From Lachnospiraceae bacterium UBA3845 (GTDB lineage Bacteria; Bacillota; Clostridia; Lachnospirales; Lachnospiraceae): a DNA stretch of 30,834 nt. Shown piece by piece: positions 1-30,834 of the stretch; position 1 is the first letter of the stretch; each line of letters starts with the position of its first letter. The position numbers were made by a program, and so were the translations under genes. Where the stretch lies: assembly GCA_002392705.1 (NCBI GenBank), contig DGHP01000157.1, positions 1 to 30,834 on the forward strand, in the 5' to 3' direction. The notes under the pieces are model-generated. The model did not search any database. It was not told the DNA's origin and saw only the letters and a list, made by a program, of their open reading frames with translations.

Positions 1-506
1 AGTGCTTCTGCGTCATACTCAAGCCATTCCGGAACAAGTCTGCCGGCTGTTGCATCGGCGATATCCTTGTATCTCTGGGAATCCTTGCACTTTTCCTTGA
101 TCTCGATGACATCGCCGGCCTTGATCAGATAGGACGGGATGTTGATGCACTTGCCGTTGACTGTCACATGCTTGTGATCAACGATCTGGCGCGCTTCTTT
201 CCTGGTTCTCGCAAGGCCAAGACGGAAGATGACATTGTCCAGTCTGGACTCCAGCATGATCATCAGGTTCGGACCGGTCATACCGGGCATTCTCTCAGCC
301 TTCTCATAGTAGTTGCGGAAAGGCTTCTCTGTCACGCCGTAGATGAACTTCGCTTTCTGCTTTTCGCGAAGCTGGGTGCCGTACTCGCTGACTTTGCGTC
401 TTGCACGGACAAGATTTCTCTTCGACTTCTTATCATAACCCAGGACGGTCGGCTCCAGTCCAAGGGATCTGCATCTCTTTAATACAGGTGTTCTATTGAC
501 TGCCAT
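1..506 (-). CDS. rpsD: 30S ribosomal protein S4, 3' end cut by window edge
   Basis: Primary 16S rRNA-binding protein that nucleates 30S assembly; in several bacteria it also represses the alpha operon. The ATG at 504-506 follows a GGAGG-type site, and 168 codons are visible before the window ends, so roughly 30 C-terminal residues are missing compared with the usual length near 200. The visible protein starts MAVNRTPVLKRCRSLGLEP and carries the S4 RNA-binding domain in its second half (RLDNVIFRLGLARTRKEARQ, then the HVTVNGK turn). It lies 19 bases after the rpsK stop and is the last visible gene of rpmJ-rpsM-rpsK-rpsD. In Firmicutes rpoA and rplQ usually follow, which would lie outside the window. 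The identification is secure. Confidence 0.97.
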   Translation of the reverse strand, partial: MAVNRTPVLKRCRSLGLEPTVLGYDKKSKRNLVRARRKVSEYGTQLREKQKAKFIYGVTEKPFRNYYEKAERMPGMTGPNLMIMLESRLDNVIFRLGLARTRKEARQIVDHKHVTVNGKCINIPSYLIKAGDVIEIKEKCKDSQRYKDIADATAGRLVPEWLEYDAEA

Positions 507-525
507 TATTCTCTACCTCCTGATA

Positions 526-924
526 TTATACTCTTCTGCGCTTCGGCGGACGGCATCCATTGTGCGGAACCGGGGTGACGTCACGGATGGAGATTACGTC
601 AAGTCCATTGGCGGAGAGTGCGCGGATCGCGGCCTCTCTTCCTGAACCCGGGCCCTTTACGAAGACGTCAACCGTCTTCAGACCATGGATCAGAGCAGCC
701 TTTGTTGCAGTCTCTGCTGCCATCTGAGCAGCATAAGGGGTAGATTTTCTGGAACCCTTGAAGCCAAGGCCGCCTGCACTTGCCCATGACAGTGCATTGC
801 CCTGTGCGTCAGTAAGGGTAACGATCGTATTATTGAAAGAGGACTGGATATGTGCCTGGCCTCTTTCGACGTTCTTTTTAACGCGCTTTTTTGTCGATCT
901 CTTTGTAGATTTCTTATCTGCCAT
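526..924 (-). CDS. rpsK: 30S ribosomal protein S11
   Basis: Small-subunit protein of the platform, contacting 16S rRNA near the E site and mRNA exit. The 132-residue length is typical. A basic lysine-rich N-terminus ([19 protein letters not shown]) is followed by the S11 core, with the family motifs [27 protein letters not shown] and [15 protein letters not shown], and the C-terminal [18 protein letters not shown] tail. It sits between rpsM (42 bases upstream) and rpsD (19 bases downstream) in the same orientation, the usual alpha-operon order. Nothing unusual was seen. Confidence 0.98.
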
Positions 925-966
925 CGTTCAATAACCTGCTTTCTCGTTCATTCAATCCGATATCAG

Positions 967-1338
967 TTACTTCTTCTTATTGGCTACAGTGCGGCGCGGG
1001 CCCTTACGGGTTCTTGCGTTGGTCTTGGTCTTCTGGCCGCGGACCGGAAGTCCCTTCCTGTGACGGATGCCTCTGTAGCAGCCGATCTCCTGAAGTCTCT
1101 TGATGTTCATAGCGACATCTCTGCGGAGATCACCTTCCACCATGATATCCAGCTCTTCCATAGCAGCACGGATCTTATCTACTTCCTCGTCGGTAAGATC
1201 TCTCACGCGGGTATCAGGATTCACATTCGCTTTATCGAGAATTTTTCCAGATGTTGTGCGGCCGATTCCGAAGATATATGTCAGGCCGATCTCAACTCGC
1301 TTCTCTCTTGGTAAGTCTACACCAGCTATACGAGCCAT
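967..1338 (-). CDS. rpsM: 30S ribosomal protein S13
   Basis: Head protein of the small subunit that contacts the P-site tRNA and the large subunit. The 123 residues match the family. It begins [20 protein letters not shown], with the helix-two-turn-helix core ([34 protein letters not shown]) and the basic tail [15 protein letters not shown] strong AGGAGG lies 8 bases before the start. In many Firmicutes rpsM follows rpmJ closely, but here about 400 bases separate them, with small hairpins just upstream of this ribosome binding site. In E. coli the rpsM leader is where S4 represses the operon, so this spacer may be regulatory; that is inference. Confidence 0.98.
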
Positions 1339-1360
1339 GTATTTTTCCTCCTAAATCTGA

Positions 1361-1419
1361 GGCAGCTTTCTGCCGCCCATACTGTCTTTAAATTGGGAGA
1401 TCCGAAAAGTCGCATCTCC
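1361..1419 (-). promoter_or_regulatory. Two hairpins in the leader just before rpsM
   Basis: Read on the minus strand, a stem GGAGAT/ATCTCC extended by CGA/TCG across one mismatch (1396-1419, 4-base loop) is followed by GGCAG-AAAG-CTGCC (1361-1374). The latter ends about 9 bases before the rpsM ribosome binding site. Neither has a U-tract, so they are not terminators. A ribosomal-protein operator or processing site is possible, but no known RNA family was recognised. Confidence 0.35.
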
Positions 1420-1746
1420 AGCTGCGCCGCTTTTTACAGCTTCACAGCCTTTCCGGTCCATTAAGTGAGAACCTTTTCGTTCCCGCGAATGCACGCGCCT
1501 CCCTCCAAGCGGTGGGACGAAAGGTGTAGCCGTGCAGATCCTGCACCGGTATTAAGGACAATATTCCAACGAAATAATCCCGTGTCCGGCGCATGGCTGC
1601 GCGCGCGTGCAGGTTTTCTTATCTCATCGTATATTGTCAACGCCCTCTGAAAATGTGGGAGCCGCAGCTTCATCTTCCTGCCGGCAGCCTCATCCGGGCT
1701 CTCTCCCACCGGGCGTAATCACCGCTTTATTATGGTCTGTGACTTC
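1420..1746 (-). other. Long spacer between rpmJ and rpsM
   Basis: No convincing gene was found here. An 82-codon minus-strand reading frame (1461-1709) lacks a good ribosome binding site and resembles nothing I know. A hairpin GTGCAG-3 bases-CTGCAC lies at 1532-1546. A TTGACA-like box near 1638 has no matching -10 at normal spacing. With the hairpins at 1361-1419, this may be an untranslated leader internal to the operon. Confidence 0.4.
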
Positions 1747-1860
1747 TCAGCCCTGTCTCTGTTTGTGCTTCGGGTTCTCGCAGATAATCATGATTCTGCC
1801 TTTTCTCTTGATCACCTTGCACTTCTCGCACATGGGCTTCACAGATGAACGAACCTTCAT
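1747..1860 (-). CDS. rpmJ: 50S ribosomal protein L36
   Basis: Zinc-ribbon protein of the large subunit, 37 residues: [20 protein letters not shown] followed by [17 protein letters not shown]. The zinc ligands are Cys11, Cys14, Cys27 and His32, so this is the zinc-binding (C+) form. AGGAGG lies 10 bases before the ATG. In most Firmicutes infA precedes rpmJ; here the upstream sequence instead holds a good promoter (1941-1969), a hairpin and tRNA-Leu, so rpmJ is the first gene of this operon. The gene is unmistakable despite its size. Confidence 0.97.
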
Positions 1861-1940
1861 CTCCTCGCATCCTCCTCTCCGTCATCTATTCTGCCTCCGC
1901 AAAAGGGCGCACTAAACCCCTTCAGCGGACATGCTCAATT

Positions 1941-1969
1941 ATTATATTACCGCGCGTTCCTAAAAGCAA
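1941..1969 (-). promoter_or_regulatory. Sigma-A-type promoter for rpmJ-rpsM-rpsK-rpsD
   Basis: On the minus strand TTGCTT (1964-1969), 17 bases, then a perfect TATAAT (1941-1946) preceded by GGTAA. Transcription would start near 1934, leaving a leader of about 75 bases before rpmJ. Confidence 0.8.
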
Positions 1970-1993
1970 GCGCCTTTTTAAATTTTTAGGACC

Positions 1994-2052
1994 TGGGTCC
2001 AAGGTCTCTTCCGCATAAAAAGGGACTCAGCTTCTTCCGTGCGGAAGATGGG
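1994..2052 (-). repeat. Degenerate copy of the tRNA-Leu 3' flank
   Basis: The 15 bases at 2038-2052 are identical to 2197-2211, the 3' end of tRNA-Leu plus 2 flanking bases. The stretch from 1994 (CTGGGTCCAAGGTCTC) also matches the stretch from 2139 (CTGGGTTCAAGGCCTC) imperfectly. Two diverged copies of the tRNA end and terminator region therefore lie about 145-159 bases apart. There is no second complete tRNA. Confidence 0.6.
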
Positions 2053-2067
2053 GTGAGGCGGATTAAG

Positions 2068-2090
2068 AAAAAGGTCCGGTGGACCTTTTT
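2068..2090 (-). terminator. Symmetrical intrinsic terminator
   Basis: A perfect inverted repeat with arms AAAAAGGTCC and GGACCTTTTT around a 3-base loop. It has a T-run on both strands and so could work in both directions. It lies between the tRNA-Leu terminator and the rpmJ promoter and would insulate the two units. Confidence 0.7.
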
Positions 2091-2120
2091 CCCGCCGAAC
2101 CGACCGACGAGCAGTTTACT

Positions 2121-2160
2121 GCGAGGAGACCTTGAACCCTGGGTTCAAGGCCTCCTCGGC
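2121..2160. repeat. Large inverted repeat
   Basis: CCTTGAACCC (2130-2139) and GGGTTCAAGG (2141-2150) pair perfectly around one base. Beyond a single A/C mismatch the pairing continues (GCGAGGAG with CTCCTCGGC, one irregularity). The core resembles a tRNA T-arm (GGTTCAA). No T-run follows on either strand, so it is probably not a terminator by itself. Confidence 0.6.
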
Positions 2161-2163
2161 ACG

Positions 2164-2191
2164 AAAAAGCCCAGGTCTTCCGACCTGGGCT
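2164..2191 (-). terminator. Intrinsic terminator of tRNA-Leu
   Basis: On the minus strand a 10-bp perfect stem AGCCCAGGTC/GACCTGGGCT with a 4-base loop is followed by TTTTT. It starts 8 bases after the tRNA 3' end. Confidence 0.9.
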
Positions 2192-2198
2192 CTTTTCG

Positions 2199-2282
2199 TG
2201 CGGAAGATGGGACTTGAACCCACACGACGTGACCGTCACAAGATCCTTAGTCTTGCTCGTCTGCCAATTCCGACACTTCCGC
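2199..2282 (-). tRNA. tRNA-Leu, anticodon AAG
   Basis: An 84-base class II tRNA. The acceptor GCGGAAG (2282-2276) pairs with CTTCCGC (2206-2200), with discriminator A at 2199. The anticodon stem CAAGA/TCTTG encloses loop CTAAGGA, so positions 34-36 read AAG (plus-strand CTT at 2246-2248). The long variable arm (GACG-GTCA-CGTC) fits leucine, and the T-arm loop is TTCAAGT. CCA is not encoded. AAG reads CUU, and CUC and CUA as well if A34 is deaminated to inosine. An A at position 34 is classically restricted to tRNA-Arg in bacteria, so this is uncommon. It has its own promoter and terminator. Confidence 0.95.
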
Positions 2283-2293
2283 GAACGAACAGT

Positions 2294-2322
2294 ATCATAC
2301 CAAAAGGATGCTCATCTGTCAA
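2294..2322 (-). promoter_or_regulatory. Promoter of tRNA-Leu
   Basis: Minus strand: consensus TTGACA (2317-2322), 17 bases, TATGAT (2294-2299). Initiation would fall about 5 bases before the mature tRNA 5' end, typical of stable RNA genes. Confidence 0.88.
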
Positions 2323-2370
2323 CATCTGTTTTAGATTTTTTTCGAAATTATTTTTATGGAATCCTTTCTG

Positions 2371-3876
2371 TCAGTCCTCAATCCCTTCAAGGCGCTTCTC
2401 AATCATGTCATTGATGATCTGAAGCGCGCGGACACGGGCATAATATTTGTTGTTGCCCTCTATGATATGCCAGGGTGCAAAATCGGTGGAGGTATAGCGG
2501 ATCATATCGTCCACGGCCGTCTCATACTGATCCCATTTATCCCTGTTGCGCCAGTCCTCATCCGTGATCTTCCACTGCTTGGCCGGATCCGCCTGGCGGG
2601 CGTTGAAGCGCGCCAGCTGCTCGTCATTCGTGATGTTGATCCAGAATTTGACGATCACGGCGCCCCAGTCATAGAGCTGGCGCTCAAAGTCGTTCATCTC
2701 CCCGTAGGCCCTCTGCCAGTCCGCCGGGGTGCAGAAACCCTCGAGCCGCTCTACCATGACGCGTCCGTACCAGGTGCGGTCAAAGATGGCGATATGGCCG
2801 TCCTTGGGAAGCCTGGTCCAGAAACGCCAGAGGAAATGCCGGTCTTTCTCCTCCTTTGTCGGGGATGCGATCGGCATAACTTCATAACCGCGCGGATCCA
2901 GAGCAGCCGACACACGCTTGATGTTGCCTCCCTTTCCGGCTGCGTCCCAGCCCTCGTAGGCCACAATCATGGGAACTCTGTGCTGGTAGAGCCTGTTGTG
3001 GTTCTCTTTCAGGCGCTTCTGCTCTTTCTTGAGCAGGCTTCTGTACTCCTCCTCCCCGAGGGACTTGTCCATGTCCACATCCTTCAGGGCGGGCATGCTG
3101 ATAAAGTTATACTGGCCCGGATCAATCACCGCGGACAGATTCGCCGCATTGCGGTCCCGCTCATCTTTGAGCTTCAGGGCTTTCGTAACCTCATCGATCA
3201 TGATCTGGAAGATATCCAGGATCGCCGTTTCCTTATCGGATCCGGAGATTACGTGCCACTGGGCATATGGCCGGTTTGTGGCTTCCAGCATGGAATCAAA
3301 GGCCTGATAATAAGTTTTGTAATCATGCAGCATGCGGCGGTCCTTCTCGGTCACCCTCCACTGCGTGCTCTTCTTTCTCGAAAGTTTCTCCTGACGCTTG
3401 CGCATCTCCTTCTTGGAGATATGCAGGAAGAACTTGATAATCACATAGCCGTTGTCCACCAGCCCTTTTTCAAAGCTGTTGATCTCATTCACATGGCGCA
3501 GGTTGGTGATCTCGTCGACCTCGTTTTCCACCCGCATCACGGAAATCTCCTGATACCAGGACTGGTCCATGATCGACCACTGCCCGGCTGCGGGGATCGT
3601 CTTCCAGTACCTCCACATCATGGGCTCACGCTTATCTTCCTCCGTCGGGGGCAGCGTATTCACAACCGAAAACCAGCGCGGGTCAAAATTCAGGATGAGT
3701 TTCTGAATCACAGAGCCTTTTCCTGCCCCGCTCCAGCCTTCAAAGAGAACGATGACCGGGAGTTTTTTCTCCTTGACCGGCGCGTCCAGTCCGGTCAGCT
3801 TTTCCTTCAGAGTTCCGATCTTCGCACGGTATTCTTCATCTGATACTTTTTTCTTCAGATCAACCTTCTCAAGCAT
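2371..3876 (-). CDS. pap: Polyphosphate:AMP phosphotransferase (two-domain PPK2)
   Basis: Cytoplasmic enzyme predicted to phosphorylate AMP to ADP with polyphosphate. The 501 residues hold two PPK2 domains in tandem, as in class II PPK2 (PAP) enzymes. Domain 1 has a Walker A GWSGAGKGS at 47-55, but its second acidic motif reads MDQSWY (103-108), where the usual arginine is a glutamine. Domain 2 has Walker A GWDAAGKGG (309-317) and the full FDRTWYGRVMVER motif (365-377). In characterised PAPs the C-terminal domain is the catalytic one, which fits the intact motif there. GAGGGGGA lies upstream of the ATG. Divergent from the HTH-Uma2 gene across 290 bases. A general PPK2 nucleotide kinase is the alternative; the fold is certain, the exact substrate inferred. 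Confidence 0.92.
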   Translation of the reverse strand: MLEKVDLKKKVSDEEYRAKIGTLKEKLTGLDAPVKEKKLPVIVLFEGWSGAGKGSVIQKLILNFDPRWFSVVNTLPPTEEDKREPMMWRYWKTIPAAGQWSIMDQSWYQEISVMRVENEVDEITNLRHVNEINSFEKGLVDNGYVIIKFFLHISKKEMRKRQEKLSRKKSTQWRVTEKDRRMLHDYKTYYQAFDSMLEATNRPYAQWHVISGSDKETAILDIFQIMIDEVTKALKLKDERDRNAANLSAVIDPGQYNFISMPALKDVDMDKSLGEEEYRSLLKKEQKRLKENHNRLYQHRVPMIVAYEGWDAAGKGGNIKRVSAALDPRGYEVMPIASPTKEEKDRHFLWRFWTRLPKDGHIAIFDRTWYGRVMVERLEGFCTPADWQRAYGEMNDFERQLYDWGAVIVKFWINITNDEQLARFNARQADPAKQWKITDEDWRNRDKWDQYETAVDDMIRYTSTDFAPWHIIEGNNKYYARVRALQIINDMIEKRLEGIED

Positions 3877-3927
3877 ATTCTTTATTCCCCCTCATTCAGC
3901 ACTCTTATGTTCTCCGTTAAGGATATA

Positions 3928-3957
3928 TCTATAATAGCACCAAAGCGGGGTTTTCAC
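3928..3957 (-). promoter_or_regulatory. Possible promoter of the PPK2 gene
   Basis: Minus strand GTGAAA (3952-3957), 18 bases, TATAGA (3928-3933), in an AT-rich stretch about 50 bases before the start codon. It is a moderate match only; an overlapping TATTAT gives a poorer spacing. Confidence 0.4.
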
Positions 3958-4030
3958 ATCTGCTATTTTGGTAAAAATGACCGAATTCTGCGGTGCGGTT
4001 TCACTCTGCCCAGGCTGCGTCCGCGAAAGC

Positions 4031-4100
4031 GGTAAACCGTATGCGCCGGTTATTTCCATTTGGAAATCATTATTTTCCATACGGCAGTATTGCGGTTTAC
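4031..4100. repeat. Nested inverted repeats upstream of HTH-Uma2, candidate operator
   Basis: ATTTCCA-TT-TGGAAAT (4052-4067) is a 7-bp palindrome with a 2-base centre, and TTTTCCAT recurs at 4073-4080. Outer arms GTAAACCG (4032-4039) and CGGTTTAC (4093-4100) are inverted, the latter overlapping the -35 box. The site lies in the divergent region between the PPK2 and Uma2 genes, where an HTH autoregulator would bind; binding is inferred. Confidence 0.45.
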
Positions 4101-4124
4101 AAACGGGTGTTTGCACACTATACT
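4096..4124 (+). promoter_or_regulatory. Promoter of the HTH-Uma2 gene
   Basis: TTTACA (4096-4101), 17 bases, TATACT (4119-4124). One mismatch from consensus in each box. The start site would be near 4131, about 36 bases before the ATG. Confidence 0.8.
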
Positions 4125-4166
4125 TGTAATGGAGATGAAGCGTGTAACCGGAAAGGAGTCAGGCTC

Positions 4167-5039
4167 ATGACAGTTGAAGAGATGAAAAAAAGAAAAACCG
4201 AACTCGGCCTCACCAGCCAGATGATCTCTCAGATGTCCGGCGTTCCGCTCGGGACGGTACAGAAGATTTTTGCAGGAACCACCAAAGCGCCGCGCAGACT
4301 CACGATCGAGGCGCTGGAGAGAATCCTCAGCCATTCGGGACCTTCTGAGATGGCTGAGGACAGACAGGCTTATATACAGGAAGGGATCAGCCGGAGCGAA
4401 AATCAGCCCCGGCAGGACTGTATGCTCCGTGAAACCCCTGCTCCCTATGATACGGCGGTCCGGTTCGATTCAATCGCCGGAGATCACCGGTATACGCTCG
4501 ATGATTACTATGCCCTTCCGGACGAGCGGCGTGTGGAACTCATCGACGGTGTCTTCTACGATATGGCTGCGCCGGATTTTCTTCACCAGCTGATCCTCAC
4601 ACATCTGTCAAACCAGTTCTATGAGTGTGCCGAACAGCATGATATGCCCTGTGAAGTATTCCAGTCACCTTGTGACGTCCGCCTGGACCGGGACAACTAT
4701 ACCATGGTGCAGCCGGACCTCCTGGTGATCTGCGGCCGGCAGGATTACCTCCATATGAAGTGCCTGGAAGGCGCTCCGGATCTGGCTGTGGATATTCTCT
4801 CCCCCTCCAGCCGCTCTAAGGATATGATTCTGAAGCTGTATAAATATGAAAAAGCCGGCGTCCGGGAATACTGGATCGTAGACCCGGACCACCGGACCGT
4901 GACCGTTCATTTCTTTGATACGGATGACTATGATCCGGTGCGATACTCGTTCCATGATCAGATTCCGGTCCGGATCTCAGAAGGGAAATGCTCCATTGAT
5001 TTTTCCAGAATTGAACAGCGGCTGGCCCGTTATGAGTGA
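4167..5039 (+). CDS. HTH (XRE-like) domain fused to Uma2-family nuclease-fold domain
   Basis: A 290-residue protein of unknown function. The ATG at 4167 is chosen because GGAAAGGAG lies just upstream and a good promoter precedes it; the open frame further upstream crosses that promoter. Residues 14-52 form an XRE-type helix-turn-helix (GLTSQMISQMSGVPLGTVQK). Residues 60-105 are a polar linker. Residues 109-250 are an Uma2/DUF820 domain with the PD-(D/E)xK fold: VELIDG (124-129), QPDLLVI (182-188), VDILSPSSRSKD (208-219) and KLYKYEKAGVREYWIVDP (223-240). The second acidic residue is Asp209 where most members have Glu. The family is often called a putative restriction endonuclease, but its role is unproven. 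The gene stands alone on the plus strand with its own terminator. Confidence 0.85.
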   Translation: MTVEEMKKRKTELGLTSQMISQMSGVPLGTVQKIFAGTTKAPRRLTIEALERILSHSGPSEMAEDRQAYIQEGISRSENQPRQDCMLRETPAPYDTAVRFDSIAGDHRYTLDDYYALPDERRVELIDGVFYDMAAPDFLHQLILTHLSNQFYECAEQHDMPCEVFQSPCDVRLDRDNYTMVQPDLLVICGRQDYLHMKCLEGAPDLAVDILSPSSRSKDMILKLYKYEKAGVREYWIVDPDHRTVTVHFFDTDDYDPVRYSFHDQIPVRISEGKCSIDFSRIEQRLARYE

Positions 5040-5050
5040 CATTCGGGCAG

Positions 5051-5095
5051 AAAAAGGAGGATGGCGCAATCGTTGCTGCGACAGCCCCCCTTTTT
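5051..5095 (+). terminator. Terminator of the HTH-Uma2 gene
   Basis: AAAAAGGAGG (5051-5060) pairs imperfectly with CCCCCCTTTTT (5085-5095), and an inner GCAA-TCG-TTGC hairpin fills the middle. It ends in a T-run 12 bases after the stop codon begins its downstream region. Confidence 0.6.
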
Positions 5096-5131
5096 CGCTG
5101 ACCATCCGGCAGATCAGCCGGATTGCTTCAG

Positions 5132-5159
5132 AAAAAGGGCAGCCTTAGTCCGGCTGCCC
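5132..5159 (-). terminator. Terminator of infC-rpmI-rplT
   Basis: Minus strand: GGGCAGCC, 7-base loop, GGCTGCCC, then TTTTT. It lies 25 bases after the rplT stop. On the plus strand the same stem lacks a T-run. Confidence 0.9.
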
Positions 5160-5183
5160 TGTATTCTCTGATTCATTCACCTG

Positions 5184-5540
5184 TTAAGCAAGCTTACCCT
5201 TCGCCATCTCGGCCAGATCCGCGAATCCCTTCGCGTCATTGACTGCCATGTCAGCCAGAACCTTGCGGTTCAGTTCGATACCGCAGAGCTTCAGTCCATA
5301 CATGAATCTGCTGTAGGAAAGGCCGTTGATGCGGGCTGCTGCGTTGATGCGGGCGATCCACAGCTGACGGAACTGTCTCTTTCTCTCTTTGCGTCCCGCA
5401 TAAGCGCTGGTCAGAGCGCGCATGACGGACTGCTTGGCGATTCTGTACTGTTTGGAGCGGGCGCCTCTGTAACCCTTTGCCAGCTTCAGGACTCTGTTAT
5501 GCTTTTTTCTGGCGTTTAAGCCACCTTTAATTCTTGCCAT
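5184..5540 (-). CDS. rplT: 50S ribosomal protein L20
   Basis: Early 23S rRNA-binding assembly protein, 118 residues, the usual length. It starts [20 protein letters not shown] and carries the hallmark [20 protein letters not shown] helix, then [18 protein letters not shown] and [19 protein letters not shown]-type site lies 7 bases upstream. It is the last gene of the infC operon, 47 bases after rpmI. In B. subtilis L20 represses this operon through the infC leader, and the attenuator upstream of infC here suggests the same control. Confidence 0.98.
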
Positions 5541-5587
5541 TGTCTTATCCTCCTAAAATATGCGAAAGCTGTATCCGATCCCGAAAA

Positions 5588-5785
5588 TCAGAGATACGGC
5601 AGGATCTTCTTCATGTTCTGTGCATTGGTCTGATCCGTAACAGTGGACTTGCGCAGATTTCTCTTCCTCTTGGTGGACTTCTTGGTTAAGATATGGCTCT
5701 TGTACGCCTTATTTCTCTTCAGCAGGCCGGTCCCGGTCTTCTTAAAACGTTTTGCAGCTGCTCTGCTTGTTTTCATCTTTGGCAT
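5588..5785 (-). CDS. rpmI: 50S ribosomal protein L35
   Basis: Small basic large-subunit protein of 65 residues, the family's usual length. It starts [20 protein letters not shown] and has the motif [20 protein letters not shown], then the tail [26 protein letters not shown] lies 7 bases before the ATG. It sits 20 bases after infC and 47 bases before rplT, the invariant infC-rpmI-rplT order. No irregularity was seen. Confidence 0.98.
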
Positions 5786-5805
5786 AGCGTTACATCCTCC
5801 TTTAA

Positions 5806-6315
5806 TCAGCTTTTCTTTGGTGACAAAATGACGGTAAGAGTTCTTCCTTCCTGCTTGATCGGCTTATCGACAGCTGCGATATCCTCACAGGCTTTGGCGA
5901 AGTCCTCCAGAATATGTCTGCTGGCCTGCATATGAGCCATCTCGCGTCCTCGGAACCTCAGCGTGACCTTCACCTTGTTTCCTTTTTCCAGGAACTTGCG
6001 GGCATTGGTCATCTTGGTGTTCATGTCGTTCACATCAATATTGGGCGAAAGGCGAACTTCTTTCACCTCCACGATCTTCTGCTTTTTCCGGGCCTCTTTT
6101 TGTTTGCGGACCTGCTCATAACGGTACTTTCCGTAATCAATAATCTTGCATACAGGCGGCTTTGCCTGGGGCGCGATCTTGACCAGGTCAAGTTCTGCCT
6201 CTCTCGCAAGCTTCAAGGCATCAAAAGCAGACATGATGCCGAGCTGTTCTCCGTGTTCTCCAACCAAACGAACCTCTCTGTCCCGGATCTGTTCGTTAAT
6301 CATTAAATCGCTAAT
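5806..6315 (-). CDS. infC: Translation initiation factor IF-3, probable AUU start
   Basis: Binds the 30S subunit, blocks premature 50S joining and proofreads the start codon. The first ATG in frame is at 6303 ([20 protein letters not shown]), but it lies 21 bases from the GGAGG at 6325-6329. The in-frame ATT at 6313-6315 is 9 bases from it, and B. subtilis and E. coli infC also start at AUU, so I place the start there (169 residues). The N-domain is followed by the lysine-rich linker ([20 protein letters not shown]) and the C-domain ([30 protein letters not shown]). A rare start codon makes IF-3 repress its own translation. The leader also carries an attenuator. Confidence 0.95.
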
Positions 6316-6329
6316 GGTTTTGCACCTCC
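6313..6329 (-). promoter_or_regulatory. infC ribosome binding site and AUU start codon
   Basis: GGAGG at 6325-6329 and ATT at 6313-6315 are 9 bases apart on the minus strand. The next in-frame ATG (6301-6303) is too far from any ribosome binding site. This decides the start and implies IF-3 autoregulation as in other infC genes. Confidence 0.8.
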
Positions 6330-6451
6330 CTCTATTGATATGATGCCGACGCTTTTTGTCCTGCCCTGTCCTGATTCCATATCCGCCCTTTCCCGGCCGG
6401 CAGTCAGAAAATCGCTCCTTTCCCCTGCCTGAACATGAGATCTTTCCATAG

Positions 6452-6478
6452 AAAAAGCGGATAACACAGTTATCCGCT
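6452..6478 (-). terminator. Attenuator in the infC leader
   Basis: Minus strand: AGCGGATAAC-TGT-GTTATCCGCT, a perfect 10-bp stem followed by TTTTT. It lies about 110 bases after the predicted transcription start and about 135 bases before the infC start. The position matches the L20-controlled leader terminator known from B. subtilis. An upstream GAGTATCC could pair with part of the stem as an antiterminator (inference). Confidence 0.8.
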
Positions 6479-6591
6479 CAAAGCCAAATAATACCCGCAT
6501 ATGCATACCGGGCAACAGCTGTGAACCTCGAATCGCGCCTCCGCGTCTGGGTGAGAGTGGATACTCTGCTTTCCTGTCTCAAAACACAAGT

Positions 6592-6620
6592 ACTCTATCA
6601 CATCCCCAGGCAGCTGTCAA
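6592..6620 (-). promoter_or_regulatory. Promoter of infC-rpmI-rplT
   Basis: Minus strand: consensus TTGACA (6615-6620), 17 bases, TAGAGT (6592-6597). The start near 6585 gives an untranslated leader of about 270 bases containing the attenuator. Confidence 0.8.
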
Positions 6621-6665
6621 GGCAGAAATGCATCGCAGCGGTTCTGTAAAATCCGATGTTCTGAT

Positions 6666-6836
6666 TTATGCTGTCTGATCTTCATCTTCGGACTTCTCTT
6701 CTTCCGTACCAAATGTGGCCGCCGCCTTCTGGGCGATATAGCGGGTATGCCGCTGAAGCAGTTTAACCCCTGAAACAATGACACCCGCTGTCGCGGCTGC
6801 AACCAGAAGGGCTGCTTTTCTCTCAAGACTTGTCAC
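6666..6836 (-). CDS. Small single-span membrane protein
   Basis: I do not recognise this 56-residue protein. The GTG at 6834-6836 is chosen because GGAGG lies 7 bases upstream; an in-frame ATG 12 codons earlier lies before that site and lacks one of its own. The protein begins with TSLERKAAL, has one hydrophobic helix at about residues 8-25 (LLVAAATAGVIVSGVKLL), a short basic stretch (QRHTRYIAQK) and an acidic tail (TEEEKSEDEDQTA). The basic flank after the helix suggests the tail is cytoplasmic. It follows the YdcF-like gene on the same strand across a gap holding a tandem repeat, and the infC promoter begins about 45 bases beyond its stop. Confidence 0.6.
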   Translation of the reverse strand: MTSLERKAALLVAAATAGVIVSGVKLLQRHTRYIAQKAAATFGTEEEKSEDEDQTA

Positions 6837-6849
6837 GATACTACCTCCT

Positions 6850-6921
6850 CTGTAAAACATGTTCCTGCGCAATTCCGCCCTGGGGATCTGTCAAACATGC
6901 TCCTGCACAATTCCACCCTGG
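6850..6921. repeat. Two-copy direct repeat, 38-base period
   Basis: Copies at 6850-6883 and 6888-6921, 34 bases each with 4 mismatches, both containing AACATG-TCCTGC-CAATTCC. They fill most of the gap between the YdcF-like gene and the small membrane protein gene. The first copy abuts the GGAGG of the latter. Confidence 0.8.
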
Positions 6922-6981
6922 CGGAATGAAACCCGGACTTAAATCCACAGGCATCCGCGCAGCGAACTGCTGAATAACCGC

Positions 6982-7710
6982 TCAGATCGCTCCCCGCAGG
7001 AAAGACGCCGCAAGCGCCGCGGCTTCCCGCACGATATAGTGCAGCTGCATCAGCGGATCCGATGCCGCCGGGATACCGACCGGATCTTCATAGCCAAGCT
7101 TTTCCGCCAGCATCAGGGCCCTGCAGATATGGAAATTGTTGGAAATAATCCCGCACCTTTTCTTCGAGCAGCCCGTCAGCTGATCGGCGAACAGGAGGTT
7201 TTCCCGGGTTGTCACAGACCGGTCTTCCATGACCAGGCGTTCCGTGGCAATCCCCCTCTCTGTCAGGTCGTTCCACATGCACTGCGCTTCAGAAATATCC
7301 TCCCCGCCTCCCTGGCCGCCGGAAAGGATCAGAATCCCGTCCGGATATTCCTGTGCCCAGGAATATGCGCGGTCCAGCCGTTTTTTCAGGGCCTTCGAAG
7401 GAAGCGTGCCCTTCACCTGGGCCCCCAGGACAACCGCATAGTCCGCGTCCTTCCGGGCGGATCCCTTCAGCCCCCGCAGAACCGGAATGCTCAGGATCAG
7501 GATCAGGCAGATCCCCGCAGATGTCCCGAAAAGCAGGACCTTTCTCAGAAGGGGGAAAAGCTGGTTTTTGCCAAGGTATGCAATTCCCAGAAACGCAGCG
7601 GAAAGAAGGATCCAGAACCAGGCAAAATTGGCAGACGGCCCGGCATAGACCGCTATCAGCGCGTAATATGCAAGGCAGGCGGCTCCCAGAATCAGACATG
7701 TTCCGTCCAT
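6982..7710 (-). CDS. YdcF/SanA-family (DUF218) membrane protein
   Basis: A 242-residue envelope protein of the ElyC/SanA/YdcF group. Some members are linked to cell-envelope integrity; the reaction is not established. Three hydrophobic segments fill the first 90 residues (ILGAACLAYYALIAVYAG, WFWILLSAAFLGIAYLG, and one around residues 56-75). The DUF218 domain follows: DYAVVLGAQVKGTLPSKALK, LILSGGQGGGEDISEAQCM, EDRSVTTRENLLFA and IISNNFHICRALMLAEKLGY. The conserved SGGQG, TRENL and F/YH residues are present. The ATG follows a G-rich site (GGGGGTGAT). It lies 149 bases after the SEC-C gene, probably cotranscribed, and the gap contains an imperfect duplication. Confidence 0.88.
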   Translation of the reverse strand: MDGTCLILGAACLAYYALIAVYAGPSANFAWFWILLSAAFLGIAYLGKNQLFPLLRKVLLFGTSAGICLILILSIPVLRGLKGSARKDADYAVVLGAQVKGTLPSKALKKRLDRAYSWAQEYPDGILILSGGQGGGEDISEAQCMWNDLTERGIATERLVMEDRSVTTRENLLFADQLTGCSKKRCGIISNNFHICRALMLAEKLGYEDPVGIPAASDPLMQLHYIVREAAALAASFLRGAI

Positions 7711-7773
7711 ACGATCACCCCCGCGTCCTCACGGCAGCCTGCCGGCGGCCGGAATCCTCTGTTTTCCTCCCGG

Positions 7774-7859
7774 CCCGGGCTGCAGCTTCTGCTTCCGCAA
7801 GCCTGTGCCCGGGAGTGCCCACTTGTCCACGGCCGGGCTGCAGCTTCCGTTCTGCAAGC
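7774..7859. repeat. Two-copy imperfect duplication, about 58-base period
   Basis: Copies at 7774-7802 and 7832-7859 share GGGCTGCAGCTTC, then diverge slightly around a GCAAGC end. The second copy ends directly at the stop codon of the SEC-C gene. The rest of the 149-base gap shows nothing else. Confidence 0.65.
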
Positions 7860-8411
7860 TTACTCTTCCTTCCCGGCAAGCATCTCCTGAAGCTCCTGCT
7901 CAAGCTCGGGCGTTCTTCCGTGGCAGATCTTATACTTCTTTCCGCTTCCGCACGGGCAGGGATCATTGCGGCCGATCTTCTTCGGCTTCACAACCGTGTT
8001 CATCTTCTTGGCTTCCAGATAGAGCTTCTTTCTGGTCTCCTCATCAAAGATGCTGTTCCAGCCTTCGAGGCCGTAGAGCCAGTCCGCTTTCGCGTCGACC
8101 ATATTCTTATACAGCATCTCCTTGTCAAAACCAAGGTTGACGACCGTATCCTCCTCCATCGTCTCAATCGGGTTCTTCTCTTTCAGGGAATCGTTGATTC
8201 CGTCAAGGAAGCCGACCATGGTCTGAACCGGGACATTATACTTCTCCGCCAGCTCTTTCACGGTTCCGCTGACCAGTTCATCCGGCTGAGCCAGAAGCTG
8301 CTCATAGATCCCTTTCTCGATCATGAAATAGTTCTGCCAGAACTGCTGCATCTCCTTCTTATCGGCCTTCGAATTATAAGCGACCTCTCTCCATGCGTCC
8401 AATAATGCCAT
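7860..8411 (-). CDS. SEC-C metal-binding motif protein
   Basis: A 183-residue soluble protein. Its C-terminus carries a SEC-C zinc motif, [17 protein letters not shown], with ligands Cys152, Cys154, Cys163 and His164, as found at the end of SecA and in many small proteins. Residues 1-145 are mostly helical and do not match a family I can name (segments such as [18 protein letters not shown] and [13 protein letters not shown] aromatic patches). It is too short to be SecA and lacks all ATPase motifs. A purine-rich GAGGAGAAGAGG precedes the ATG. It is followed on the same strand by the YdcF-like gene. The motif often mediates contact with SecB or ribosomes in SecA, but no function is shown here. 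Confidence 0.85.
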
Positions 8412-8608
8412 AACTGTACCCTCTTCTCCTCTTTGTCTGTTCTCCGGCCGGATCTCTTTCTCAGGCGGCTGCCTGCCGGTACAAGTTTCCGGAAGCAGAC
8501 CTTCTGCGCGAACTGATATGGATCACAGACCGGATTTTTGTTCTTTCAGCGCCGGGCCCGCTTTCTGCCAGCGGAATCATCCCGCGCTTATACGCTGTGT
8601 CCTGTCGT

Positions 8609-8630
8609 AAAAAAGCCGCCTGAATGCGGC
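8609..8630 (-). terminator. Minus-strand intrinsic terminator
   Basis: Minus strand: GCCGC, 6-base loop, GCGGC, then six T. It would stop transcripts coming down from the purB-purA-membrane protein unit after they pass antisense through the small plus-strand gene. Confidence 0.65.
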
Positions 8631-8724
8631 ACCGTCACAGTATACCGTATCCAGACAGCAATTTCAAGATTGCCCTTTCCACGCTGCTTTGCCGCCCTTG
8701 CCGCCCTGCTTTGCTGCGGGGACT

Positions 8725-8752
8725 TTGCGGATGGCGGAAAATATGCTACACT
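8725..8752 (+). promoter_or_regulatory. Possible promoter of the small plus-strand gene
   Basis: TTGCGG (8725-8730), 16 bases, TACACT (8747-8752) with an extended -10 TGC directly before it. The leader would be about 190 bases. Confidence 0.45.
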
Positions 8753-8951
8753 GGGCGAAACGCTGCGCCGTCCGGCACAGCAGGCAGCCGGACGCAGTGT
8801 CCGCAGTTGCCGCAGACGCACGCAGTCATGTCAGAGCGGAGCGGATATTCCGCTCTGGATTTTCACGCGGACAGGCGCAAAATCCGCTCCGGCAGTTCAG
8901 TCCGCCGGGACAGACGGCCCGCCGCGGCTTCTCCATGAAAGGAATTTCGAT

Positions 8952-9191
8952 ATGAAATCTGCAAAACGCATTCTGGCTCTGGCCGGCGTCATTATAATCC
9001 TCGGCCTTTACCTGGTCACCTTTTTTCTCGGAATCTTCGGCAGTCCGAATACCAGGAACTGGCTGATGGCAGCCGTGGTCATGACAGTTGTCGTCCCGGT
9101 TCTGATCTATGCCATGCTCCTTGTCGCCCGCGTTCTTTCGCGGCGCGGCTCTGGAAATAATGAAAAGAAAGAAAGGGAAGAACAAAACTGA
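8952..9191 (+). CDS. Small two-span membrane protein
   Basis: A 79-residue hydrophobic protein, family not recognised. The ATG at 8952 follows GAAAGGA at 9 bases; the longer open frame upstream has no ribosome binding site and reads like non-coding sequence. After a short basic start (KSAKR) come two membrane segments, about residues 7-28 (LALAGVIIILGLYLVTFFLGIF, 22 residues split by a glycine-rich turn) and 36-58 (AAVVMTVVVPVLIYAMLLVA), then a charged tail RRGSGNNEKKEREEQN. The layout suggests both ends are cytoplasmic. It is one of two plus-strand genes in the window and converges on the membrane protein gene 6 bases downstream. Confidence 0.7.
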   Translation: MKSAKRILALAGVIIILGLYLVTFFLGIFGSPNTRNWLMAAVVMTVVVPVLIYAMLLVARVLSRRGSGNNEKKEREEQN

Positions 9192-9197
9192 GCCTGT

Positions 9198-10205
9198 TCA
9201 GGCCTTAGTGAGACCGAAGCGGTAGATATCGTAGCCGGCGCTCTGCGTCACAAGTTCACATCCGCTTCTTTCCAGAAGCAGGCGGTTCGCAAGCTCCGTC
9301 TCCACAATCAGATAGTCGGTTCCTGTTTTCTTCAGGCACCTCTTCATCTCTTTTTCACTGATGGTATCATCGAGTCCGTACATGCCGCGCAGGATCAGGG
9401 CACACTGTCTGTAGGTCCTGTTCCCTTTGTAGGAGAGGCCGGTTGACCGGTTACCCTCATAATAAAGGCGCATATTGCGGTCAAAGCTGAGCGCGATCCC
9501 GGCGTCATACTGCCGCACGGCAAACTCCAGCTTAAAGGGAAAAATACAGCGGGGCAGCGAAGAAGCAAAAAGCTCCGCCCCTTCCGCGCTCTTCAGGTCG
9601 GCTCCGGCAAGTTCTTCCATCGCGGCGGCATACTCCCGTGTTCTTTCATAGTCCTCATGCACCGCGCTGCACAGGCCCGGAACCGCGCCGTCGACCTTAT
9701 AGACATTCGTCGGCAGGGCAGTTCTGCTGAGCAGATTTTCCACTCCGGGATTCAGCGGGACCAGAAAAACCAGCGCGGCCAGACAGATGCCGAAAAGAAG
9801 CAGTCCGGTTATCTTTTTTTTCTGCCTTGTCCAGAGCAGGGTCAGATACCAGGCAGCTCCTGCCGTCAGCGGAAACACCCAGAATACCCGGTAGTAAACC
9901 GTCGTCATGCCGAATCGCGGGACGATCTTTCTCACCGGAAAGGGATTGCAGACCGTCAGGGCCATGCAGATCAGAATCAGCCACAAGACTTTTGAGACAG
10001 GCCACGCATCCCCTGCCCTGACGGTTTTCATTTTCACCGCAAGGACCAGATGCAGCAGCATGCCGCAGAGCGCCACGGCAAAAAAAGGCCAGCTCCGGCC
10101 AAGGTATGTTTTCAGACATTCTGCTACGAACCGCAGTCCATAGGCAGAAACCGTAACTCCAGACACTTCCGTACATCCTTTCTCAAAACAGAACGTTTCG
10201 TTCAC
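9198..10205 (-). CDS. C-terminal part of a polytopic membrane protein split by a stop codon
   Basis: A 335-codon stretch in the same frame as the preceding membrane protein (10233-11351), separated from it only by one TGA and 9 codons. The possible GTG start at 10203-10205 has no good ribosome binding site, so this looks like the distal half of one gene of about 716 codons. It has about 4 hydrophobic segments (for example near residues 39-55, 75-90, 110-125 and 132-152) and then a soluble C-terminal domain with VDGAVPG, RCIFPFKLEFAVRQYD and TDYLIVETELANRLLLE. The topology resembles envelope glycosyltransferase-like or DUF6077-like proteins; that family call is tentative. It may be a pseudogene fragment. 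Confidence 0.6.
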   Translation of the reverse strand: MNETFCFEKGCTEVSGVTVSAYGLRFVAECLKTYLGRSWPFFAVALCGMLLHLVLAVKMKTVRAGDAWPVSKVLWLILICMALTVCNPFPVRKIVPRFGMTTVYYRVFWVFPLTAGAAWYLTLLWTRQKKKITGLLLFGICLAALVFLVPLNPGVENLLSRTALPTNVYKVDGAVPGLCSAVHEDYERTREYAAAMEELAGADLKSAEGAELFASSLPRCIFPFKLEFAVRQYDAGIALSFDRNMRLYYEGNRSTGLSYKGNRTYRQCALILRGMYGLDDTISEKEMKRCLKKTGTDYLIVETELANRLLLERSGCELVTQSAGYDIYRFGLTKA

Positions 10206-10232
10206 GGTCCGCCGCGCGGCAGCTGATAAAGA

Positions 10233-11351
10233 TCAGCGCACAGCACTCAGATACAGCATCCCGTGCTGCGTCATGTAATAGACCCCCGCCCACAGAAGCA
10301 CAGGCAGGCATCCCGGGAAAAACAGCAGAAGATCCTTCCATCTGCGCCGGAAAAGCAGTACCGGCAGGATCCCGCAGGCGCTGAGCACAAAAAGAAAGAC
10401 CGAACTTGCCGAAAAGCACACTCCCGCGAAGCAGATCCAGAACAGGTTCCGGAAGAGCATCCTGTCATAGTTCCCGCGCATACAGGATACGCAGAGAGCG
10501 AAAACACAGGGCAGGCAGAGATTGGCGATCAGGGCTTTTCCCTCGTAGGAGCGGGTAAACAGAAAGATTCCCGGCAGATAGATGGTGGAGGAAAAGAGGT
10601 TCAGCAGGAACACCGCCAGCAGGAACAGATCCGCCGCCCTGCGGCTCAGGGTTTCCGGACCGTTCACGATGCTGCGCACCTTTCCCTCCCGGCGCCCGTG
10701 TCCGGTAAAAAGAACACGGCCCAGGCGGTAGACTGCGATATCTGCCATCAGCACATTGACGGCGCTCGTGACGCTTCTGGCCTGCACCATCACGGGTATG
10801 CGGAACAGGTCCGCCATCACCGCGCTGTGGTAAGGAAAACAGCTGAGGGCGTAGCGCGCCTTGAAAACCGGAAGCGCAGCTCCGCTCGTGGGATCAAAAC
10901 GGCCCAGTGTATTGGTAAACAATGCCGTGGAAGCCATCCCCACATAATAGTCGGAATCGGCGGAAGCGTCGGTGTAAAGCAGGACAATCAGGACAGATGC
11001 CGCCGTCACCGCCAGGACGATCCACAGGCCGAAACCGTGGGACTTCAGTTTTTCCCCCAGTCTGGTTAAACAGACAGCCCAGGCCTTTCTCCCGCAGACG
11101 ATGCCCGCGGCAAGAATCACTGCCATGACGGCGGCCATGCATCTGCTCAGGGCGTGCAGACTGAGAAGGCGCAGCTCAAAAAACAGGCACAGCGCCTCAA
11201 AAAGAGAATAATATACGAAACAGCCGAGCAGCGCAGCGCTGCTCAGCCTGAAAGTTTCTCTTTTCCGGATCCGCATCACGACCGACCCCAGGCACAGAAA
11301 AAGCGCGGGCTGCAGGATCAGCGGCGGAATCGCTCTTAACAGAATATCCAT
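10233..11351 (-). CDS. N-terminal part of a polytopic membrane protein (DUF6077-like), stops early
   Basis: A 372-residue very hydrophobic protein with roughly 9-10 predicted membrane helices and the soluble motif TDASADSDYYVGMASTALFT around residue 127, which recalls the first periplasmic loop of GT-C-type glycosyltransferases. The start ATG (11349-11351) is one base past the purA stop, so translation is probably coupled; the ribosome binding site is weak. It ends at a TGA (10233-10235), after which the same frame continues open for 344 more codons. A small perfect hairpin (GCTGAT-CTTT-ATCAGC) overlaps this TGA. I read the two pieces as one gene broken by a nonsense mutation. The family assignment is tentative. 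Confidence 0.65.
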   Translation of the reverse strand: MDILLRAIPPLILQPALFLCLGSVVMRIRKRETFRLSSAALLGCFVYYSLFEALCLFFELRLLSLHALSRCMAAVMAVILAAGIVCGRKAWAVCLTRLGEKLKSHGFGLWIVLAVTAASVLIVLLYTDASADSDYYVGMASTALFTNTLGRFDPTSGAALPVFKARYALSCFPYHSAVMADLFRIPVMVQARSVTSAVNVLMADIAVYRLGRVLFTGHGRREGKVRSIVNGPETLSRRAADLFLLAVFLLNLFSSTIYLPGIFLFTRSYEGKALIANLCLPCVFALCVSCMRGNYDRMLFRNLFWICFAGVCFSASSVFLFVLSACGILPVLLFRRRWKDLLLFFPGCLPVLLWAGVYYMTQHGMLYLSAVR

Positions 11352-11352
11352 A

Positions 11353-12645
11353 TCAGTTCTTCAGCGGGCTTTCACGGTAAATAATCTCATCACGGCCCGG
11401 CCCGTTGGATACCATGGTGATCGGATATCCGATCTGCTGCTCTATGAATTCGATGTATCTGCGGCAGTTCTCCGGAAGGTCCTCGTAGCGGCGGATCCCC
11501 CTGATCTCACAGCGCCAGCCCGGAAGCTTTTTCCACACCGGCTTTGCCTTCTTTAAAAGGGCAGTGGTCGGGAAATCCGTGGTCTGCTTCCCGTCGATCT
11601 CGTAGGCCACGCAGACAGGAATCTCGTCCAGATAGCCCAGCACATCCAGAACCGTGAAGGCCACATCCGTTGCCCCCTGCAGCCTGCAGCCGTACCTTGA
11701 CGCGACGCAGTCATACCAGCCGACTCTGCGCGGACGGCCTGTGGTGGCGCCGTATTCGCCGCCGTCTCCCCCGCGGTTCCTGAGGGTCTCCGCTTCCTCC
11801 CCGAAGATCTCGGATACGAATTCTCCCGCTCCGACAGCGCTGGAGTACGCTTTGGAAACAGTCACAACCTTCGTGATCGCGTAAGGCGGAATCCCCGCGC
11901 CGATCGCGCCGTAGCCTGCCAGAGTCGAGGATGAGGTCACCATCGGATAGATGCCGTGATCCGGATCCTTCATGGTTCCCAGCTGGCCTTCCAGCAGAAT
12001 CGTCTTTCCTTCGCGGATCGCATTTTCCAGGAAAGTCGCGGTATCTGCCGCGTAAGGCGCGATCATGTCACGGTAGCCGTGCAGTTCCTCAAGAAGGCTT
12101 TCTTTGGTGAGAAGCGGTTTATGGTAGAGATGCTCCAGCATCACATTCTTCAGTGTGCAGATCTTCTCCGCCTTCTCGCTGAGAATCTCCTCATCCCAGA
12201 GTTCACTGACCTGGAAACCGATCTTGGCATATTTGTCCGAATAAAAAGGCGCGATGCCAGACTTGGTCGAACCGTAGGACTTGCCTGCCAGACGCTCTTC
12301 CTCGTAAGCGTCGAACAGAATATGGTAGCTCATCACGATCTGGGCCCGGTCCGACACCATAAGCTTCGGCGCGGGAACGCCCGCGTCCACCAGCTCATTT
12401 ACCTCCTTCAGGACCAGGGGAATGTTCAGTGCCACGCCGTTTCCGATCACGTTCGTGATATTCTGGTGGAATACGCCGCTCGGAAGGGTGTGCAGGGCGA
12501 ACTTGCCGTATTGGTTCACAATCGTGTGGCCCGCGTTTGCCCCGCCCTGAAAGCGCACAACGATATCCGCTTTCTCAGCCAGTGTATCCGTAATCTTTCC
12601 CTTGCCCTCATCGCCCCAGTTGGCTCCGACTACTGCCTGTACCAT
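11353..12645 (-). CDS. purA: Adenylosuccinate synthetase
   Basis: First committed step of AMP synthesis: IMP + aspartate + GTP gives adenylosuccinate. Its 430 residues match the family. The start is the ATG at 12643-12645, 8 bases after AAGGAGGA; an upstream in-frame ATG lies inside purB. The GTP-binding loop GDEGKGK is at 11-17 and IMP-binding GGANAGHT at 34-41, with further signatures GSTKSGIAPFYSDK, LLEGQLGTMKDPDHGIYP and GATTGRPRRVGW. The purB stop lies 13 bases upstream and overlaps the ribosome binding site, so the two genes, catalysing consecutive steps, are coupled. The membrane protein gene starts one base after the stop. Confidence 0.97.
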   Translation of the reverse strand: MVQAVVGANWGDEGKGKITDTLAEKADIVVRFQGGANAGHTIVNQYGKFALHTLPSGVFHQNITNVIGNGVALNIPLVLKEVNELVDAGVPAPKLMVSDRAQIVMSYHILFDAYEEERLAGKSYGSTKSGIAPFYSDKYAKIGFQVSELWDEEILSEKAEKICTLKNVMLEHLYHKPLLTKESLLEELHGYRDMIAPYAADTATFLENAIREGKTILLEGQLGTMKDPDHGIYPMVTSSSTLAGYGAIGAGIPPYAITKVVTVSKAYSSAVGAGEFVSEIFGEEAETLRNRGGDGGEYGATTGRPRRVGWYDCVASRYGCRLQGATDVAFTVLDVLGYLDEIPVCVAYEIDGKQTTDFPTTALLKKAKPVWKKLPGWRCEIRGIRRYEDLPENCRRYIEFIEQQIGYPITMVSNGPGRDEIIYRESPLKN

Positions 12646-12658
12646 AATATCTTCCTCC

Positions 12659-14092
12659 TTAGACGCTGATCTGCGCGCTGACGCCAAGCTCATCTTTATT
12701 CTTCTCAAGCAGCGGCCGGATCACCCCGTTCAGGTATTTCTCCACCTGAACCGGCGCGTATCCGACGTATCTGCGCGGATCCATGCTCTTTTCCAGCTCT
12801 TCCCTGCTCAGGTGGAACATGGGATCCTCCGCGATCAGGGTCAGCAGGTTGTTGTCCAGCCCTTCTTCCTTGACCGTCCGTCCCGCCTCCATGGAGAGAG
12901 TCCGGATCTTCTCGTGCAGTTCCTGCCGGTCTCCCCCGGCCTTCACCGCGTCCATCATGATATTCTCGGTCGCCATGAAGGACAGCTCCGCCATCAGATG
13001 CTTATAGATTACCTTCGGATATACCTTCATCCCGTCCGTGACGTTCAGGCACAGATCCAGGATTCCGTCCGCGGCCAGAAATGCTTCCGCCACGCTGAGC
13101 CGCTTGTTCGCGGAGTCGTCAAGCGTACGCTCAAACCACTGCGAGGCGCTGGTGATCGCCGGATTCAGCGCGTCCGCGATCACAAACCGGGACAGGGAAG
13201 CGATCCGCTCCGAGCGCATGGGATTTCTCTTGTAAGCCATGGCGCTTGAGCCGATCTGGCTCTTCTCAAACGGCTCCTCCACCTCCTTGAGATGCTGGAG
13301 GAGACGGATGTCATTGCTCATCTTATGGGCGCTGGCCGCGATGCCGGCCAGAATGTTCACCACCCTGGTATCAACTTTTCTGGAATAGGTCTGCCCGGAG
13401 ACCGGATAGCAGGCTTCAAAGCCCATCTTCTCCGCGATCAGGGGATCAATCCGGTCCACCTTCTCCGTATCCCCGTCAAAAAGCTCCAGGAAGGAAGCCT
13501 GGGTCCCGGTGGTGCCCTTGGATCCGAGCAGCTTCAGGCTGCCGGATACATATTCAAGGTCCTCCAGATCCATGACGAACTCATTCATCCAGAGCGTTGC
13601 CCTTTTGCCCACCGTAGTCGGCTGGGCAGGCTGGAAATGGGTAAAAGCCAGGGTCGGCAGATCCTTATAGTTCTCAGCAAAAACGGCAAGCTTCGCGATC
13701 ACGTTCACAAGCTTTTTGTGAATGAGCTTAAGCGCCTCCTTCATGATGATAATATCCGTATTATCACCCACATAGCAGCTGGTCGCCCCGAGATGAATGA
13801 TCCCCTTCGCTTTCGGACACTGCAGCCCGTAAGCGTAAACATGGCTCATCACGTCGTGCCGGACAATCTTCTCCCTGGCTTCGGCGTCAGCATAGTTGAT
13901 ATCGTCCTTATGCGCCTCCAGCTCGGCGATCTGCTCGTCCGTAATATTCAGGCCCAGCTCCTTCTCCGTCTTCGCCAGGGCAATCCAGAGTCTCCTCCAG
14001 GTGCGGAACTTCATGTCCTGGGAGAAAATATACTGCATCTCCCTGCTGGCATAGCGCTGGGATAATGGACTTGTGTAACTGTCGTAGCTCAT
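12659..14092 (-). CDS. purB: Adenylosuccinate lyase
   Basis: Member of the fumarase/aspartase superfamily. It cleaves SAICAR in IMP synthesis and adenylosuccinate to AMP after PurA. The 477 residues start at MSYDSYTSPLSQRYASREMQ; this ATG has GGAGGAGG nearby, whereas the open frame upstream runs through the tandem repeat region and is rejected. The superfamily signature GSSAMAYKRNP is at 281-291 with the catalytic serine loop, and THFQPAQPTT at 151-160 holds a catalytic histidine. It is first in the purB-purA pair. The 268-base gap before it contains a three-copy repeat and nothing else that I recognise. Confidence 0.97.
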   Translation of the reverse strand: MSYDSYTSPLSQRYASREMQYIFSQDMKFRTWRRLWIALAKTEKELGLNITDEQIAELEAHKDDINYADAEAREKIVRHDVMSHVYAYGLQCPKAKGIIHLGATSCYVGDNTDIIIMKEALKLIHKKLVNVIAKLAVFAENYKDLPTLAFTHFQPAQPTTVGKRATLWMNEFVMDLEDLEYVSGSLKLLGSKGTTGTQASFLELFDGDTEKVDRIDPLIAEKMGFEACYPVSGQTYSRKVDTRVVNILAGIAASAHKMSNDIRLLQHLKEVEEPFEKSQIGSSAMAYKRNPMRSERIASLSRFVIADALNPAITSASQWFERTLDDSANKRLSVAEAFLAADGILDLCLNVTDGMKVYPKVIYKHLMAELSFMATENIMMDAVKAGGDRQELHEKIRTLSMEAGRTVKEEGLDNNLLTLIAEDPMFHLSREELEKSMDPRRYVGYAPVQVEKYLNGVIRPLLEKNKDELGVSAQISV

Positions 14093-14253
14093 CTGTCTGC
14101 CTCCTCCGGTAAACTTTCCCGGTATTTTCTTTAACCAGGTCCCGGCGTGCGGAAATCCGCGCGCTTCCGGCCATACCCGCTCCGCCGCCTTCATGGGGCA
14201 GGGTACCGCCGCGGGAACCGCCGCCATTATACCTGAAAGACACACGCGGCGCA

Positions 14254-14352
14254 ACTGCGGAAACACCGCTTCTGTCAGCGGTTCTCTTAAACTGCGGATA
14301 CACCGCTTCTGTCAGCACTCCCCAAAGCCGCGGAAACACCGGTTGTATCAGC
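14254..14352. repeat. Three-copy tandem repeat, 36-37-base period
   Basis: Units of about 26 bases start at 14254, 14291 and 14327. The first two differ at one base; the third is more diverged. Each contains GCGGAAACACCGC or a close variant, a small hairpin (GCGG/CCGC). The array lies between the TPR-like gene, whose stop is at 14361, and purB. Confidence 0.85.
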
Positions 14353-14360
14353 AGTGCCGT

Positions 14361-15161
14361 TCAGCCGAAAGCCCCTCTCCGGTACTCCTCCTTCATCTGC
14401 CTGAGCACTTCCTCGTCCGTCAGGCTTCCCTGGGGTCTTGCCTTCAGCCTGTCACGCGTATCCGCGGCAATCTTCAGGTTATATTCCTGGATCTTTTCGA
14501 TCAGGACCGGATCCGCTCCCAGGCTCTCCAGTTTGACGCGGTATTCCTTCTCATCCAGAAACAGCGGCAGCGTACTGACATATCTGCGCATCATCTCCCG
14601 GGAGCGGACCAGCTTCCAGGCGCTGAGAAAACAGTCCGCCGCGTTGCTGTAGCGGAACTGCAGGGCATATGCGCATCCAAGGTTGTTCCAGACGAGCGCA
14701 TAGAACTGGGCGCCGAGACTGCTGGGCGAGCTGTTCCGGTTCAGGATTTTCCTGTAGGCCGAGATCGCCGCCGTATATCTTCCGCTCTGGACCAGATAGT
14801 CCGCGCGGATCTTGGACCGCTCATCTTCCGGCCCTACCTGGACGCGGGTCAGTTCCTCCCTGAGCGCGTGCTGCTCCCTGCCCGACAGATATCCGATCTC
14901 GGCAAATACCGGCATGATGAAATAGCTGACGTCTTTATCCGGCCGCTCCATCGCCTCGGACATCTTCCGGCTGAGCGTCTTCAGCCCCAGCTCATCCCGC
15001 ACCCAGTCGCAGAGCCTGCTGTTCACGACGCTCCCGTCGATCAGATACAGGTTCTCCTTCAGGAAAAAGCACAGTTCTTCTATGGAACAGATGCTGACGC
15101 CTATGCTCTCTATGTAAAACGGATGTTCCGCTGTCTTAACCGTACACAGATCGAAAGCCAC
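14361..15161 (-). CDS. TPR-like protein of the DUF5716/DUF5717 cluster
   Basis: A 266-residue soluble protein. I cannot name its family. It starts at a GTG (15159-15161) after AGAGGGGGAAAG. The N-terminal 110 residues are mixed (HPFYIESIGVSICSIEELCF, then helices). Residues about 120-215 look like two or three TPR-type helix pairs: ADYLVQSGRYTAAISAYRKI, WNNLGCAYALQFRYSNAADC and FLSAWKLVRSREMMRRYVST have the alanine/tyrosine spacing of TPRs. The C-terminus is charged (DEEVLRQMKEEYRRG). It lies 38 bases after the DUF5716-type gene, in the same direction, and probably forms an operon with it. A scaffold role for the two upstream proteins is inferred from the fold and context only. Confidence 0.7.
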   Translation of the reverse strand: MAFDLCTVKTAEHPFYIESIGVSICSIEELCFFLKENLYLIDGSVVNSRLCDWVRDELGLKTLSRKMSEAMERPDKDVSYFIMPVFAEIGYLSGREQHALREELTRVQVGPEDERSKIRADYLVQSGRYTAAISAYRKILNRNSSPSSLGAQFYALVWNNLGCAYALQFRYSNAADCFLSAWKLVRSREMMRRYVSTLPLFLDEKEYRVKLESLGADPVLIEKIQEYNLKIAADTRDRLKARPQGSLTDEEVLRQMKEEYRRGAFG

Positions 15162-15199
15162 TCTTCTTTCCCCCTCTGATCAGAAAGCCGGTCAGGGCT

Positions 15200-16369
15200 T
15201 CAGGTCTTATCAATTCTGATCTCTCTTTTCCAGATCCTCCCGCTGGGCGGGCAGAAACCGCCGAAGCCCAGATCCTCCACCTCCAGCGTGCATTTTTTCT
15301 GTGAGGTAAAATAGAGGGTCATCCGCAGCCTGGTGGCGCGGTTCCTGCGGTCCGGAAAATGATCCAGCCTCAGTACGTGCCTGACGGTCTCCCCCTCTTC
15401 CATAGGGCTTGTCAGGACCGTGATACTCGTCTCTCCGTCGGGGATGATCTCACAGCTGCTGTGGGCTTCATACCAGTTGACCCCGGCGTTTACGAGCGGG
15501 TAATACTGCTCTCTCCCCCTGACCCGCAGCTGGATGCCCACATTCTCCGGGACCATGTCTACGCCGCTGAAGATAAGATCCGGCATCTGGATCCGGCCTG
15601 CCCTGGCCATCGCTCCGCAGCAGGCGCCCTTGGAGAACAGGTTCTGTCCCTGAAAGGCATGCCGCCGGAAGGTCAGGTACTGGAAGGAACGGACAGCCCA
15701 GGAACGGTCAAAATATGTCCCGTAGAGGTAGCTGGTGGTCACGTTTCTCCGCTCAAAGAGTCTGCCGAGGAGCTCGTATAAGAGACGGTCCCGCTCCTTA
15801 TCCCAGTCCTCGTCGCTCCTGCCGGCCCGGACGCTGTCGCTCACATCCGTCGAAGCGACTTCGCTGATCGAGACGATGCCCGGCCGGACCGTCCTGTCTA
15901 TATGCAGGATGTGGCCGATCATCCGCTCATTTTTGTACTGCAGGAAGGCAACGTCCCCGTTCCACAGTTCCCTGCGCTTATTGACAACATAATAGTAAAA
16001 GCTGGTCCGCCAGTCCTGAAAATAGAGATTCCTGCGCATGACGCCGATCTTCTCCATAGCCTGGGCAAGATTCTCGCTCATCTTCGGTTTCAGTTCCGGC
16101 AGCGTCACGCAGACGCTGACGCTTCCGGGATCCGGCTTCCCGGGTATCTGCTCCAGAAGTTCCTTCAGAAATGCCGCGAGCTTCTCAAGGGAGTAGCTCC
16201 CTCCCATGATGATGCCCTTCCAGACACTGACCGGAACTTCCTGCATGCCGCTCTCCCCGCCGGACGGCAGTACCAGGGTCTGGGGTTCGTCCAGCTGATC
16301 GCCGAACCATGTAATCTGCGCCCCTTCGCGGGAAATCTGCAGACCCGCAAAAGTCTCCTTCTGCTCCAT
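15200..16369 (-). CDS. DUF5716-type protein, possible actin/Hsp70-like fold
   Basis: A 389-residue protein that I match by memory to DUF5716; function unknown. The ATG follows GGAGAGAGAG. The N-terminal ETFAGLQISREGAQITW resembles the first strands of actin-like ATPases. PGSVSVCVTLPELKPKMSEN and AQAMEKIGVMRRNLYFQDWR resemble the Hsp70 pattern of strand, helix and 'lineup' segment. GDVAFLQYKNERMIGHIL and YLYGTYFDRSWAVRSFQYL, then GQNLFSKGACCGAM, recall the second half of such folds. Classical phosphate-binding motifs are weak, so ATP binding is unproven. The last ~130 residues look β-rich. It sits between the DUF5717-type gene and the TPR-like gene, behind a tandem repeat. Confidence 0.7.
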   Translation of the reverse strand: MEQKETFAGLQISREGAQITWFGDQLDEPQTLVLPSGGESGMQEVPVSVWKGIIMGGSYSLEKLAAFLKELLEQIPGKPDPGSVSVCVTLPELKPKMSENLAQAMEKIGVMRRNLYFQDWRTSFYYYVVNKRRELWNGDVAFLQYKNERMIGHILHIDRTVRPGIVSISEVASTDVSDSVRAGRSDEDWDKERDRLLYELLGRLFERRNVTTSYLYGTYFDRSWAVRSFQYLTFRRHAFQGQNLFSKGACCGAMARAGRIQMPDLIFSGVDMVPENVGIQLRVRGREQYYPLVNAGVNWYEAHSSCEIIPDGETSITVLTSPMEEGETVRHVLRLDHFPDRRNRATRLRMTLYFTSQKKCTLEVEDLGFGGFCPPSGRIWKREIRIDKT

Positions 16370-16412
16370 CTCTCTCTCCGATCTGTTTCAGAAAAGCGGC
16401 AGCATGAAAAAA

Positions 16413-16543
16413 CACAGCTCCGCTTTCATCGCCGCCAAAGGCAGAAACTGCCGCACAGCTCCGCTTTCATCGCCGCCGCGGGCAGGGACTTACATCACAG
16501 CTCCGCTTTCATCGCCGCCGCGGGCAGGGACTTACGTCACAGC
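16413..16543. repeat. Tandem repeat, 41-42-base period, three copies plus a stub
   Basis: Copies start at 16413, 16454 and 16496 with a partial fourth at 16538, each opening with CACAGCTCCGCTTTCATCGC. Copies 2 and 3 are nearly identical; copy 1 is diverged after about 24 bases. The fourth start overlaps the stop of the DUF5717-type gene, so the unit appears derived from that gene's 3' flank. The array fills most of the 167-base gap. Confidence 0.9.
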
Positions 16544-19500
16544 AATGTAAACAGTTCCCTTGTCAGAAGATCCGTCTCCTGATAATCCTCAAGCTCGCTG
16601 AGGTATTCCTCCCTGCTGCCCTCCTCCAGCTTCTGCGCCATCGCAAAGAGCTTTCCGTAGCGGCTGTTTTTCAGCGACTCCGGTACAGCCCGGGCCCGCA
16701 GAGTCCGCAGGCTGCTGCGGAAATGCTCCCCTTCCGGGCTGATCTCCTCTGTGCGGCACTCCAGCTCTTCGGAGCCGAAGAGGACAAATTCCCGGACCCG
16801 GATTCCCTGAAAGACATCTCTCATGGTCTCCTCCGTCCACTCCCCGTCCGTTCCCCTGAAGCGGTAATACAGCTTTACGCTGCTGGCAGGATCCGCCACA
16901 CATTCCAGAAAGACTTTATCGTCGATGCTCAGCGGATCTGTCAGTTCCGCCGGAAAACGCTGGAAAAAGGCAAAGCGGATCCCGCGGCTGCTGAACTGTT
17001 CCAGGAGTTTCGAGGCTGTTTTTTTCTTTTCTTCCGTCAGCTTAATCAGTCCTGACAGGTACTGGAGCAGGGCCAGCGCGCAGGTATCCGGCAGCTGCCC
17101 GCCCTTCAGATAATCGCTCAGGATATCCTCAAAAAGGAGCTCCGAAGTGGGTTCCCCCTTAACCAGATAGCGATAGCTTTTCAGAATCACATAGGCCTGG
17201 CAGAGCCTCCTGTTCCCCAGGGACGCGCGGTAGTTCAGGTAGATACCCTCGCTTCCCGAGCTGTCCTCCCCGGTAAACAGAAGCATGCTCAGAATCTTTC
17301 TCTCAAGATCCATCGTCTCCAGCTCATACTCATGCGCCGCGGCCCAGATCTGCCGCATGAGCGCAAGCGGTCCTTCGTAATAGAGAATCAGGTAGCGGAG
17401 AATGTTCTCATCATATTTGCCCAGCGAAAAGCAGAGGCCGCACAGGCCGGAGAGAAAACTTCTCTCCTCGAACTCGCAGGCGATGACCATCTGGGAGCAG
17501 ATGCGCACCAGAAGGGGAACGGGAAGATTCTCCGGCCCGTATTTTTCCAGGATTCCGTAGGCTTCCTCATAGAGGCCTTCCTGGGTCAGCAGGTAAAGCA
17601 GCTTCTGCCTGTCCAGGGCAATATAATCCGCATAGTTGATATGCCTGAGGAAATGGAAGAGATTCTCCTCGTCCGGATGGTCCGTATAATAATCCAGCAG
17701 CCAGCCCCGCACCTGCCTGCGGAATTCCTCCGACAGGGCGCTCATGTTCACGGCGCTGAGAAAATAGCCGAGATTCTTATGGCTGATCTTCTGCCGGCCG
17801 CCCGCATTCAGGCAGTAGAAAAGCACGATCCCCGGATCATCCGGGACAATCCGCGCGCACACATTCATCAGGGCCGGCGCGTCGAGCAGGTGCTCCGCCA
17901 TATACAGGGAAGTGGACGCATAGCGCCGCCCCTCATCATCCTCGAGAAGGATCCTGGAATCCTCCGAATATATCTGAATCTGCGCTTTCCGGCCGCTGAT
18001 CTGCACCACGGGATTTTTCTGAAGCCGCACGTCCGCGGTCAGAACTTTTTTCATGGCCGGGTTTCTGCAGTCAATCTCAAAGGTAAACAGAATCTGGACC
18101 AGATGTCTTGCCTGCTCCTGCGTCAGCGCCTTGCGGTCGATATAGCGGGCATAGAGTACGGCCAGATCGCTGTTGATCCGGCTCATCCGCAGCTGGTCCG
18201 TCATAAAGGAGCGGATCGCCGGAAGCATCGAGCTGTAGATCTGCGGTATGTTTTCCCTGCTGTCGGAAATATTCCTGTAGATCTTCGCTTTCCGTCTCCA
18301 GTCCAGCGCGTCGTTGTATACAAAGTAGCGGCGGATGATCTGGGGCATCCGTTCAATCCGGCATTCCCCCATCGTCTCCATGTAATATTCGTAAAGGCCG
18401 TTGATCGTCAGCTCGCGGCTTACGGCCGCTTGATAGATCGGGAAATAGCGCTCGTCCCGCTTCTCCCCGGCGACCGCCAGCGTGCACCAGGCGGTAAGGA
18501 TATCCCGCAGCTGACTCTGCTCATAGCATCTGCCGAGCAGGCGGAAGGTGGCCGGATCATACTGGGGCTTTCTGAGAACCAGGCCTGCTGTCTGCAGATA
18601 GAGCTGCTCCGTCATCAGGCCGTTCCGTGACGCGAAATCAACGATCATGCGTACCGGAAGATTCCACTCGTGAATCAGCCAGGGATTCTTCTGAAGAATC
18701 AGCGCGCCTTCCAGGTACATGACCGGGCTGTTGCAGCCGAGTCTGATCTGCTGGACAATCAGATCCAGGCGCGCGCTGTCAGTGGGGAATTCATCTTCCA
18801 GAAGGTAGAGCTGAAGCCAGCGGATGACCCAGCACCTGCGGTTCTTAAGATACAGCTGCCTCACCTTCCTGCGTACTTCATTCACCTCATCCTGACCGCT
18901 CCTGAAAAAGGTGGACAGATAAAGCCACACCGCATAGCGGGAGGGATCTTCCGTTAAGATCTTGTTTTTCTCCAGATCGGAAAGAAGCTTCTCCGCCCTG
19001 GCCTTCCTGCCCTCCGCCTGCAGCACAAATATATGCAGAAGGTCCGCATACGGGTCGGTTCCCCCTGCGCGGAGATAACTCCCGATCACGGACTCGCTGC
19101 GGTCCGTCCAGCTTCGCAGATCGATCCTGCCCAGCCGGTAATCCAGATAAAGCTGAACCGCCCTGCGGACCATCAGGGCCCGCACCCGGTGCTGACGGTG
19201 GTCCTCCGTAGTGCTGCGGTCAACCCTCACGTCGCACAGGAGGGTCTGATAGCTGGTCCGGATCCGGATCCGCGCGTAGCTGCTTCCCGCATGCAGGAAG
19301 TTCGAGTCGATGATAAAGCGGAGTTCATACTCGCTTCCCCCGAAGTCACGGGTCGTGACAGACTTCTTCTCCGGCCTGAGGAAACGCGCGTCCGAGGAGA
19401 TATCCATCTCCAGATATCCCCAGCCGCTGCAGCTGATCTTCAGGGTCTCCAGGACCGTTCCCTCCGGGTCAGCCATCTGGATCTTATTCCTGTCCAGGCT

Positions 19501-20178
19501 GATCTCAACAGGTTCCTTTTTCCCGCAGCCGATCAGGAATTCCTCCAGCCCCCGTTCCCGGCCCTCCTGCGTAATCAGGGCCTGGTAAAGGGTCCTGACC
19601 GAAGCGCTCTCCTTTTTGAGGCTTTCACGGAATTCTTCTGAGGCAAAAAGCTCACAGGCGGCCGTGTAATCCTCCCTGGCGGTCTTTACCAGAAGGTTAA
19701 GGTCCGTCGGGACTTTCGCCGGAAAAGCTTTCTCCTTCTCTCCTCCTGTCCCGCCGCCTTCGTTATTCTGCTGCCCTTCTGTCTCCTCTTTTGTCTCCTC
19801 TTCTGTCTGCCCGTTTCCCGAAAGCGCCGCATTCCTGCCCTTCACGGACACACTGCAGGGCACATGAAGCTCCCCCAGGTCGGTGGACAGGGTAAATACC
19901 CCCTCGGTCATGCCGCCTGCTTCCAGGCCGGTCGTATCCACGCGGAAGCGGATCGAAGCGGCGGAGCTGTAGAACTCCTCCGGCTCAATCTTCATTCTCG
20001 GATTTGAGGAATACACAAATCCCCGGATCCTGCGCTCCTGCGGGTGAGATACGGTAAAGACGCCGCCTGCAGCGGTGCCTTCTTTCACCTCCAGCCGGAT
20101 ACTGTCACAGGACAGGACCGGAACCGGTTTTTCATATTCAAATGTCTCACTCAGAAGCTGTTCCAGGCGTCTGCGCAC
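16537..20178 (-). CDS. Giant DUF5717-type protein with β-sandwich N-terminus and helical repeats
   Basis: A 1213-residue protein I match by memory to DUF5717; function unknown. The start is a GTG (20176-20178) after GGGAGGGGG. By eye: residues 17-115 form a β-rich, Ig-like module (VFTVSHPQERRIRGFVYSSN); 118-150 is a low-complexity Glu/Gly/Gln linker; 155-220 is helical; 222-322 is a second β-rich module (EISLDRNKIQMADPEG, YARIRIRTSYQTLLCDVRV); the remaining ~890 residues are almost all amphipathic helices suggesting a TPR/HAT-like solenoid. No signal peptide or membrane helix is seen, so it is probably cytoplasmic. It follows nrdR by 86 bases and precedes the DUF5716-type and TPR-like genes. 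No catalytic motif was found. Confidence 0.75.
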   Translation of the reverse strand: MRRRLEQLLSETFEYEKPVPVLSCDSIRLEVKEGTAAGGVFTVSHPQERRIRGFVYSSNPRMKIEPEEFYSSAASIRFRVDTTGLEAGGMTEGVFTLSTDLGELHVPCSVSVKGRNAALSGNGQTEEETKEETEGQQNNEGGGTGGEKEKAFPAKVPTDLNLLVKTAREDYTAACELFASEEFRESLKKESASVRTLYQALITQEGRERGLEEFLIGCGKKEPVEISLDRNKIQMADPEGTVLETLKISCSGWGYLEMDISSDARFLRPEKKSVTTRDFGGSEYELRFIIDSNFLHAGSSYARIRIRTSYQTLLCDVRVDRSTTEDHRQHRVRALMVRRAVQLYLDYRLGRIDLRSWTDRSESVIGSYLRAGGTDPYADLLHIFVLQAEGRKARAEKLLSDLEKNKILTEDPSRYAVWLYLSTFFRSGQDEVNEVRRKVRQLYLKNRRCWVIRWLQLYLLEDEFPTDSARLDLIVQQIRLGCNSPVMYLEGALILQKNPWLIHEWNLPVRMIVDFASRNGLMTEQLYLQTAGLVLRKPQYDPATFRLLGRCYEQSQLRDILTAWCTLAVAGEKRDERYFPIYQAAVSRELTINGLYEYYMETMGECRIERMPQIIRRYFVYNDALDWRRKAKIYRNISDSRENIPQIYSSMLPAIRSFMTDQLRMSRINSDLAVLYARYIDRKALTQEQARHLVQILFTFEIDCRNPAMKKVLTADVRLQKNPVVQISGRKAQIQIYSEDSRILLEDDEGRRYASTSLYMAEHLLDAPALMNVCARIVPDDPGIVLFYCLNAGGRQKISHKNLGYFLSAVNMSALSEEFRRQVRGWLLDYYTDHPDEENLFHFLRHINYADYIALDRQKLLYLLTQEGLYEEAYGILEKYGPENLPVPLLVRICSQMVIACEFEERSFLSGLCGLCFSLGKYDENILRYLILYYEGPLALMRQIWAAAHEYELETMDLERKILSMLLFTGEDSSGSEGIYLNYRASLGNRRLCQAYVILKSYRYLVKGEPTSELLFEDILSDYLKGGQLPDTCALALLQYLSGLIKLTEEKKKTASKLLEQFSSRGIRFAFFQRFPAELTDPLSIDDKVFLECVADPASSVKLYYRFRGTDGEWTEETMRDVFQGIRVREFVLFGSEELECRTEEISPEGEHFRSSLRTLRARAVPESLKNSRYGKLFAMAQKLEEGSREEYLSELEDYQETDLLTRELFTLL

Positions 20179-20264
20179 GGTATTTTCCCCCTCCCAAAAT
20201 GAAGTTCTGTACCCTGACCTGGTGGCGCGTATGGCTGATTTGCAGCCAGGCCGTCCGGGATCAC

Positions 20265-20735
20265 TCAGCTGTTCGGATGATTTTCTTCATTCAGGATCGC
20301 CCTGATCTCATCGCGGAAGGATTCCAGGTCGGCAAACTGGCGGTACACGGAAGCGAACCTCACATAAGCGACCGGATCCAGTTTTCTCAGACCGTCCATT
20401 ACCTTCTCTCCCACGACGCTGCTGTCCACCTCACCGGCCTGCCCGTTGAACAGATCGGTCTCGACCTTATCGATCATCTTCTTGATCTCCGTGATCGGTA
20501 CAGGTCTCTTGTAGCAGGCCCGCATAACGCCGGCTTCCAGCTTGCTGCGGTCATACTGCTGCCGTGTATGGTCTTTCTTAATCACGACCAGCGGGATCGT
20601 CTCGATCTTCTCATAGGTAGTAAAACGCTTCCCGCATCCGTCGCACTGACGTCTTCTCCGTATGGAATTGCTCTCTTCCACCGGTCTGGAGTCGGTCACC
20701 CTTGTGTCTTCATTTCCGCAAAACGGGCATCTCAT
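20265..20735 (-). CDS. nrdR: Transcriptional repressor NrdR
   Basis: Zinc- and nucleotide-binding repressor of ribonucleotide reductase genes. It has 156 residues. The ATG at 20733-20735 has AAGGAG 10 bases upstream; the open frame further upstream crosses the promoter and is rejected. The zinc ribbon has Cys3, Cys6, Cys31 and Cys34 (RCPFCGNED and CDGCGKRFTTYE). The ATP-cone runs from about residue 49 to 136, with VVIKKDHTRQQYDRSKLEAG and DPVAYVRFASVYRQF. No ribonucleotide reductase gene or NrdR box was seen in this window. It may share a transcript with the DUF5717-type gene, 86 bases downstream. Confidence 0.97.
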   Translation of the reverse strand: MRCPFCGNEDTRVTDSRPVEESNSIRRRRQCDGCGKRFTTYEKIETIPLVVIKKDHTRQQYDRSKLEAGVMRACYKRPVPITEIKKMIDKVETDLFNGQAGEVDSSVVGEKVMDGLRKLDPVAYVRFASVYRQFADLESFRDEIRAILNEENHPNS

Positions 20736-20841
20736 GTCAGTAAGCTCCTTTCTCACAGCTGTCCGCCTCAGGCGCCGGACAGAGCTCTCTTTTCCCCGGA
20801 TCTTTCTCAAACCGGGCCGGCCCTGCCGGCCGGCAATCTGC

Positions 20842-20870
20842 ATTATACTCCAGCCGGGAACATTTTTTAA
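20842..20870 (-). promoter_or_regulatory. Promoter of nrdR
   Basis: Minus strand: perfect TATAAT (20842-20847), 17 bases, TTAAAA (20865-20870) as a weak -35. The leader of about 100 bases includes a very GC-rich CCGGCC-type inverted repeat. Confidence 0.6.
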
Positions 20871-20987
20871 CAGTTCTTAATTCACATCCTTCCGCCGGGC
20901 TGCTGTTCACGGCCCTCTACACATCAGGCGGCCGGGCAGGCTGCAGGCATCTTCCTGCCGGCACTCCTGCCGTCCCCCCGGAAGGGA

Positions 20988-21611
20988 TCAGTCGAAGAAC
21001 AGGTATCTGGCAGCAGACTCCAGGATCCGGGCGGACTGTTCCACCCCGAAGGCGGAAGTGTCCAGCAGCAGCTGCCGGCCGGCTACCTCATCCGGAAAAT
21101 CGGCGGAAAAACGTTTTCTGTACTCTCTTCTGGCCCTGTCCTCGCTGGCGATCAGGGTACGGGCGTAATTCTCATCCGTGTGGAGCATCTCCATGCAGTT
21201 CCGGACCCGGACTTCATCCGGGGAGTAGAGAAACACATTCAGGCATCTCTTCTTCCCGTGAAAGATCTGATCCCCGCAGCGGCCCAGTATGATACAGGGT
21301 CCTTCCTCTGCCAGCTTCCGGATCACCTCCGCCTGGGCATTAAACAGAGCCTGGGCTTCATCCGCAGCCGGATCCTTTGCCTCCCTGCGGAAGAGCCTGG
21401 CCATGAAGCCCTGCGGGGCGCCTGTCTCCTCCGTCCGGCCGGAGGTCTCACCCTCCGTCCCGGGATCCTGGAGGGTGCCGGGTGTCTGGACCATGGCTTC
21501 CACACTGCTGCGGTCATACACCGGGATCTGAAGGAGTTCCCCCAGCAGAGCGGCGATCTCATGTCCCCTGCTCCCGAACATCCTTGAGATGGTGATCACA
21601 TAATTCTCCAT
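20988..21611 (-). CDS. Cytidylate-kinase-like family protein
   Basis: A 207-residue P-loop protein of the cytidylate kinase-like group (pfam Cytidylate_kin2), whose physiological substrate is not established. The ATG (21609-21611) follows GGGAGGGG and is one base after the stop of the GTPase-NYN gene, so translation is coupled. The family start ITISRMFGSRGHEIAALLGE matches the usual ISREFGSGGREIG pattern, but with Arg for the second Gly of the loop. Then come IPVYDRSSVEAM, a proline/glutamate-rich insertion (about residues 45-80), CIILGRCGDQIFHGKKRCLN and RDRARREYRKRF-like basic lid residues. True CMP kinases (cmk) differ and are usually near rpsA or ispH, so I do not use that symbol. Confidence 0.82.
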   Translation of the reverse strand: MENYVITISRMFGSRGHEIAALLGELLQIPVYDRSSVEAMVQTPGTLQDPGTEGETSGRTEETGAPQGFMARLFRREAKDPAADEAQALFNAQAEVIRKLAEEGPCIILGRCGDQIFHGKKRCLNVFLYSPDEVRVRNCMEMLHTDENYARTLIASEDRARREYRKRFSADFPDEVAGRQLLLDTSAFGVEQSARILESAARYLFFD

Positions 21612-21612
21612 T

Positions 21613-24570
21613 TTATCCCCTCCCGCAGGCTGCGGACGGATCCTGTTTTTGCCGCGTGCCGTCAGCCTGTTCCACGGTCCCGGTTCCGGGATCTTCAAAG
21701 CTTTTTCTGCCCAGCCGGACATCCTCCATCAGCTTTGCCATCTCCCCGGACAGCCCGTCAAAAAGCAGGTTTCTGCCTGATCCGGCCTTCGCCAGATAAT
21801 CGGAGCGGATCTCGCGGCTTGTTCCTTCGACAGCCTCTTTAAGTTCACGCGCCGACATCCTGCGGGCTCCCGCTCCCCATATGATAATCTGCTCCGCATT
21901 GTCGCTGGTTGCCACCGTGATATCCGCCCCGCGGCTGATCCGGTGGACGGCCCGCTCGATATAGCGGTCGGCAGTCTCCGCTTCTTTTGTGTACACGATA
22001 TAGATATTATGATACTTTTCGACGTGCTCTGTGCCGCCTTCCACCCGGTAGGCGTCGAATACGAGGATCAGGTTCATCTTCCTGAAGCCCTGGTAATTGC
22101 TCAGAATATCCGCGAGCTTCGTCCTGGCGCCCGCCATTTCCCTGCCTGCCAGATCTCTCAGCTCGTCCCAGTCAAAGATAATATTGTACCCGTCCACCAG
22201 GAGAAACTCTTCCGTCTCCTCCTTCTTTCTCGGACGATGCAGGCCCGTGGGGCCGCTTCTTCCGCCTCCCGGCCTGTTTTCCCAGTTAATGGAGCTTCCG
22301 GTCAGTTCTTCTCCGATCCTTCTGCGGACCGGGCCGTAGGTACGCTCAAAGATCGCATCCAGCTCCGCGGCCGTCGCTTCCGACTCCCTGAAGCGCTCAT
22401 AGGCGCTTCTGCGGAAAGCTTCCTCCTCCGCGGGCGAAAGAACCCCGTCCGCGCCTTCTGACAGAGAACTCTCCCCGCCCGCAGTGCGCAGAGGCAGGTG
22501 CATATACCCCTCCACCTGATCCCAGGGAACCTCGAATCCGGAGCCGTGGGCGCAGAAGACAGACCATGTGGGATTGCGCAGGTCCCTCTCCGGATCGTAG
22601 GCTGCCTTTTCAATCACTTCCTCCGGATTGTGGCAGGGCCCGTAGCCCCTGGCTGTCAGCTCCAGCCAGCCGCGTCCCGAGGTGTAAGCCCGCACCTGGG
22701 CCTGATAGTTGCGCATGGTGCTGACCGGCGCCCAGCCTGTCAGATGGGCCATCTCACCTTCGATCCCGGGCGGATCCACATGTCCCGCGGCGTTTTCTAT
22801 GTCAAGAAGCGCTCTTCCCACATAGGCGGAGGGAAGATCCAGGGTGAAATTGTAAAAGGGTTCCAGCAGGACGCTCCTGCATTTCATAAGTCCCTGGCGC
22901 AGTGCCCTTCTCGAAGCCTGGCGGAAGTCCCCGCCCACAGTATGCTTGATGTGCGCCTTCCCGGACAGAAGCGTCACCCTGATGTCAGTCAGCTCGGACC
23001 CGGTCAGGACTCCGACCTGCCTGTGCGCGCGCAGGGTGGAGAGGGCAAGTCTCTGCCAGTTCCGGGCCAGCAGATCCGTCGGGCAGTCTGATTCATAGAC
23101 GATCCCGCTGCCCCTCGCGCCGGGTTCCAGAAGCAGATGAACCTCCGCGTAATGGCGCAGGGGCTCAAAGTGTCCTACGCCCTCCGCGCTGTCTTCAATG
23201 GTCTCCCGGTAGACGATCTGTCCGTCCCCGAAGGCGATCTGCGTCCCGTAGCGCTCCTCAAAGAGGCTTTTCAGGATCTCCGTCTGCACTTCCCCCATCA
23301 CCCGGACATGGATCGCGCCGCTGTGTTCCTCCAGCCGGGGCGAAATCTCCGGAATCTCCTCCGCCAGTTCCCTCAGCCTTCCATACATGACAAGCCTGTC
23401 CTCCTCGGGCGGATAGACAAGGTCATAGGAAAGCACCGGCTCGACCGCCGCGGATACACTTTCCGTGCAGGAACCGTAGGTCTGCCCGCAGAAGGAGGCG
23501 GCAAGTCCCGTCACCGCCGCAACCTGGCCCGCGGAGGCCTCCTCCGTCTGGGTAAAGCGGTCTCCGGAGTAGAGCCTGATCTGATTGATCTTCTCCGTCT
23601 GCCCCTCAGATGAATCCTGCGTCCCTGACTCCGTTCCGCAATCCCCGTCCTCTTCCTCACCAAAAGTCTGCGCGCCGGCTCCGTCAGGAGGATTCAGGTG
23701 CCCCGTGACCAGGGCCCTGCTGCGGATTCTTCCTCCGGTAATCTTCAGCCAGCTGAGCCGGTTTCCTTTCTCATCCCTGGAGATCTTGTAGCACAGGGCC
23801 CCGAAATCATCCGGTACTTCTTTCTCCCGGATCAGCATATGCAGGCCGTTCAGGAAAGCCCCCGTGCCTTCCCCCTTCAGGGCTGACCCGAAAAAGCAGG
23901 GAAAAAGTTTTCTGAGTTCAAACAGCTGACGGAGCTCATCATCGGTCAGAACCCCCTTCTCCAGGTAGGCTTCCATGGCCGTCTCATCGCACATGGCGGC
24001 GCTGTCATAAAAATCCTCCAGGCTCCCGCCGCCCCCGTATAAGCTTTTCCCGGCCGGAACAGCCTGCAGTTCTTCACCCGCGGCATCCGTCCAGGGGGTA
24101 AAGGAGACGCAGCGCTCATCCAGCTGCTTCTGCAGCTTCCCCAGCACTTCCCCGGCATCCGCCCCGGGCTGGTCCATCTTATTGACAAAGATCAGGGTCG
24201 GGAGTCTGTAACGCTCAAGCAGCTTCCACAGGGTCATGGTATGGCCCGTCACCCCGTCCGATGCGCTGATCAGAAGAACCGCGCAGTCCGCAATCTGCAG
24301 CGTGCGCTCGGTCTCCGCGGAAAAATCCACATGGCCGGGCGTGTCCAGCAGGGTCAGATCCCTGCCGCCCAGAGGGATCCGGGCCATCTTGGAAAAGATC
24401 GTGATCCCGCGCCTGCGTTCCAGTTCGTGCGTATCCAGGAAGGAATCTCCGTGATCAACCCTGCCCGCCCTGCGGATCACGCCGGTCTCAAGCAGGATCT
24501 GCTCCGCGAGGGTGGTCTTCCCGGCGTCCACATTGGCCAGGACCGCCACACAGATTCCGGTCTGTTTCAT
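21613..24570 (-). CDS. Tet(M)/EF-G-like translational GTPase fused to a YacP/Rae1-type NYN ribonuclease
   Basis: 985 residues. The GTPase domain has ANVDAGKTT (12-20), RRGITI (53-58), DTPGH (76-80), NKMD (130-133) and GSALKG (228-233). Domains II-V continue to about 680, with an acidic low-complexity insertion (293-327). The domain IV tip reads HIKHTVGGDF (540-549) where Tet(M) has its YSPVSTPADF tetracycline-site loop. A linker (690-787) leads to a YacP/Rae1-like NYN domain (788-925): LLVDGYNIIFDW, LILVFDAYRV, TKEAETADRYIE, ATSDNAEQIIIWGAGARRMS. Rae1 cuts mRNA in the ribosomal A site in B. subtilis, so the protein may bring a ribonuclease to ribosomes by GTPase action (inference). AAGGAG lies 8 bases before the ATG. 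Tetracycline resistance is unlikely. Confidence 0.93.
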   Translation of the reverse strand: MKQTGICVAVLANVDAGKTTLAEQILLETGVIRRAGRVDHGDSFLDTHELERRRGITIFSKMARIPLGGRDLTLLDTPGHVDFSAETERTLQIADCAVLLISASDGVTGHTMTLWKLLERYRLPTLIFVNKMDQPGADAGEVLGKLQKQLDERCVSFTPWTDAAGEELQAVPAGKSLYGGGGSLEDFYDSAAMCDETAMEAYLEKGVLTDDELRQLFELRKLFPCFFGSALKGEGTGAFLNGLHMLIREKEVPDDFGALCYKISRDEKGNRLSWLKITGGRIRSRALVTGHLNPPDGAGAQTFGEEEDGDCGTESGTQDSSEGQTEKINQIRLYSGDRFTQTEEASAGQVAAVTGLAASFCGQTYGSCTESVSAAVEPVLSYDLVYPPEEDRLVMYGRLRELAEEIPEISPRLEEHSGAIHVRVMGEVQTEILKSLFEERYGTQIAFGDGQIVYRETIEDSAEGVGHFEPLRHYAEVHLLLEPGARGSGIVYESDCPTDLLARNWQRLALSTLRAHRQVGVLTGSELTDIRVTLLSGKAHIKHTVGGDFRQASRRALRQGLMKCRSVLLEPFYNFTLDLPSAYVGRALLDIENAAGHVDPPGIEGEMAHLTGWAPVSTMRNYQAQVRAYTSGRGWLELTARGYGPCHNPEEVIEKAAYDPERDLRNPTWSVFCAHGSGFEVPWDQVEGYMHLPLRTAGGESSLSEGADGVLSPAEEEAFRRSAYERFRESEATAAELDAIFERTYGPVRRRIGEELTGSSINWENRPGGGRSGPTGLHRPRKKEETEEFLLVDGYNIIFDWDELRDLAGREMAGARTKLADILSNYQGFRKMNLILVFDAYRVEGGTEHVEKYHNIYIVYTKEAETADRYIERAVHRISRGADITVATSDNAEQIIIWGAGARRMSARELKEAVEGTSREIRSDYLAKAGSGRNLLFDGLSGEMAKLMEDVRLGRKSFEDPGTGTVEQADGTRQKQDPSAACGRG

Positions 24571-24671
24571 GCGTTGCTCTCCTTCTTAGATGATATGATG
24601 CCGGGGTCAGAAATCCTGCCCCGCGTCAGGCCTGCCTGTAATATGACCCGCCCCATAATGAGTCTGCCAGC

Positions 24672-25901
24672 TCAGCGGCGGAGCCTGGATCCCAGCAGCA
24701 GCGCCGCGGCAAGAGCAGCCGCCCCGATCAGCATCCAGAGCGCGAAATGATCCGAGGAGCCGCTTCCTTCCAGCGCCTGGGTGACGGGCGTGATCAGGAG
24801 AATGCTGCCAAGGTAAAAGGCGGGCAGAAGCAGGGCAAAGGAATTCTCCGCGTCCCGGTCCAGCCGCACGTCATCGATCAGGATCAGCCGGGGAAATACC
24901 GGCCCCAGCGCCGTGCCGGTCAGGAACTGGCAGGCAAAAAGAACCGTCTGCGAAGGAACACTGTCCCGCAGAAGGATCAGTTCCAGGACCAGGACCAGAA
25001 TCAGCAGGCTGCTGCATAAGGCATAGAGCAGACCGCTCCTGACGCGGGCAGCCGCCGCCGCGGCTCTTCCGCACATCACTCCGGCAGCCGTAAGCAGAAT
25101 ACCGTATACCGTGAAGGAGGAGTCGACGATCTGCGCCCCGCCGGCGGTCACCAGATAATTCTGAGGCCACAGGGCTCCTGCCAGAAGCAGAAAGCCGGTA
25201 AGTCCCGCCGCCAGGTAGGCGGCTCCCATCCTGAGAAGATAATTCTCTTCAATCTTCTCCTCCGCTTCCGCGTCCTGTCCGGTCCGTTCCTTCCGGTCAC
25301 TTTCCCTTTTCCGCAGGTACTCCCTCCTGCGGGCCTCCAGATACCGCACACTGTGCTTTTTCTTGACCGCCATCCGGAGAATCAGGAAAAGCAGCAGGGA
25401 GAGAAGGATCTGAAAGATCGCAAGGAACTGGCATGCCGTTCTCCAGCTGTGGCCGGACCGGATGCCCTGGTCCAGCAGGAAAGCCCCGAAACCGGCGCCG
25501 GCGGCGGAACCTGTGAAAAGGAACATCACACGGCCCGCACTCAGCCTGACAAGCGCCGCGCACAGGAGGGTCAGGCTCATCCCCAGGCCGGCGCCCAGTA
25601 CCGTGATCCACAGGGCCAGGTTCCAGAACACCCGGGAAAGGGAGAAGCCGATCAGGCTCAGTGTCTCCAGACAGACAGCGATCACTGTCAGGTCGAGAAC
25701 ATACTGCCTTTCCTTCAGTTTTTCGCACAGAATACAGGCCGCTGCAGCCCCAAGCACGAGCAGTGTCCGGAGCATGGCGACATAGGGCACCCCCACCGTC
25801 AGATTCACGCTGATTTCATCCCAGAGCACACTGAGTATGCTGACTGGCAGGGCTGCGGCAAAAAATACCAGCAACGTTACGATTGTATATAATCCGGTCA
25901 T
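24672..25901 (-). CDS. MFS-like membrane transporter
   Basis: A 409-residue membrane protein with about 12 hydrophobic helices in two halves, joined by a long charged cytoplasmic loop (about residues 178-222, rich in Arg, Lys and Glu: YLEARRREYLRKRESDRKER). This is the layout of the major facilitator superfamily. No substrate motif could be read. The start ATG overlaps the whiA stop (ATGA), with GAGGAG just upstream in the end of whiA, so the two are translationally coupled. It lies between whiA and the GTPase-NYN gene, 101 bases before the latter; that gap holds a GGGG/CCCC hairpin without a T-run. What it transports, and why it is tied to whiA, is not known. Confidence 0.75.
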   Translation of the reverse strand: MTGLYTIVTLLVFFAAALPVSILSVLWDEISVNLTVGVPYVAMLRTLLVLGAAAACILCEKLKERQYVLDLTVIAVCLETLSLIGFSLSRVFWNLALWITVLGAGLGMSLTLLCAALVRLSAGRVMFLFTGSAAGAGFGAFLLDQGIRSGHSWRTACQFLAIFQILLSLLLFLILRMAVKKKHSVRYLEARRREYLRKRESDRKERTGQDAEAEEKIEENYLLRMGAAYLAAGLTGFLLLAGALWPQNYLVTAGGAQIVDSSFTVYGILLTAAGVMCGRAAAAAARVRSGLLYALCSSLLILVLVLELILLRDSVPSQTVLFACQFLTGTALGPVFPRLILIDDVRLDRDAENSFALLLPAFYLGSILLITPVTQALEGSGSSDHFALWMLIGAAALAAALLLGSRLRR

Positions 25902-26848
25902 GGCTGCTGCTCCTCCCCGCGCAGGCGTGCGGCAAGCTCGCTGAGCCGCTGCAGCCGGTGGTTGACTCCCGATCTCCCGATCGGGGGATCCAGGGCTTCC
26001 CCCAGTTCTCTCAGTGTCGCGTCCGGCATCTTCAGGCGCAGCTCAGCTGCCTCCCTGAGTCCCTGCGGCAGCTGTTCAAGGCCGACGCTGTCCCGCAGAT
26101 AACGGATGTCCTCCGTCTGGCGCACGGACGCGTCCACAGTCTTCATCAGATTTGCCGTCTCACAATTGACTCTCCGGTTCACGGTGCCCGCGATATTGCG
26201 CACGATGCGGGCATTTTCAAGCTTCATCAGGCTCTGGTGGGCCCCCATCAGGCCCAGCGCGTCCGAAATCTGCTCCCCCTCCTTGAGATAGACAACGAGC
26301 TGCTGCTTTAAACGCCGCTTCCTCGGTATGATCCTGGCGTCCAGGGAGAGGGAATTCATGAGGCCCGCCAGAAACTCCGCGTCCTCCTCCTTCTGGCAGA
26401 CGATCTCAAAATGATAGCTCTTCTCGGGATTGTTCACGGAACCCGCGAGCAGGAAGACAGCTCTTAAAAAAGCCTTTCTGCAGCAGGACTTCTGCACCAG
26501 CATTCCGTCCAGCGGCAGGTCCGCAAAAGATCCGCGCTCTGCGGCCTCCTCCATCCGGACCGCGTTCAGGAGGCGGAGGATCTGCTCTTTCTCCCGGATG
26601 AGGACCTTAAATCCCCCGCCCCGGACGCCGCCGGGAAGTCTCAGGGTCAGGACCTCGCACTCGGCAAACTTACTCAGCGCAGATTCAAAGAAGCGGGCGG
26701 CATATTCATTTTCTGTCTGAATACCGGCTCCGTCTTCGCCGATGTACCCGCTGAAATGGAGCATGGCGGCGATGGAGGCGATTCTGCAGTGTCTCGCGCT
26801 GTCCAGGCGGCCGGCCATCTCTTCTTTCACTTCACTGGAAAATGACAT
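25898..26848 (-). CDS. whiA: DNA-binding protein WhiA
   Basis: Conserved regulator of Gram-positive bacteria, needed for sporulation in Streptomyces and acting on cell division and chromosome segregation in Bacillus. The 316 residues are typical. The start MSFSSEVKEEMAGR is the family start. The N-terminal part is a degenerate LAGLIDADG endonuclease fold (ARHCRIASIAAMLHFSGYI, KAFLRAVFLLAGSVNNPEKSYH has the family's SVNNPEKSYH motif). The C-terminal helix-turn-helix region contains RVNCETANLMKTVDAS and the signature GRSGVNHRLQRLSELA. It starts 12 bases after rapZ. In most Firmicutes yvcK sits between rapZ and whiA; here it is absent. Confidence 0.97.
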   Translation of the reverse strand: MSFSSEVKEEMAGRLDSARHCRIASIAAMLHFSGYIGEDGAGIQTENEYAARFFESALSKFAECEVLTLRLPGGVRGGGFKVLIREKEQILRLLNAVRMEEAAERGSFADLPLDGMLVQKSCCRKAFLRAVFLLAGSVNNPEKSYHFEIVCQKEEDAEFLAGLMNSLSLDARIIPRKRRLKQQLVVYLKEGEQISDALGLMGAHQSLMKLENARIVRNIAGTVNRRVNCETANLMKTVDASVRQTEDIRYLRDSVGLEQLPQGLREAAELRLKMPDATLRELGEALDPPIGRSGVNHRLQRLSELAARLRGEEQQP

Positions 26849-26860
26849 CGCAATCCCTCA

Positions 26861-27724
26861 TCAGCGGCTGATGTCCCGGTGCAGAACCACAACCGGATAT
26901 TTTCCTTCTGCCGCGAAATATTCACTCAGCATGTTGGTGACCGTAACCGAGCGGTGTTTGCCGCCCGTGCAGCCCACCGCGATCAGCAGCTGTCTCTTCC
27001 CCTCCGCGAGATAGCGCGGGAAAAGGAATTCCAGAAGATCCGTCAGCTTGAGCAGGAATTCATCCGCCTCCTTCGTCTGGCAGACATAGTCGCGGACCTC
27101 CCTGTCATTTCCGGTCTTGTTCTTCAGATCATCCACATAGAAGGGGTTCGGTAAAAAACGCACGTCAAAAACAAGATCCGCGTCGGCGGGAATCCCATAT
27201 TTATACCCGAAGGAAAGGATAGACACAAAAAGGCTGCTGCTCTCCGGGTTACCGGCAAAGATCCGGTCCAGCTTCCCCCTAAGCTGCCTGGTCAGAAGAT
27301 CACTGGTATCAATCACATAGTCCGCCCTGTTTTTCAGTTCCTCCAGCAGAGCTCTCTCCTTCCGGATCCCGTCTTCTATTCGCCCTTCCTCGGCCAGGGG
27401 ATGCCTGCGCCTTGAGGCCTTGTATCTGCGGACCAGCTGCTCTACGCCGCAGTCCAGAAAAAGAATCTCATAAGCGTATTCCTGCATGGCTCCGAAGAAA
27501 TCCTCCACGCGTGAGGAGCGGTCCCTGTTCTTGTACAGGCTCCTCACATCCAGCCCCAGGGCGACCTTGCTGTACTCCTGGGCGGGGTTTGCCGCTAGTT
27601 CGGCAAATTTGCCGATCAGTTCCAGGGGAAGGTTGTCCACGCAGAAATAGCCTGCGTCCTCCAGCATCTTCAGTGCTTCGGTCTTTCCTGATCCGGACAT
27701 GCCGGTTACGATGACAAATCTCAT
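26861..27724 (-). CDS. rapZ: RNase adapter/nucleotide-binding protein RapZ (YvcJ)
   Basis: P-loop nucleotide-binding protein; in E. coli RapZ presents the small RNA GlmZ to RNase E, while in Firmicutes (YvcJ) its role is less clear and includes GTP hydrolysis. The 287 residues begin at the ATG 27722-27724, 6 bases after GGAGGGA; a longer in-frame start runs into murB. Walker A GMSGSGKT is at 8-15, followed by MLEDAGYFCVDNLPLELI. Later motifs are DVRFLPNPF and the C-terminal IAVGCTGGKHRSVTVTN. It is 40 bases after murB and 12 before whiA, the classic cluster. Confidence 0.96.
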   Translation of the reverse strand: MRFVIVTGMSGSGKTEALKMLEDAGYFCVDNLPLELIGKFAELAANPAQEYSKVALGLDVRSLYKNRDRSSRVEDFFGAMQEYAYEILFLDCGVEQLVRRYKASRRRHPLAEEGRIEDGIRKERALLEELKNRADYVIDTSDLLTRQLRGKLDRIFAGNPESSSLFVSILSFGYKYGIPADADLVFDVRFLPNPFYVDDLKNKTGNDREVRDYVCQTKEADEFLLKLTDLLEFLFPRYLAEGKRQLLIAVGCTGGKHRSVTVTNMLSEYFAAEGKYPVVVLHRDISR

Positions 27725-27764
27725 GTCTGTCCCTCCTGCTTCCCGGTCAATTCTGTCCCGGCTT

Positions 27765-28694
27765 TCAATCAAACCCCAGCATCCTGACCTCAGGCTCCAG
27801 CTCTACGCCGCTCGTCGACAGGACTTCTGTCTTCACATGCTCCATCAGGTCGCGGACATCGGCTGCTGTCGCATGATCTGCATTGACCAGGAAACCGCAG
27901 TGCTTCTCACTGACCATCGCGCCTCCGACCCTGCAGCCACGAAGCCCCGCCTCGTCAATCAGGGCCGCGGCAAAATAACCCTGGGGCCGCTTGAATGTGG
28001 ATCCGGCGCTCGGCAGATCCAGCGGCTGCTTCAGGGTCCGCTTCTGCCGAAGTTCCTCCATCCTGGCGCGGATCTGTTCCGCATCCCCTTTCTTCAGCTT
28101 AAGTACAGCGGAAAGAACCACCAGATTCTCCTTCTGGACAATGCTGGTCCGGTAGGCGAACTGCATCTGTTCTCCGTCAAGTTCTCTGATCTCCCCCTCC
28201 GGAGTGAGCACACGCACAGAAAGGGTGATATCCTTCATCTCTCCCCCGTAGGCGCCGGCGTTCATGGACAGGGCGCCGCCCAGCGTGCCGGGGATGCCGG
28301 ATTCCGGCTCCATGCCGGTCAGGGATTCTTCCATGGCTCTTCTCGCGATGGCGGAAAGCATGGCGCCTGCCTGGGCATGGATCAGTTCCCCTTCTGTCCG
28401 GATCTCATTCATATTCCGGCTGACCTGGACCACGATGCCCCTGTAGCCTTCGTCGCTGACAAGCAGATTGCTGCCGTTCCCCATCACCGTGCAGGGAAGC
28501 TTCTTAGACCTGCACAGTATAAGCACATCCCTGAGTTTCTCCTCATCCGGAGGTATGACAAATACTGTCGCCGGGCCGCCGATCCGGAATGTTGTATGGA
28601 TGCTCATCGCTTCCTCTTCCAGGACCGCTTCAGCCCCGCAGATCCGGCGGATCTGTTCTGCTGCCTCTTTTAACGTGATTTCTTCCCTTATCAT
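27765..28694 (-). CDS. murB: UDP-N-acetylenolpyruvoylglucosamine reductase
   Basis: FAD enzyme that reduces UDP-GlcNAc-enolpyruvate to UDP-MurNAc with NADPH, the second committed step of peptidoglycan precursor synthesis. The 309 residues start at the ATG 28692-28694 (MIREEITLKEAAEQI), with GGGAGAGAA before it; an upstream frame of 94 extra codons lacks homology and is rejected. FAD-binding motifs MGNGSNLLVSDEGYRGIVV (71-89) and GIPGTLGGALSMNAGAYGGE (133-152) are present. The catalytic serine lies in AGSTFKRP (230-237), and the C-terminal domain ends with HVKTEVLSTSGVELEPEVRM. It heads the murB-rapZ-whiA cluster. Confidence 0.97.
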   Translation of the reverse strand: MIREEITLKEAAEQIRRICGAEAVLEEEAMSIHTTFRIGGPATVFVIPPDEEKLRDVLILCRSKKLPCTVMGNGSNLLVSDEGYRGIVVQVSRNMNEIRTEGELIHAQAGAMLSAIARRAMEESLTGMEPESGIPGTLGGALSMNAGAYGGEMKDITLSVRVLTPEGEIRELDGEQMQFAYRTSIVQKENLVVLSAVLKLKKGDAEQIRARMEELRQKRTLKQPLDLPSAGSTFKRPQGYFAAALIDEAGLRGCRVGGAMVSEKHCGFLVNADHATAADVRDLMEHVKTEVLSTSGVELEPEVRMLGFD

Positions 28695-28809
28695 ATTCTC
28701 TCCCGTATTTTTTCCCGCCTGCAGTGCGCTGTCATACCCGCGGCTGGCTTTCTGTCCGTTGCGATTCACGGCCCCCACGTCAGGATACAGGCGCTGTTTC
28801 TGACCGGTT

Positions 28810-30834
28810 TCAGGCGTCTTCATCCATGCCGGCCCCGGCGGAAGCATCCTCCTGCGCTTCAGGCTCTCCGGCGGTCTCCTTTGCCGGCAGCTTTTTCCGG
28901 CTTTTGCGCAGGGCCGGTCCGCGTTTTTTTCTCCGCTCCGTCTCAAAAGACAGAAGGTACAGGGCGGCGCAGACAAGAGAAAGGATCGTTCCTTCCTTTA
29001 TTCCGTCCGGAACATAGCTGAGAAGAATCTCATGGCTGCCGGCAGTCAGCGGGAGGCCCAGAAGGGCGGACCCGATCCGGTCTGCCGTGACTTCCTTCCC
29101 GTCCACCGTGCATTTCCAGTTCCTGTCGTAGGGTACCGTAATCAGCAGCTCCGCGTCCTCCGGAGCTTCAATCGTACCGCTGAGCCGGTGTCCCTGTGCC
29201 CTGACGTTCTCCAGCTGATGGGCGGCCAGATGCTCTATGACTGCCTTCTCCGCCGCGTCCGGGCAGGTATATATGGACGCCTCCTTTTTGCCGGAGGAGT
29301 TGTTCAGCGTCACAGTAAATGAGGCGTCCCGGTTCCCGTCAGAGGAATAGACGGAATAAAGATGGTCCGTATAAGTCGCGTAGGTCTTGTGAAACTCCGG
29401 CGTCGTAAGGTTCATCTCCTTCACCCGGGAAGGCAGATAGATGTAAACCTGCTTGCCATCCGGAATCCGGATCCCGTTCGACACCCCGTCCTCCAGGGAA
29501 ATATATCTGTCCAGGCGGAAAATGTCCTCCATCCCGGTCGCCAGGCGGACAAAGGCGTTCTGCACCTCTATGGGAGTTCCCTGTTCGATATCCCAGTCCA
29601 GCAGTTCTTTATTCGTCAGAAAGCCGATCGCCAGCGCGTCATCATTCCGGTAAAGCGTCAGGTTCCCGTCATCCGTCACCGGTTCCATCCCGTAGAAGCT
29701 GCTGCCCGTCCCGTGGGCGGAGAGCACATACTTTATGCCCAGCACATCGTTCATCAGCTCCGTCACGCCGTTATAGCCGTTTTTGTTGGTCCTGGCCTCA
29801 ATTCCGAGCCGGTCGCAGAAATCCGTCACGGAAGCCTGCATGGTGGAATTGAACATCACGAGCGCTTTCCCGCCGCAGAACATGGTGACATTCCGCATCC
29901 TCTGGGCGTCCACCTCGGACCGGTACCAGGAGCTGTCGCCGATCCCGGCCATCAGGCTTTTATAGGAAGCCTGATCCTTCAGGTAGATGTCCCTTGTGAC
30001 AGAATCATTGCAGATGATCCCGTAGACCGCGCTCGCTCCGGCTTCCACCACCAGAAAGCCTGAAAGGAGAAAGGCATAGAACTGTCTCTTCATGCGGCTG
30101 ATGCGGACGATCAGAAGAAGACCGAAATAGATGCACAGCAGAAGAAGGGTGACAATATAAGTTTCATTTCCGTAGGCTTCCCCTTCATAGTTTTCCCCGA
30201 GCCTCAGAAGGAAGACAGCAAGCGCGAACACGACGGGCACCGCGCCGCTGACGATGATCTTCCACAGTGACATGGCGGGAATATCGGCTGACGCGTCGAA
30301 GCACATAACCAGGATCACCGCCACATAGAGGAAGGCGAATCGGTTCGGAATCCCGTTCTGCTGATGAAAACCATGCCAGATGTAGTTGAGCACATTGAGC
30401 GAAAAGCTCAGGAGCAGAAAAGCCGTCAGCGCAAAGAAGGCGGCTTTCTCCCTAAGCCGGATCCTGCGGTCAAGCAGATAGAGAATCACCAGCAGGAAGA
30501 TGGATACGCCGCAGTAAGCGTTCAGTCCGACCTGGGAGTTCGCGATATTGATCGGGGGAATCCCCGCAAAATGCGCCATGACAAGGTCCAGGAAACTGTC
30601 ATAGAACTTGATCACGCCCGGAAATTTATTGCTCTGCATGGACTCGGAGATGGTCAGGGCCCGGTAGGCCGGAAACAGCACCATCGCGCCCATGCCGCCC
30701 GCAAGCAGGGAAAACCAGCCGAAGCGGAATATCCTCGCAAGGAAAAGCTTCAGGGAGGCAAAACCTGCCGAAATCATGCATACGATAAAATACAGAACGG
30801 CGAAGATGCAGAGCATGAAGCCGATGTAATAATT
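28810..30834 (-). CDS. YfhO-family membrane protein, 5' end beyond the window
   Basis: Large polytopic membrane protein of the YfhO family. In Bacillus and Listeria relatives it is linked to lipoteichoic acid or undecaprenyl-phosphate glycosylation; the exact role here is unknown. The frame stays open to 30834, so the protein starts upstream: 674 residues are visible, beginning NYYIGFMLCIFAVLYFIVCM, a typical YfhO segment. About 9 membrane helices are followed by a periplasmic-type domain (residues about 270-600) with DRNWKCTVDGKEV near the C-terminus, a last helix (GTILSLVCAALYLLSFE) and a charged tail rich in Lys and Glu. It lies 115 bases before murB in the same orientation. Confidence 0.88.
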   Translation of the reverse strand, partial: NYYIGFMLCIFAVLYFIVCMISAGFASLKLFLARIFRFGWFSLLAGGMGAMVLFPAYRALTISESMQSNKFPGVIKFYDSFLDLVMAHFAGIPPINIANSQVGLNAYCGVSIFLLVILYLLDRRIRLREKAAFFALTAFLLLSFSLNVLNYIWHGFHQQNGIPNRFAFLYVAVILVMCFDASADIPAMSLWKIIVSGAVPVVFALAVFLLRLGENYEGEAYGNETYIVTLLLLCIYFGLLLIVRISRMKRQFYAFLLSGFLVVEAGASAVYGIICNDSVTRDIYLKDQASYKSLMAGIGDSSWYRSEVDAQRMRNVTMFCGGKALVMFNSTMQASVTDFCDRLGIEARTNKNGYNGVTELMNDVLGIKYVLSAHGTGSSFYGMEPVTDDGNLTLYRNDDALAIGFLTNKELLDWDIEQGTPIEVQNAFVRLATGMEDIFRLDRYISLEDGVSNGIRIPDGKQVYIYLPSRVKEMNLTTPEFHKTYATYTDHLYSVYSSDGNRDASFTVTLNNSSGKKEASIYTCPDAAEKAVIEHLAAHQLENVRAQGHRLSGTIEAPEDAELLITVPYDRNWKCTVDGKEVTADRIGSALLGLPLTAGSHEILLSYVPDGIKEGTILSLVCAALYLLSFETERRKKRGPALRKSRKKLPAKETAGEPEAQEDASAGAGMDEDA

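Follow-up and report, generated by a model that had tools for sequence, protein, structure and literature searches.

The fusion gene and its neighbourhood

The window analysed here, a 30,834-nucleotide stretch of a contig from Lachnospiraceae bacterium UBA3845, carries on its minus strand a single gene in which an EF-G-like GTPase is followed, across a linker, by a nuclease domain (Table 1). Pfam profiles match both halves of the protein, with GTP_EFTU (157.8 bits), EFG_IV and EFG_C on the GTPase and NYN_YacP (168.8 bits, where the cut-off is 24.6) on the nuclease. All of the G motifs are present (D15xGKTT20, RGIT54-57, DTPGH76-80, NKMD130-133 and SAL229-231). Fused proteins retain the first four in 82/82 cases, with A or S at position 16, whereas the SAL motif shows a few exchanges. 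The sequence therefore contains the G1–G5 motifs, the DTPGH histidine and domains IV and V that mark the EF-2/EF-G family, and the original prediction that one gene joins an intact GTPase of the EF-G/Tet type to an NYN domain is borne out.

Table 1. Features of the fusion gene and of the gene downstream of it (positions in the window; residues of the fusion protein).
Feature	Position	Strand	Remarks
GTPase-NYN fusion gene	21613..24570	minus	ATG start, 985 aa + stop
G domain (GTP_EFTU, residues 7-245)	23836..24552	minus	G motifs and His80 of DTPGH intact
Domains II and III (residues 256-448)	23227..23805	minus	EF-G alignment and model; without own Pfam match
Domain IV (EFG_IV, residues 450-564)	22879..23223	minus	Pfam
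Domain IV tip loop I (residues 464-477), GVGHFEPLRHYAEV	23140..23181	minus	Alignment
Domain IV tip loop III (residues 537-550), GKAHIKHTVGGDFR	22921..22962	minus	Alignment
Domain V (EFG_C, residues 567-648)	22627..22872	minus	Pfam
C-terminal extension, subfamily-specific (residues 646-691)	22498..22635	minus	Alignment
Linker (residues 692-786)	22213..22497	minus	
NYN_YacP/Rae1 nuclease domain (residues 790-952)	21715..22203	minus	D793, D839, D868, E872, D890
Cytidylate kinase-like gene (PF13189), downstream	20988..21611	minus	ATG 1 base past the fusion's TAA

The cytidylate kinase-like gene is probably co-translated with the fusion in the window. Of 80 relatives (the best 80 of 564 confirmed stretches) just one has this gene next to its fusion, and the gene is for this reason placed outside the system; another of these relatives, L081, has one distant cytidylate kinase-like match 2.8 kb from the fusion. 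Five neighbours from the window were sought in the same 80 relatives, with at least 800 bases of sequence downstream in 76 of them and at least 1400 bases upstream in 68, and all five were found near the fusion in L062 only, which is also the window's nearest named relative (85%). A conserved operon partner was rejected on this basis.

AlphaFold2 prediction from an alignment of 56 of the 81 fused proteins gave a model with a mean pLDDT of 79 and a pTM of 0.59. The EF-G body is mostly confident, with a low-confidence insert inside domains II/III (residues 295–321), and the nuclease is mostly confident at about residues 787–927. The linker between them is of low confidence at residues 699–711 and 748–782, and these segments flank a predicted helix (residues 713–745) with a short conserved motif, in which E736 and I740 are invariant in the 56 fused proteins. 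Linker length varies from 74 to 136 residues among the fused proteins, with a median of 97. Given the pTM and the low-confidence linker, the position of the nuclease in the model is untrustworthy. Fold comparison with the whole model returned EF-G first, and TetM at ranks 34 and 50 among the matches listed; many of the matches exceed 10 Å rmsd, and the comparison is informative for the GTPase part, not the nuclease.

The fusion is real and widespread

The frame is fused in all 80 of the named loci (again the best 80 of 564), which are mostly from Lachnospiraceae or Clostridia with one from Cellulosilyticaceae (L131), and the NYN domain accompanies the GTPase in all 120 homologues among the matches listed (7986 scored). 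A Monoglobus record also carries the fusion. Between the window and its nearest relative, simple counting gives a dN of 0.077 and a dS of 0.56 for the GTPase (dN/dS about 0.14), and a dN of 0.051 and a dS of 0.40 for the nuclease (dN/dS about 0.13). The fused frames in relatives and the low dN/dS in both halves rule out an assembly chimera. The fusion is real and widespread, and as an architecture it is already known, since it was printed in Atkinson 2015 (PMC4342817); according to that paper, ten Clostridiales have 'Tet proteins' with an NYN domain like that of YacP, which may represent a novel resistance mechanism. A full-text literature search, the coverage of which stopped short of the main Rae1 papers, found no other paper on the fusion and no functional test of it. 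What is new here is the separation from the Tet proteins, the wide distribution and the relaxed arginines of the nuclease.

Across a family sample of 140 Lachnospiraceae genomes (139 genera), YacP was found in 126 genomes and the GTPase, recognised by its own C-terminal extension, in 120, representing 119 of the 139 genera. Frames of fusion size (at least 840 aa) hold 111 of the 126 YacP matches; at least one stop codon falls within the nuclease match in 17 of these 111, although a match overrunning a shorter protein would look alike. Three matches lie in frames of 516–735 aa, two small ones near contig ends are possibly cut-off fusions, and nine look free. In G331, YacP occupies a separate frame that shares 23 bases with the end of the GTPase frame, a split that may reflect a frameshift in the draft assembly. 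Each of the 120 GTPase-bearing genomes also has YacP, the GTPase is missing from all 14 YacP-less genomes of the family, and six genomes have YacP without the GTPase extension. The joint absence of the two may be the simple loss of one fused gene, and the gene is dispensable in so far as 14 of the 140 genomes lack both it and its nuclease.

Within a phylum sample of 398 genomes, YacP is present in 208 and the GTPase in 29 (30 matches; a weak partial match in G779 was set aside from the count). Of these 29 GTPases, 23 lie in frames of fusion size and always with YacP; the other six are unfused. The genomes of four of the six unfused GTPases have YacP, compared with 208/398 genomes overall, which is a weak link; in G762 and G812 the unfused GTPase occurs with no YacP, indicating that the GTPase can work alone. 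At the level of single genomes, an unfused subfamily GTPase coexists with a free YacP in G254, G319, G343 and G348, as well as in G386, where the GTPase frame is interrupted. G171 (where the fusion runs off the contig) and G197 each have the fusion plus a free copy, and G050 has the fusion plus a 48-aa scrap. A free yacP gene in the window's own genome, considered alongside the original prediction, was not found, as its 198 contigs (83.9% complete) hold no second NYN_YacP match. Overall, the fusion is present in most sampled genera of Lachnospiraceae and also in several families.

These distributions bear on the possibility that two ribosome-acting halves were fused for joint expression, each working alone with no mechanical coupling between them. 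The overlapping frames of G331 would fit such an arrangement, but the split may be a draft-genome frameshift; unfused GTPases exist, two of them in YacP-less genomes, and the linker is long and variable, yet the fusion has been maintained across many genera and several families, dN/dS is low in both halves of the window's pair, and the relaxed arginines described below are confined to fused copies. On balance we think this uncoupled arrangement unlikely.

A GTPase subfamily distinct from the Tet proteins

The original prediction described the front half as Tet(M)/EF-G-like. The EF-G fold and motifs stand, but a Tet(M)-like functional tip is lacking and the GTPase belongs to a distinct clade. 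A PDB search with the GTPase front matched both EF-G and TetO/TetM, and the best NCBIfam match of the fusion protein is tet_protect, at a score (384.5 bits) that is half of the curated cut-off of 775. Phylogenetic comparison used five Tet/Otr-like references and the EF-G-like protein of the window's genome, which is encoded by a separate gene (C78, 705 aa). In the resulting quick tree of 57 rows, the subfamily forms one clade (SH-aLRT 100) and the Tet and Otr-like references another (99), with the exact joins made unsure by the program's long-branch warning. Ten unfused sister GTPases group together (94), the Ligilactobacillus salivarius protein is placed with the fused group (97) and the GTPase of the split G331 pair falls inside that group. 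G356 has an unfused GTPase from outside the subfamily; L200 (G616) gave no frame by the motif filter and is absent from the GTPase tree, and L214, marked as solo in the trees, is a 921-aa fusion with VDSYN.

The two tip loops of domain IV are the most conserved stretch of the protein. Loop I is invariant at 11/14 residues and loop III at 10/14 in the 56 fused proteins, or 21/28 together as against 161/985 overall, a level of conservation expected for a decoding-centre probe. Loop I reads GHFEPLRHYAEV, the counterparts of which are PPNPFWA in Tet proteins and GGKGQYGH in EF-G. Loop III (HxKHTxGGDFR) corresponds to YYSPVSTPADFR in Tet(M/O/Q/S), where it takes the place of SPVST; the Otr-like reference has APSST. 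The loop III pattern is found in 44/50 subfamily rows and 82/82 fused proteins, and the exact loop I string in 37/50 and 70/82, while SPVST occurs in 0/50 and 0/82 respectively. Exceptions include the L. salivarius protein, with ASNVHTVGGDFR as its loop III, and L202 and L210 show several exchanges in the tip loops. Beyond domain V, the C-terminal extension (consensus CHN..EVI..YD..D..NP.wSVFCAHGSGF.VPWDQV..YMH) was not found in the Tet or EF-G references. Both the extension and, with exchanges, the loops are also found in the unfused sisters, so the tip either predates the fusion or is independent of it. In one fused lineage, L209, both tip loops have been lost, an observation that counts against a model in which the tip probes the decoding centre.

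With tet_protect below its cut-off, no SPVST and a placement outside the Tet clade, membership of the Tet ribosomal protection group was rejected, and judged by its sequence the GTPase is no Tet protein but forms a distinct EF-2-family clade with its own tip loops and extension. A mobile resistance gene was also rejected, only 2 of 72,556 plasmid records matching over 80% of the protein. We accordingly consider it very improbable that the protein provides ribosome protection of the Tet type, with the GTPase expelling tetracycline from the ribosome and the RNase assisting, as suggested in Atkinson 2015 and given as a possibility in the available text of that paper (PMC4342817). The tet_protect match is the best in NCBIfam but far short of the cut-off; sequence and fold match TetM, but lower down than EF-G; and the NYN-less sister of L. 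salivarius bears a TetM/W/O/S family annotation, whereas the subfamily has its own loop III in place of SPVST, separates from the Tet clade (subject to the long-branch warning), is rare on plasmids and is spread through the genera of the family unlike a patchy resistance gene. This suggests that some proteins labelled as tetracycline resistance factors may be something else, which affects resistance-gene counts.

The nuclease half is a Rae1/YacP domain, with arginines relaxed in many fused copies

A PDB search with the NYN part alone identified Bacillus subtilis YacP (5mq9, 2.2e-25; 5mq8, 5.1e-25) as the only significant matches; one other chain, unrelated, was among the matches listed (E = 0.61). 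With YacP far above any other solved structure, and the Pfam score far above its cut-off, the assignment to YacP/Rae1 in the original prediction is confirmed. Rae1 was reportedly described in 2017, later than the first account of the fusion. The five active-site acids given in Table 1, which were placed by the YacP alignment and which we take to be catalytic, are kept in 95/95 fused nuclease domains and in all members of a set of 82 fused proteins, a check that excludes an inactivated nuclease and agrees with the earlier expectation of intact catalytic residues. E893 is found in 82/82 of one fused set and 88/95 of a larger one, and E865 in 81/82 and 84/95; both are conserved in free copies and not invariant in fused ones, and the active site may therefore not be wholly unchanged.

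Two arginines outside the active site distinguish the fused domains further. R904 and R952 are both present in 46/46 free YacP proteins but in only 45/95 fused ones, and neither is present in 17/95; the window's protein has both and so is no example of the relaxation. Counted on a tree from which these columns were excluded, 4 changes are needed for R904 and 11 for R952, none of them among the free rows. The mean net charge, taken over aligned domain columns, is −5.7 for fused domains (n = 95), −1.5 for free domains of the same family (n = 12) and +1.2 for free domains elsewhere (n = 32). In two genomes of one genus that have both kinds, the fused domains carry −5 and −5 (Leu/Leu) and the free ones +2 and +4 (Arg/Arg). 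The free/fused label needs 3 changes on one NYN tree and 2 on the larger one; free and fused domains separate on the tree, leaving room for a single origin of the fusion. With only 2 changes in the fused label, the contrast in charge comes close to a single evolutionary event. The numbers therefore lack independence, and the P value of 1.6e-5 overstates the difference. As regards the sets, the motif used for the smaller NYN tree excluded L210 and L214, L033 belongs to the 82-protein set and not to the 95-domain set, and L245 (G413, near a contig end and probably a fusion piece) was dropped from the final free set, reducing it from 13 to 12. We read these sequence differences as a relaxed self-docking of the fused nuclease, since a tethered nuclease would need less grip of its own; optional arginines and an acidic charge would be expected if docking had passed to the GTPase. 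An altered substrate would give the same picture.

A possible mechanism of action

The domain make-up, the intact active sites, the subfamily-specific tip, the broad distribution within the family and the relaxed non-catalytic arginines of many tethered nucleases are directly supported, and they are consistent with a model in which the fusion protein would be a GTP-operated, ribosome-targeted mRNA endonuclease, a reading that we judge to have an even chance of being correct. A translational GTPase of its own subfamily would enter the ribosomal factor site, probably on a stalled ribosome, and the conserved tip of domain IV would probe the decoding centre. During or after GTP hydrolysis domain IV would vacate the A site; the Rae1-type nuclease, tethered by a linker of about 100 residues, would then move in and cut the mRNA there, allowing the ribosome to be rescued and the message to be destroyed. 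Binding to the ribosome, the trigger by stalling, the order of these steps and the cut are the parts that we infer.

In EF-G-type factors domain IV fills the A site. According to a review (PMC12320835), mRNA in this same site is what Rae1 attacks, and a second paper describes its cleavage as dependent on translation, with the A site as the proposed place of action (PMC10100781). Since domain IV and the nuclease cannot both occupy the A site, either the two halves alternate there or cleavage takes place elsewhere, and the linker allows either alternating action or separate sites. This competition is a snag in the original prediction's view of the GTPase as a natural carrier for the nuclease, a view which nonetheless remains the leading hypothesis.

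The protein might instead be a factor for ribosome assembly or RNA maturation, the GTPase checking new subunits while the NYN domain trims rRNA or tRNA. A role for NYN domains in RNA maturation was once proposed (Anantharaman and Aravind 2006, as cited in the available text of PMC4342817), and the same text names Ria1 as an EF-2-family GTPase known in such roles. The wide distribution within the family would suit a maturation factor, but the gene and its nuclease are missing from 14/140 family genomes; the more acidic nuclease could indicate an altered substrate, but free Rae1, with the same five acids, is reported as a translation-dependent mRNA cutter (in the portions available of PMC12320835 and PMC10100781), and the GTPase has a tip of the decoding-centre kind. 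We regard a maturation factor as improbable.

Returning to the mRNA endonuclease model, we tentatively suggest, with somewhat more doubt than confidence, that the fusion may represent a class of GTP-gated mRNA-surveillance enzymes, in which the GTPase would inspect the decoding centre and hand the A site to a nuclease that is losing its own ribosome-binding surface. If true, most genera of a main gut bacterial family would possess a quality-control device on one polypeptide. Because nature has here joined a single nuclease to a single GTPase, sharing of the A site on stalled ribosomes becomes testable with purified ribosomes.

Comparison with known systems

The fusion can be compared with several known proteins. 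EF-G has the same fold and G motifs as the fusion GTPase and differs from it in the tip loops and C-terminus. Tet(M), Tet(O), Tet(Q), Tet(S) and Otr(A) share the EF-G domain order and are 24.5–27% identical to the window's protein, and the DFR after loop III is common to the Tet proteins and the fusion GTPase; they differ in having other loops I and III and no such C-terminal extension, and they form a separate clade. Closer to the fusion are the NYN-less sister GTPases, such as that of L. salivarius pHN3 (HN6_RS10880), with 39–46% identity and with tip loops (some exchanges) and an extension of the fusion-GTPase kind, but these lack the nuclease domain and end shortly past the extension. Rae1/YacP of B. 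subtilis (5mq8, 5mq9) belongs to the same Pfam family as the nuclease half and has its five active-site acids. It is a free protein (a 181-residue PDB chain, with free relatives of 169–176 aa), whereas the copy in the fusion is tethered to a GTPase, and the nuclease of the fused relatives is on average more acidic, with two arginines optional. Finally, to the extent that the available text describes them, the ten Clostridiales proteins of Atkinson 2015 (PMC4342817) most probably have the same architecture and belong to the same family as the fusion; they were filed as Tet, whereas their relatives here constitute a separate subfamily without the Tet tip.

Linker and gene neighbourhood of the fusion

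In the linker between the GTPase C-terminal extension and the nuclease, a helix carries a short acidic-hydrophobic motif of the ELxxIFxRT type, a loose form of which is present in 75 of the 82 fused proteins while the rest of the linker is variable. This motif may be a docking peptide. In the window's genome, translational coupling of the fusion to the cytidylate kinase-like gene that follows it is likely; a purine-rich stretch precedes the latter gene. The pair adjoin in 1 of 80 relatives, the nearest named one (L062), at a distance of 106 bases. Upstream, one membrane-type ORF with no Pfam match separates the fusion from the row of genes for WhiA, RapZ, MurB and a YfhO membrane protein.

Features in the window and in a relative's locus
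Feature	Location	Strand	Remark
tRNA-Leu	window 2198-2282	minus	anticodon AAG
DUF5717 protein (1213 aa) and DUF5716 protein	window 15203-20178	minus	neighbours of fusion
Cytidylate kinase-like gene (PF13189)	window 20988-21611	minus	start one base past fusion's stop
Linker helix, ELxxIFxRT-type motif	window 22336-22434	minus	
WhiA, RapZ, MurB, YfhO membrane protein	window 25901-30816	minus	consecutive, upstream of fusion
NYN-less sister GTPase	L032 3977-5911		Ligilactobacillus salivarius plasmid, 243 kb

Variant architectures among relatives

On one contig (G331:C93, loci L150/L196), GTPase and nuclease occupy two separate frames that overlap by 23 bases, reflecting either a genuine split gene or a draft-genome frameshift. 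In one fused protein (L209, genome G520), the two conserved tip loops of domain IV have been lost jointly (HFATAEQYAEVH, HNKYTDEIALQE). The unfused sister GTPase in L. salivarius, which is adjoined by an rpsN gene, carries the annotation TetM/W/O/S resistance protein, yet lacks the SPVST loop.
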